Shown here: piece after piece, positions 1 through 64,000 of the stretch
Position numbering within the stretch: position 1 is the stretch's first letter
Layout of the letters: each line of letters starts with the position of its first letter
NCBI GenBank assembly: GCA_933207985.1
Contig: OW240916.1
Location: 313,635,579-313,699,578 of the forward strand
Direction of reading: 5' to 3'
Length of the DNA stretch: 64,000 bases
From: Pelobates cultripes
Taxonomy: Eukaryota; Chordata; Amphibia; Anura; Pelobatidae
Program-made: the position numbers and the translations under genes
Notes under the pieces: model-generated
What the model saw: the letters and a program-made list of their open reading frames with translations, nothing else
Database searches by the model: none
Told to the model about the DNA's origin: nothing

Positions 1-745
1 GCAGCCCAGACAGTCTCCCCACGGCAGATTAGGACCCCTGTGGCCATGTGATCGCTCAACACAGCGATCACATGGTCACAATAGGTGTCCATAGTGCTGC
101 CTGCAGGGGGACTGCCTAAGTCTCCCTGCTTGTGTAAAATCAGAAAAAATAAATAAAGTTAGTGTTAATTAAAAAAAATAAAATAATTATATATGTGTAT
201 ATATGATATATAGACATATATTATATCTATATAATATATGTCTATATATCATATATATAATGTCATACTAAGTGTATTTTATATTAATATGTACTTATAT
301 TAATATAAAAATACACTTATAATTAAATTACACACGTATATATATAATATATATAATAACTATATATATTGTATATATATATTATAAAATATAAATAATA
401 AGTAATTTAAATTAAATAAAAATTTTTTTAAATAATAATAAAAAAATTAAAAAAAAATTATATAGCTATATGAAATTTTATTCTAACTGTATTTTAAAAT
501 TAATATATATATATTTATATCAAAATACACTTAGAATGAATTTGTATATATATCTATGTATATAGAAATAAATAAAAATAATAAGAAATATACATACGTC
601 CATATACAAAATTACATAAATAATTATATAAATATACACGTAGACTTCAAATATATAAATATGCATATATATTTAAATTCTAAGTGCATATTTATGTAAT
701 ATTTACACATAATTCAGTAATTTTATTGATTGCAATTTGAGGGAC
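1..745. repeat. AT-rich repeat DNA, no gene
   Basis: Bases 1-145 have ordinary composition and contain a short inverted repeat around 44-76 (tgtgatcgct and its complement). From about 145 to 720 the sequence is very AT-rich, with runs of TA dinucleotides and short imperfect palindromes. I see no coding region. This looks like the inner part of the repeat element that continues to 1952. Confidence 0.6.
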
Positions 746-1952
746 CTGCCTGCCAACCCAGGCCGAAATTCCAGAGAATTTAATTTGCTAGAACTGTATT
801 TTACCCTGTAACGTTCTACGACACCCTAAAACCTGTACATGGGGGGTACTGTTTTACTCGGGAGACTTCGCTGAACACAAATATTAGTGATTCACAACAG
901 TAAAACATATCACAGCGATGATATTGTCAGTGAAAGTTACTTTTTTGCATTTTTCACACACAAACAGCACTTTTACTGATGATATAATTGTTGTGATACG
1001 TTTTCCAGTTTTTAAACACTAATATTTGTGTTCAGCGATGTCTCCCGAGTAAAACAGTACCCCCCATGTACAGGTTTTATAGCATTTTTGAAAGTTACAA
1101 GGTCAAATATATGGGTCAAATATTTTACATTGAAAATGGCCAGGTTGGTTACGTTGCCTTTGAGAGCATATGGTAGCCCAGGAATGAGAATTACCCCCAT
1201 GATGGCATACCATTTGCAAAGAAGACAACCCAAGGTATTGCAAATGGGGTATGTCCAGTCTTTTTTAGTAACCACTTGGTCACAAACACTGGCCAAAATT
1301 AGCGTTCAATTTAGTTTTTTTACTTTTTTCACACACAAACAAATATGAATGCTTACTTTGGCCAGTGTTTTCGACTAAGTGGCTACTAAAAAGACTGGAC
1401 ATACCCCATATTGAATACCCTGGGTTGTCTACTTTAAAAATAATATGTACATGTGGAGTGTTATTCAGAGATTTATGACAGATAATAGTGTTACAATGTC
1501 ACTATTGATAAATTTTAAAAATGTATGTTTTGAAACCGCAATATCCTACTTGTACCTATAGCCCTATAACATGCAAAAAAAAGCAAAAAAGCGTGTAAAC
1601 ACAGGGTATTTTTAAACTTAGGACAAAATTTTGAATCTATTTAGCAGTTTTTTTCATTCGCTTTTGTAGATGAGTAAAAGATTTTTCAAGTAAAAGTCAA
1701 AAAACATGTATTTTTTTCAATTTTTCATCAGATTTTTGTATTTTTTTTTAATTAAAATACATGAGATTATATAAATAATGGTATGAAAAGAAAGCCCCCT
1801 TTGTCCTGAAAAAAACAATATATAATTTGTATGGGAACAGTAAATGAGAAAGCGGAAAATTACAGCCAAACACAAACACCACAAAAGTGTAAAAATATTC
1901 CTGGTCGCAAATGTACAACATCGCAAAAACAGTCCAGTCCTTAAGGGGTTAA
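745..1952. repeat. Large TTAA-ended palindromic DNA element, probably non-autonomous
   Basis: Two local palindromes are visible: 840-890 pairs with 1018-1068, and about 1241-1295 pairs with 1355-1410. The element ends in gtccttaaggggttaa at 1937-1952. The same terminus is found at both ends of the small MITE at 43151-43230, so this is probably the right end of a larger TTAA-target relative. The short ORFs over the first palindrome mirror each other on both strands and follow from the palindrome, so they are not genes. No transposase is visible. Confidence 0.55.
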
Positions 1953-2019
1953 AGTGTTTATTGCCCCAATGTGATGATTTTATTCCCATTTATAAGCTAC
2001 ACTGAGCCATTGCCATGCT

Positions 2020-2300
2020 ATGACAACTGTAACTCCGCCCCCTTCACTCTGACCCTGACGTCACAATGGCCCCGCCCTTTACTTGGCGCTCCTTTGATGG
2101 GATGCCGTACTTCCTCGTTTCTCCATGTCCCCCACGCTGATTGGCTGGCTGCTGCACGGCCGCTCCATGTGATTGGTTGGTGTAACTTCCTTATCCCGCC
2201 CCCGTGCCTGCGCCTGATTGGCTGACGGCGGCCAGTCTGCCCTTTGTGATTGGCTGCGTAGTTGACGCTGGTTGTCAGGTGACGCACGGCGTGACGGGGC
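2020..2300 (+). promoter_or_regulatory. PJA2: Probable PJA2 promoter: CRE plus four inverted CCAAT boxes
   Basis: This is the only GC- and CpG-rich non-repeat segment upstream of the PJA2 coding exons. A full palindromic cAMP response element TGACGTCA lies at 2056-2063. Inverted CCAAT boxes (ATTGG, each preceded by tg) lie at 2140, 2172, 2217 and 2249, spacings of 32, 45 and 32 bp. Such phased sites are typical of NF-Y-bound TATA-less promoters. GC-box-like strings occur near 2070 and 2195. Further TGACG half-sites lie near 2222, 2262, 2279 and 2291. Assignment to PJA2 rests on position and on the splice-donor-like site at 2354/2355; no transcript evidence is available here. Confidence 0.6.
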
Positions 2301-2354
2301 TGCTGTGGTCGGTGGCGCTGGCGGCTCCGGGAGGTGCGGGAGCTCGGGACGCAG
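2280..2354 (+). other. PJA2: Probable 5' untranslated exon 1 of PJA2 (3' boundary only)
   Basis: GC-rich sequence just downstream of the CCAAT cluster ends in gacgcag followed by gtaccg, a plausible splice donor (CAG|GTACCG) at 2354/2355. The first coding exon at 10456 opens with only two bases before its ATG, so an upstream leader exon is required. The transcription start is not defined by the sequence and the 5' limit given is a guess. Human PJA2 has an alternative upstream start codon; no equivalent peptide was recognised here. Confidence 0.45.
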
Positions 2355-4558
2355 GTACCGTCACCGTGTACACAGAGAGCAACCTAGACCGTCACCATGT
2401 ACACAGAGACCGTCACCATGTACACAGAGACACATAGACCGTCACCGTGTACACAGAGACACATAGACCGTCACCGTGTACACAGAGACACATAGACCGT
2501 CACCGTGTACACAGAGACACACATAGACCGTCACCATGTACACAGAGAGACACATAGACCGTCACCATGTACAGAGAGACACATAGACCGTCACCATGTA
2601 CACAGAGACACATAGACCGTCACCATGTACACAGAGACACATAGACCGTCACCATGTACACAGAGAGACACATAGACCGTCACCATGTACACAGAGACAC
2701 ATAGACCGTCACCATGTACACAGAGAGACACATAGACCGTCACCATGTACACAGAGAGACATAGACCGTCACCATGTACACAGAGACACATAGACCGTCA
2801 CCATGTACACAGAGAGACACCTATACCATCACCGTGTACACAGAGAGATATAGACCGTCACCATGTACACAGAGAGCCACCTAGACCGTCACCATGTACA
2901 CAGAGAGCCACCTAGACCGTCACCGTGTACACAGAGCCACCTAGACCGTCACCGTGTACACAGAGACACATAGACCGTCACCATGTACACAGAGAGACAT
3001 AGACCGTCACCATGTACACAGAGAGACATAGACCGTCACCATGTACATAGAGACACATAGACCGTCACCATGTACACAGAGAGACACATAGACCGTCACC
3101 ATGTACACAGAGAGATATAGACCGTCACCATGTACACAGAGAGCCACCTAGACCGTCACCATGTACACAGAGAGCCACCTAGACCGTCACCGTGTACACA
3201 GAGCCACCTAGACCGTCACCGTGTACACAGAGACACATAGACCGTCACCGTGTACACAGAGACACATAGACCGTCACCGTGTACACAGAGACACATAGGC
3301 CGTCACCGTGTACACAGAGACACATAGGCCGTCACCGTGTACACAGAGACACATAGACCGTCACCATGTACACAGAGAGACACATAGACCGTCACCATGT
3401 ACACAGAGACACATAGACCGTCACCATGTACACAGAGACACATAGACCGTCACCATGTACACAGAGACACCTAGACCGTCACCATGTACACAGAGACACC
3501 TAGACCGTCACCATGTACACAGAGAGACACATAGACCGTCACCATGTACACAGAGAGACACATAGACCCGTCACCATGTACACAGAGAGCCACCTAGACC
3601 GTCACCATGTACACAGAGAACCCTAGACCGTCACCATGTACACAGAGAGCAACCTACCGTCACCATGTACAGAGGCACATAGACCGTCACCATGTACACA
3701 GAGCCACATAGACCGTCACCATGTACACAGAGACACATAGACCGTCACCATGTACACAGAGACACATAGACCGTCACCATGTACACGAGACACATGACCG
3801 TCACCATGTACACAGAGAGCAACCTAGACCGTCACCATGTACACAGAGAGCAACCTAGACCGTCACCATGTACACAGAGAGCAACCTAGACCGTCACCAT
3901 GTACACAGAGAGCCACATAGACCGTCACCATGTACACAGAGAGCAACCTAGACCGTCACCATGTACACAGAGAGCAACCTAGACCGTCACCTGTACACAG
4001 AGACACCCAGACCGTCACCATGTACACAGAGAGCAACCTAGACCGTCACCATGTACACAGAGAGCAACCTAGACCGTCACCATGTACACAGAGAGACACC
4101 TAGACCGTCACCATGTACACAGAGAGACACCTAGACCGTCACCATGTACACAGAGACACCTAGACCGTCACCATGTACACAGAGAGACACATAGACCGTC
4201 ACCATGTACACAGAGAGACACATAGACCGTCACCATGTACACAGAGAGCCACCTAGACCGTCACCATGTACACAGAGAGCAACCTAGACCGTCACCATGT
4301 ACACAGAGAGCAACCTAGACCGTCACCATGTACACAGAGAGCAACCTAGACCGTCACCATGTACACAGAGAGACACCTAGACCGTCACCATGTACACAGA
4401 GAGACACCTAGACCGTCACCATGTACACAGAGACACCTAGACCGTCACCATGTACACAGAGAGACACATAGACCGTCACCATGTACACAGAGAGACACAT
4501 AGACCGTCACCATGTACACAGAGAGACACATAGACCGTCACCATGTACACAGAGAGCC
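2355..4558. repeat. Minisatellite of 29-31-bp units in PJA2 intron 1
   Basis: About 70 head-to-tail copies share the core gaccgtcaccatgtacacag followed by a variable tail: gagacacata, gagagacacata, gagagcaaccta, gagagccaccta or gagacaccta. Variants are arranged in blocks that recur (about 2845-2990 with 3105-3250, and about 4030-4260 with 4280-4510), showing duplication of multi-unit blocks. A cgtgtac variant is concentrated near the left side. The array begins at the putative exon 1 donor. ORFs crossing it on both strands come from the absence of stops in the unit and are not genes. Confidence 0.95.
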
Positions 4559-6270
4559 AGGCCTGGGGGGAGGAGATTCCAACTGCATTCTAAATTTAAT
4601 ACCAAAATAACCAAACTCAAAACAGAATTTAGCTGGCCAATTAATTACTTTGGCTGTTTGATCTAAATTTTGACATTCACTTTGATTCGGTTTGAATTCC
4701 AGGCAATTCTCACTTTCCTGTGTAGACTTTGTTTGTTGCAGTACGGAAATCACATGTGCCATTTCATTTGAACTCATACCCTTACAATTGAATTACACCC
4801 TGCGGTATGTGAATTGTACATGCTACATGGCTGCATTTTTATTCTATCGTAACCATGAGTATGAAGAAACAATGTATTCGGTCTGTATGGTGGATTTAAA
4901 TTACTTCTATGTAGCTCTAATCACAATCAGTAAATTCATCTTTTCTAACTTGTTAAAACACTGGCATAAACCCACTGGATATCTCACACATGGTATTAAA
5001 TAGGAGTGGTTGTGAAATGTGGCACCTTGCGTGTTGTCACTTGGGTAGCTATATAACTGCCTGCCTGGTTCTGCTATTCTTTTCAGTACAAAGATGACAG
5101 ATATAAACTATCGAAACCTGAAGTAGAGTCTGGGATTACAATGTGTGGCTAGTGGTTGTAATCCTGGTGTGTCTGGAAGGACAATAATTATCATTCACTC
5201 TGTATTTCCAATGATGTTCAGCTAGTCATTACATCTGACTAGATGCTCCACATCTGAAAGACCTACTTCACACCCGAACAATAAATTAAAATAAATATAT
5301 TGAGGGTGCGCTTAGCCAAGATGGCAGCATCTCAGTCAAGCCCCTTTAGTTTGCATCTCTGAGCATATTCTGATAAGATGTTTCATTACAGAAATAGTGG
5401 GGTCCGATACCAGGTTACATCCAGCAAAACCCGCAATATTAACCTCACAATCATGTATTTTAAAAAAAAAATTTGTCATAAACCCTTCCAAGGACAGTGC
5501 CTGCCAAAGCACAGCTGTCATTGGAAGATTTGAAGTTGACTGTAGAAGCCCCAGTGGCATAAAATAACTTTACAAAGCAACATTTTCAGAAACCAAAAAA
5601 CCCAAACACCAGTTATTTTGCTTATGTTTTACCTCTGCTTTTCAAGCTGGAACCCAGCAAACGGGAGAAAGCACCAAGTAGATGGTGTTTATTTTGTGCT
5701 TTAGTGGCCCTTCATCAGACACCCCGGCAACATGGCAGGATTTCTTGTATTTTAAATCCTTACATACTTTTTGAAGCAGAAGCTGATATATTGTCCTGGT
5801 CTGTAGGCCAAGGCGCTCTGCCACAGGTCAAAGTCATTTGTGTGATTGCATGACATGTGGATGTCACTACACAGTGAACTGGAAGCCAGTCGCCTTTTGC
5901 TAATCACAATGTTGACTATTGGTCCTGCAGAACCCATCTCTGGAACAGTGATAGATCTGCCGCTTCCTACTTGGATATTTATAGGCAAGAGCAGCTACTC
6001 GTATGCCAATCTTACTAGACTTTGTGCCTAAACCATGGAATAGGTAGGCAGCACACCTTAAAATGTAGGGCTCACTCTTGGCCCTACACAGAAAATACAA
6101 TGAATAGGGGAAAAGGTTGCGCCAGAAACAAAATAATTCTAAAATAAGTAAGCAACATGAAAAGGTACTACAACAGGATATAGTAAATACATATAAAAAA
6201 TTATGGAAATAAAACCGTTGGTAGTAACAGAAATGTCCAATATTGAGAAACCTTGCTAGAAGAAACGACT
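4559..6270. other. Intron sequence, no feature recognised
   Basis: Ordinary AT-rich intron-like sequence. ORFs here are short, overlap on both strands and have no recognisable motifs. An ATG-bearing stretch at 4692-5003 ends without family resemblance. I see no exon, RNA gene or clear mobile element. Confidence 0.5.
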
Positions 6271-7048
6271 ATGGTGTTGTTCAGAGATTTTTTTTTTTTC
6301 TTCTTCCGCCAGGAGATCAGGGTCAGAAGAAAAATTTTTTTTTTTTTTTTTTAGTGCTTTGACCAGCTCTAGTATGGATGGCGTACAGTGGTACAATCCC
6401 TATTTATAGGATACACGAGAATTGATAGTTGTGTCAATGATATGAAGACCATAAAATAAAAAGAACAATAATAGTGCTCACTGTATTTAAAACTCCAGGA
6501 GTATAAATTTGTACTCACATTCGATTTAAGAAAACTGCTCAATAGATAGTGTTTGAGTGGTATAATCCCCACCTAGGATTCTTTAGAGTAGTCCTCACTG
6601 GAACAAAATAAGAATGGATGCCAGGCAGTAGAGCAGTAAAAATATAAAATAATAGTAAAATGGCACACTCACGGTATAAATGTAGCCAAAATAACTTTTA
6701 TTGAACAATATTAAAATATCCACAACGTCTTTCACCTTTGAGACTTTTTATCAAGTGAAGATAAAAATCCTTGCTGTCACAATCATAAATGGATTGCTTA
6801 CATCCAAGATATCTTCGCAAGCACAGGATATCTCCAGGGCAGTCTGGACACTTTTTTTATACGAACAGTGAATACTGACAGATCTAATTTTGGCCTGATG
6901 GATTTTAAACTGAATTCTACACCAGCATGATCGTGATCCAGTAGATATTTTCCTTACACTACTGCTATTAAGTCCATCAGTTGCCACTATCATTCATGGA
7001 TGATTTAAAAAGTCTCCCCTTTTCAGTCCAAAGTACATTTATGTAACA
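6270..7048. repeat. Unclassified repeat fragments with a degenerate hammerhead-like motif
   Basis: Two T-rich tracts (6287-6300 and 6336-6352) are followed by non-coding sequence. At about 6725-6765, read on the minus strand, there is a hairpin-bearing segment with cttgataaa, a stem, then gaaagacgtt. It resembles the arrangement of the better hammerhead-like motif at 59380-59432, but the CTGATGA core is not intact. No coding region is seen. Confidence 0.35.
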
Positions 7049-7481
7049 TTAAAGGGACCCTATAGTCACCCAGACCACTTCAGCTCAATGAAGTGGTCTG
7101 GGTGCCAGGTCCCACAGGTTTTAACGCTTCCGATGTAATCATAGCAGTTTCAGAGAAACTGCTATGTTTACATTGCAGGGTTAATCCAACCTCTGGTGGC
7201 GGTCTTCCTGACAGCCGCTAGAGGTGCTTCTGCGACGCTGGATGCGAAAATCGCGTTCAGCGTGCAGAACGTCCATAGGAAAGCATTGCGCTTTCCGCTC
7301 CACTCGTGAGCTGACGTCCGCGGGGGAGGAGAGGTCACCAGCGCCGAGGGAGCCTGGCGCTGGATTAAAGTAAGTAATTGAAGGGGTTTTAACCCCTTCA
7401 GCGCCAATGGAGGGGGGCCCTAAGGGTTATATAGTGTCAAGAAAACGAGTTTGATTTCCTAACACTATAGTGATCTTTTAA
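7049..7481. mobile_element. TTAA-flanked MITE (T2-like), 433 bp
   Basis: It begins ttaaagggaccctatagtca and ends aacactatagtgatctttta plus a, giving matching inverted termini bounded by TTAA. A subterminal hairpin (cccagaccacttcagc against gaagtggtctgggtg) lies at 7069-7105. Termini and target match the T2 MITE class described in Xenopus. No coding capacity. Confidence 0.8.
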
Positions 7482-7690
7482 CTAAAGTGTTTCTCCTGCT
7501 CACCTTTAGGCTACAATAAAATGCACACAACTCTTTAAACTCTTAGGAGAAAAGGCAATTAACTTAATGACCAAAACAAATTTGCAATCATGATATTGGC
7601 TTATTCAGCTATAATTATCTCGTATGAAAGTCACGCACAGAGGAAATATATCTATGTTTAAGGACATTTAGAGCTTTCTTTGATACATAA
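7482..7690. other. Intron sequence, nothing recognised
   Basis: Short AT-rich spacer between two repeats. No motif seen. Confidence 0.4.
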
Positions 7691-8935
7691 TATATGCCGT
7701 GTAAACTAGAGTATAAGACGAGTTTTTCGGCACATTTTTTATGCTGAAACCCCCCCACTCGTCTTATACTTGATTCAATGTCTGTATCATGGCAACTTAC
7801 ATTGTCTTAATACAGACCAGGACCGCCGGGCTCATTACAAACCCGGCGGTCCTGTTGGGGGCTGGCAACGAGCGGTTACATTTACAGCAGCTTCCTTCAC
7901 ATCCATGCTGTTCAGCTCCACTGTAAGTCTCTCGAGAGCCGCGGCGTCTGAGCGTTGCCACGGGTTACCATGGCAATTTGGCATGCAGACCGCGAGATTT
8001 ATAGTGGAGCTGACCAAAATGGAGGAGAAGGGAGCTGACAGGCGCTGCAGGAAAGGTAACAGCTCGCTGCCAGCCCCCCTCCTGCACAGTACACACCACT
8101 GGACCACCAGGCAATAATATAGCCCCCCTCCCTGGCCAGCTAACAAGCAGGGAGGGGGGACAAAAAAAATAAAATAAAAATGTAAATAATATAATATAAA
8201 AAATTTAATCATATTAAATAAAATGTAGTATTATAATAATAAAAAAATTATAAAAATGCCCACCCCCCACCAAGGTTACAAACTCTGCATTCATTCATAC
8301 ACACACACACTGCATTCATTCATTCGTACACTCACACACACACACTCTGCATTCATTCATTCGTACACTCACACACACACACTCTGCATTCATTCATTCG
8401 TACACTCACACACACACACTCTGCATTCATTCATTCGTACACTCACACACACACACTCTGCATTCATTCATTCGTACACTCACACACACTCTGCACATTC
8501 ATTCATTGGTACACTCCACACACACACACTCTGTATTCATTCATACACACACACTCACACACACACACTCTGCATTCATACACACTCACACACACACTCT
8601 GCATTCCTTTACACACACTCACACACACACTCTGCATTCATACACTCACACACACACACTTTGTATTCATTCATACACACACACACACTTTGTATTCATT
8701 CATACACACACACATTCTGCATTCATTATATACACACTGTAAATAATATTCAATTAATATAATTTTTTTGGGATCTAATTTTATTTAGAAATGTACCAGT
8801 AGCTGCTGCATTTCCCACCCTAGGCTTACACAAGAGTCAATAAGTGTTTTTTTTTTTTAGTTTTTTTGGGTAAAATTAGGGGCCTCGACTTATATTCGGG
8901 TCGACTTATACTCGAGCATATACGGTAACTAATCA
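7690..8935. repeat. Composite non-autonomous element with internal microsatellite
   Basis: The left border has gtataagacgagtttttc and an inverted copy about 50 bp on (actcgtcttatac). The right border has related strings (gacttatactcgagcatat then acggt). Between them lie a GC-rich stretch (7820-8150), which shares ccactggaccaccagg and a C-rich segment with the hAT-like insertion at 60684-61321, and a long AC-rich array (8282-8740). Peptides rich in His, Thr and Ser across the array are translations of the repeat and are not proteins. Confidence 0.5.
8282..8740. repeat. AC-rich minisatellite, about 37-bp unit
   Basis: Repeated units combine cattcattcattcgtacactc with an acacacacacactctg run; the left copies (8310-8490) are very regular and the right copies lose the cgtacac part. 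It sits within the composite element at 7690-8935. Confidence 0.9.
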
Positions 8936-10157
8936 TTTAGAATGACTGACCTACAAATGGTGTAAATTTTGCTAGTTTTCTTTTATATATATATATATAT
9001 ATTATTTTTTTTTGCAACTATTGCAGCTAAATCAAAATGCTTAAAATAGATTTACTTTTAAGAAATTGCCTCATATTATCTTATTCTTAGGTTCCTCATT
9101 GTAAGCAGTGTTATTGTTACATAATATTACAATAGTGTTTATAATAACCTTACTAAATGAGCGTGATCCATATTCCCGCTCCCTGGCCTTCTATGACAAA
9201 TTGACCATGGTCTTGGAGAGTTGGGATATTCTCAGGACAATCCTAGGTGATCTGGACTTTTCCAGCCACAGACATTAGAGACTAATGAACATACATATTG
9301 CTGAGTTTTCCGTGTCTCATCAGCCACATGGTCTTGAACATTTTATTTACCCTCCTGTAGCTGACGGAATACTTTATAAAATACTTTAGAATTTCACAGC
9401 TCCACAGTATTGTGTGGTTACACCACTTGGCAGTTACAATTCTTACTGGACCATTCCTCTTCCATCTTTTGAAAATACTTAAAATTAAATGGTTCCATGT
9501 TACTAGAAGCATCACTCTCATTTAGTTTTCTTTCTTTCGTTGTACCCTTTGTATCTTAAAGATTAAACCCCTTCCCCTCCCCCCCTTGCTTTTTATATTT
9601 ATTTTTTCTACCTTACACTGAATCTGGGTGCTGCCATTTTGTTCTCTGTTCATGTAGACTCTAGTTTGTCTTTCTGTGCGATTCTTTAATTTGATGGATT
9701 GTGGATTGATGAATTAGCCTTGAAATGGAATTTGCTTAAGCTCCACACATTGCCAAAATCACATTTTGCATAGGGAAAAAGTAGTCCCTAGTTTATCTAA
9801 TACAAAAAGAGGATGGAAGGATAAGACATTCAAAAACAAAGCCTATAATAGTGTCACTTTAACATGCCAATACTCTTCCTCCCAAATAGATAATTTATCA
9901 TTTTGCTCTCATTGGTGACTCGTGGACGCATCCATTCTTTCTTCTTCAGCAGTAATGTCTGACCTGCTCTAGTATTTCCAATATATAGCTGCCCAGGTGA
10001 TTTCCTGTTACTTACAATTATTATAATGGGGGTGCTCCACTTGCTCTTGTTACTATGATCAATACATTACATAGCCCAAAATACCACTTCCATTTGACAC
10101 ATGTGAATTGATTTTAAATGAAACTTATTTAAATTCTATACATATACTTTTTTTGCA
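8936..10157. other. Intron sequence, no feature recognised
   Basis: AT-rich DNA with a short TA run near 8985-9005 and pyrimidine tracts around 9570-9610. No exon with splice sites, RNA gene or clear transposon was identified. Confidence 0.45.
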
Positions 10158-10420
10158 TTAAAGGGGCACTGAAAGCACAATAGTGATGATTGTAGGGATC
10201 TCTGTGTAATGTTAAAAAAAAAGCAGTTTTTAGCACCTAAAGCCCACCTGTGTCCTGTTGAGAGTTGTACACCGTAGCAGGATTTCATTTCTAATCTATG
10301 GTAGCACCATCATTTTGAGACTGGCATTCTATGGCTGCTAAGAGCCATCACCCAGAGCCTGTTGGCACCATAGTCAAGGCAGTAAGCTGTAGTGGGTATG
10401 GTGCTTGGAGTGTCCATTGA
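10158..10420. mobile_element. T2-like MITE just upstream of the first coding exon
   Basis: It begins ttaaaggggcactgaaagca and ends ggtgcttggagtgtccattga, a diverged inverted terminus where TTAA has decayed. It is the same class as the copy at 24278-24478, which shares the cactgtag...gtgcttgaagtgt style ending. Only 35 bp separate it from the 3' splice site at 10455. Confidence 0.6.
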
Positions 10421-10455
10421 GGTACTTGGATCTGATTTTTAATTTCTCTTTGCAG

Positions 10456-10656
10456 GAATGGGTCAGGAAGCATGTAAATCAGCCTGGCCTAAACCCGCAG
10501 GAGGTTACCAAACCATCACTGGGAGGAGGTATGGAAGAAGACATGCTTATGTCAGCTTTCGACCCTCTTTGGAGAGTCCAAACAGAACATCAAGTCAACA
10601 AAGCAGAGACTGCGAAGGATTGGAACTAGACGATGTGCAGAAAGAAAATCCTTTAA
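10456..10656 (+). CDS. PJA2: PJA2 first coding exon (N-terminal 66 codons)
   Basis: The start ATG is at 10458, two bases after an acceptor (tctctttgcag|ga). The peptide opens [18 protein letters not shown], continues with [18 protein letters not shown], and near its end has [10 protein letters not shown]. These are the signature N-terminal segments of vertebrate PJA2; the LELDDV.KEN block, absent from PJA1, separates the paralogues. Several GT dinucleotides lie near the 3' end (10657, 10659, 10661). The donor at 10656/10657 is the best guess and leaves one spare base. This conserved N-terminus has no known catalytic role. The next coding segment expected from the family is a large acidic, low-complexity central exon, which is not found in the assembled sequence. 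An upstream leader exon must exist. Confidence 0.9.
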
Positions 10657-11482
10657 GTGTGTGCTGTTATTGTTTGTTAAATGGAATGCTGAATTGTGAA
10701 TATTAACAATATGGAGGATAAGGGAATAGCCTAAGGATCTGGGGTAATAATCAAGTAGCTCTCTATCTTTGATGGAACTGTCCCCTGGTTTTTGGTCAAA
10801 CCATTTCTAGGTGGTACAATGAAAGCCAGGGTCCCTAAAAGCACCCACAGCCCAAGCTCTGCTCATTAGAAAATCATACTGTTCAAATTATCAAGTTGTA
10901 CTCGCATGTTGGAAACATTAGTTTTATCCACATTTCAATGCCATGCACTAATTGAGTAGGTCAACTGACATGTGTATCACTAAAATTGGATAGAATTTAC
11001 CTTGTTAATGCGAAAGTTCAGCTTCTACATAAGCATTTCCATTGAGCAAAGGTCAGGCAATGGGTGCTTTGGTGACCCACAATTTTAGGGTCACTGTGCC
11101 TGATACGTTTGACCAAGAACGGAATTAAAATTCCAGTAGTCTCATTGGACATCAGCCATGTTATCGACATATAGTTGTTATAGTGCCTAGACAGCTCATT
11201 AAAAATACTTATGTAATAACTCCAGTACTAAAGCAGTAAAACTGTTTCATGCTGTAAAAAATGTCTGTAGACCTCAAATTGTGATCAGGTGATGACAATG
11301 TTTTATATTTGGTTCTTGATGAATTAAGGGTAACGTATCTGTGGTTGGTAGAATATCACTGGAGCTGCAGTGCCACGACACATGGAATTTTGTCTTGGAC
11401 TGAGAACTGGAATGTTGAATTAACTTAAAATTGTAACCCTATGTGAACATATATTTTCCTTTTAATGAAAAATGCACAAGAC
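10657..11482. other. PJA2 intron, nothing recognised
   Basis: Non-repetitive looking intron sequence without further coding segments or RNA genes that I can support. Confidence 0.45.
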
Positions 11483-11976
11483 TTAAAGGGAAACTCCAGT
11501 GCCAGGAAAACAATCTGTTTTCCTGGCACTGCAGGTACCCTCTCCCACCCACCTCCCATCCCAGGTAGCTGAAGGGGTAAAAACCCCTTCAGGTCACTTA
11601 CCTTAGACCCCGCCGAAGTCCCTCGGCGGTGGTTTTGGGTCGGCGTCGCACCTCGCAGTAATTACGTCAGCCGGTGGGCGAGACTGATCCCGCCCGCTGG
11701 CTGAGGAAACCTAATGCGCATGCGCGGCAAAATTATTTTCAATGCTTTCCTATGGGGAATTGAGCGACGCTGGAGGACGTCCAGCGACGCTCTAGCAAAG
11801 AAAATCTTTGCTATGAAGCAGGAAGTGCCCTCTAGTGGCTGTCTAGTAGACAGCCACTAGAGGTGGAGTTAATCCTGCAAGGTAATTATTGCAGTTTATA
11901 AAAAAAGTAGTGGGAGTTGGCACCCAGACCACTCCAATGGGCAGAAGTGGTCTAGGTGCATGGAGTGTCCCTTTAA
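11483..11976. mobile_element. TTAA-flanked MITE (T2-like), 494 bp
   Basis: It begins ttaaagggaaactccagtgc and ends gcatggagtgtccctttaa. The GC-rich interior has internal inverted repeats (ctagtggctgtcta with tagacagccactag near 11833-11862). Intron insertion with no coding capacity. Confidence 0.8.
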
Positions 11977-12360
11977 AGCAGCTTGTCCAAAATAACCCAC
12001 ACTGTTTTTTTGTTTTATTTATTTTTTCCTTGCATATTTCTTAAGTTTTTCATAAGGAAAAATAGCAATGACCTTTCCTTATGTATAATCTGCAGGTTGA
12101 CAAAGGATGGAGCTTTAGTCATGCTCTGTGCTTTGTCATTGTTTGGTCAACCTGTACTCTCCTGTTTCCTCCGTGTTTACTGTCACACGATCGTGAGCCA
12201 ACACAAGTTTATGTGAAGCCAAAAGGTGGAAGTTCCGGCTGCCGCCATCTTGGCAGCTCCGTGAAAGAAGACCCAGTAGGATCAGCTGTTTAAAAAGGGA
12301 GTAAGTAAGTGACAGAGCCACTCTGAGTGTTGATTACTGATGTACAATAATACCAGCATG
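11977..12360. other. PJA2 intron, nothing recognised
   Basis: Two overlapping short ORFs around 12000-12300 are on different frames and match no family I know. A GC-rich patch (12225-12270) has no splice signals that would make it an exon. Confidence 0.4.
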
Positions 12361-12960
12361 TTAAATAGGCACCCAGACCACTAAATCTCATTGAAGTGGT
12401 CTAAGTGCAGTTTCCCTTTCCCAGTTAGTCCTACAATGTTTACAATGCAGGGTTAAGACTGCCTCTGGTGACTCTCTACCAGACGGCCATTAGAGGCACT
12501 TCCAAGCTTTGCGTGAGCACGTCCATTTTCTTTAGTATCTTCATAAGAAAATACTGGGTCAATGCATTTCCTATGACTTTATAGGAGACGGCCAGTGCTG
12601 AGGGACTTGATAACTTCATGAAACACACCTTGATGTCATCGTGCTTTGTGTGAGCACGTCCAGCGCCATCAATATCCCCATAGGAAAGTACTGGATTAAT
12701 GCATTTCCTATGGTAAAGGCATAATGTGTGTTCCGCTCTCACTATGCATTAGGTTAACCCAGGCTTCCCCAAACTCCGGCCCTCCAGATGTTGCTGAACT
12801 ACATGGGAGCTACAACTCCCATGATTCTATGAATGAAATAGGCTGAGAATCATGGGAGTTGTAGTTCAGCAACATCTGGAGGGCCAGAGTTTGGGGAAGC
12901 CTGGGTTAACCCCGCACAATAACATCATAGGAGACAGCCAGTGCCGAAGGATTTGAAGCT
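12361..12960. mobile_element. Degenerate T2-like MITE interrupted by another MITE
   Basis: The strings ggcacccagaccact and gaagtggtcta near 12369-12407 and the following gcctctggtgactc / accagacggccattagaggc segment match interiors of the other TTAA MITEs. The copy is interrupted by the palindrome at 12753-12910. The termini are too decayed to place the ends exactly. Confidence 0.55.
12753..12910. mobile_element. Near-perfect 158-bp palindromic MITE
   Basis: The arm gttaacccaggcttccccaa at 12753 is matched by its complement ending at 12910, and pairing continues through the ctccagatgttgctgaacta and actcccatgattct regions to a short centre. No coding capacity. It resembles short hairpin (hAT-type) MITEs common in vertebrates. 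Confidence 0.85.
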
Positions 12961-13618
12961 GGAATAATGCAAGTAGTGGGTGGAGTTTTGGTGTGTGTGT
13001 GTATATATATATATATATTCTATTCCTTTCATCTCTTGGCAATAAATGGAATTTTTTTTTTTTTTTTTTTTAAAGCATTTAATCCTAAAGGGATACTCTC
13101 AATTAATTCGTTATGTGGGCTGGAGCCCCTGGGTACCTTCTTAATTAAAATTTTTAGAATGTTAATCTCAGTGTTTTCCCCCTGTGTGGTCTTCCTCCCA
13201 GCCTTCTTATTGATACGAAATATTTGTCTTGGGTGCCAGAGCAAGGATGAGAGCAGCAGCTGGAGATCTTGGCCGGTGATGAGATTCAGCTTCTACAGAA
13301 GCTGGAGGTTGATCCTGTTGGCCTTTCTTTACCTGAGAGCACACAAATATGCACATAATTGACATTAGCTTTCCTTTCATCCAATCAGTTTATGGGCTCC
13401 CTTAAAATCCTGCATGCCTGTATCCAGGGGGCCAGAAGGATGTGATATAAAAACTGCTTTTCCTCTGGTTATGTACACCACTTAGCATTGTAAGAAGGCA
13501 GTGAGAATGGTCTCTAGTTACTCCTGCAGAGAAAGCCCACTCGCTTGTAGCTTAACTGATTTTACATGATTAAAAATAAAAAAAATGTTTTGTGCATATA
13601 AATGTTTCTTTGTTTTTA
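12961..13618. other. PJA2 intron up to the assembly gap, nothing recognised
   Basis: Contains a short TG/TA microsatellite (12993-13018) and a T-tract (13052-13070). A stretch at 13229-13345 is open in one frame with QLLQKLEVDPVG-like sequence, but it has no family match that I recognise and no convincing donor, so I do not call it an exon. Confidence 0.4.
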
Positions 13619-13718
13619 NNNNNNNNNNNNNNNNNNNNNNNNNNNNNNNNNNNNNNNNNNNNNNNNNNNNNNNNNNNNNNNNNNNNNNNNNNNNNNNNNN
13701 NNNNNNNNNNNNNNNNNN
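13619..13718. other. Assembly gap, 100 N
   Basis: A run of exactly 100 N, conventional for a gap of unknown size. It lies between the first PJA2 coding exon and the 21647 exon, the interval where the large central exon is expected. The right flank is a T-tract at the 3' side of a CR1 LINE. Confidence 0.98.
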
Positions 13719-15110
13719 TTTTTTTTTTTTAAATATCGTCTCCTCCTTTGCTGTGTTGATTCCCTTTATGTATTTAAATGTTTCTATCATATCCCCCTTG
13801 TCTCATCTTTCCTTCAAGCTATACATGTTAAGTTCCTTTAACCTTTCCTTGTAAGTTTTATCCCGCAATCCATGAACCAGTTTAGTAATCCTTCTCCAAA
13901 CTCTTTAAAGTATCAATATCCTCCTGGAGATACGGTCTCCAGTACTGTGTACAATACTCCAAGTGAGGTCTTACCAGTTCTGCACAATGGCATGAGTACT
14001 TCCCTCTTTCTACTGCTAATACCTCTCCCTATACAACCAAGCATTCTGCTCGCATTTCCTGCTGCTCTATTACATTGTCATCAGAAATAATCACCCCTAA
14101 ATCCCTTTCCTCAGATGTTGAGGTTAGGACTCTATCAAATATTCTGTACTCTGCCCTTGGGATTTTACATCCAAGATGCATTATCTTGCACTTATCCACA
14201 TTAAATGTCAGTTGCCACAACTCTGACCATTTTTCTAGTTTACCTAAATCATTTGCCATTTGGCTTATCCCTCCTGGAACATCAACCCTGTTACATATTT
14301 TAGTATCCTCAGCAAAAAGACATACCTTACCATCAAGACCTTCTGCAATATCACTAATAAAAATATTAAAGAGAATGGATCCAAGTACAGATCCCTGAGG
14401 TACCCCACTGGTGACAAGCCTGTGCTTCGATAATACTCCATTGACTACAACCCTCTGTTGCCTGTCACTCAGCCACTGCCTTACCCATTCAACAATATTG
14501 GAATCCAAACTTAAAGATTGCAGTTTATTGATAAGCCTTCTATGTGCAACAGTGTCTAAAGCCTTACTGAAATCTAGGTAAGCAATGTTTACTGCACCAC
14601 CATGATCTATTATTTTAGTTACCCAATCAAAAAAACCAATAAGATTAGTTTGGCATGATCTCCCTGAAGTAAACCCGTGTTGTCTCTGATCTTGAAATCC
14701 ATGTGTTTTTAGATATTCAACAATCCTATCCTTTAACATGGTTTCCATTACTTTCCCCACTACTAAAGTAAGGCTTACTGGCCTATAGTTGCAGACTCCT
14801 CCCTACTACCTTTCTCGTGAATGGGCACAACATTCGCAACTTCCAATCTCCTGGGACTACTCCTGTTAACAATGATTGGTTAAATAAATCTGTTAATGGT
14901 TTTGCTAGTACACTACTAAGCTCTTTTAATAGCTTTGGGTGTATTCCATCAGGACCCATTGACTTATTTGTCTTTACTTTTGATAGTTGAAATAGAACCT
15001 CTTCCTCTGTAAACTCACATGTAACAAATTACTAATTTGTTTTCATCTGTAAATACTGAACAAAAATATTAATTGAGGCAATCAGCTAGACCTTTATCCT
15101 CTTTTTTTTT
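13719..15110 (-). pseudogene. CR1-clade LINE, reverse transcriptase remnant
   Basis: Read on the minus strand from about 15010 downwards, the sequence encodes the finger part of a CR1-type reverse transcriptase (KTNKSMGPDGIHPKLLKEL, later VPGDWK), then after frame damage near 14760-14840 a 243-codon ORF (14029-14760). That ORF carries [21 protein letters not shown] and FAEDTKICN. The usual catalytic FADD reads FAED, its first aspartate replaced by glutamate (codon at 14308-14310). The 3' part (IETFKYIKGIN at 13767-13792) runs into the T-tract beside the gap. It is a dead insertion inside a PJA2 intron, opposite in strand to the gene. The related 3' end at 39650-40537 confirms the family. Confidence 0.9.
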
Positions 15111-17390
15111 TATAATTACTAAATGCTAACTTTAATTGTTTTTTTTTTTTTTTTGCTCTTTTGGCCACATCTGCGGAGTGCCACTGAACTTTTTGCTTTT
15201 TCTGACAAGCCTAATGCATTTTTCTGTTGCCTTCTGCAGTGCTACTTTTAAATAATCCCATTTCTCTTGGACGCCATTTAAATTGCTCCAGTCTGAAAAT
15301 GCCTCCTTTACACATAGTCTAAGTTTAGAAAAGTCTGTTATACGGTTATATAGGTATATGGCTCCTTTGCTGGTTTATTCTCTGTGACTTGTCTGAAATA
15401 GACTGATCCCACAGCTATGGCTGAGGCATTGCACAATAATGCTTCATCTTCTCTACCCCTCGACCGCTCACTTATTTATTCCTTTATTCCAACGCCTCCT
15501 GACCCTCTGCACATATAAACCTCTGCTTTCTCATACATCTAACAATCTGTGCTGCACTCTTGACTCAAGACAAATTGCTGTTCGTGCACATCTTGTATTG
15601 GAGAGCAGCAGAAGCTTTTACCACCAGACTATCAAGTATTTGTAGCAGCAGCTTTTACCACCAGAAAAAATGCGGTAGCTCATACTCTGGAATGCCTGGG
15701 CATTTTAAATACTTTTTAGTTGCCCTAGCAACTAGTACTATAGCTGCACTTGCCCTTAAAGTGGCTCTTTTGCCACAATTATCTCTTCTAGGTATTTTAT
15801 AAAGATAAAAGCTCTATAAAATACTCATGGACTGTGTTGAAATTTCATTGAAATATCAACACAACAAAAAGGCAAAATGTACTAGGTACTACTGCGACTT
15901 ATGGTGAAGCCTGCAGCTACATATTTTAGATTCATATCTTTATAAATAAAATAAAAATCAGGGCTCAAAATTTCAGTCCGTGACGGCAGATCAATCTAGA
16001 TTCTCTTTGAAAAGCCTCTGATTGCGCATGCATGCAGCTTTCCATTCATAAACTCAGACTACTCGATTTATGGTACCTCCGACGCTTTATATTATATGCA
16101 CTAGTGGTCAAAATGTTGGAAACCATTTGGAAAACCTGTATGTTTAACATTTGGCTCCTTACATTAGTCTTTGATTTTTTTTTTTTATTATTATAATAAT
16201 ATCAGAAGTTTGCATATTCCTAGAAAGACAATTTCATTTAGAATGTAATGCAGCAAATGCGTTCTCTTTATTCTGCCATGTTTTAGCTGATTAGCTGCTT
16301 ACCCAGAAAAAGAAAAAAGGCCATGCGTAACATGGAGCGGAATTCCTTAAAAAGTTACTCTAACCCTTTGGGGAGGCGAAGGGAGGTGCATTTTTCAATT
16401 TTAAAATGCCTTATTGGACACTACTTATTACCCCCCCCCCTCCTTCCCCCCTACATTTTGCAGTAATCCTGCAAAGAAAACCATTTATTACTTACCTTAA
16501 TACAGCAATGGGTGAATCTTCCAGGCCTGCCTTCCAACCCTCCACCTGAGTGGAGTGCCTCCGGTAGTGACTGCAATCTGAGGGAAGGGGTAGGGAAATG
16601 TTTTAATTAATTTTATTTACTTACTTTTTAAAGGCGCATTATTGAGCTGACAAGGGGAAGCTCAATAAGTCCATAGCCAGCGTGCAGTGTGCGCTCACAA
16701 GAATGTTTTTTTTTTTTTGTTTTTTTTTATGCACAGAATTGACATTTTAACAGCCTGGGTCAGATTTTCAGGCTGCCAAAGTCACGTGTGCCTGGGATGC
16801 ACATACGTATCCTATAACCACTTTAAATCACCAATCTGTCATAACGGTTTGAGTTACCTGTGTTATGACACAGCATGGAACCAATATGGTTTAATGAAGT
16901 AATAGAACTGCTATTCACTTGTATCAGTGTCATCAAGTTGGCAACTTTTTTTTTAAGTTTTACATATTTGTTGGTCATGGATTTCTATTATTCCTTGATA
17001 ATTTAGTAAACTGTGTAACTTAAAGGGAACCAGTACAACTTTAATGCATTTGATAGATTTTAGCCTTGTTGATATTCAATTTTTTTGCATGCTGAAATCT
17101 TTTATAGTTTTTGCACAAAAAATAAATGTTTTGAAGAATGCGTCAAAAGCCTGCCTCCTTAGCCACATCCACTCATGCCAGAAGGACTTCCTTGTTAGAT
17201 GCAGACTCAAAAATAACATTTTTGAATTCCAAGGAAAAAGCCATTTCTTTCCTGCAAACAATGAAGGAAGAGCTTAGATTAAAACCATGTTAAGTGTTCT
17301 GTGGAACAACAGGGCAGAGTCCTCTATAGTGATGAGAACAGAATTTCAATAATTGGCAGTGAGCGAATAAAGTATGTAAGAGGTGGAGAT
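15111..17390. other. PJA2 intron, repeat fragments only
   Basis: The first 250 bp may be the 5' margin of the CR1 insertion. Near 16107-16330 a string ggtcaaaatgttggaaacc resembles a Tc1 terminal repeat, but no partner terminus is clear. C-tract at 16430-16441; T-tracts near 16707-16730 and 16947. No exon is supported. Confidence 0.4.
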
Positions 17391-17770
17391 TTGCTGCCTG
17401 AATGCATTGCAGTTACCGTAAAGTATCCAGCGCTTCTGCTGGGAGGAGGGGGGTGCAGGCCAGTCCTGTGACCAGGGGATCGGTAGGGCAGAGGCCAGCG
17501 GCGGTCTGCCCTGATGCCAGATCTTGTGCTGGTATAGCCCGCAGGACATCAGGCTCTGGAAAAGGGACAAAGGGAGGGCAGAGGCCGACTGCACTCTGCC
17601 CAGCTGCCAACTCTTCCGCTGGGGGGCTTGGGACATAGTCCGGCTCAGTAGCCAGGGGAACGTGGGTGGTCAGTGGGGGTTAACATCTCCTCTGTTAACC
17701 CTAGGGCCAAGTTAGGAGTTAGCTGGGGAGGGGAAATCGTACTTACCCCCTCCTCCTGTTGTCCCTGTGA
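17390..17770. repeat. Imperfect duplicated GC-rich segment at the 3' edge of the DIRS1-like element
   Basis: Two related blocks occur: agggcagaggccagcggcgg... near 17486 and agggcagaggccgactgc... near 17574, each followed by a pyrimidine-rich 'gctgcc/gatgcc' segment and a 'cttccgctggg/cttctgctggg' string. ORFs run on both strands. I cannot assign it to a known domain, and the RNase H reading frame of the neighbour stops resembling its family near 17770. Confidence 0.5.
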
Positions 17771-20700
17771 GAGTAGTTGGGGATTGATGTGTAGCCGGGA
17801 TTCAGATTCCGACCAACGGCCTTCTGTCAAAACTCCCTCGCAGTGGGCCCCCCAGCCATGGAGGCTCGCAGCGGAGTTGATGGTGAATTCTGGCAGCGAG
17901 CCGAAGATCGCTTTGCCATTCCATGCGGACAGGTTGAGGATCCACCATCGCAATTCGTCCTTCGCTTCGCTGTCCAGGGACACCACATCCGCGTAGGATT
18001 CACCGGCCCTTAGGTGCGCTATTTTCAGGCGCTGCAGCGCCCTGTAGTGGAGCGGGCCCGGAAATACTGCCTGTATAGACGAGGCCAGTAGGCCGATGAG
18101 CCGTGCAAGGTGAGCTGGGGCCGGATGAGGGCTCTCCGAAGCTCTTTGCGGATGGAATGAATCTTGGTCATTGGCAGGCTCAGCGTCGCCTCCCCTGAGT
18201 CCACGAGGAACCCTAGGAATTCCATGTGAGTGGTGGGGGTCAGGCACGACTTTTCCAAGTTTATAATGAATCCCAAGCGGGAGAGGAGGTTTATGGCCAA
18301 CCGTAGGTGTGTAAGGAGAGTGGAGCACTCCTGAGCCATGAGAAGGATATCATCTAGGTATATGATTAGACAAACCCCCCCCCAACTGCGCAACCAGGCC
18401 ATCGCAGGTCAGAGCAGTTTCGTGAAGCAACACAGTGCTGAGTAGAGGCCAAAGGGCAGGCAGGTAAATCGCCAAATCTCGTGCCGACAGTGGAAGCGTA
18501 GGTGGTCTTGGGATGTCACCGCAGTCGGGTATGCGTCTTTGAGATCTAGTTTTGCTAACCAGTCTCCATGTAGGAGAAGATCTCGTAGCAGGTGAATACC
18601 CTCCATGTTGAAATGGCGGTACCGAACCATGGCATTGAGGGGGCGCAGATTTATGACGGGCCTCATTTGACCGCCTTTCTTTTCCACCAGGAAAATGTTG
18701 CTTATGACACCTGCGGGGTTGAGAGGTGCCCGTTCTATAGCCCCTTTGACAAGGAGGGTGGAGAGTTCTTCGTCAATCAATCTGCGATCCCGGAGTGAGA
18801 AGCAGATCGGTTGAGGAGGGGGAATGTGTACAAGGTGCCCCACTATTTCTATCTGGAAACCCCGAACAGTGGTCAGCACCCAAGGGTCTGAGGTAATTAG
18901 TGATCAAGCTGGGAAAAAATTTTGGAGTCTGCCCCCTACACAAACAAGAGAAGAAATACGAGGTATGAGGGAACTCACCGTAGGGTCGTCTGGAACTGGA
19001 GTTGCCCCGGAAACCTCTGGATCGCCACTGGTGTCCGCGTGACTGGAAGAAAGTGGGACGGGAATTAGTCTCCAGGTAGTTAGCACGTTGCTGGAAGGAG
19101 CCTCGTCCCGTGCCACGGGATTTGAAGTAGGTACGGCTGGACAGACTGCTCCTGAATCTGCCGGCCCTGGTGGAGACCCGCCCCTGGAATACCAGTCTCA
19201 TGGAGGCTTGGGCCTTGTCAAGGGCTGTAAATGCCCCTACGAAAGTCCCTAATCCTTTAATAAAGGAATCGCCGAAGAGTAAGCCTTGGGTTTCCTTACC
19301 AACTTCTGAGAGGGCAAGATTGGCCAGCTTTGGTTCGATCTTAAATAAGATGGCTTTACGGAGGTGTTAACGCTTCCAGCAATACAAATTGCTCTCTGGA
19401 CCCAACCACGTAGGTCTTCAGGGTCAACCATGCGGTTCCCCGCTCTGGCGTCTTCCGCCAAGTCAAACAATTTGGCCGAATATATCCACGTGTTTATCCT
19501 GGCAAGATTTCAAGGCAGATTCTAGCCCCTATCGGGGTTCCAGCCCAGTTTAGTGAGGAACTGTCATTTTGGGGTCTACCTCAGGAGTGTCACATACTTT
19601 ATTGGGCACCACAGGCCTGGGACACTCCGCCCTCAATTTGTTACGTGCCGCTTTGCTAAGAGGGCGCCGTACCCAATTCTCGAGGTACGTGGCAACGTGG
19701 TCGGCCGGGAGCCACTCTGCCGCCCTCGGATGTTGTAGGTCATCCGGGTCGAAGAGTGGGACACCTGACGGGTCCACGAGGGCAGACCCCGCAGCCACGG
19801 GGTGCCTAGTCCCTGTATCACCTCCGGACGTCTCTGCCTGAGCAGAGGGAAGGAGGTCAAAGCCCAAATCTGCGGCATCCATATCAGTCACTGTCCGACT
19901 CAATCTTAGCCTCCTCACCTGACCCGATATCTGAGTCGGAGTCGCTCTCTGTGTTCTGGCACATTTCCATAGCCGCGCTCATTCTGCCTGGCGTGGAAAG
20001 GCTCTTTTGCGTGGATGGAACACTCTTTCTGGGGCGACCGTAGGTACGCCAGTCAGTTTCTGGACGCAGAGGGATGTTTGGACTTATAGGTAGCTGGGTG
20101 CCTCTCCCGGCGGGTCCACAGCAGGATGCGATAGAGGCGTTGTGGAGCCCGAAAAATGCTCGTCCGAAGGACGTGGCAATAGGGCTTGAGAAATAGGATG
20201 GGAGAGGGTAGATGACATGGACCCCATGGCTGCCATAATGGTGTCTGTCACTGAGCGCTGTAGCGCTAAGAATTGTGCCCCTTCAGGGTGGGTGGTTCTG
20301 TCTACCAGGGTGGGTGGAGTTCCCAAGGTGACAGGGGTCTCACCCAAATTAAATGGGGCATCAGTCTCCCCAGAGGGTGGGGGTCCAGAAGGTAGGTAGT
20401 CTGGGTTTAGGCATAATGGAGAATGAAGGACTTAATCCCTAATTAGATATCAGAATAGTATGGGTTAGTCACCCAAAACTGAAGCAATAGGAATAAAAGC
20501 GATCTCACCAGGGCCCAGACCAGTGGCACATGCACACAGGAAGTCAGAAAATGGCTGCCAGCAATCTCGCGAGAATTGCGGCAAAATATTGTGAAAATTC
20601 GCTAAGCTAAAGAACCAAACGTTCGGTAGAAAAGAAACGAATTTGTGGAAATAGACTAATATAAGGAAGAGGGGAAAAAACAGACGAACGGGCAGTTTGC

Positions 20701-21170
20701 GCAAAAATTAGTCGAACGCGGCAAACAGGCGAATGGTGCTATCTGCCGGGAAAAAAGTGAACAGCATGTGTCCGTGACGAATCAGCCGAGCGGGCTTAAT
20801 TCGTGCATGAAAACAGCTGAATACAGTGGAGAACGGGCGCAAAAGGGCGCCAAGGGACAGGGAAAGATAACAGCAAGACGGAGGTAAGGAAAATACAAGG
20901 ACAGGGTCAAGTGAAAAGGGGTAATGAAACAAAATATATAACAGGGGAGGTCTGGACCCTGGGTACACAGAAAAACACAGATGTGTAGCATCAAGCAAGC
21001 AGAGAAAAAAACAAATAAATCTCTAATAAATAAAATAGAAGACAATAAAAGAATCAATAACCGATAAACCTATACAGTGTAATACAAGGGTATCAATAAT
21101 ATCAATAGCAGGTAATAAATAAGTAATCAGAGAGAAGATGTGACATGTACTTATCTTTGTGTCGGAGCAA
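17770..21170 (-). mobile_element. DIRS1-like retrotransposon, degenerate, minus strand
   Basis: On the minus strand, 5' to 3': a leader (about 21170-20400), a Gag-like ORF in pieces (20347-20084, 19918-19550, 19470-19249, 19201-18773) with LFDPDDLQHPRAAEWLP and VDPEDLRGWVQRAI typical of amphibian DIRS1 Gag, a reverse transcriptase (18879-18409, 18402-18025) with IFLVEKKGGQMRPVINLR, LDLKDAYP and YLDDILL, and an RNase H start (18328-17770). Several frame breaks separate these. No tyrosine recombinase reading frame follows, so the 3' portion is missing or replaced. Reverse transcriptase and RNase H belong to the DIRS order, which integrates by recombinase rather than integrase. Inactive copy in a PJA2 intron. 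Confidence 0.85.
18025..18879 (-). pseudogene. DIRS1-like reverse transcriptase (two ORF pieces)
   Basis: The pieces at 18409-18879 and 18025-18402 form one domain split by a short break. Visible motifs are the fingers (SNIFLVEKKGGQMRPVINLR), the first palm aspartate (AKLDLKDAYPTAV) and the catalytic YLDD box at about 18346-18365 (minus strand), followed by NLEKSCLTPT and EFLGFLVDS thumb-side strings. The catalytic box is intact. The break lies just before MAWLRSWGGVCLIIYLDD, where GLYSALCCFTKLL reads into a stop. Not translated as one protein in its present state. Confidence 0.85.
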
Positions 21171-21646
21171 CAAAGAAAGAGGGAAATGGAAGGCAAGTGC
21201 TGCCTATTATACTGGGACCTATGTTACTGCATGTTCATTATTTTTTTTCATTCTGTTTGTATTCTTTGCTGCTATTGGTGGACAGTAAGGAAAGGGATAT
21301 GCAATATGAGCCTCCGTGTCTTGTTATAAAATCTGAGTTTCTTCTAAATACGTCCCCTTTTACTACATTAGGGTCTCACTTCAGGACGTTGTTCCAATGT
21401 TACAGAATATATATGGGGAATGCAAGTGGATTTGCCTTAAATGTATGTTTGTTTTTTGGGGGGTGGAGGTGGTTCGATGTTTTATTTAAAAAAAAAAAAA
21501 ATAAAAAAAAATGTTTATTAGGTGGATTCTAAATAATTTTAAATAGGACAAGTCTGACTTGTTCCTAAATGCGATCTGTACAGTTTGTTAGTGATGGACT
21601 CCATTTGAATTTTGATAGCAGTGTAATTGTGTAACTCTGTTTGCAG
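21171..21646. other. PJA2 intron before exon, nothing recognised
   Basis: Contains an A-tract around 21487-21512. The pyrimidine-rich run into the acceptor (gtaactctgtttgcag) at 21631-21646 is the only functional element seen. Confidence 0.5.
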
Positions 21647-21811
21647 TGATGGAGAGTGGTCCACGTGCTTGCCAGCCTACTTCTCCGGTGATAAAGATCA
21701 ATCTTCTAGTGACGAAAGCTGGGAGACGCTCCCTGGGAAAGATGAACACGAAGTACAGAGTAACAGCAGCAGTCTAGAAGAGGAGAACTCCGATTTCTGC
21801 TTCCAAGTTGA
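21647..21811 (+). CDS. PJA2: PJA2 coding exon (DGEWS...[12 protein letters not shown] segment)
   Basis: Acceptor ctgtttgcag at 21646; the first base completes a split codon, then 54 full codons begin [15 protein letters not shown] and include [17 protein letters not shown] and [14 protein letters not shown]. Human PJA2 has the matching SDGEWS and [15 protein letters not shown] blocks. The donor GA|GTATGT at 21811/21812 leaves two bases, which fit the one-base start of the next exon to restore an E codon. This acidic, serine-rich segment precedes the region that in mammalian PJA2 binds regulatory subunits of protein kinase A. The upstream partner exon, which must end with two spare bases, is not found in the window. 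Confidence 0.9.
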
Positions 21812-21984
21812 GTATGTATTTTCATATTCTTTCATAGTAACAACGGTCTATCAGACATCTTGGTGTTTTCGGAAGTGTACATTCGATTGGATTACATTCT
21901 GCCGGTTAAAATACAGCTAGAACTAAAATTCTGATTTTGTAAATTGAAACTCTTCAGACAAAGGTAATCGCATGCTCTGTTTTC

Positions 21985-22235
21985 CTGCTCGGTTTTTGAG
22001 GTTCACCAGCTGTCCAGGTTTTCCCGGCCGGACTGAAAGGAAGTGAGCACTGATTGCTCACTTCATTTCAGTCCGGCCAGGTACAGGAAACTGAATCTCC
22101 TGTACCACGGTGCACATTGCTCGGCCACGCTACATAAAGGTAGGAGACCTACGGGGGGGTGGGAGGGGGGAGAGAGGGGCACATTCGCTCCATAAGACAC
22201 ACAGACATTTCCCCTCGCGAAAAATACGGTATCTA
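21985..22235. repeat. Hairpin-bearing element fragment
   Basis: A strong inverted repeat at about 22026-22079 (ggccggactgaaaggaagtg against cacttcatttcagtccggcc) is followed by a G-rich tract and a terminus reading cgctccataagac ... aaaaatacggt, which resembles the ends of a widespread vertebrate non-autonomous DNA element. No coding capacity. Confidence 0.5.
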
Positions 22236-22440
22236 TTACTTATTAAACTTATATTGTGCTGATGGTTAACACACACACAGCTAGCTATCAGTGTCTTTAC
22301 TCTATATGCCAGTGACTGTGCAGCTGGTACACAGTATAAATAGAATTTAGTTTTCCATATTACATCATCACTTTTTTTTAATTTATTTTTTTTTTTTAAC
22401 CGTCCCACCGCTACATTTTCAGGTTGTGGCACTCGTATTT

Positions 22441-22642
22441 CATGTCACTGTGATTTTCACAGTGAGAAGCATGCAAAAGCCTCTAGCAGCTGTCAATGAG
22501 ACAGCCACTAGAGGCTGAATTAACCTATTTATAAACTGAAACTGCTATGTTTATGGAAAAAAAGGGTTAATCCTAGCTGGACCAGGCACCCAGACCACTT
22601 CATTAAGCTGAAGTGGTATGGGTGCCTAGAGTGGTCCTTTAA
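22441..22642. mobile_element. T2-like MITE, right half only
   Basis: The sequence from cactgtgattttcacagtg to the end gtgcctagagtggtcctttaa is a diverged copy of one half of the 501-bp MITE at 55303-55803. The left arm is missing. Confidence 0.7.
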
Positions 22643-24277
22643 GAGCGACAGTAGCAGGATAGAGAGAGCATGCAGTTAGTGTGTGTGAAAATCCTTTCCG
22701 GCTATGTTACAAAATGAAACCGTGAGGATTATTCACTAAAGTGAGAATTTAGATTAAAAGTCAAATTCAGAGTGAAAATAGTCAGACGGGAAACATTCTC
22801 TCAGTTTGCATGCTCTGGCCTTAAATCTGAAATTTACTTTGATTTTGTGTGTGTCAGTGTCAAACCTTGCCATTTAAAGATCTATACTAATAGATTTAAC
22901 AACTTCTTTGTAGTCCGTCTCCCCCCCCCCCCCAAACTTGAATTCCGCACTGAAACCATACTAGTTTTGTTTTGGCAACACATAAAAAAATGAAATAAAG
23001 AAAGGTCCATAGTAAACAGCATCTGCTTTAATCCTGCAATAAAAATGCACTCGCAGGAGAAGAAGCAAGTATTGCTCATCGAAGCAATGATATCTTATTG
23101 AAATCTATGTTGTACACAGTGTTCCACTGACTGCCTGCTAAGGGGGAAATTCATATTTTGTTAGGATTCCTGGCTCTGAATGTGCATAATAATAGATCAA
23201 AAATAATAGAGAAATGCCTGCGTTATTTTGTTTTTGTACTTGAAGGGACACTTCAGGCGTCAATATGATTTTTTTATGTATTTTATGGCTTTTGGCCTCA
23301 ATAATTAGTTGCATTTCTTATTTTTTGTGTGTTCATTTCTGAGTTTGTGTAGTTTTCCCCAAAGAGTGCAGCTTTTGCATGTTAACCCTCTTCTCGCCCA
23401 CCTCCCTCATTTTAAAATACTTCCTTGTATTTTTATTTTTTTTAATCGGAGGTCCATGATGTCCCAGCTCAATAAGCCCATTTATTTTGCCCCTCCTCCA
23501 AATAGTGTTTCTTCATTAACACACCTGTGCATGTCTTAAGTGAGTGCTGTCTGGGTTGTCATAAGTTAAAAGCTGAAAAGTCGGCTACAAGTCCCAGAAA
23601 CCTCTGAGACACTGAGGCTTGTGTAGAAAATCTTGATAGAAATCTGCCAGTGAGCTCCAGTGGTGATGATCGCTTTTTTTAGTCTGTCTGGATGCTGTTT
23701 ACATGCTACACACTTTTCTCAGGGGGTACAAACACAACAAGAAACCTACCTGAACAATTGCTGATGCTCTGTAATGATGAAACGGGTGGGCAATTATAAA
23801 TGTAGATTTTGTTTTATGGTGTCTGTCAATGACAAACACATATCGTTATTTGTCAAACTGCACCATAAGGCAGTATTTTTCTGTATATTTTCAGCTCTGA
23901 GAAAAGACCATACACAAGGTGTAAGCCATGTCTTGCAAGGCTAGGTCCGTTGCTTGCTTACTTAAAAAAAATCCGATCAGCAACAGATTTATAAGCCGTG
24001 ATTTTTGAAAAGTCTATAAACAAAAATTTAACAGCAGTTAATCACCTTAGCCCACAATAGACTGTTCATCATCAAAGCCTAACCCAATCAGACATCACGT
24101 AAATATTGCAGTGATTTAATGCTGTTTTTTGGTTTGTGCCTGACTGGTACTTTATCAAGAGACTCTTTCAGGAATTTGAAACTTTTGCACAGCTGTGCCA
24201 TTGGTACAAAGTTAGAATATAGTTTCTATTACTATTGTGAAACCACATAATTTCAATATGTCTAAAGGTTTCCAAAT
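22643..24277. other. PJA2 intron, no feature recognised
   Basis: C-tract at 22920-22934. A gaagggacacttcagg string near 23244 may be a decayed MITE terminus. No exon or RNA gene. Confidence 0.4.
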
Positions 24278-24478
24278 TTAAAGGGGCACTCCCAACACCT
24301 AAAGCACATGAGCCATGCACTGCTGGGCTTAGCTCAGACAGAGAGCTCCTGGTTCTCCTGTAGCTTTGGGGGACACCTTGTAAAAAGTCTAAATATTCTT
24401 AAACCGTTTGACTACTTACAATAGGGGTATCAGGGTTCTCCTATTACTGTAGGAGTTATGGTGCTTGAAGTGTTCCCT
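24278..24478. mobile_element. Short T2-like MITE
   Basis: It begins ttaaaggggcactcccaaca and ends tatggtgcttgaagtgttccc. The right TTAA is not preserved. Same subfamily as 10158-10420. Confidence 0.55.
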
Positions 24479-25608
24479 CTACACATCAATAAAACTTGTA
24501 ATAAAAAGTGTGTTTATCTAGTTTAGCACATTGACCTTTTTGTTATATACTTAAGTGCAGTGATGGTGTATGTTACATTCTGTAGCGCTGTGACATTTAC
24601 ATTTAAATTTTTTTTTTTTTTTTATTTCCCATCACAAAATTAGCCGACTTTAGCTTTGATGGGATGCAGAACACCATCATTTCTTAAGTCTTATTTATTC
24701 TGCAAAGTAACTTTATTTGATTTAAACATTTGGTTTAATTTTCTCTTTTATCTCAAGTCTGAGCTTTTAATCTACCCTCTATTGCAGATTCTCACAGGGC
24801 TTTCTTTAAACTGCATATTCAAACGTTCCACTTATCAAATCTCATGAGTGGCACTGATATAAACCTCTAGTAGACAGGTTATTATAAGGCATTAAACTAT
24901 AGACCAGAATTAGGCTGGGGCTTGTTGTTCACCTGCCTACTTTTAGCAGGAGATTAGGGACCGTTAACGCAGAAATTTACAAACTCCTGTTGTACAGTGT
25001 CATAATCAGCTCTCCTATAGACAAATTAAGGAAGCGTGATTGGCTGAGCCATTTCCTGGTAATCTGCAGCATATAAACTGTGCCAGAGGTTGAGGAAGAA
25101 TTGATCTAATTTGATTGTCTATTTGTGTGTGCACTGAAATGTCTGCTATTTTATTACTAGTTATGTGTGCATATTCAAATGAATGGACAAGTCCGGTGTC
25201 TCAGAGTATGGATAGTTAAGAGTGTGGATGTGTTGTCCTTTGGGGATGTCCTTTATTAACCCGTTGGGTACCAGAGGTGCACTAATTTTATTGCTGTAGA
25301 ATAGTTGGACCCCACTAAATTTATGACTCTATGAAAGTTACAATTCTGTTTCTTCATTTAAAAATAATAAACATAATGGAAGTTATTGGAGATACCCAGT
25401 TGTGGCAGTTAGAAAGTAAATTGACATTGCCGGTCTGTTAAATTCTAGGGATATTTGTCAGGCGTTAAAGCAAGCTATGAATTGTGTGACCTGAGCAATA
25501 TCTCATCCCTTAGCTCAGTCTGACCACTTTGTGCGATTAATTTAACTATTCTATAGGACATTTAAATAATTCGATTTTATATCCATGATTTCTCGTGTAA
25601 CTTTTCAG
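24479..25608. other. PJA2 intron, no feature recognised
   Basis: AT-rich intron with a T-tract at 24608-24624; ends in the acceptor tgtaacttttcag at 25608. Confidence 0.45.
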
Positions 25609-25794
25609 GGAGCAAAACTCTTTGGAAGATGGGGAAATTCCCTGGCTACAGTACCACGAAGATATCGAAAGTAGCACCGATGAGGAAAATGAAATGGGCA
25701 GTCATTTTGTGCATCCAGGATTTTTCATGTTGGATGGCAATAACAATCTGGAAGATGATTCGAGTATGAGTGAAGATTTAGAAGTTGAGTGGAG
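25609..25794 (+). CDS. PJA2: PJA2 coding exon ([13 protein letters not shown]...[13 protein letters not shown] segment)
   Basis: Acceptor cttttcag at 25608. One base completes the preceding codon, then [20 protein letters not shown], a variable acidic stretch with [20 protein letters not shown], and EDLEVEW. The donor gag|gtcagt at 25794/25795 leaves two bases that join the next exon to give R. The [10 protein letters not shown] and [13 protein letters not shown] blocks are nearly invariant in praja proteins. The frame agrees with both neighbours. An in-frame stop lies shortly after the donor, so reading through would truncate the protein. Confidence 0.95.
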
Positions 25795-27909
25795 GTCAGT
25801 TTAAAATGTGTTTTGTTTTTGTTTTTTTGTTTTTTTTGCCCTGCCTTTAATTTAGGATTTTATATGATGCAAAATAAAAAAATGAAAAGGGAGAGGAGAG
25901 GCCACCTGTGATTTCTAAAGAACACTTTGGTTGTACTAAACTTTCAAACCAATCATTTTACATGCTTTTCATGTCTCCCTAAACCCCTTGTGTGTTTCAG
26001 TTACAATTTGCTTAAAGGTGGGAAAAACTTCATGTTGGAAATTTCCTTAGGATTTTAATTTTTTTTCTTGAACCTTCTTTCTACCGTAATCTCGACCTTC
26101 TCCTGTTACATTTTGTTGAAATCTGAACTGCGTGTCATCAACTTAGGCATCGAAACTCCAGGAGCCACATTGTCCCTTACTTTCTAGATGACCTGATCTA
26201 CTTCTGTCATTAGAAAGGAGTGCTCCTTCCAACTTCCGTGTTGGATAAACTTTCTTTTTTGTAGCACAAGTCTTGTATAGCTGTCACTGCAATTAGAAAG
26301 TAGGCAACTTCACATTTGTCAAGGTCATTGATTACCCCTGTGGTGCCTTTTATAGTTTTTTGCTTAATACATTGCAACTTTGAGCCCCTGTTGTGTAAAT
26401 ACAGGTTGTAGTGATGTCAACTGAAAATCACAACTAGACCTGGAGCTTTCTGGATGACAATGATCATGTTAATTGGTTCTCTTGTTCCAGAATTTCTCAG
26501 TCAATTCAAACTTAAAATATTTATTTCCCTGACTTAAAATATAAAAACTAAGACTTCATGAAAATAGTTAAATGGGTAAATAATGAAGAAGGGAATAGCC
26601 TTAATAATGACAATTATTTAAGAAATGGTACATTTAACATTAAATGATACTTATCTAGAAGGAATGAAGGTCGAGTTAGCCCTGCTAGATCTAGATCTGC
26701 TAAGCTGTCTCTTCCTCATTCTATAATGAAATTCCTCTCCCCAACCTTCCCCTCACCTGAACAGTCACATTTGCTTTTGCAGATGCCGTGTGCAGACTTT
26801 TTTTAATGTGTTTATTCTGCATACTTTTTATAGATGTTTAATGGCAAATGTGCCTTTGAAGTCCATCAAGATAATTGTTCAGTTATATTTAGTCAATTTC
26901 TCTGCGATGTTCCACCTGCCTTGTGCTCTAAAAGTGCATTTTGCAGGCTGACTCTTTTTTTTTTTATTTTATTTATTTTTTTTCCTCTATCAATATCACA
27001 ACCTGAAAAGGAGTTTTTAATGTATAATGGATAATGCTCACATAGGGGACAGATGTAGCATAATTCTCTGCCTGCAGGTGTCCATTAAGACTGTATAATG
27101 GCAGCTTGTCACACTTGATCAATAAATGCAAGGAAGAAGGGCCACGTTAATGTTTGCTTTGATGCGATGATCCAGAGGAGAAGGAAATGGATACACGTGT
27201 TGGGTTTTAAATTAAACGCATTTCATAGTTTAGTGAATAAACCAAAGTGCACAATTTAGGGCAAAATAACAGCGGTAAAAATATTCTCCAATTTTACCAA
27301 TGAAGATATTTTGGCTTATATGTTTTATTTCAGGTCCATCAAAAATGGTTTATTACTAAAGTAGAGGAAAATGGGAAGGGAAATCGGGGGCTTGAGTTTG
27401 TACAGGGAACAGACAACAAATCAAAATACTGTGCAAGCAATGAATTATAAAAATAACTTGAAATGAAATTATAGACATTTTCTTATTGTTGCAAAGTGTG
27501 AAATCAAATGATATTGTTTATCACTGTGAAAACCCACAAATCTTATCTTATATTATGGGTGACAGTCATATTCTAAGTGAACCAGAAAACAAGAACATTT
27601 GGATATGCTTTGTGTGTGCGCCCTTTTACTAATCCCGAGACATGAAGCCGGCAGCATTGAACAATTAAATCACAAAATAATATGATGACCTTCAAACATG
27701 AGATACTCACTTTATCCCTCTAGTAATAAAGATAAACACCCCTCATAATCCTTATTAAAGATCAGCCACAGTCCGGTTCAGTTTGTCAGACTCCATTTAG
27801 AATGCCAGTTAAAGCATTGTCTCTCAAAGCAGACCAGAAACAACGGGATTGTGGTGAATAAACCAATTAGTCTCTTTCAGTAAGTGTGTTGCATTTTAAC
27901 TGCAGATTA
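25795..27909. other. PJA2 intron, no feature recognised
   Basis: T-rich tracts (25812-25840, 26960-26985) and otherwise unremarkable AT-rich sequence. No exon, RNA gene or clear transposon terminus. Confidence 0.45.
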
Positions 27910-28455
27910 TTAAAGAACCACTATAGAACTACAGCTTATTGTATTTGTTCTGGTGAGTATAATCATTCCCTTCAGGCTTTTTGCTGTAAACACTGCCTTT
28001 TCAGAGAAAATACAATATTTACATTACAGCATAGGGATACCTCCACTGGCCACTCTTCATATGGCTGCTAGAGGTGCTTCCTGGGGCAGTGCTGCACATT
28101 GTCTCCACCCTCTGCATGGAGACGCTGAGCTTTCCTCATAGAAATTAATTGCATCAGTGCCTCTCTATGCGGAGATGCTGATTGGCCAGCTCTGCGTTTG
28201 TCCGCTGCCTCCTTGGCCGAGATTATCAAAATTTACTATCTAAGGCAATCCAATGCTTTCCTATGGGAAAGCATTGTGATTAGATGATATCATCACTTTT
28301 GATTGTCAGTCAAGAAGGCAAATCAGGGACAAATCCAGTACCAACTGACTGGAATAAAAGTATGATTTTACTATATTTAGGGGGGCTAGATAGTTATTTT
28401 AATAGTCTAGGGTCAGGAATACATGTTTGTCTTCCTATCAGGAAAGTGTTTTATA
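27910..28455. mobile_element. T2-like MITE, diverged copy
   Basis: It begins ttaaagaaccactatagaac and shares cagcttattgtatttgttct and caggctttttgctgtaaaca with the better copy at 61814-62297. The right end (agggtcaggaatacatgt near 28410) is recognisable but TTAA is lost, so the end is approximate. Confidence 0.7.
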
Positions 28456-29012
28456 AAATGCTATATAGAAATGCTGAGAAACACAGAATAAATAAAATTT
28501 TAAATTACATTTAATTGGAAACGTGCAGTTTTCCCTTGGAAACCTTCATTCCTGTGAACCTGCTTCCTTACATGTGCTCAGATGATATCTCTAGATTTTA
28601 ATATTTAAGCATGTCCCTCAAATCATACATATTAAACTCCCCTGTTCTTTGAAACGACTTGGAATATCCACTTTAGTAGGGCTTGTAAATGTGATCGTAT
28701 ACACTGCTGGCAAAATCACCAGCAAAGGTATATGTATCAGAAAACCTTGATTTACGTATCAGTGAAAATGGCTGATGCTGCACTTGCCGTTTCCAAGTAA
28801 GGGGGTTATTGATAACTGGGAGTGCCCTGGTCTTTGTTATATTGTTTTTAAAACAGTTTTATAGAAAAGAGGACTGTACCGATAGTTATACTACCTTAAC
28901 TTTTACAGTAAGCTGTAGTGGTTACGGCGCTACAGTGCTCCTGTAAAAGACCAGTTTGTACATCATAATAATTGAATAAAAATGTTATGCTACCAGGAGG
29001 TCCCTGGCATCT
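28456..29012. other. PJA2 intron, one MITE scrap
   Basis: About 28846-28950 ends taagctgtagtggttacggc, a diverged MITE arm. Otherwise nothing recognised. Confidence 0.4.
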
Positions 29013-29214
29013 TACTGCTGGTGAGATAGCTCAGTGGGCTAATGCATCATCAGTAGAATCTGGTAAAACCTCGGGTCGCAGGTTGAAATCCTGGCGGGGT
29101 TCACTCAGCCATTCATCCTTCCAAGGTAGATAAAATGAGTAGCATTAAATTGGGTAATCGTAACAACCCCTGGATGTTGGGCTAAGGTAACATCCACAGG
29201 ATGTATTTTTAAAA
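29013..29214 (+). mobile_element. tRNA-derived SINE
   Basis: The tRNA-like head has a polymerase III A box (tagctcagtgg, 29027-29037) and B box (ggttgaaatcc, 29081-29091; consensus GGTTCRANNCC). These are followed by a body with cattcatccttccaaggtag and ataaaatgagta, found in several vertebrate tRNA SINEs, and a short A-rich tail near 29208-29216. It is not a working tRNA: the anticodon arm region is expanded and the acceptor ends do not pair. Confidence 0.75.
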
Positions 29215-29570
29215 AACCCAGAGTAATCTGGTTACATACTTTCTTAAGTGGTTAAACAGTTGTCGGTGCCGTTGCCAGATTCTTTCATAGCCTTTCGTTT
29301 TCCTTATAGCTGTATGGCGCCAAGGGACAATTGACACCGTAACCACTACAGTGCCCTTCACAGATTATGGTGTGTAGACTACCCTGTTCTAGTGGCACCC
29401 CTGTTCAAAGAGTTTTGTTTTGATTACTTGAACTTTGTTTATTTTTCAATTGTTACTTCTCCATCTTGTAATGGAGCGTGCTTGGTAGCTGTTGCATGTA
29501 CTGTATAAGTATATTTCCTGTCTGCATGAAATATGTCCATGACTTCGCTGATGGAATCTGTTTGTCTCAG
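29215..29570. other. PJA2 intron, small MITE remnant
   Basis: The acaccgtaaccactacagtg string near 29333-29352 matches decayed MITE arms seen elsewhere. The segment ends in the acceptor ctgtttgtctcag at 29570. Confidence 0.4.
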
Positions 29571-29682
29571 GTTACTGGATGACTTTGGTGATGGATTGGG
29601 AGTAGCTCAAGCCATGTCTTACGTGGATCCTCAGTTTCTTACATATATGGCCCTCGAAGAGCGCCTTGCTCAGGCGATGGAG
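29571..29682 (+). CDS. PJA2: PJA2 coding exon ([13 protein letters not shown]...[13 protein letters not shown])
   Basis: Acceptor tttgtctcag at 29570; the first base completes R, followed by 37 codons: [20 protein letters not shown], then [17 protein letters not shown]. The exon ends in phase 0 at the donor gag|gtattt. This block is among the most conserved parts of praja proteins and lies in the C-terminal half that in mammalian PJA2 contacts protein kinase A regulatory subunits, just before the RING. No break or unusual residue is seen. Confidence 0.95.
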
Positions 29683-29808
29683 GTATTTATACATGTATAT
29701 TTTGTGAATATAAATATTCTTTAAAATCTTATAAGATATCGCATTATTGAGCCACGAAGGGTATAATTTGCCTTTGTTAGTTTCCATGTACATCCTGAAG
29801 GTCTTAAG

Positions 29809-29944
29809 CAGGGGTGCCCAAAAGGTAGATCCCCAGATGTTTTTAAACTACAGCTTCCGTGATGCGTTGTCATTCTAAAGGCATGCAAAGCATGATGGGA
29901 GTTGTAGTTCTAAACCATCAGGGGATCTACCTTTTGGGCCCCTC
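29809..29944. mobile_element. Palindromic 136-bp MITE
   Basis: The terminal inverted repeat caggggtgcccaaaaggtag / ctaccttttgggcccctc continues through gatcccc and an inner ctacaactccca-type arm. Short hAT-like hairpin MITE in a PJA2 intron. Flanking duplication is not clear. Confidence 0.75.
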
Positions 29945-31073
29945 TAAATGCTTTTACCTAAAAGATAATGGCTAGAATGGATGGGAATCTAAATGGTCTT
30001 TCTGGGAGTGCAGCTGAAGCCCCAGTCACTAGACATCTCACCTGCTATATATCCTCTGTTTATGGGATTATTTCATAATAGAAATTCAATACCTGTAGTT
30101 TACACAGAGAAACATTGGATATGTAAAATGACATTCTCTTTACATTCGGTTTTAATAAAGAAAGCAATCATTAGTAATCCATACATTGAATTAATTTGGT
30201 TTACTTTTTGTCTCAAGTTACTTGGTTGTTGAACATGTTTCTGTTGCATGCAGGCAGGTGACAGACAGACATGACTGCACAGTAGCACCAGTGGAATAGA
30301 TTAAAAATAGCAGTCACAGAGGGATTGTGAAGTGGTTGTAGAGACGGTGTACATTGCATAACAGCATGCCTAAAGGAAAAGTGTGTTTACAGCTACAGCC
30401 TCATTAATTTCAAAGTGCTTTCTGTCCTTTCCATGCACTGAGCTCCCTATTTATTCTGTTTTGTGCTTCATGCTTTGTTTTGCAAACTCTTATAAATGTT
30501 TTCCAGTATTGGCAGGAATCCTCCTTTTCTAAGGTCACTTGTGGCATTAATGTCATTTAAATATAATTCTGAATGTTGGAATTACTCCGCAGCATTCCTT
30601 TTATTATACAGTATTGATCCAGAAAGTGTGACACACACAGAGCGGCAGAACATAACATGCGAAAAGCAACCTCTCTACATGAGATTCTCTGTTGATATTG
30701 TATTCTGCATGTAGAAATCCTAACACAAATTAAGTTCAACGTAGAAGGCATGTCGTCCTAGATTAGTGTGTAACCGCTCACTGTCTTAGATGATTTAATC
30801 TAGGCGTTCACTGAGCCACTGGTGGCACAAATATACAGTAGTAAGCTGAAGAATGGCATTCTAGAAATTGATCTCACCGCCAGAGGACTGGGCAAACGAA
30901 GATTCTCTAAATTTTTGGGGCGGGGATATAAAAAAATAGAAATGTCACAATTTAATTTACAGTTGTCTTACATTCCATGAAATCAAAATAATTTTTGTCT
31001 GGTTTTAATATTAAATTGTTATTACACTTTTTTTTAAATTTATTTTTTCTCCAAATCTGTTGTTACTTTGCAG
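29945..31073. other. PJA2 intron, no feature recognised
   Basis: Two short ORFs on opposite strands have no family resemblance. T-tract and pyrimidine run lead to the acceptor ttactttgcag at 31073. Confidence 0.45.
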
Positions 31074-31188
31074 ACTGCTCTAGCGCACTTGGAATCTCTC
31101 GCCGTGGATGTTGAGCAGGCGCACCCTCCAGCTACGAAAGAGAGTATAGAGTGCCTGCCACAAATAGTTATCACTGATGATCATACCG
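31074..31188 (+). CDS. PJA2: PJA2 coding exon immediately before the RING
   Basis: Acceptor ttgcag at 31073. In phase 0 the 38 codons read [20 protein letters not shown], then [18 protein letters not shown], with one spare base at the donor g|gtgaga (31188/31189). Human PJA2 continues directly from the equivalent point into the RING-H2 sequence with the first zinc-binding cysteines. That continuation is absent from the assembled bases before the final exon at 33664. The exon itself is intact. Confidence 0.95.
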
Positions 31189-31239
31189 GTGAGATACAGA
31201 TTGTTAATGGATACATACATACATACTCCAGTTTGGTTT

Positions 31240-31327
31240 TGAGATGTACCGTATTTATCGGCGTATAACACGCACCGGCGTATAACACGCACCTCATTTT
31301 AAGAAGGAAATTTCAGGGGGAAAAAAC
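31240..31327. repeat. Fragment of a DNA element terminus
   Basis: The string accgtatttatcggcgtata is followed by a repeated ggcgtataacacgcacc, a terminus shared by many vertebrate non-autonomous elements. Only one end is visible. Confidence 0.45.
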
Positions 31328-31493
31328 TTAAAGGACCACTATAGTGCCCTGAGGGTGCCCCCACCCTCAGGGACCCCCTCCCGCCGGGCTCTGGAGAGAG
31401 GAAGGGGTTAAACACTTACCTTTCTCCAGTGCCGGGCGGGGAGCTGTACTCCTCCTCTCCTCCTTGCTCGCAACGTCATCGGCTGAATGCGCA
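31328..31493. mobile_element. T2-like MITE truncated by the assembly gap
   Basis: It begins ttaaaggaccactatagtgc, then a ccctgagggtg / caccctcaggg hairpin and a GC-rich arm, the reverse orientation of the 55303-55803 and 62900-63402 copies. The sequence stops at the N run after ggctgaatgcgca, the point where those copies are most GC-rich. Confidence 0.8.
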
Positions 31494-31593
31494 NNNNNNN
31501 NNNNNNNNNNNNNNNNNNNNNNNNNNNNNNNNNNNNNNNNNNNNNNNNNNNNNNNNNNNNNNNNNNNNNNNNNNNNNNNNNNNNNNNNNNNNN
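31494..31593. other. Assembly gap, 100 N
   Basis: A run of 100 N. It lies in the intron where the exon coding for most of the PJA2 RING is expected. Confidence 0.98.
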
Positions 31594-32034
31594 AAGATTA
31601 GCAGATCTGCTATTTTCTGCATTCTTCAGTATTTTTAACATGTGAACACATTTTTAAAAGCACGATTTCTGCTACTTTTGACAACAAATGCGTTCAACCA
31701 ATAAATCTCCTCTACTAGTGTCTCATGTCTGTAGGCTTGTTTTAGTATGTCACAGTGCACAGTTTGGATTTTAAAAGTAAAGTGGCTCCTGGTGATGTAT
31801 TTTGTTAAAAATGTTTTGTTTTTTTTCTTAAAGGAAAAGTACAAGCATCATAACCACTACAGCGTGCTGTTATGGTGTTAGATATGGTGTTCATAGTAAG
31901 CCACAATTCATGCACCCTAGGATAAATTTAATTCTGCGTAGTTCATGTAAGGATTCAGGTGCAACAAAGGTGTCTTATGAAAGGTCTGATTTCTCTTAAA
32001 GACAGTACAGCCCATTAGACATGCCACTGATATA
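31594..32034. other. PJA2 intron after the gap, nothing recognised
   Basis: No cysteine-rich RING-like reading frame is present in any frame. A cttaaaggaaaagtacaagc string near 31833 is a decayed MITE arm. Confidence 0.5.
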
Positions 32035-33490
32035 CAGTGATGGAAAAAAGTATTTGATTCCCTGCTGATTTTTAATGTTTGCCCACTGATAATTTTAATG
32101 GTAGCTGTATTTTAACAGCGAGAGACAGAATAACAAAAAAAAATCCAGAAAAACGCATGTCAAAAAAGTTATAAATTGATTTGCATGTCAATAAGTAAAA
32201 TAAGTATTTGATCCTCCTATCAATCAGCAAAATTTCTGGCTCCGAAGTGTCTTTTATACAGGTAACGTGCTGAGATTAGGGGCACTCTCTTAAAAGGAGT
32301 GCTCCTAATCTCAGCACGTTACCTCTGTAAAAGACACCTGTTCACATAAGCAATCAATCAAGCAGATTCCAAACCATGGCCAAGACCAAAGAGCTGTCCA
32401 AGGATGTCAGGAACAAGATTGTAGACCTACACAAGGCATGAATGGGCTTCAAGACTATCGCCAAGCAGCTTGGTGTGATTATTTGCACATGGAAGGAACA
32501 CAAAATAACTGTCAGTCTCCCTCGGTCTGGTTCTCCATGCAAGATCTCACATCGTGGAGTTTCAATGATCATGAGAACAGTGAGGAATCAGCCCAGAACT
32601 ACACAGGAGGAGGATCTTGTTAATGATCTCAATGCAGCTGAGACTATAGTCCCCAAGAAAACAATTGGTAACACACTACTCCGCGAAGGACTGAAATCCA
32701 GCAGCGCCCACAAGTTCCCCCTGCTCAAGAAAGCGCATGTACAGGTCTGAAGTTTGCCAATGAACATCTGAATTATTCAGAAGAGAACTGGATGAAAGTG
32801 TTGTGGTCAGAGGAGACCAAAATCAAGCTCTTTGGTCTCACCTCACCATGTTTGGAGGAGGAGGGATGCTGCCTCTGACCCCAAGAACACCATCCCCACC
32901 ACCAAACATGGAAGTGGAAACATTATGCTTTGGGGGTGTTTTTCTGCTAAGGGGACAGGACACCGCATCAAAGGGACGATGGACGGGGTCATGTACAGTC
33001 AAATCTTGGATGAGAACCTCCTTCCCTCAGCCAGGGCATTGAAAATGGGTCGTGGATGGGTATTCCAGCATGACAATGACCCAAAACACACAGCCAAGGC
33101 AACAAAGGAGTGGCTCAAGAAGAAGCACATTAAGGTCCTGGAGTGGTCTAGCCAGTCTCCAGACCTTAATCCCGTAGAAAATCTGTGGAGGGAGCTGAAG
33201 GTTCGAGTTGCCAAACATCATCGTCGAAACCTTAATGACTTGGAGAGGATCTGCAAAGAGGAGTGGAACAAAATGCCTCCTGAGATGTGTGCAAACTTGG
33301 CCAACTACAAGAAACGTCTGACCTCTGCACGTCTGTGACTGCCAACAAGGGTTTTGCCACCAAGTACTAAGGGGTTGAAGGGGTCAAATTCTTATTTCAC
33401 TCATTGACATGCAAATCAATTTATAACTTATTTGACATGCTTTTTTCTGGATTTTCTTTTTGTTATTCTGTCTGTCACTATTAAAATTAC
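32035..33490 (+). mobile_element. Tc1/mariner transposon copy in the last PJA2 intron
   Basis: The left end, cagtgatggaaaaaagtatt, follows a TA dinucleotide and matches the terminus of the copy at 56887-61690. The right terminal repeat is truncated near 33490. Between 32255 and 32340 lies an inverted repeat (ctgagattaggggcac / gtgctcctaatctcag). The transposase gene occupies about 32376-33338 but has frameshifts and stops. This Tc1 lineage is known from fishes, frogs and lampreys and is thought to have moved between species. Confidence 0.9.
32376..33338 (+). pseudogene. Tc1 transposase pseudogene
   Basis: The start region [12 protein letters not shown] is at 32376. A stop after [13 protein letters not shown], then a frame change, breaks the DNA-binding half. 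The catalytic half is open from 32832 to 33338 and reads [20 protein letters not shown], then [15 protein letters not shown] (second acidic residue) and [13 protein letters not shown] (final glutamate of the DD34E triad). The first catalytic residue, normally D in WSDET, is E (codon 32810-32812). Dead by several independent lesions. Confidence 0.88.
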
Positions 33491-33663
33491 ATTTATAAAA
33501 AAAATTTGCAACAGCTCTTCATAAACTTAACTGAAGCCATAAAAAATTATTTTTAAAGGGATGGAATTTTACGGAAGAGTACAGCAGCTGCTTTATTAAA
33601 AGTCTGTATTTATTTTTTATTTACAAGCATGAATTCATGTCATCTCTTTTCTATTCCTTTTAG
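33491..33663. other. End of PJA2 last intron
   Basis: AT-rich sequence ending in the pyrimidine-rich acceptor tctattccttttag at 33663. Confidence 0.6.
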
Positions 33664-33786
33664 TCTGGAACATGCCCCGTATGCCGCCACGTCCTAGCCT
33701 CCCTGCTTCCTGAAGCTGCGGCCACATCGTTTCTCTCTGGTCACGAAAGCCCCCCTTCGATTCACAGCGCGGCAGGAACACGATAG
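33664..33786 (+). CDS. PJA2: PJA2 last coding exon: end of RING and C-terminus
   Basis: Acceptor ctattccttttag at 33663. In phase 0 the exon reads SGTCPVCRHVLASLLPEAAA, then TSFLSGHESPPSIHSAAGTR, and a TAG stop at 33784-33786. CPVC supplies the last two zinc-binding cysteines of the RING-H2 finger; the other six ligands are expected in the missing preceding exon. The serine-rich tail after CRHVL matches the PJA2 rather than PJA1 C-terminus. PJA2 works as an E3 ubiquitin ligase and in mammals also anchors protein kinase A and promotes degradation of its regulatory subunits. Confidence 0.92.
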   Translation, partial: SGTCPVCRHVLASLLPEAAATSFLSGHESPPSIHSAAGTR

Positions 33787-34540
33787 AATAACATAAAACC
33801 TTCCTAAACTTTACTAAAAACCTACAGTTTGTTTTCTTTTCAAAATGTATCATGTAAAATGAGATGATTCTGCATACACGAAATATAAATAAAATATATA
33901 TATATACATACAGTATGTTATATAGTAGCATAGAGAGACTCAAACACTTGTAAGCAATTCTTTGTTTGCAGCGCTAGTTGCAACTTGAAACCAGTGCTAA
34001 TTAATAGCATAGAATTATTGCAAACTAATACATTTTGAATGTCCTGTATCCTAAACTCGAGTAACGGTTCTGCTTGCCTTTTTGTTTTTTCATGTGGCAC
34101 ATGTTTGTTTTCCTGTAACTGCAGTGCAGTTAGAGCTTTAAACCCCAGTGCTAAATATTTTTTATTTGAGTTTAATACCTTTTTTTTTTTTTTTTTTTCT
34201 TAAGCTGTTGAAACCTAATGCAAAGCATTAAGTTTCTGCACCTTCCTGTAGTGAAAAGGCTGATTGTGCCACTGTGTTTTGTAATTGATCTCTCATGTTT
34301 GCATCAAATGTGACGACATTCTGTGACCATAACAATAGTATAACCAATTGGTTCCGTTATTACAATAAAATGCATATTGAAACAAGGTTTGCTTTGGGTC
34401 TAAAAACAACAGGAGCCAAAAGTCAGTTTACCACCACAGTCTCCTGTGAGAAAGTTCTCCGTATATTGAGTAAGGTGTGTATGTATGTGGCTGAGATGCA
34501 TAGTTTATGGTGTGATTAATAAATCAATATGAGGGCTTTC
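33787..34540 (+). other. PJA2: Probable PJA2 3' untranslated region
   Basis: Directly follows the stop codon. Candidate polyadenylation hexamers AATAAA occur at 33888-33893 and again near 34363; another aataaat string lies near 34518. The true cleavage site cannot be chosen from sequence alone. A T-tract lies at 34180-34198. Confidence 0.45.
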
Positions 34541-36744
34541 AAAGAGCCCGTAGCAATCCTATAAAAAGCTCAACATTTTAGGTGAGGTGACAAAGCTGCT
34601 TTAAGCACTATATAGTGAATTGGAGTTAAAAAGAAAAGTAATGCCAAATTAACTATTGTCACAGCTTGGTATTTGAACCGAAATGTAGCAATTTGGGTTT
34701 CAAGTCATGTACCTGGGCTCTATAGATATCCGACAAGGGAAGGCTAGAATACAGACTATGGAAGAACCGCGCTATTTTTTATAATTTGATCATGTTAGGC
34801 TACCATTTTTAATCCTAATCAATTCTGTGCTGTTACTGGTTCAGTTAATAAATCCAACAGTTTCTTTACTACTAGATTTCCTCATGGTTCTGGCCTTATT
34901 TTTCTCTTAAAGGAGCTCTTCCAATTATTTATAAAGTTCATTGAAATTATGAAGCAGTATTTTTAAGCACTTTCTTAACTTTCACAAAGGTTTAACCTTA
35001 AAATATGACTTCCTTCCACCTGGTTGCTCAAGTAAGAGGGTGGTATTGTTATTTTGACGCTCTCAGCCTATCACCTGGCACCCATTGAGAAACGTAGCTC
35101 AAGGAATTTGTATAGTATGACAGTGGGTAGAAATATTCCTTATATAATGGTTTCTTGATATAGCAATCTAGAATTTCAGGGAAAATAGTGCATGGGAACA
35201 GATCAGTGTCTAAGAGGACATTTAAGGTCTATGCGCCAGTGTTAAATTGGGAAAAGAAACCTACATGGGTTACACAAAGGAGCAACAAGGATAACAAGAC
35301 TACCAGCAAGTAAACAAATTAAAAAAGAAAAACTGGTTATAAATAATTATAGTCAAACCAGGGTAAAATCTTGTGTAACAAAGTATATACTTTATAGTAA
35401 GCATGCAGTCAAAGATGTTCTGAGTACATACAATATGCAAATAAACCTTTTCTGGTAGTTAATTGGAACAATCAATGTGAAATAAATGCTCAGTCAGGGC
35501 TACAATAACACATTCATGTAGTAAAATAATGTCAAAGGACTAAAGAGATCTCAAAAATAGATTGGGGCAAAATACTGATGTTTCCTTATGGTGATAGCGG
35601 TGTATCTTCTGGGAACATTAAAGTCCATAACTCCTTCCTTTGTGCCATTGTGGTGGTGAACATATCAACATAGATAACGGATGATAAAGATTAGGGAAGG
35701 TTTGAACCTTTCATGCGCACCGCTTCATGTTGTCTAATTATACCTGTTGGACATCTGTTCTTAGAAAGCTGGGAGTATTGCACTAAAAACCAAGGTGATG
35801 TAAAAAGCTAAGTCATCCGAGGTGACTGAATTTGGTGTGTCTCAAATCCTTAAATTGGTTCTCCTTGCCTTATCTATTTCTGCTGACTTCAGAAAAATGT
35901 GCAAATATTCAGTGTCCATTGAAGTAAAGCAGTCTATGAACTTGTTATGAGCAACATAAAGTTGTCTGTGCGGCATTCACAATGGGACATGCATATACAT
36001 AAATCCTTAAGCTCCTTATGTATATCAGCCAGAATGGAAACGAAGATTTACATAAACTTTTGCACTTTCCACTTAGTTGCGAGAATATTGTTAGAAAGTT
36101 GGGTGAAAATATCTGACCAGGAGGCCATGTCAGAGGTGACAGGACCTTCTTTTATCTGCCATCTCTGTGCTTTTGAGCCATGGCCTTTTTCTTTTTTTTT
36201 TTTTTGTGATTTTGAAAGCTATCGATCTCCAGGAAGCTTATAAGAATTCTGTAGTGACATTCTGATACACCCCACTTCAAGTATATTGTATGTTTGCCCT
36301 TCACAGCTCTAAAAGAAATTAAAATTGTCATTTATTTATAAAATATTTTACCAGGAAGGATACATTGAGATTTCTCTCATTTTCAAGTATGTCCTGGGTG
36401 ATAAAGAAATATAGGCTATTAAGCTATAGTTGAGGAACATCCTGTACTCCCACAGGGCTGTAAGTAAATCTGAAATATTTTGAAGAACAAAGATTGATGT
36501 TATTTTTCTATGCCTTTATTCCCTGTGACCGATTGTTACTTATCCCAAACTCACATTTATCTGACTCATTTTCCTGGATGCACATGTCACACAATGACCG
36601 TTCTTGTCTATGCTATAACCTATTCTCTAATTCTGTGACCTGGAATTGTTAGAATTTTATATATGTATACGTAAAGCATAATCCAATTCTTTATTGCTAT
36701 TGTCTGCGGAAACCTGTATTGCCATTTTCATTTAAATGAAACTG
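34541..36744. other. Intergenic, nothing recognised
   Basis: AT-rich sequence. A cttaaaggagctcttccaat string near 34909 may be a MITE scrap. An ORF at 35947-36243 has no recognisable domain. No host exon or RNA gene is supported. Confidence 0.4.
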
Positions 36745-39392
36745 AAATTGCCCTGATGCCTCTCATCTGCTCTCTGTAACCTCCTCCTTTGGACTCACAC
36801 AGATTTCTTCCTCAGCAACTCACACTGCAGGAAACACTCTTGACCTCATCTTCACCAATCTCTGTACTACCTCTGATCTCGCCACTGCTCCATTTCCTTT
36901 GTCTGACCACCATCTGCTAACATTTAACATCTGCATACCCCATACCAAAATCTCACCACCATCCACTCTCCAACCTCGCAGAAACCTCAACTCTCTCGAT
37001 CTCCAGCACTTCTCCACTAAACTCCAAACACTCCTTTTACCCATCTCAAATCACAACTGCCCTAACTCTGCAACCTCACTCTACAACTCCACTCTCTCCT
37101 CTCAACTTGACATCATAGCACCTCCTACAGTTAAACGCAGCAAGCGCCCCCAACTACAACCCTGGCACACCAAGCTGACCCGTTACCTCCAAAAATGTTC
37201 CAGAATTGCTGAACGCTGCTGGAGAAAGTCTCACTTTGCATCTGACTTTGTCCACTATAAATTTATGCTGCGCTCCTACAGCATGGCTCTTTCCTCTGCA
37301 AAAGTAAGCTACTTCAACACCCTCATAAGCACACTGTCCCACCAACCCAAACACCTGTTTCACACTTTTGATGCACTTCTTCGCCCTGTGACTCCCCCTC
37401 CTTCCACCACCTTGTCCGCCACAAACTTTGCTTCTCATTTCACTGAGATCTCTACAATCAGGAAAGAGATCTCTAATCTTTCTCCAACCAGTATCAATAC
37501 ATCACCCAACCCCACTCCCCCTGTCATCCTAAACTCATTTGCACCTGCTACAGCACAAGAGGTTTCTGCTCTGCTCCTGTCCTCCCGCCCCACCACCTGC
37601 TCCCTCGATCCTATTCCCTCGCATCTCATCCGCACTTTGTCTCCCTCTCTTGCTCTTCCTCTCGCTAACATTTTCAATCGCTCCCTTTCCTCTGGCACAT
37701 TTCCCTCTGCCTTCAAACATGCAACCGTAACCCCAATTCTGGAAAAGCCCAACCTCGATCCCAACTCCCCATCCAACTACCGCCCTATCTCGCTACTGCC
37801 ATTTGCCTCCAAGATCCTCGAGAGAGTTGTCTACGCCAGATTGACAGACTTTCTTGAATCCAACTCTCTGCTTGACCCCCTTCAGTCTGGATTCCGCGCT
37901 GGTCACTCTGTCCAAACTGCTGTGACCAAAGTATCCAACGATTTAATTGCTGCTAAATCTCGCGGCCAATACTCTATCCTAATCCTCCTTGATCTTTCTG
38001 CCGCCTTTGACACTGTTGATCATCAACAGCTTCTTCACATTCTCCGTAACTTTGGTCTACGGGATTCTGCTCTCCTGGTGCTCCTTCTACCTCTCCCAGC
38101 ACTCCTTCAGTCTTTCTTTCTCTGGCTCTGCCTCTTCTTCCCAACCCCTCCCTGTCGGCGTCCCCCAAGGTTCTGTCCTCGGCCCCCTACTGTTCTCTAT
38201 CTATACTGCCTCCCTTGGTAAACTCATCAGCTCTTTTGGCATCCAATATCATTTATATGCAGATGACACACAAATCTACCTGTCCTCCCCTGATCTCTCT
38301 ACGCCCACCTTGACTCGTGTTTCTGACTGCCTCTCTGCTATTTCCAACTGGATGCTATTTCCTTAAACTCAACCTGTCCAAAACAGAACTTCTAGTTTTT
38401 CCTCCCTCAAGTGCTGCTACTCCTGTGTCTGTCGCCATCCAAGTCAACGGCGCTACTATCACCTCTACCTCCCAGGCTCGCTGCCTAGGGGTTCTTTTTG
38501 ATTCTGATCTCTCTTTTACTCCCCATGTTCAATCGATAGCCAAATCCTGTCGCTTCCAACTCAAGAACATAGCGCGCATCCGCCCATATCTAACGCCGGA
38601 CGCGGCTAAGGTACTGGTTCATGCTGTTGTTCTCTCTCGCCTTGACTATTGCAATCCCCTTCTCACCGGTCTTACATGTTCCCAGCTTGCACCGCTGCAA
38701 TCTATAATGAATACGGCTGAGAGGCTTATTTTCCTGTCCGGTCGCACCTCCCACGCCTCCACGCTCTGTCAGTCCCTGCATTGGCTTCCAGTTAGATATA
38801 GGGCCCAATTCAAAATTCTGGCGCTTGCTTACAAATCCCTACATATTTGCTGCTCCAACATACCTATCCTCCCTCATACACAAGTATGTCCTGACGAGAC
38901 CCCTGCGCTCAGCCCAAGACCTACTCCTATCCTCTGCCCGGATCCCCACCTCTGATGCTCGCCTTCAAGACTTCTCCAGGGCTGCACCTATTCTGTGGAA
39001 CTCCCTTCCCTCCTCAATCAGACTTTCACCCAGCCTCCATTCCTTCAAAAATCTTTGAAAACTCACTTCTTTATTAAAGCGTATCAATTAAACTGTCAGC
39101 AGGTTTCTCATCCCCCACCCCATGACTCCGTTCCTTCACCTGTCAAAAATGACCTACCAAGCACTCAATAAACCCTTCTGTAACAAACTATTTAATTCCC
39201 CTACTTTAACCCTTTGTGTCACTATACCCCACTCCCTCTAGCATGTAAGCTCATCGAGCAGGGCCCTCAACCCCCTCTGTTCCTGTACGTCAGTGGTCTG
39301 ATCTCAATTATGTGTCTGTTAGTCCACCCATTGTACAGCGCTATGGAATTTGTTGGCGCTATATAAATAATAAAATAATAATAATAATAAGC
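36745..39392 (+). mobile_element. L2-clade LINE, 5'-truncated
   Basis: The reading begins inside the endonuclease ([12 protein letters not shown], then SDHHLL near 36899), runs through a reverse transcriptase and ends with the L2-type C-terminus (LDYCNPLLTGL, LHWLPVRYRAQFKILALAYK). The 3' tail is tacagcgctatggaatttgt ... gcgctatataaataat followed by (aat)n at 39366-39392, the short tandem tail usual for L2. At least two frame changes (about 38060-38120 and 38345-38370) break the ORF. Confidence 0.9.
36785..39057 (+). pseudogene. L2 endonuclease-reverse transcriptase, frameshifted
   Basis: Frame 1 (to 38221) has the end of the endonuclease, a spacer and the RT fingers ([20 protein letters not shown]) and palm ([20 protein letters not shown]). 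Frame 2 (37989-38366) resumes with [13 protein letters not shown] and the intact catalytic box YADDTQIYL near 38255-38281. Frame 3 (38317-38955) carries LNLSKTELLVFP and the C-terminal domain, and frame 77 aa (38825-39058) the tail SLPSSIRLSPSLHSFK. All domains are conserved, so the insertion decayed recently enough to be read across. Confidence 0.88.
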
Positions 39393-39649
39393 AATGTTCA
39401 CTGGTGATAGGATTGTAGTACTGCACATTAAAAGGTTCAATAAATAGGAATGCTGAATTAATACATTTATAAAAGCTAATAATGGAAGCCCCTTACTTGG
39501 GCAGTGTGGAGCTCTGTTCTTTAATTTTTTTCCTCGAGGGATCAATAAAAATTTATTATTTTTCTTTGTTATGTTCCATACTGGCAACTAGTTACCTTAC
39601 TCTAGCGGAACAGCCTCCTCTATGGGTATAGGGACTGATATTTGGGAGG
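39393..39649. other. Short intergenic spacer
   Basis: No feature seen. The phrase taatggaagccccttacttg near 39479 recurs at 40567, on the other side of the CR1 insertion, suggesting the LINE landed in or duplicated local sequence. Confidence 0.35.
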
Positions 39650-40537
39650 ACCATTTAGGTTGATGTTCCAGGAGGGATAAGCCAAATGACAAATGATTTA
39701 GGTAAACTAGAAAAATGGTCAGAATTGTGGCAACTGACATTTAATGTGGATAAGTGCAAGATAATGCATCTTGGGCGTAAAAACCCAAGGGCAGAGTACA
39801 GAATATTTGATAGAGTCTAACCTCAACATATGAGGAAAGGGATTTAGGGGTGATTATTTCTGATGACTTAAAGGTAGGCAGACAATGTAATAGAGCAGCA
39901 GGAAATGCTAGCAGAATGCTTGGTTGTATAGGGAGAGGTATTAGCAGTAGAAAGAGGGAAGTGCTCATGCCATTGTACAGAACACTGGTGAGACCTCACT
40001 TGGAGTATTGTACACAGTACTGGAGACCGTATCTTCAGAAGGATATTGATACCTTAGAGAGGGTTCAGAGAAGGGCTACTAAACTGGTTCATGGATTGCG
40101 GGATAAAACTTACCAGGAAAGGTTAAAGGATCTTAACATGTATAGCTTGGAGGAAAGACGAGACAGGGGGGATATGATAGAAACATTTAAATATATAAAG
40201 GGAATCAACACAGTAAAGGAGGAGACTATATTTAAAAGAAGAAAAACTATCACAACAAGAGGACATAGTCTTAAATTAGAGGGACAAAGGTTTAAAAATA
40301 ATATCAGGAAGTATTACTTTACTGAGAGGGTAGTGGATGCATGGAATAGCCTTCCAGCTGAAGTGGTAGAGGTTAACACAGTAAAAGGAGTTTAAGCATG
40401 CGTGGGATAGGCATAAGGCTATCCTAACTATAAGATAAGGCTAGGGACTAATGAAAGTATTTAGAAAATTGGGCAGACTAGATGGGCCGAATGGTTCTTA
40501 TCTGCCGTCACATTCTATGTTTCTATGTTTCTATGAA
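39650..40537 (+). mobile_element. CR1-clade LINE 3' end
   Basis: The 3' part of a CR1 ORF2: CKIMHLG then, after a frameshift near 39825, a 181-codon ORF (39850-40395) with RPHLEYCTQYWRPYLQKDID, LVHGLRDKTYQERLKDLN and AWNSLPAEVVE. The untranslated tail has gatgggccgaatggttctta and ends in tttctatg repeats at 40515-40537, the classical CR1 3' signature. Same family as the minus-strand copy at 13719-15110. Confidence 0.92.
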
Positions 40538-41257
40538 TCCCATTCCAGTTTCTCTCTTTTTCTGTAATAATGGAAGCCCCTTACTTGGCAGTGTGGAGCT
40601 ATGTTCTCTGAAATTAAAGGCTGATTTTGATGAAATAGATACATATTATCATGCAACTCTACTCCCAAAGAGCTGTGCTGAAAACTGGCCTAGACCCTGA
40701 TATCCAGACATAATTACTAGTGTAGGACCCGGGAAGATTCATCAACAACCCTATATTTTATCTACACCTTTTTTTTTTCTATTGCTGTAAACTTCAATCT
40801 AAGATCATAACCTCGAGTTTGTCTCGGGGTTCTCTGTTTTCTCTGATACACTAGATCTCCTACTGAGGCCATGATTGAGTGTTAGGTGTGGCTTATCTAC
40901 AATGGCCTCAATTTAGTTCTATAGAATACGCTTTTCAAATGATCACAATCTGTTAGAACAAGTTTTCAAATTATTTATTTTCCAAAGTCCATGGATATTC
41001 CTGTTAAAAAATTATTTGAAATGTTTTTTAGCCGATTGTGATAGTTTATCTAAAAGTATTAAATTGAAGTTTTAACAGAACAGGAGAGCTCACCACTTGG
41101 CCGACAGGGGTTCTTATGTCCCCCCACCCCGGCACAAGATAACAAGGGGGTAAACTTTATTTACATTTTAAATATTGAGAAATATATGAAGTAGCTTTCC
41201 CAACCCCTCCATGCACAAACAGCAAATGCATATCCCACCCAACACTACATCCTCTGC
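40538..41257. other. Intergenic sequence before the tandem array
   Basis: The last 170 bp (41080-41257) could belong to the element carrying the array but shows no homology to the units. No gene. Confidence 0.4.
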
Positions 41258-41465
41258 ACACTTAAGGAGATAAAAAAACAAGTAGCAAGAGAGGTGAGAA
41301 CAGACGACAGTTCAATTAGCTTGCCCTATGGTGGGTCCCCACTCAGATCTCAAGCTCAACTTGTGCCATTACAGAGAGAATAAATCTGAAACATATCAGA
41401 CTGGTCCCACCCGTACAGGCAGTCCAGATCCAAAATGCCATCAAGTTCCCTCTGCACAAGAGATA

Positions 41466-41520
41466 CAGCAATCCCAGACAATCGTTTCAACCTTGTAAAG
41501 TATCATCAGTGAGGTATAGC
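41466..41520 (-). ncRNA. Hammerhead ribozyme-like motif, unit 1
   Basis: Minus strand, in order: stem I strand CUCA; core CUGAUGA; stem II ACUU and AAGGU arms; core GAAA; self-complementary octamer ACGAUUGU (first A is that of GAAA); C17; stem I strand UGGG. Stem I pairs CUCA with UGGG (one G-U). UC as cleavage dinucleotide is canonical. The pair closing stem II next to the core is U-U, which is unusual. Confidence 0.65.
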
Positions 41521-41784
41521 CAATATCCCTCTAGGCACCATGAGCAAAGAGTCCATGTCTGAATTGCCCTTTAAACTTGAGAGAAAAAACAAGTAACGAG
41601 AGGTGAGAACGGACAACAGCTCAATTAGCCTGCCCTTTGGTGGGTCCCCACTCAGATCTCAAGCTGGTTTTAGCTCATCTAGTGACATTACAGAGAGAGC
41701 ATATCTGAAGCATATAAGACTGGTCCCACCCATACTGGTAGTCCAGATACAAAATGTTAGCAGGTTCCCTCTGCACAAGAGATA

Positions 41785-41839
41785 CAGCAACCCCAGATGA
41801 TCATTTCAACCTTATAAGGTATCATCAGTGAGGTATAGC
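41785..41839 (-). ncRNA. Hammerhead ribozyme-like motif, unit 2
   Basis: Same layout as unit 1: CUGAUGA, stem II ACCU/AGGU closed by a UAUA loop, GAAA, octamer AUGAUCAU (a perfect palindrome), C17, UGGG. Compared with unit 1 the octamer differs at several positions, yet remains self-complementary. The stem I strand CUCA is kept. Confidence 0.65.
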
Positions 41840-42096
41840 CAATATCCATCTAGGCACCGTGAGCAAGAGGTCCACGTCTGGAATTCCCTTTAAACTTAAG
41901 GAGAGAAAAAACAAGTAGCAAGAGAGACGAGAACGGACAACAGCTCAATTAGCCTGCTCTTCGGTGGGTCCCCGCTCAGATCTCAAGCTGGTTTAAGCCA
42001 TTACAGAGAGAACAATCTGAAGCATATCAAACTGGTCCCACCCGTACGGGCAGTCCAGATCCGAAATGCCAGCAAGTTCCCTCTGCACAAGAGATA

Positions 42097-42151
42097 CAGC
42101 AATCCCAGACGATTGTTTCAACCTTGTAAGGTATCATCAGTGAAGTATAGC
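42097..42151 (-). ncRNA. Hammerhead ribozyme-like motif, unit 3
   Basis: CUGAUGA, stem II ACCU/AGGU closed by UACA, GAAA, octamer ACAAUCGU, C17, UGGG. The octamer has one A-C mismatch with itself but is the exact complement of the unit 1 octamer. The stem I strand reads UUCA rather than CUCA. Confidence 0.6.
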
Positions 42152-42180
42152 GAATATCCCTCTAGGCACTGTGAGCAAAC

Positions 42181-42262
42181 TTGTTTTTCTCTCCTTAAGT
42201 TTAAAGGGCAATCCAGACATGGACCCCTTGCTAATGGTGCCTAGAGGGATATTGGCTATACC
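42181..42262 (+). repeat. Inverted partial unit of the array
   Basis: The string cttgtttttctctccttaag continues through gtttaaagggcaatccagac to gagggatattggctatacc, the reverse complement of the 41525-41590 part of the units. It stops just where the stem I/CUGAUGA core would begin. Confidence 0.8.
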
Positions 42263-42367
42263 CAGGGGTCAAGTCCTGGGGAATATAGTGTGAGAACTCT
42301 CCCAAGATTCCCCCTTCCCTCCAACCCCCCCAAAAATAATATACACTCATATATATATATATATATA
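42263..42367. other. Spacer with TA microsatellite
   Basis: C-rich stretch followed by (ta)n at 42349-42369 abutting the DIRS-order element. Confidence 0.6.
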
Positions 42368-43150
42368 TAGAAGGTGTATGCCTGAAGTTGTGGGAGGGAT
42401 TTAAGGCCTATATAACCCAATAAACCCCTTGCTTACCTGTCTTCGCTTTCAGTTCACACAGACCTCTGACGTCATTTTTCTGCGACGCTCATAAAATTAC
42501 TGTCAGGAACTCGCACGCCAAGCTTCGTGAGTATAATCACACGAACGGAATCCATTCGGCAATTCCAACCTTAACTGTAAGTCTATTCAAACAAACTTTT
42601 ACACACTTTCGTTTAAACAAACTTTTCGTGCGCTGAAATCATTCGGCTGTATAACACTCAAGTTCGTGCAAAACATACTAACCAGTCAGTTCGGCTCAAT
42701 CCACTGTCCGGGAACCTTTTTAAACAGTTTAATTCAAATGTCTACTCAGTCACTTTGCCATGCACTATATAATGAGATAAATTTGTTTCACGTACGCTGT
42801 TCGGTTAAACTTTCCCGTTAAAGATACATGTCAGGCAATTGTATTCATATGTCTATTGTATACCATTACTGCAACAAGATTAATGTTGGTCTTTCATTTC
42901 GTTTGAAGGCTTTTAATAGTTTAATTCAGACCTAAAGTAATTGATGGCTCATCATGTTTTATTTATAGTTTATCCTGTGTATATCTTCACACACAAGAAA
43001 AAAATATTAATTTGTATCTAAAATTTTACCTATTGGGATTAACTTGCGGAATTACTCTTCTTTCCTTTCTAGGGATAAATTTTCGACATACGTTACTACC
43101 AATTATGCAGAATTACACGTTTACGGTCTGGTTAGTAATATCCCTTTAAT

Positions 43151-43230
43151 TTAACCCCTTAAGGACCAAACTTCTGGAATAAAAGGGAATCATGACATGT
43201 CACACATGTCATGTGTCCTTAAGGGGTTAA
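43151..43230. mobile_element. 80-bp palindromic MITE inside the DIRS leader
   Basis: ttaaccccttaaggaccaaa at the left is matched by gtccttaaggggttaa at the right, with a catgacatgt / acatgtcatg inner arm. Same terminus as 1937-1952. Confidence 0.85.
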
Positions 43231-44163
43231 AAACTTTCCTCACTCCTCCCCTCTAATTCATAGACTAATATACCATTTAATTATGCAACAGCAGGATAAT
43301 CATAAATTTTCAGACCAAGTGCCGAGTCACCCAGTCGCCTTAATATAGGCACAGTTTAGTCACAAACATTTTACTTTAAATAGTTAAATACTTTCTTATA
43401 AACGGAATTAAAATAGCTTTAGCCGATCTTATTTTATACACGGACCAGCCTTGAGTAATAATCCGCTACCGATTTTATTTTCTCTTCTTTCTCACTCCCT
43501 TCCTCCTTCTTCCATTCTCCGCAAATTGGGGCTTCAGCTTGGGTAAAACCGCCCTGCCAAACAGAACTTCACAAATAACTCCTTAGGGCATCTCAAGTAC
43601 GTGTTTCAAGTTCACATAAAGGTAAGGAAAGCGAGCATTTGAAATTTTATTTTATTTATTTATTTATTTTATTACGTTCAGTCTCGCATGTATCGTCCCT
43701 CACAGTTTAGGTGGCTGTCTGTCTGTCAGGGTCTCAGGAGCCCAATAGCGGTAATCTCCTCCGGGCTTCCTTGCCCTAAGTTAGCGGTCCCGCGAGGCCA
43801 ACACCCATCCTCAATTCGGAGGTACTACACCCCTCAGGCCAAATCATAGTTAGCCGCCTCGCATGTGGTATAGAGATGGCCTCACCTGTCACCCCCATTC
43901 TATCTTATGCTTACTACTCACTGAGAGGCCAACACCCTGCCACAATGTTCGGTGGCCACGAAATCCCCTCGTGCCAACTCATACATAGAGCCTCTCAAGC
44001 CGCTTGGCACCGAGCAGGGCCTCACCAGTCACCAACCTAGTGTAATTGCTTCGCCGCGGAGCGGCACTAGCTAGTCAGCCAGCAGACACACACTTAAAAA
44101 ATATATATTTTTATCCTAACCTGAACGTTTCCTTTCATAGCATGTCTAACGCTTCAGTACGAG

Positions 44164-45528
44164 ATGATGAGCTATCACTTGCCAACACCCCGTCCAGGTC
44201 TAGCGCTCAGCCAAGACAGTCCAGTACGACATCCAGCTACAGATCCGGGACTGTTCCAAAAATCACAGCCAAACAGAATAGAAGAAACATTCCCTTTCCG
44301 AAAAGGGAAAGATGTTAATCTAGCTTCCCTCCTCATTGCCTCACAGGATATAATCGAAAACAAGTCTTACACTTTCGATGACATATCAGTGGTAATGAAA
44401 TCTAGAGATCCTAGGCTTAATAAGAAGCTGAATATTCCTGAATTCGTGTTAGCTTTTGGGTTATATAGGGATGTAATTTGCTCTTCCTTCCCACACCGAA
44501 GAGAAGAGCTGGATCTATATCTGCACAAGCTGGTGGAACTAGCTTACAAATATGGCGGTTACGCGTTCTACGACTACCATAAGTCCTTTTCGGCCAGATC
44601 AGCCGCGTCACTGGCTCAGTACAACACTCCTACTGACTGGAGTCAGTTGGACACAGAATTGTTCTGTAGACATTTCGTGGGGCTTAAAACACCAGCATGT
44701 GCAATATGTTCTTCAGCTTCTCATACAGCAAACTTTTGTCCTAATAATATAGATGGTCCGTCTACTAGTAACGCCAATCCAGACTATCTTGCTAACACAA
44801 GTCAGAGGGAAGTGAAAGACAAGTTAGGGAGGCCTATAGTGTTTCTTGGGAAAGCACAAGTTTGTCATAACTTCAATGCGGGGGGATGTAGTTATAGCGC
44901 TTGTAGACTGCTCCACATTTGCTCAATCTGTTTTAGAGCACACGCAAAAACTATGTGTCCAAACAAACTGTTCCCTAAGAAAGCAATGACCCCAATAAAC
45001 GTACCCAATTTACAACGTTACTTGACTGAACATCCTTCACAGCTGGCTGACTTTCTTATCTCTGGTTTCACTAGAGGCTTTCACACAGGTTTAGTAGTAC
45101 TCCCTTCAGGCATACTAGAATGCCCCAACCTACAGTCTGCGATAACAGATCCAGACAATCTAAAAGATCTTCTCAACAAAGAAGTAGAATACGGTTTTAT
45201 GATAGGACCCTTCACCACATTCACTTCTTGGAGAACAAGCCCACTAGGTATAGCCACGGACAAATTTAATAACAAAAAGAGGTTAATAGTCGATTTCTCA
45301 GCACCCCACTCTTCCACCACCCCAAGTTTAAATCCCCTTATACCTTCAGAAGACTTCTCACTACAATATGCTAAAATAGAAGATGCCATACAAGCAGTTG
45401 TCAACTTTGGTAAGGCAGCCTGGTTAAGCAAAATGGATATCACAAATGCTTTCAAACTTCTACCAATTAAGCAGTCACTCTGGCATCTACATGGCATGAA
45501 GAGAAATACTATTTTGCGACTAGGCTGA
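44164..45528 (+). pseudogene. DIRS-order Gag plus start of reverse transcriptase, one 454-codon ORF
   Basis: The N-terminal part is basic and serine-rich. A Gag-like domain follows (LNIPEFVLAFGLYRDVICSS, then YGGYAFYDYHKSFSARSA near 44550). A zinc-binding segment at about 44862-44963 reads VCHNFNAGGCSYSACRLLH (C-x7-C-x4-C-x3-H), then CSICFRAHAKTMCP. RT fingers follow: SPLGIATDKFNNKKRLIVDF and the first palm box WLSKMDITNAFKLLPI. A frameshift near 45505 ends the ORF; the correct continuation (KYYFATRLTFGSKSSPKIF) is in the +1 neighbour frame. The start at 44164 is the first in-frame ATG; an overlapping 90-codon ORF at 44046 in another frame shows that the true Gag start may be upstream. Confidence 0.8.
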
Positions 45529-45894
45529 CCTTCGGCTCCAAAAGTAGCCCAAAAATTTTCGACATATTCGCAGAAACCTTGAATTGGCTACTACTTAACA
45601 AATCCAGGTGCCCAGTAGTAATCCACTACCTCGATTATTTTCTTTATGTTGAGCCTCACCACTACACACCACTACACACCATGCAGTCTAAAAAATGCAC
45701 TCTCCCTATTTAAGGAATTAGGAGTTCGGGTAGCACCAAATAAGACAGAAGGTCCCAATACAGAAATAACTTTCCTAGGTATCACACTCAATTCCGTAAC
45801 TATGCAAGCTAGCCTTTCTCAAGTCAAAGTAGACAGGATCCTAACTCACATTCACACCTGCACCAGTCATGGGTCCTGCACCAGGAAAGAGTAA
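45505..45894 (+). pseudogene. DIRS-order reverse transcriptase palm and thumb, mutated active site
   Basis: After the frame change the palm continues with FATRLTFGSKSSPKIFDIFA and IHYLDYFLYVEP. The catalytic YLDD box reads YLDY: the second aspartate codon has become TAT (45636-45638). A small duplication (cactacacac twice, 45660-45679) shifts the frame again before LFKELGVRVAPNKTEGPNTE and ITFLGITLNSV. This region cannot make an active polymerase. Confidence 0.82.
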
Positions 45895-45903
45895 CAGTCA
45901 CTT

Positions 45904-46569
45904 TTGGGTTCTCTTAACTTCGCCATGAGAATTATCCCTCAAAGCAGGGCTTTCATCTTTAGGTTACTTTCTCTTCTACATGGCCTCCCTGACAATGACA
46001 CTAAGATTAATCTAGACGATCCTGCAAGGGCTGACCTAAAAATGTGGAATCTATTTTTATCCTCATGGAATGGTAGGTCATTGTTCATTCCCCCCATCTC
46101 TGACGAATCCCCGGTAATCTGGACAGACGCTGCAGCTACCGTCGGGTACGCTGCGATATTCAGGGATGAATGGGTATATGACAGTTGGCCACCCGAAACA
46201 TTTACCCTAGAAAACTTTGACAAAACCTCAGCATTGTTCGAGATCTTCCCAATAGTGGCAGCAGCACACATTTGGGGAGAAAATTGGAGGGGTAAAGCAG
46301 TTAGATGTTTTTCTGACAACACAGCAGCTTGTAACATAATTAACAAAGGCCGCTCTCAGTCCCTGTCAATTATGAATCTAGTAAGGAAACTTACATGGTT
46401 GGCAGCAAATTGGCAGTTTTACATTTGTTGTATTCATGTTCCAGGCATTTTCAATAATGCAGCTGACGCTTTGTCACGTTTTAATTTACAGGAATTTTTC
46501 AGACTGCACCCTACAGCGAACAAGCAACCCAAAACTCCTCCGCAATTAAAAAACCTAATCATGGATTAA
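45904..46569 (+). pseudogene. DIRS-order RNase H domain ORF
   Basis: A 221-codon ORF with the connection region (LNFAMRIIPQSRAFIFRLLS) and RNase H motifs VIWTDAAATVGYAAIF (first D), ETFTLENFDKTSALFEIFPI (E region), VRCFSDNTAACNIINKG (second D) and VPGIFNNAADALSRF (final D). All catalytic carboxylates appear conserved. It is separated from the RT by a stop at 45892-45894 and from the recombinase by the stop at 46567. Confidence 0.8.
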
Positions 46570-46610
46570 ACCAGTTATTAGCTCACAGTAGAATTCTCTC
46601 ACAGGCAGGG

Positions 46611-47523
46611 TTGTCAGTAAACACTAATAAAAAAGCGTACGATAGGGCATTTGATATGTTCAAAAAATTTGTTCGTGACTTTAACATAATAAATTATTTT
46701 TCTGTAGAAACCATGGTTGCATTTACAACTTTTTGCCACTTCTTGTTAAAACTAGCCTACAATACCATCAAACTATACTTGACGGGGATACAACATTTCA
46801 TGCTAACTCTTTATCCAAACAAGACTCCTTTCTTATCCACATACCCCATAAAAAAAAAAAAGGTATCCAGAGGCTAAAAATCCAAAAGTCCATCAAAAGA
46901 CTCCCCATAGACAACAACATCTTTAAAGATATCTCCAAGTTATTAGATAAAAGTCCTTTTGAACATACCACTAACCTGGTAATTAAATCAGCGGCTTATT
47001 TGGCCTTTTTCTGGTGTCTAAGACCCAAAGAATTTTCAGGTAGAAAAAATATCTGACATTGACATTTGCCTTAAACAGAAAAACTTTACCAAAGTAAACG
47101 ATCATTACGTTCTATCGATCCCCCGCACAAAAACAAACCAAGCAGGCCCCCCAGTGGAGATTAAGTATTTCCCTACTGATTCCAAATGGTGCCCAGTTCA
47201 AGTGCTGGATAATTTGATAAAACTGATAAAATTTCAATCATATTAGAAATCCAGAACTGCCTCTGTTGTCCCTACAAGGAAAGCCACTTTCTACTAAACA
47301 GTTCATGCTATACATACGTTCTTTACTACTCAGACTTGGCCTCAATCCGAATTCCTTCTCAGGACACTCATTCCGTATTGGGGCAGCCACTGCAGCCTCA
47401 AGTAGTCAGGTCCCGACACATATCATAAAGAAAATGGGTCGCTGGAAATCTTCAGCATACAACCGGTACATTCCAAACCCAGAGAAAGAAATCAGACTCG
47501 CTTTCTATAATATGTCTAAATAA
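46611..47523 (+). pseudogene. DIRS-order tyrosine recombinase, frameshifted
   Basis: The N-terminal SAM-like part (AYDRAFDMFKKFVRDFNIIN) reads from 46611. At a 12-base A-tract (46849-46860) the reading must change frame to continue as SIKRLPIDNNIFKDISKLLD and SAAYLAFFWCLRPKEFSG (first catalytic arginine region). A further break (47056-47265) precedes the C-terminal domain at 47266-47523, with FSGHSFRIGAATAA (H-x-x-R), GRWKSSAYNRYI (W and the nucleophilic Y). The R-H-R-Y catalytic set is recognisable. This enzyme class joins circular cDNA into the genome in place of an integrase. Confidence 0.82.
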
Positions 47524-47671
47524 TGTTGTTGTTGTTGTAATAAATAAACATGTTTACACACCTCAACCGACTCTTGTTTATCAAAACTACACTCACTTTA
47601 AGTGTACGCCCCTTTCATAATCCCGTACACAAATAGAAGGCGTATGCCTGAAGTTGTGGGAGGGATTTAAG

Positions 47672-50600
47672 ATGGTCCTGTGGACCGGGAGTTAGAATAT
47701 CTAGCCTCCATCCTACAGCCAAGGGAGCTGCCTATTCTCTCTATTTATTAACTCTCAATCCATGTCCCTGGTATAATTAGACAAACGGAGACATATTACT
47801 GGCCCTTGGCTAATTTAGGGTCCCGTTTCTCGTTACTATTTTTTCCTCTTTAACCATTTGCTTGCTGGTTTCTTTATTACTTTTAAATGCACGTTGATCA
47901 TGTTATTATCTTCTTTGCTGTAGAACTTGTTTTATTTTAGAAATAACTTTGTATTTCTCTTATTTTAGTATAATGTGGTCTCCATACCTTGGCAGCTACT
48001 TATAGGACAGGCACACCGTTCAAAGCTGATGATGCATTTGTTGGGATTTGCACAACAAGAAGGTACATTACAAATATGAGTCCGTTGTGGATTATTGTTG
48101 ATCTTGCCTACTACATGTAGAAGTCTTCAACTAGACAATTCACAAACAGGAACTTTAATGAGTTTCCTAACAGAGCTTTGCTTTCACATGTTTCTGTCTG
48201 TTGCAAGTGATGGAAAATGTTATATATTTACTGTATGGCTCTGTGTTTGTTACTCGATACATACATTACCCATTGATAAGCTGTTTAATTGTTTATACTC
48301 CTTAGAGTGAATGCTGCTTTGTCATTATCAAATGGTAACTAAAGTGCACTGTAAAAGTACAATATTTTACTGCATATATTTCTAATTTGTGATTCTCTGA
48401 AGGTTGACTTTTCTGCCACCCAATAATATATTGTTATGTCTTCTCCATTTTACAGGGATGGCAACATTTACTAACTGGTGTTAAGGGACTTCTAAAATGT
48501 AGCGCCACTACATTCCTGAATAAAATCGACAGAGACTAGTATATATAATAAACTACATTATTGCCAAATCTTTTTCTTATTTTGATACAGCTTTTATTGA
48601 GGATACAGTACGATGTAGCACATAAAACCATGCAGGCAAAAATAATAAAGGCAACACGTAGCAGAACATAGCAATACGACAGTGATAAGTATTGGTAAAG
48701 ATACGGAATGACAAAACAAAACACAAGTATATACAAACATCATGTGAAGCAAACTAGGCATGGATAACAGCCATATGGAGGCCACATAACACTTTGTGGA
48801 GCTTAGGTGCTAGAAATTCCTATTGTTGAGCTTTTGTGGGTTTTGTCTTAAAAAAAAAAGTATCTCCGAGAGTATCCACTTCTCAGTTAATACCTTAGAA
48901 TGTTAAAGTATATGGTACCTTGAAGCGAGAAAAAGAAAAAAATCACTTAAGTAAGAATTAATCAAGACAATTAGCAAGGACAACAACAAAACAGTTCAAA
49001 GGACATAAATACAAAATACAAATAGTCTGGTTTTCAAAAGAATATCTAGAGAGGGAATAAGATGAATAAGGATAGGTAGCTCGTAAAGAAACATAGTGGA
49101 AATAAGAAACATAAGGGTAAATATCCAGGCGCTAAAAACCTAATACATGATAAATAAAATGCACTTATTAAAAAATAACAGCTAAAAATATAAATCCACA
49201 TGTGTATTTTTTTAAAAATCCTTCAAATAATCTAAAATAGAAAAAAAATATTAAGCGCATTTCCCAACGTCATATGTTGTTTAGCAACCAGTTCCCTATA
49301 CTGACTTGCTTTGTTCTTTGTGGGACAATACTACATCTTTTAGATTTGATATAAAAGTATAATATTTGTCATTGGTACCACCAGCCCTGTGTTGTTTTCG
49401 CAAGCAGGGTTAGGGATACTTAGGCTATATATTTTTGGACTTTTATAGCTTCAATTGGACTTGCTGAACATATATTTGATACTTCTTATTATTTGTATTT
49501 GCATTTTATTGCAAAAACAGAACGGGACACATGAAAAAGGAGCAAGCGTGAAGATCCCCTCCAAGTGACCTGAAGGGCAAAACCATGTCCCGGTGGTCTC
49601 AAGGGGTCCTATACGAAGATCAAGCTCATAATAACACAGGCTTATTATTGATTCAGCCAGAGATTTTGGCGTCTCCTTTCTCATAAGGCATTTCGCTTCA
49701 GACATATTTAGTAGGGTAGCTACGGAGTTCCCCCACTCTAGTCCATGCAGCATTAGGCAAAATAATCGATCACTGGGAATATTTTATCAATTTTGTTGTG
49801 GGCTCAGGGCCGGAACTCGGAAAAATGGCCTTATATCGGCTCAACTGCCTATTATTACCAAATCTCTTTCAACAGATAAATCTCTAAAAGATACGTACAT
49901 TTTTCATTCTCTTTTTACAATGGGGAGTTACTGATCGGCTAAGAGCTCAGGCTATAAGCAATGCCCTGTCCAAGATTTCTAAATTGAAGCCTTGGATATT
50001 AAGTAGATGTACAGCGAAGGATGATTAGGTTTTGTACCTGTAAACCTGCAGGTACGCCAGCGCCTGGCACCTGCTAACACCATAACAACAATGACGTTGT
50101 TATGGTGCATAGAATGTAATTTTAAGTTCCAAATAAAAAGCAAAGGCATGATGTCTTATTCATAGGAGACCAGGACAAAGCGAAATGTTTACTTTTTGCC
50201 CAGTGCTACATCTAGACTTTAAATATCATGAAAGTAATTTCTATTAGATGAAATTTTCTTTGAGCGAACAAAATTACAAAGACTGACTGAGATATTTTCC
50301 AGTTCATAAACAGTACTAAACAAATATGTCTTTATGAACTCTATCCTCATAATCAGCTTTTCTTTATTACAAGCAATAATTCTAATGTTGGTTCAGACGA
50401 ACATCTGTGTGTTTGTAGAAATTCTCCAGTGACGGATATTTTGTGAAGTAACATATTTGAAGATCAGATCTGAGAACTACCCATCCGTCATATAAAGCAG
50501 AGATTCATTCTTACATCTGTTAATTTAATGTATTCCTAGCTGTATAGAACACTGGCTGTGAATATGAAATTTCTCTGCCAGACTTTGAGGACACAGTTTA

Positions 50601-50879
50601 TGATCTGATACCTTTTATCAAAGGTCAACATGAAATAACATCTATTGATTGATGGTATTTTGTAGAGACGGAGATTCATTTTGGACCGACAGACATTTGG
50701 ACGAATTTGGGCTTATCTGTTGTTTGGCTAGACTTTTGACTTCGAAACAGCAATGTATCCGAATATTGGACTAACCGAACAGTGCAAAGCCAAAAATGGG
50801 GAATCAATTATCTAAATCCCACCCATGCCAAAAAAACTATATAATTGATGGGAAAAAAAGATAATTGATGGCTAGGGGA
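47672..50879. other. Intergenic, nothing recognised
   Basis: AT-rich DNA. A minus-strand ORF at 49451-49753 and others near 48540-48785 have no recognisable domain. Possible old repeat scraps, not classified. Confidence 0.4.
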
Positions 50880-51720
50880 CAATAACCAAATGTTGATTTT
50901 ATTCACAGATCAGGGGAGTATGAAGGCCAAGTCAACACCTTGAATTCTTTGTCATGTTCCTTTAACCGTTCCTGAACAATTTTTGCAGTGTGATAGGGTG
51001 GATTGTCCTGCTTAATGGGCCACTGCCATCAGGGAACACCATTGCCATGAAGGCGTGTACGTGACCTGAAACAATCTCTAGGTAGGTGGTACATGTCAAA
51101 GTAACATCCATATGAATGCCACGACTCAAGGTTTTTTCAGTAGAACATTGCTAAGAGCATAACACTGCCTCTGCCGGCCTGCCTTTGTCCCATGATGCAT
51201 TCTGCTGCCATCCCTTTCCCAGATATATGCACACACTCAGCCATTCACCTGATCTAAAAGAAGACATGATTCATCAGACCAGGCAACCTTCTTTTATTGC
51301 TCCGTGGTCCAGTTCTGGTGCTCACATCCCATCTAAGCCGTTTTTGGTGGTGGAGCAGGGGTCATCATGGGCACTCTGACTGGTCTGCGGCTACACAGCA
51401 CCATACGCAGCAAACTGTGATGCAGTTGTGATATGTGTTCTGGAATCTTTCTATCATGGCCTGGATTACATTTTTCAGCAATTTGAAGTAGGAAAGCGCT
51501 TTTGAGTGATCGGATGAGACTGGCTAGCCTTTGCTCCCCCATGCATCAATGAGCCTTGGGCGCCAATGACCCTGACGCCGGTTCACTGGTTGTCCTTCCT
51601 TGCACCACTTTTGGTAGGTACTAACCACTGAATAATGTAAGCACTCCACAAGACTTGTAGTTTTGCAGATGCTCTAATTCCCCCTGTCAGTGGTTTTAAT
51701 GTTGCTGATCAGTGTGTCTA
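50880..51720 (-). pseudogene. Second Tc1-type transposase, heavily decayed
   Basis: On the minus strand the conceptual translation across frames gives SLAPKAHWCMGEQRLASLIR-like helix-turn-helix strings, a KVAWSDES box, a WHSYGCYFDMYHLPRDCFR segment, PPYHTAKIVQERLKEHDKEF and VLTWPSYS, the order of a DD34E transposase. The end with caatgaccctgac... through cagtggttttaatgttgctg (51697-51716) resembles a terminal repeat of a Tc1 family distinct from that at 32035. Many stops and frame changes; the catalytic C-terminus after 50880 is lost. Confidence 0.7.
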
Positions 51721-54700
51721 TATGTATATAAGTTTAATTTATTCATTTATTTTACTGTTTCTTTATTTTTTCCTTCTGTTGGTTACATATTCTCACTTGG
51801 TCTGTTAACCGATTGGTGGGAAAATGCTCCTATCATTATACTACAAAATATATACATAATATTGGAATTGGGCTGAGCTGAAAAGACATTCAAACAAACT
51901 TCGGGTGTTAAGAACCTTTTTGAAAAAATTGCATAGGCCAAAAGAAACATTTTCTAGTAAGTCTAGTATTTTGCTTAACTTTACAGATAACTTCAACACT
52001 CATTTAATCAAAATATATTTCATATGGAAAATGTTTGTTTTCTGTTGCAGAAACAATACTCATGGAGATAATTTACTAAACAATACATTTCATAAAATCA
52101 AAAAAGATAAATACAGAATTTGGTCAAAGTATCCATAATGGAAAATTTCTCAAATTCAACAAATTTTTTTGATTTCAGTTATTTTGACATAACATTTTAA
52201 CATTGTAAATGCTTCACAATGCCTGGTTTAATGATTACGTTTAGTAATAAAACCGCTACAGGTCCCCTCTAAGAGCTATGAATGTCAAAATCTTGAAAGT
52301 ATGATAAAATGTTGTACCATATCCTGTGGCTCTTTCTATATCATGTTCACTAAGCTGTTATAGCCAATACAGTTTATTTAACTCAAGTGTCAGGAACTTG
52401 ACACAGACCCTCCCCAAATGTCATGCATAGTTCCCCTCTAAGTGGCAGATAATGCTATCATACACAGTCACAATATATTACTTATTTTAACTAAAAAAGA
52501 ATCCTCATGTGTGTTCTTTAGAAATGTGATTGGAAGACTAAACATATTTCATATATATATTATTTTTTTCTAATAAATTGCATAAAATAGTGCAGTTAAG
52601 TATTTATCATGTATAAGTGAAGCAGATAATTGTCTCTCTCATTATTCATTCAAGAAACACTGGAGAATAGATGATGTAGTTGCTCATTATTCATGTGTTT
52701 ACTTAAAAAAAAGAAATACATTTTCTAATTAAATCAATCAAAATGGTATCGTTTAAATCTGGCCCTTTGGATTGATTTTGGACCAACTACAAACACTGTA
52801 TTTTCGTATTTACTATCTATCTCCTTCAGCCACAAAAATATTGATTTTGTATTTTTTTAATTCTGTGTCAGCATAATGTTTAAATGGGGCTCAGTGACCT
52901 ATTTACTTACATGTGCTCTGTAGCTGGAGAAGCCTTGAAATTAAAAAAAAGATGTTGCATAATAAATCTTCTTAGGTAAAATGGATATTTAAAAAGAACA
53001 ACTGGGGTAAATCTAGCCAGTCAGTACAAAACACACACACACACAGGACACTGCATTGTATGACACATGGTAAATACGTCAAAATGTGCTCACTTGACCA
53101 AAAACATAGTTTATCACCATAATGTTTTACAGTGAATAAAAGCAAACTAGAAGTATTAAGGGGAATGTCTAGGTTACAAAATGCATATTTTATTTTTTTA
53201 TGGATTTCTAAAATGTAGTTTAAAAGTATACATTCACTTGTTTCTAAAGTAGACATTGGTACTGACTATAAAATAGAATCTATCTTTTCAGGTAGTGTTA
53301 GGGAGGCTGTGGGAGTCTCAGTCAGGGGAGGCGGGGCTAAACTGCAGAGCATTGAGCATTGAGACTGCAGCAGCATGATCTATACACCAAAACTGCTTAC
53401 TTAGGCCGAGGGTCTTAGACAGACCCTCTGAGGATCACAGTGGTGGCCATATGGCATATTAAGGTGATAGCATTTTTTATAATAATATTATTTTCTTACT
53501 ATTCTATTGCCATTACACATAGCACATTCGAGGGATCCTTTTTTCTATGTCACATTGTGATGAAATACTTAATATTAATGCAGGAAGAATACTAATGTCT
53601 TCGGTAATTTCATGTTCCTCAAAGTAGATTAAGGTTCAGATATTGTAAATGAAATAAAAGTCCTCCTGAGTTGATTATTTTTTATATAATGGATAGTACG
53701 GTTCTCATGAAAACAAGTGGACCTACAAAATTGTTAGCTTGAAACAGATGCCAACTTTGATTAATATCCGCAAGAAGCATATGATTGCTTAGTGGCTGTG
53801 AAATAGGAAGCCTGCTGGGTAAAAAAACGACAGTAAATCGAGTATTTTGTCTTGTAAATTGGTTAACAGCATTCTACGGTGACCAGTTAATCCGAGAGAT
53901 GACCTTTGAGGGGGAAAATGTATTTTAGAGATCAGACAAATAGTGTTTCTTTTGCAAAATCTAAATTCAGCATGCATTATGTACTCAATCTTTCAGATGA
54001 AAATTACTCTACAGGTAATTATTTTTCATAATATCAAACTCGATGTGTTATGCATTCACGGCAATATATGAAGATAATATTCTGGAGGGATAAAAGCAAT
54101 CGGGAATAAAATGTATATTTCTTCTCTTTTAATACATGATTAAACAACTGCTTCTAGGTTAAAAAATCTCAATTAACCCTTTTTTTATCTTCCTTGCCTC
54201 AATTTACTTCTCAATAAAACATGATATGTAGGTAAAATTAGAAAATTACGATGATTGTCTTTCAACTATAATATCCAGAATAATAGGAAACTGACTGATT
54301 TCCATAATGAAGAAGTAGTCACATACTAGAGAAATATTAGTCAAAGGACTACCAGAACAGCAATTTTAATAAACATGACCTGGATTGACAGAGCAATTTC
54401 TGCTTAAAAATAGTTCTATTATTTCGGAAATGAATAAACATTTTTAATTAAGAAAAAAAAGAAAACAAACATGAAATGATCGAAGCAACTGTCTTGAAAA
54501 GTAGTTCTGATATTCACAGTCACAAATTACTGTTATTAAACTGTCAAATCAACTCTAAAGTTCTAATAAACGTGTTAACAAAGCATAGACCCAAAGTATT
54601 AAAACTTTTCTAACCTACCCAGAAAAACGTAATGGCTTGAACGGCCCGGGTCAGTTATATAAGGTAATTGACTGAAGTGTGAATTTCTCTGAAAAAGCAG

Positions 54701-54740
54701 TGATTACATTGAAAAGCCTGCAGAAACAGGCTATAGACAA
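51721..54740. other. Intergenic, nothing recognised
   Basis: AT-rich sequence with short homopolymer tracts and an (ac)n at 53031-53044. A small hairpin gagggtcttagacagaccctc lies near 53409. No gene or RNA recognised. Confidence 0.45.
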
Positions 54741-54911
54741 CAGAACCACTACATTAAGCTGTAATGGTTCTGGTGACTAGAGTGTCCCTTTAAACCAGGG
54801 AAGCCAAATATTGTGGATCTACAATCTCCCCGTGCTTTGCTAACATAAGGCTGGCAAAGCATTAAAGGATTTGTAGGTCTACCATAGCGACATTTGGCCA
54901 CCCTTGGCTTT
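54741..54911. mobile_element. MITE arm followed by a short hairpin MITE
   Basis: 54752-54793 is a right arm ending gtgactagagtgtcccttta plus aa. It is followed by a second element, ccagggaagccaaatattgt ... gcgacatttggccacccttgg (54795-54911), with an imperfect palindrome (gatctacaat / atttgtaggtc). Confidence 0.55.
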
Positions 54912-55302
54912 AAAACAGTTCCATACATATAACAAGTACAGTTTCCACTCGGAAGCACTTGACTTGCAATTCTCATAGAGCGAATCAGCTCATTATTGAC
55001 TTTAATATTATTTTTCATTATTATGATCTAACATAATGGAAGTGTTCGTGTTTTGGTGGGCATGGTTTTTTTTTTTTTGGGGGGTGGGGTATTTCATCCT
55101 TGGACCCAGGCAGCACAATGTCTTGGACCGGCCCTGATACCACTGGTTGCGAAACAAGGACACAGACTAACATGGCATCTACTTTTCAAGTGGAGACAAA
55201 GAACTCCTTCCAATTTTAGAAACTTTGTCATGCAGTCAGTCACTCTATTTTCTGCCACCCATGGGCCCTCTAACCTTTCATACCTTCCAACATTGGAACA
55301 TA
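54912..55302. other. Spacer between MITEs
   Basis: Contains a T-tract and G-tract at 55068-55088. No gene. Confidence 0.45.
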
Positions 55303-55803
55303 TTAAAGGACCACTCTAGGCACCCAGACCACTTCAGCTTAATGAAGTGGTCTGGGTGCCAGGTCCAGCTAGGATTAACCCATTTTTTTATAAACATAGC
55401 AGTTTCAGAGAAACTGCTATGTTTACAAATGGGTTAATCCTTCCTCCAATTCCTCTAGCGGCTGTCTCATTGACAGCCGCTAGAGGCGTTTGCGTGATTC
55501 TCACTGTGAAAATCACAGTGAGAGCACGCAAGCGTCCATAGGAAAGCATTGTAAATGCTTTCCTATCCGACTGGCTGAATGCGCGCACAGCTCTTGCCGC
55601 GCGTGTGCATTCAGCCGAATGGGAGGAACGGAGGAGGATCGGAGGAGGAGAGCTCCCCGCCCAGCGCTGGAGAAAGGTAAGTTTTTACCCCTTTCCTCTC
55701 CCCAGAGCCAGGCAGAGGGGGACCCTGAGGGTGGGGGCACCCTCAGGGCACTATAGTGCCAGGAAAACGAGTATGTTTTCCTGGCACTATAGTGGTCCTT
55801 TAA
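55303..55803. mobile_element. TTAA-flanked MITE (T2-like), 501 bp
   Basis: The left end ttaaaggaccactctaggca and right end ggcactatagtggtccttta plus a are matching inverted termini bounded by TTAA. The interior has four successive hairpins, for example ctagcggctgtct / gacagccgctag and tgattctcactg / cagtgagag. It is closely related to 62900-63402. ORFs on both strands follow from the palindromes. Confidence 0.9.
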
Positions 55804-55892
55804 TGTCAGAAAGGGTTAGGGCAATCCATATTTCCATGGCTGGATTGCTTCCTTTTTTCCTGTCTAAAAATACTCTGGCTGTTTCAGTATTT

Positions 55893-55990
55893 AAAGGGAC
55901 ACTAAAGGCATCCAGACCACTTGATCTCAATGAAGTGGTCTGGGTGCCATTTCCCTGTCTGCTTAACTCTTCAACTGACAACATTGCTGT
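55893..55990. mobile_element. MITE left arm fragment
   Basis: ttaaagggacactaaaggca followed by a ccagaccacttgatctcaat / gaagtggtctgg hairpin. The right side is not recognised. Confidence 0.55.
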
Positions 55991-56884
55991 TCTGCAGGAG
56001 CTAATGTTCTCTGTGGTTGTCCTGTGAGAGACTGAGAACTTCAGGTGATACTCTCTCTATCACTGATCTCTCAGTAAATCTTACTCATACTCCAGCGGCT
56101 GGAAGGACAAACGTTAGGGTGCAGCAGCGTCAGACACCAGGGGACCAACTTTGGGGTTAGGCCATTAGAAAATGGTTTAACCTTTAGAGATAAGATGAAG
56201 CTAAGCAACTCCTGCCCCATAACGACTTTAATGAGTGGAGGTTATTACGGGAATGGGGGTGTTTCTTTAATACATTGTACAGATAAAGCAGACAAAAACT
56301 AATGCAACCAAAAAATACATTAAAAAAAAATTACACTGAATACAATTTTGCCTTCCACAATCCTGAAACAGGTTAGATAACCTGCAGCTTCAGGCGATCC
56401 CTCACTCATCAGGAAGTGTCTCCACCAGTCAGGAGCCTTTCATTATTGTTTGTTTATTGGTATGATCTTATCTCATAAACCACTGTCAACCACTGTCAAG
56501 CACTGTCTGGGCTAAATCTCTCGGAAGTAGTTCTACTCACCTCATTGGATGTATGACACTGCTTTATTAACTGATAGGAGCCACCCCCGTGTAATTGGGG
56601 TCTGTAAGGCCTGGGGTACAGGAGAATCAAATCACTCCAAATTACCCATCTTTTCTAGTTTGGCAATTCAATGTCAAGTCTCTCTGGCTACAAAACTGAA
56701 GCAGGCTTGGATGTTTTTCTTTTGCTGGCTATATAAGAGAAAAATTAACTACCCCTGGAAAGGTAGGAGACACCATATAATCTCCCAATCTGTTTATCCA
56801 TAGCATTTTCTTAAAAAGATGAATGAATAAAAAAAAATATATATGTAATGGTAGATTATTTTTCTAGGGATCTATTTACAGCAA
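55991..56884. other. Intergenic, nothing recognised
   Basis: No gene; short ORFs lack recognisable motifs. Confidence 0.4.
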
Positions 56885-57210
56885 TACAGTGAGGGGGGAA
56901 AGTATTTGATCCCCTGCTGATTTTGAACGTTTGCCCACTGACAAAGAAATGATCAGTCTATAATTTTAATGGTAGGTGTTATTTTTTAGACAACCAAAAA
57001 CACAAAAATCCGGGATATGGCTGAAAATAAATCTAAAAGGAACATAAAAATATACAAATAGGGGGCGGAGCCTGCAAGCCTGACAAGCGGACGCCATATC
57101 TGAGAGCTCCCAAACAACCGATTAAATCCAACCAAATATCCAAGCAACTATAGCCCATCCGACCGTCTTACCGCCACAGCTGGGTCCCCAGAGCCATAAC
57201 GCATCGATAG

Positions 57211-58389
57211 ATGCCTTTCTTTCATACGACAAAGCACTCTAAACCGCAGCGAAAATCCGCGGCCTACAGCACACCTCTGAGCCTGGGACTGGAAGCAATC
57301 CTCCACGGCAGCACCATACTACACCCGAAGGGAACGGAGTCCATAACCTCTCTGCCGCAACCGGAACACTGGACTGCAATGGGGAGACGATCCCAAAAGC
57401 CAAACACAGTGGCTGACGGCAGAGACATTGGGGACATGCTGAGACAGCCCGTGCAGCCTAAGCTGACCCCTGCTGGAGACCGGAATGAGGAGAACAGGGC
57501 GCAGGACAGACAAGAGGCTGCACCAACCACCCAGGCAAGTCTACTACACATAACTAACAACCTGGACGGGTCTGCACCCACAACAAAGCAGGATTTAAAA
57601 CTCCTACTTAATGACATTCAACAAGTGTGGACTGCTGGCCTCAGGACACTGAGAACTGATATACAGGCCATAACTGACAGATTACAAACCTCTGAAAAGG
57701 ACATACTAGCTGCCAGAACTGACATCGTGGCCCTTAAAGAGACAGTACAAAAATTGCAAACCACTCAAGTCACACTGACACACCAAATCTCAGCCCTGGA
57801 GGATAAACAGCTCAGGAACCACATAAAAATCCGTGGCATCCCTGCTGCGGTGACCGCAGAGGAACTTCCTCATTACATACGTAGATTAATCACATCCATA
57901 CTGCCCCACACAACGGCCAAAAAGATGGTTATGGACGGAGTGTATCGCATTTCGGGCGCGCCTAAAACACCAACGGGAACAGCACGAGACGTTATTCTCC
58001 GCTGCTTAACCTCACAAGACAGGAACCAGATCATGATGGCACTGAAGAATAAAACACCTCTAAACTTCGAAGGCTCCTCGTTAACATTTTTTCAAGACCT
58101 CACCAAAAATACCCTAGTCTGGAGGAAGTCATTGGGCACAGTCACCTCTCAGCTACGATCTGCAGCCATACCTTACCGCTGGGGAGCCCCAGGAACGCTT
58201 GTGGTAACCCACAATGGAAATAATCACACACTCACATCAATAGAGGGGGCACCGGCCTTCATCCAAGCACTGGGACTAATGGACAGCCATCAGGACCCAC
58301 TGTCGACCACCCCCAGGGGCACGTGGGACCCTGACCACATCACCCCCTTTGTCCCGAGAGCCGGAGGATCACAGGCAACGGACGGCTGA
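57211..58389 (+). CDS. LINE ORF1 protein, intact 392 codons
   Basis: ORF1 proteins are RNA-binding chaperones that trimerise through a coiled coil and package LINE RNA. Here the N-terminus (about residues 1-110) is polar. Residues 125-200 are a heptad-rich coiled coil (TKQDLKLLLNDIQQVWTAGL, IQAITDRLQTSEKD and TLTHQISALEDKQLRN). RNHIKIRGIP at about 203-212 opens an RRM-like domain, and residues 270-360 form the C-terminal domain (VILRCLTSQDRNQIMMALKN). This order matches the Transposase_22 family of L1 ORF1. ATG 57211 gives the full ORF; a second ATG at 57379 could also serve. No stop or frameshift. It belongs to a mobile element and not to a host gene. Confidence 0.85.
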   Translation: MPFFHTTKHSKPQRKSAAYSTPLSLGLEAILHGSTILHPKGTESITSLPQPEHWTAMGRRSQKPNTVADGRDIGDMLRQPVQPKLTPAGDRNEENRAQDRQEAAPTTQASLLHITNNLDGSAPTTKQDLKLLLNDIQQVWTAGLRTLRTDIQAITDRLQTSEKDILAARTDIVALKETVQKLQTTQVTLTHQISALEDKQLRNHIKIRGIPAAVTAEELPHYIRRLITSILPHTTAKKMVMDGVYRISGAPKTPTGTARDVILRCLTSQDRNQIMMALKNKTPLNFEGSSLTFFQDLTKNTLVWRKSLGTVTSQLRSAAIPYRWGAPGTLVVTHNGNNHTLTSIEGAPAFIQALGLMDSHQDPLSTTPRGTWDPDHITPFVPRAGGSQATDG

Positions 58390-58960
58390 CAACTAATGGG
58401 GACTGGGCCAATGCTTATGGCCACGGCACCGGAATAAAAAACTTCTGGGGCAAATTCGACACAAGTCGTTATACCTGTTTTGATTTAAGTTGCATTTGTA
58501 TATTTGGTTTTCTGATTTCTCTGTATCTCTCTTACACACATTCCAGACCACTGCTCTACCAGAGCGCTAGAACCTGCAGAGACAAACTCCTTGAGGCACA
58601 CTGACACTGCAACCTCCCCCCCCCCCACACCCCCTGGGTTAGGGGCAACACATAAAGAGGAGGTCACACATCTCCCCTCAGATGCCTTGGCAGAGCTCCT
58701 GGCCACGTACCCTAATATCGCAGCCACTAGGCAAATGACACCCCACACACCGGGGAACTCCTTCAGAATACCACAGGCATACACATGGGATGCCACTGCA
58801 AACCTCCACACAGAATCTCATACGACCCTCTCACACATCATAAGGGCACACCTAAGAGCCTATCTTCTCGAGACACCTAACACCCACCACTCCTCTCAGA
58901 TGCGCTTGGAAGAAAGCTATCTCCTGTTATAATACATACAACAGAAAATGTTGACAAGCC
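58390..58960 (+). other. Region after ORF1 with a 113-codon open frame
   Basis: An open frame from 58591 to 58932 (PTPPGLGATHKEEV ..., ending MRLEESYLLL) has no endonuclease or RT motifs that I recognise. It could be a leftover of the ORF2 end or part of the 3' untranslated region. A C-tract interrupts it near 58615-58626. Confidence 0.35.
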
Positions 58961-59379
58961 TGTTTTATATCTTGATATTAATCCTGTTAAAAAAAAAGAA
59001 AAAGTGCAGCACACCATGAATATGCTATACGGAACATTGTCAATCTTTTTCTAAAGCCATGTTATATTGCTGAAACATATATTTACCTCTGCACTCAAAA
59101 ATAAAGAATTTAAAAAAAAAAAATATACAAATAGTGAAGTACAGTTAACACACTCAATCATGCGCTGTACATAGATGCACTCACAGAATTATGTAGAATA
59201 TATCGCTCATAGGGTGCCTCCCCCGATGAAATGGGGGGCTAGTAATCCCTTGGTTCCTTGTGAAGTTTCTCAATAATGCTCAGGACTTCAAACAGGTAAT
59301 GGTAGGAAAAAACAAGGATTTTTTATTTAGAAAAGGTGAATAATCACCATTAATATAAAATATAATATAAGAAAAAAAC

Positions 59380-59432
59380 GGTATGGTCCTACGCGTTTCG
59401 TTCTGCGAAGAACTTCATCAGGGATGGCAATT
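59380..59432 (-). ncRNA. Hammerhead ribozyme-like motif in the nested element
   Basis: Minus strand: UCC, core CUGAUGA, an extra A, stem II GUUCU/AGAAC closed by UCGC, GAAA, the palindrome ACGCGU (starting at the last A of GAAA), A17, then GGA. Stem I pairs UCC with GGA. Except for the extra A after CUGAUGA and the A at the cleavage position, the layout is that of type I hammerheads with a dimer-forming stem III, as reported in Penelope-like elements. Confidence 0.5.
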
Positions 59433-60683
59433 ATAAGTAAAATCAACATACAAATTACAGCATGTAAAAAGACATCCTATTCCCCCCATCCCCAAGTCCC
59501 CTTTAAATAGAGCTAATCCCTGTGTCTATTGGTGGTTCCGTGGGTGGTGTCAGTCATCCATAACTTGATTGGTCCCACAGGGAAACTGATCAGCTGTTTG
59601 TCATCGTTGTCATATCGCCGAATTATTAGTTATTTTTTGTGGTTTTTTGTGTTATCTTAATAGTGAGAGACAGAATAACAACAACAACAAAATCCAGAAA
59701 AACGCATGTCAAAAAAGTTATAAAATGATTTGCAGGTCAATGAGTGAAATAAGTATTTGATCCCCTATCAATCAGCAAGATTTCTGGCTCCCAGGTGACT
59801 TTTATACAGGTAACGAACTGAGATTAGGAGCACTCTCTTAAAGGGAGTTCTCCTAATCTCAACTCGTTACCTGTATAAAAGACACCTGTCCACAGAAGCA
59901 ATCAATTCCAAACTCTCCACCATGGCCAAGACCAAAGAGCTGTCCAAGGATGTCAGGGACAAGATTGTAGACCTACACAAGGCTGGAATGGGCTACACGA
60001 CCATCGCCAAGCAGCTTGGTGAGAAGGTGACAACAGTTGGTGACATTATTTGCAAATGGAAGAAACATAAATAACTGTCAGTCTCCCTCGGTCTGGTGCT
60101 CCATGCAAGATCTCACCTCGTGGAGTTTTAATGATCATGAGAATGGTGAGGGATCAGCCCAGAACTACACGGGAGGATCTTGTTAATGATCTCAAGGCAG
60201 CTGTGACCATAGTCACCAAGAAAACAATTGGTAACACACTACGCTGTGAAGGACTGAAATCCTGCAGCGCCTGCAAGGTCCCCCTGCTGAAGAAAGCACA
60301 TGTACAAAGTTTGCCAATGAAATTCTGAATGATTCAGAGGAGAAGTGGATGAAATTGTTGTTGTCAGATGAGACCAAAATCAAGCTCTTTGGCATCAACT
60401 CAACTCACCGTCAAACATTATGCTTTGGGGTGTTTTTCTGCTAAGGGGACACAACTGCTCCGAATCAAAGGGACGATGGAAGGGGCCATGTACTGTCAAA
60501 TCTTGGCTGAGAACCTCCTCCCCTCATTGAAAATGGGTCGTGGATGGATATTCCAGCATGACAATGACTCAAAGCACACAGCCAATGCAACAAAGGAGTG
60601 ACTCAAGAAGAAGCACATTAAAGTCCTGGAGTGAACTATGCCAGTCTCCAGACAAAATCTGTGGAGGGAGCTGAAGGTTGCCA

Positions 60684-61321
60684 ACATAGGCGTGCGCATG
60701 GGGTGTGCCGGGTGTGCCCGGGCACATCCTAATCCCAGCAGCCCGCGCTATGTGCCTCCATGGGCCGGTGAGGGAGATCAAAAGATCAAAAGATCTCCCT
60801 CACCAGCCCACAGGCAGGGAGGGAGGCAGGAGAGGACCCGGGGAGCTCTAGCCGCAGGCTAGAGTTCACTCACCACTGGACCACCAGGGATGTCAGCAGC
60901 ATGGTCCCCCCTCCCTACAAAAGGTAAGAAGGGAGGGGGGCTATTAACTAAACGGTCCCCCCACCCCCACACAATACACACAAACAGCACCCTTACACAG
61001 CACACACACATCACCCTTACACACACACTAACAGCACCCTCACACTAACAGCACCCTTACACACACAGCACCCTTACACATAAACACACACACTAACAGC
61101 ACCCTCACACACACACAGTTCCCTCACACACACACTAACAGCACTCTCACACACACACACACATTAACAGCACCTTCACACACACACTGTTCCCTCACAC
61201 ACACACTAACAGCATCCTCACACACACACACACACACACACACAGCAGCCTCACAAACACAAACACACCGCACCCTTTCGTGTATATACACACCCTTATG
61301 CAATAGGCAGCGCACGCCTAT
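60684..61321. mobile_element. hAT-like non-autonomous element with AC array
   Basis: Inverted ends cataggcgtgcgc (60685) and gcgcacgcctat (61310-61321) are flanked by the 8-bp duplication ggttgcca (60676-60683 and 61322-61329). It interrupts Tc1 transposase sequence exactly (ggagctgaaggttgcc / ttgccaaaacgtcatcctcg). The interior has a gatcaaaagatc-type hairpin (60772-60800) and an (ac)n-rich array (60970-61270) with a cagcaccctcacac unit. No coding capacity. Confidence 0.88.
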
Positions 61322-61813
61322 GGTTGCCAAAACGTCATCCTCGAAACCTTAATGACTTGGAGAGGATCTGCAAAGAGGAGTGGGACAAAATCCCTCCTGA
61401 GATGTGTGCAAACCTGGTGGCCAACTACAAGAAAGGTCTGACCTCTGTGATTGCAAACAAGGGTTTTGCCACAAACTACTAAGTTGAAGGGGTAAAATAC
61501 TTCTTCAACTCATTGACATGCAAATCAATTTATAACTTTTTTGACATGCGTTTTTCTGGATTTTTATTTTGTTATTCTGTCTCTCACTGTTAAAATACAC
61601 CTACCATTAAAATTATAGACTGATCATTTCTTTGTCAGTGGGCAAACGTTCAAAATCAGCGGAGGATCAAATACTTTTTTTCCCTCACTGTATAGACAGA
61701 AATGTCCCATTTTAACCTCTATGTATGTATAGCTATGCTTCCCATCTTTCAAATAATAGCATTATTTTAACTTGATAGAGAGTATGAACAAGAAAACTCT
61801 TCAATAAAAACGA

Positions 61814-62297
61814 TTAAAGGGACAGTATAGTCACCAGAACTACAGCTTATTGTATTTGTTCTGGTGAGTAGAATCATTACCTTCAGGCTTTTTGCTGTAA
61901 ACACTCTCTTTTCAGAGAAAATGCAGTGTTTACATTACAGCCTAGGGATTCCTCCACCGGACACTCCTCAGATGGCTACTAGAGGAGCTCAATGGGGCAG
62001 TGCTGCACAGTGTGACTGCTATTTAGTGTCTCCATCGTCTGCATGGAGACACTAAACTTTCCTCATAGAGATCCATTGATTCAATACATTTCTATTAGAG
62101 GTGATATTTGGTCAGGGTGCATTTGGCTCCGTCCCCAGACCGCCTCTTCGACTGAGCTCATCTAAGTTTTGTCCTGCCTAGGGCAGCACAAAACCAGGAT
62201 ACACCACTGGGGGGGGGAGGAGAGGGGGCAGATAGTGTTTCTAACACTATAGGGTCAGGTATATGTTTGTGTTCCTTACCCTATAGTGTTCCTTTAA
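61814..62297. mobile_element. TTAA-flanked MITE (T2-like), 484 bp
   Basis: Ends ttaaagggacagtatagtca and ccctatagtgttccttta plus a, both with TTAA. The interior matches 27910-28455 (cagcttattgtatttgttct, caggctttttgctgtaaaca). No coding capacity. Confidence 0.85.
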
Positions 62298-62899
62298 ACT
62301 GGAACATTGTATAATTACATGTAATAAAAGTCTAAATGTTAAAAAAGTTACATGAGAATAAAAATGACTTCTGATATAAAAACACTGTAATAGTATAGTG
62401 TGTCAGTATAGTTGATTTTTTTTTTTTTTTTATGTTTTCGCATATTCAACCCAAAAACTGAAGCCCTGCACTTTCAGCGTTGAAGGATGGAGTAAAGTCA
62501 AAAGGCTGGTATTGGAAGGACAATTAGTGCTTTAAAGGAATTCGTAGCAAACATCTGGGAAAAAAGCAGGAACAATAGGAATGTAAAGAGCCACTTTAAT
62601 TACAATACAAGTGATTTGTACATTATAGCTAATCATTTTCATGTTTTATTGCTTCTCTTAATCAAATCACTAATTTGGTTTCACTGTTAAAGGTGACTTT
62701 TTAATTACTGGACAGTTTGTCGTCAGTCTTTTGATGAAGCATTCGTGTTGGAGGGACACGTCACATTCGTGTTGGAGGGACATATCACAAAATATTAGCA
62801 ATGAATTGCTAAACAGTGCATTGTGGCAAGTTGACATCTGACTCACAAAACTTAGACCAAGACCCAAATTGGAGGTTTTTGAAAACTCACTCAGGATTA
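62298..62899. other. Intergenic, nothing recognised
   Basis: T-tract at 62417-62432 and a tandem pair gtgttggagggac at 62746-62781. No gene. Confidence 0.5.
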
Positions 62900-63402
62900 T
62901 TAAAGGACCACTCTAGGCACCCAGACCACTTCAGCTTAATGAAGTGGTCTGGGTGCCTGGTCCTTCTAGGGTTAACCCATTGTTTCATAAACATAGCAGT
63001 TTCATAGAAACTGCTATGTTTATGAATGGGTTAAGCCTTCCCCTATTTCCTCTAGCGGCTGTCTCACTGACAGCCGCTAGAGGCGCTTGCGTGCTTCTCA
63101 CTATTATTTTCACAGTGAGAACACACAAGCGTCCATAGGAAAACATTGATAATGCTTTCCTATGTGACCGGCTGAATGCGCGCGCAGCTCTTGCCGCGCG
63201 TGCGCATTCAGCCGACGGGGAGGAACGGAGGAGGATCGGAGGAGGAGAGCTCCCCGCCCAGCGCTGAAAAAAAGGTAAGTTTTTACCCCTTTCCCCCTTC
63301 CAGCGCCGGGTGGGAGGGGGACCCTGAGGGTGGGGGCACCCTCAGGGCACTATAGTGCCGGGAAAACGAGTATGTTTTCCTGGCACTATAGTGGTCCTTT
63401 AA
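62900..63402. mobile_element. TTAA-flanked MITE (T2-like), 503 bp
   Basis: Ends ttaaaggaccactctaggca and ggcactatagtggtccttta plus a. Nearly the same sequence throughout as 55303-55803, including the GC-rich segment gcgcgcagctcttgccgcgc. Confidence 0.9.
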
Positions 63403-63697
63403 CTAAAGTAAGAATCAAAGTGAATTTCACATTTAAGGCATATCTGACAGAGCATTTACCCTGCTCGGCTATTTTGATCTTAACTTGGATTTTGACCTTA
63501 ACTTTGTATTTTCCTTCTAGTGTATGACCCTGACTATTTTGTCCTTTTTTTCTAAAACCAATTCTTAACTTTCTATAACATAAATGTGTTCAAAGTAAAT
63601 GAACACGAGGCCACGTTTTACTTGATTTCTTGTCTGATTACAAAGATTTTCTAGTGATTCCAGCCTGCCTGGAGTGGCACCCTGGTTGTAATACCTC
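63403..63697. other. Intergenic, nothing recognised
   Basis: AT-rich sequence with no gene. Confidence 0.4.
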
Positions 63698-64000
63698 ATG
63701 GGGAAGAAAAAAGCAGAGAGCAGACCTCGGCTTCAGATCCTGAGATATCAGGGGGTTTTATAAGCATTGCCCCTCAGTCTTCCAAGATGACATCTGCAGA
63801 GTCCTTCACATTTAACTCATTGGGTGACGAGATCTGACCCACCAGCCTTTCAGCAGGTACACACGGATGCACAAGTGTCCCCAGGACAGGAAGATTCCTT
63901 CCCATCTAATAAGGATGATACAAAGGGATATGGAAGTGGTCAGGTAGGAAGTCTCCACGCTTATCAGCCATATTGTGGCAGTGGGGGAAGATCTGAGGAG
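63698..64000 (+). pseudogene. Possible LINE ORF1 start remnant
   Basis: atggggaagaaaaaagcaga reads MGKKKAESRPRLQ, similar to the basic start of some L1-type ORF1 proteins, and is followed by serine- and proline-rich sequence broken by stops. It runs off the window, so the identification is weak. Confidence 0.25.

Follow-up and report, generated by a model that had tools for sequence, protein, structure and literature searches.

Insertion scars of a hammerhead-bearing repeat family in Pelobates cultripes point to a non-coding retrozyme, probably inserted by Penelope-like machinery

In Pelobates cultripes, a tandem array within a 64,000-nucleotide stretch of the genome (the whole stretch analysed, referred to here as the window) carries repeated hammerhead-like motifs, which raises the question of what kind of element this is and how its copies are inserted. 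From its letters alone, the array had been read as tandem units of about 315 bp, each with a minus-strand hammerhead, and proposed as a candidate retrozyme. TRF reports it as one array, at 41260-42179 (period 319, 2.9 copies), and each of its three minus-sense units of about 315 bp contains a type I hammerhead, in agreement with this sequence-only reading. The array and its ribozymes lie as follows:

41260 to 42178, minus strand: sense arm of 2.9 tandem units of 312-319 bp (TRF and alignment)
42093 to 42158, minus strand: type I hammerhead whose stem I is extended (Rfam matches its core at 42102-42146; the predicted cut follows C17 at 42108)
41781 to 41846, minus strand: type I hammerhead (the predicted cut follows C17 at 41796)
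41462 to 41527, minus strand: type I hammerhead (the predicted cut follows C17 at 41477)

On the minus strand, the CTGATGA cores start at 42140, 41828 and 41509, and the predicted C17 positions (42108, 41796 and 41477) reproduce the proposed spacing of 312 and 319 bp between cleavage sites. Each unit runs in the order stem I, CUGAUGA, a 4-bp stem II with a U.U mismatch at its base, GAAA, octamer, UC and stem I; a conserved core and three helices, with stem I open, make this a hammerhead of type I. The octamers of the three units are ACAATCGT, ATGATCAT and ACGATTGT. Their majority is the perfect palindrome ACGATCGT, and the differences between units are transitions only, of the kind left by CpG decay. 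The earlier statement that the array has no open reading frame does not hold literally, as stop-to-stop frames are present (for example, one of 114 amino acids at 41900-42244).

All 13 core positions are invariant across the three units, which is weak evidence alone because sliding the same pattern of positions along the units gave equal invariance in 16 of 271 cases. A relaxed hammerhead descriptor, applied to both strands, matched the window three times in all, at exactly the three units; since these are mutual copies and the descriptor was written after the finding was seen, the matches count as one event. Any match to the descriptor occurred in 8 of 7538 dinucleotide shuffles. A 61-base scan with the Rfam model Hammerhead_1 (RF00163) gave a match at 42102-42146 on the minus strand (21.8 bits, E 0.0011), and a sister copy, L058, gave 32.0 bits (E 4.9e-4 in 63.5 kb, and 1.2e-6 for a short stretch), being the one match among the 20 loci scanned of 60. 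The covariance model thus sided with the hammerhead reading in one window unit and in L058, but both scores lie below the gathering score of 34 bits, the whole-window Rfam scan returned nothing at the gathering threshold, and focused scans (E<=10) over 1.5 kb and over 76 bases of unit 2 missed the hammerhead. The Rfam model, as its alignment shows, likewise has a stem III formed by an octamer that lacks a loop. Across 98 copies, one of 22 base pairs covaries clearly above shuffles (12 of 500 as good), while the other 21 say little; this is an outer pair, seen as G-U, G-C and A-U. Covariation in the three window units alone is uninformative. Taken together, the shuffles, the genome copies and the Rfam match of L058 make a chance origin of the hammerhead unlikely. 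A search of viral and prokaryotic collections with the exact core pattern gave no matches in either. Circular folding of two window units gave z values of -2.33 and 0.05 (65% and 62% of bases paired), and stable folding was dropped as evidence because just one of the two lies below shuffles.

Other genomic copies that keep the core, a check proposed with the sequence-only reading, are present in the thousands: the core pattern with up to three mismatches occurs at 2346 places (1180 plus 1166) in the 3.09-Gb host genome, against none (0 plus 0) for the reversed pattern. A unit query gave at least 103 matches across contigs C1-C12 (40 of 4965 first-look candidates were scored), and the near-full-length matches, excluding the window itself, are 77-89% identical. 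Loci L001-L030, fetched by the unit query, contain 51 full hammerheads, and the core is intact in 41 of these; the sample includes the window's own hammerheads and one duplicate locus. Because copies decay neutrally, this conservation is not taken as proof of selection. Copies were collected by the unit query or the hammerhead pattern, and short hammerhead-less copies are therefore absent from the collection. At non-CpG sites the window units diverge by 4.3-5.4% from the family majority (family mean 5.4%, 216 segments). The family-majority stem I, which exceeds that of most window units, consists of ACCUCA/UGGGGU, an internal loop and then GAUAU-U-GGC/GCYGUAUC. Units are more similar within arms (0.919, 76 pairs) than between loci (0.901, 4000 pairs).

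After removal of 12 duplicates from 100 loci, 88 insertions were analysed. When left and right flanks were compared, target duplications scoring at least 9 were found in 30 of 87 insertions versus 12 of 2000 mismatched flank pairs, and at the stricter score of at least 12 in 17 of 87 versus 0 of 2000; this flank comparison gave no clear duplication for the other 57 of 87. The duplications are 9-17 bp long with a mode of 14, and the 30 duplicated stretches are richer in AT (69.5%) than random flank pieces (61.8%; 8 of 2000 as high). Thus, the element is dispersed rather than satellite. Animal non-LTR retrozymes consist of tandem type I hammerhead units of 150-450 bp, in dimers to multimers, and the units here are of this kind, although some insertions carry about one unit; the high dispersed copy number and the target duplications of more than 4 bp, where present, also fit. 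Animal retrozymes are described as having a GC content below 45% in a figure legend and below 50% in the text of the same report (PMC7229834). The window array, at 45.4% (two units at 47.1% and 44.8%), satisfies the second figure and sits at the edge of the first. Given the hammerhead match and the thousands of dispersed core copies, the proposed retrozyme identity is supported as the best reading, and the element is read as a non-autonomous, non-coding animal retrozyme, one more family of an already known kind.

The ends of the insertions carry information about how they were made. With unit positions (u) numbered from the cleavage site, 63 of the 92 outward 3' ends in the first 69 insertions fall at u211-220. 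Twelve of the remaining 29 fall at u171-200, several of these being type B and C tails (two of the three tail types, A, B and C), which align poorly, and 17 lie elsewhere. The 46 5' ends in the same 69 insertions are scattered, with nine at u201-210. Insertions in one orientation have their aligned end at u205-222 in 35 of 46 cases and, in a later set that includes one duplicate, in 7 of 15. The preferred 3' end, a pyrimidine tract (CTTGTTTTTCTCTCC), is distinct from the cleavage site and lies downstream of it at a distance of 212-222 nt, and the boundaries set by target duplications agree with this fixed internal end. In the window, the tract is found at three places:

41260 to 41286, minus strand: 3' end of the insertion, a pyrimidine tract with the sense sequence GCTACTTGTTTTTTTATCTCCTTAAGT; putative start region of reverse transcription
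41570 to 41602, minus strand: further copy of this region, internal to the array, ACTTG-TTTTTTCTCT-CAAGT
41888 to 41920, minus strand: further copy of this region, internal to the array, ACTTG, a pyrimidine loop and TAAGT

In type A copies, a predicted hairpin has the tract in its loop, as in the 12 copies displayed out of 36 and in the window units; the 36 were chosen by a motif that itself includes the pairing bases. The hairpin stem is not kept in the type B copy L030.

The orientation of the arms is equally regular. Sixty of the 88 insertions are in a single orientation and at least 28 are two-armed with the hammerhead-sense 3' ends outward, while none of the 88 is two-armed with these ends inward; the two-armed counts are lower bounds because very short opposite arms, such as that of L050, escape alignment. 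Apparent arm disorder in three loci at first not classed as outward rests on five-edit matches, and one of the three, L050, is outward. The copy in the window is itself two-armed, with its sense 3' end at 41260 and its arms meeting at 42178/42179:

42179 to 42262, plus strand: opposite head-to-head arm of 84 bp that covers unit positions 202-283 and lacks a 3' end of its own
42263 to 42279, plus strand: start of unrelated sequence, CAGGGGTCAAGTCCTGG, which truncates the opposite arm (one copy in the window)

Because the right arm is cut off at 42262, the window insertion provides no target duplication. The truncating sequence, which we take to resemble a hAT terminal repeat, has no partner end in the window. 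Elsewhere in the window there are a minisatellite at 2401-4556 (31-bp unit, about 72 copies, 92% matches), a pair of segments at 13719-14287 and 39658-40245 that are 91.7% identical in opposite orientation, an open reading frame at 14029-14802 with a reverse-transcriptase domain, another at 39814-40395 without a Pfam match, and a DDE transposase remnant (PF13358) at 32796-33338 that is presumably Tc1/mariner-like.

The two arms of one insertion often differ in subfamily. Type B tails are found in the right arms of L030, L037 and L028, and type C tails in those of L025, L051 and L068; type C occurs at 276 genome places within three mismatches, some of them spaced as tandem arrays of their own. 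Tails could be read in 20 two-armed loci, a count that leaves out L050 (outward, one arm short) and L027 (five-edit matches). The arms belong to different subfamilies in 11 of the 20, with a B arm in five and a C arm in six, and nine are A/A. Arms of different subfamilies suggest that each target strand received the copy of a separate RNA. Different arm types occur together with a target duplication in L037, L051 and L068. Opposite arms are down to 75% identical, and their mean similarity (0.872) is lower than that between loci (0.901), partly as a matter of sampling, since type A queries fetched the loci and the other arm was not chosen. The inner junctions all differ among the 23 two-armed loci of the first set. 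At those of L051, L058 and L068, about 20-60 bp between the arms are not covered by the unit in the alignment. Target duplications flank 9 of 27 two-armed insertions, with the start tract at both outer ends in all nine; because of this, each of the nine looks like a single event in which both strands were primed at one RNA site. Of the 44 single arms that carry at least two tails, 37 are uniform in type. Five of the seven mixed arms rest on five-edit matches, and L003 and L006 may be real; in both, the sense arm has a type C-like tail (three edits) within an otherwise type A arm, perhaps reflecting template switching between RNAs.

Our preferred reading, to which we give a probability of about 0.68, is that a non-coding retrozyme is inserted by Penelope-like machinery with an internal start and priming on one or both strands. 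The family has a fixed internal end (63 of 92) and head-to-head products with both ends at the start site, both marks of such machinery. The Penelope protein of Anolis cleaves and extends both strands, unlike L1 and R2, and starts internally in a stem-loop, at the same site for both strands (PMC11167929). The internal starts and both-strand extension seen here match a Penelope-like element and not L1 or R2, hence this reading. In the putative order of steps, the type I hammerhead would cut multimeric RNA to units of about 320 nt, the short palindromic stem III probably favouring pairing of two units, as the axolotl and newt precedents suggest. The unit RNA, probably circular, would then be used by the enzyme of another element, most likely Penelope-like, which would cut the two target strands about 14 bp apart. 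Reverse transcription would start within the RNA, at the pyrimidine tract described above. Priming on one strand would give a single-orientation tandem insert, and priming on both strands from two separate RNAs a head-to-head insert. In vitro, hammerhead mutants of the Anolis element had no effect on insertion, and unprocessed RNA seemed to be the main substrate (PMC11167929); cleavage may therefore not be needed for insertion.

Alternatively, an ordinary LINE could move the retrozyme by target-primed reverse transcription, with twin priming making the opposite arms. LINE target duplications are of similar length to those found here (9-17 bp, mode 14), and the variable 5' ends are also as expected. 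Hammerhead repeats of Nematostella have duplications of 15 bp (PMC4918200). Against this stand the one site shared by both outer ends in all nine two-armed inserts with a duplication and the arm pairs of different subfamilies (11 of 20). In L1 twin priming, the second start falls randomly along one and the same RNA, and on balance we consider a LINE unlikely. A Penelope-like or other enzyme might instead prime on one strand only, the opposite arm arising by self-priming or by template switching onto the antisense strand. Head-to-head is the commonest arrangement of rotifer Penelope copies, which were explained in that study by self-priming on antisense RNA (PMC3846280); the type-mixed look of the sense arms of L003 and L006 would also indicate that switching happens. 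The frequent difference in subfamily between arms (11 of 20) argues for two templates rather than self-priming on antisense RNA, and in nine of nine cases the start tracts at both outer ends adjoin the target duplication, which makes such an origin very improbable. A plain satellite or minisatellite with a chance hammerhead would account for a three-unit array with sub-gathering Rfam scores and unexceptional core invariance, but is largely refuted by the L058 match (32.0 bits), the copies with target duplications on contigs C1-C12 and the rarity of descriptor matches in shuffled windows (8 of 7538), and we regard it as scarcely credible. Least credible is a DNA transposon or foldback element holding tandem hammerhead units, with the opposite arms as its inverted ends: an inverted structure is present in 28 of 88 insertions, but no opposite arm aligns in 60 of 88, duplication length varies, inner junctions differ in 23 of 23 two-armed loci and opposite arms are as low as 75% identical.

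Returning to Penelope-like insertion, the lengths of single-orientation copies give a hint of a circular template. Among 35 insertions that have the usual 3' end, 12 measure 300-352 bp, a cluster at one unit length, and the start of 10 lies at u186-218, a one-turn signal with a post hoc p of 0.002. In the prospective set, 2 of 7 did so (one single-turn and one two-turn), which is not significant (p 0.16). A bolder version is that retrozyme circles hijack Penelope-like enzymes through a mimic of the start site, that the complex delivers two independent RNAs of about 320 nt, one per cut strand, so that about one-third of inserts are head-to-head, and that one-turn copies are records of circular templates; we put this forward tentatively and would sooner doubt it than rely on it.

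Several known systems resemble the present family, as far as the accessible text of the reports goes. The axolotl retrozymes Rtz_331 and Rtz_353 (HHR_Amex1/2) are likewise tandem units, of 330-350 bp, with type I hammerheads and a short stem III, and HHR_Amex2 resembles the present hammerhead in a two-bp stem III with a tetraloop and in a basal U.U mismatch in helix II (PMC7229834); the likeness is one of description, and the text available does not describe a fixed internal end or two arms. The hammerhead of newt satellite 2 is alike in its units of about 330 bp, an internal loop extending helix I and dimeric action, but is described as satellite DNA (PMC6155905), whereas the present family is dispersed with target duplications. 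In Xenopus tropicalis, hammerheads also occur in interspersed repeats of a frog, and the accessible account only calls them repeat-associated (PMC3088659). Nematostella, too, has type I hammerheads in tandem repeats whose target duplications are large (15 bp); the text available gives no fixed end or two-armed structure for them (PMC4918200). Target duplications at animal hammerhead repeats are therefore already published (PMC4918200; PMC7229834), and in the open-licence literature, as accessible, we met no description of a fixed internal end or a two-armed insertion for retrozymes.

Penelope-like elements were proposed in 2020 as strong candidate movers of animal retrozymes (PMC7229834), and a 2024 review still names both LINEs and Penelope-like elements (PMC11722881). 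The insertion scars described here are a more interesting outcome than the retrozyme identification and hint at the type of enzyme behind animal retrozymes. The Penelope-like elements of Anolis (PAc; PMC11167929) and the rotifer Adineta (PMC3846280) have in common with this family tandem copies, an internal start, extension of both strands, head-to-head products and AT-rich targets, as described in the accessible parts of both reports. PAc also carries a hammerhead. Both elements encode a reverse transcriptase and an endonuclease, unlike the non-coding unit of about 320 bp. PAc starts in an AC-rich stem-loop (PMC11167929) and the present family in a U/C-rich tract; the rotifer target duplications are 8-10 bp long (PMC3846280) and those found here longer, at 9-17 bp. 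The scars define a start site and a product made on both strands, which opens the way to assays with purified Penelope protein.
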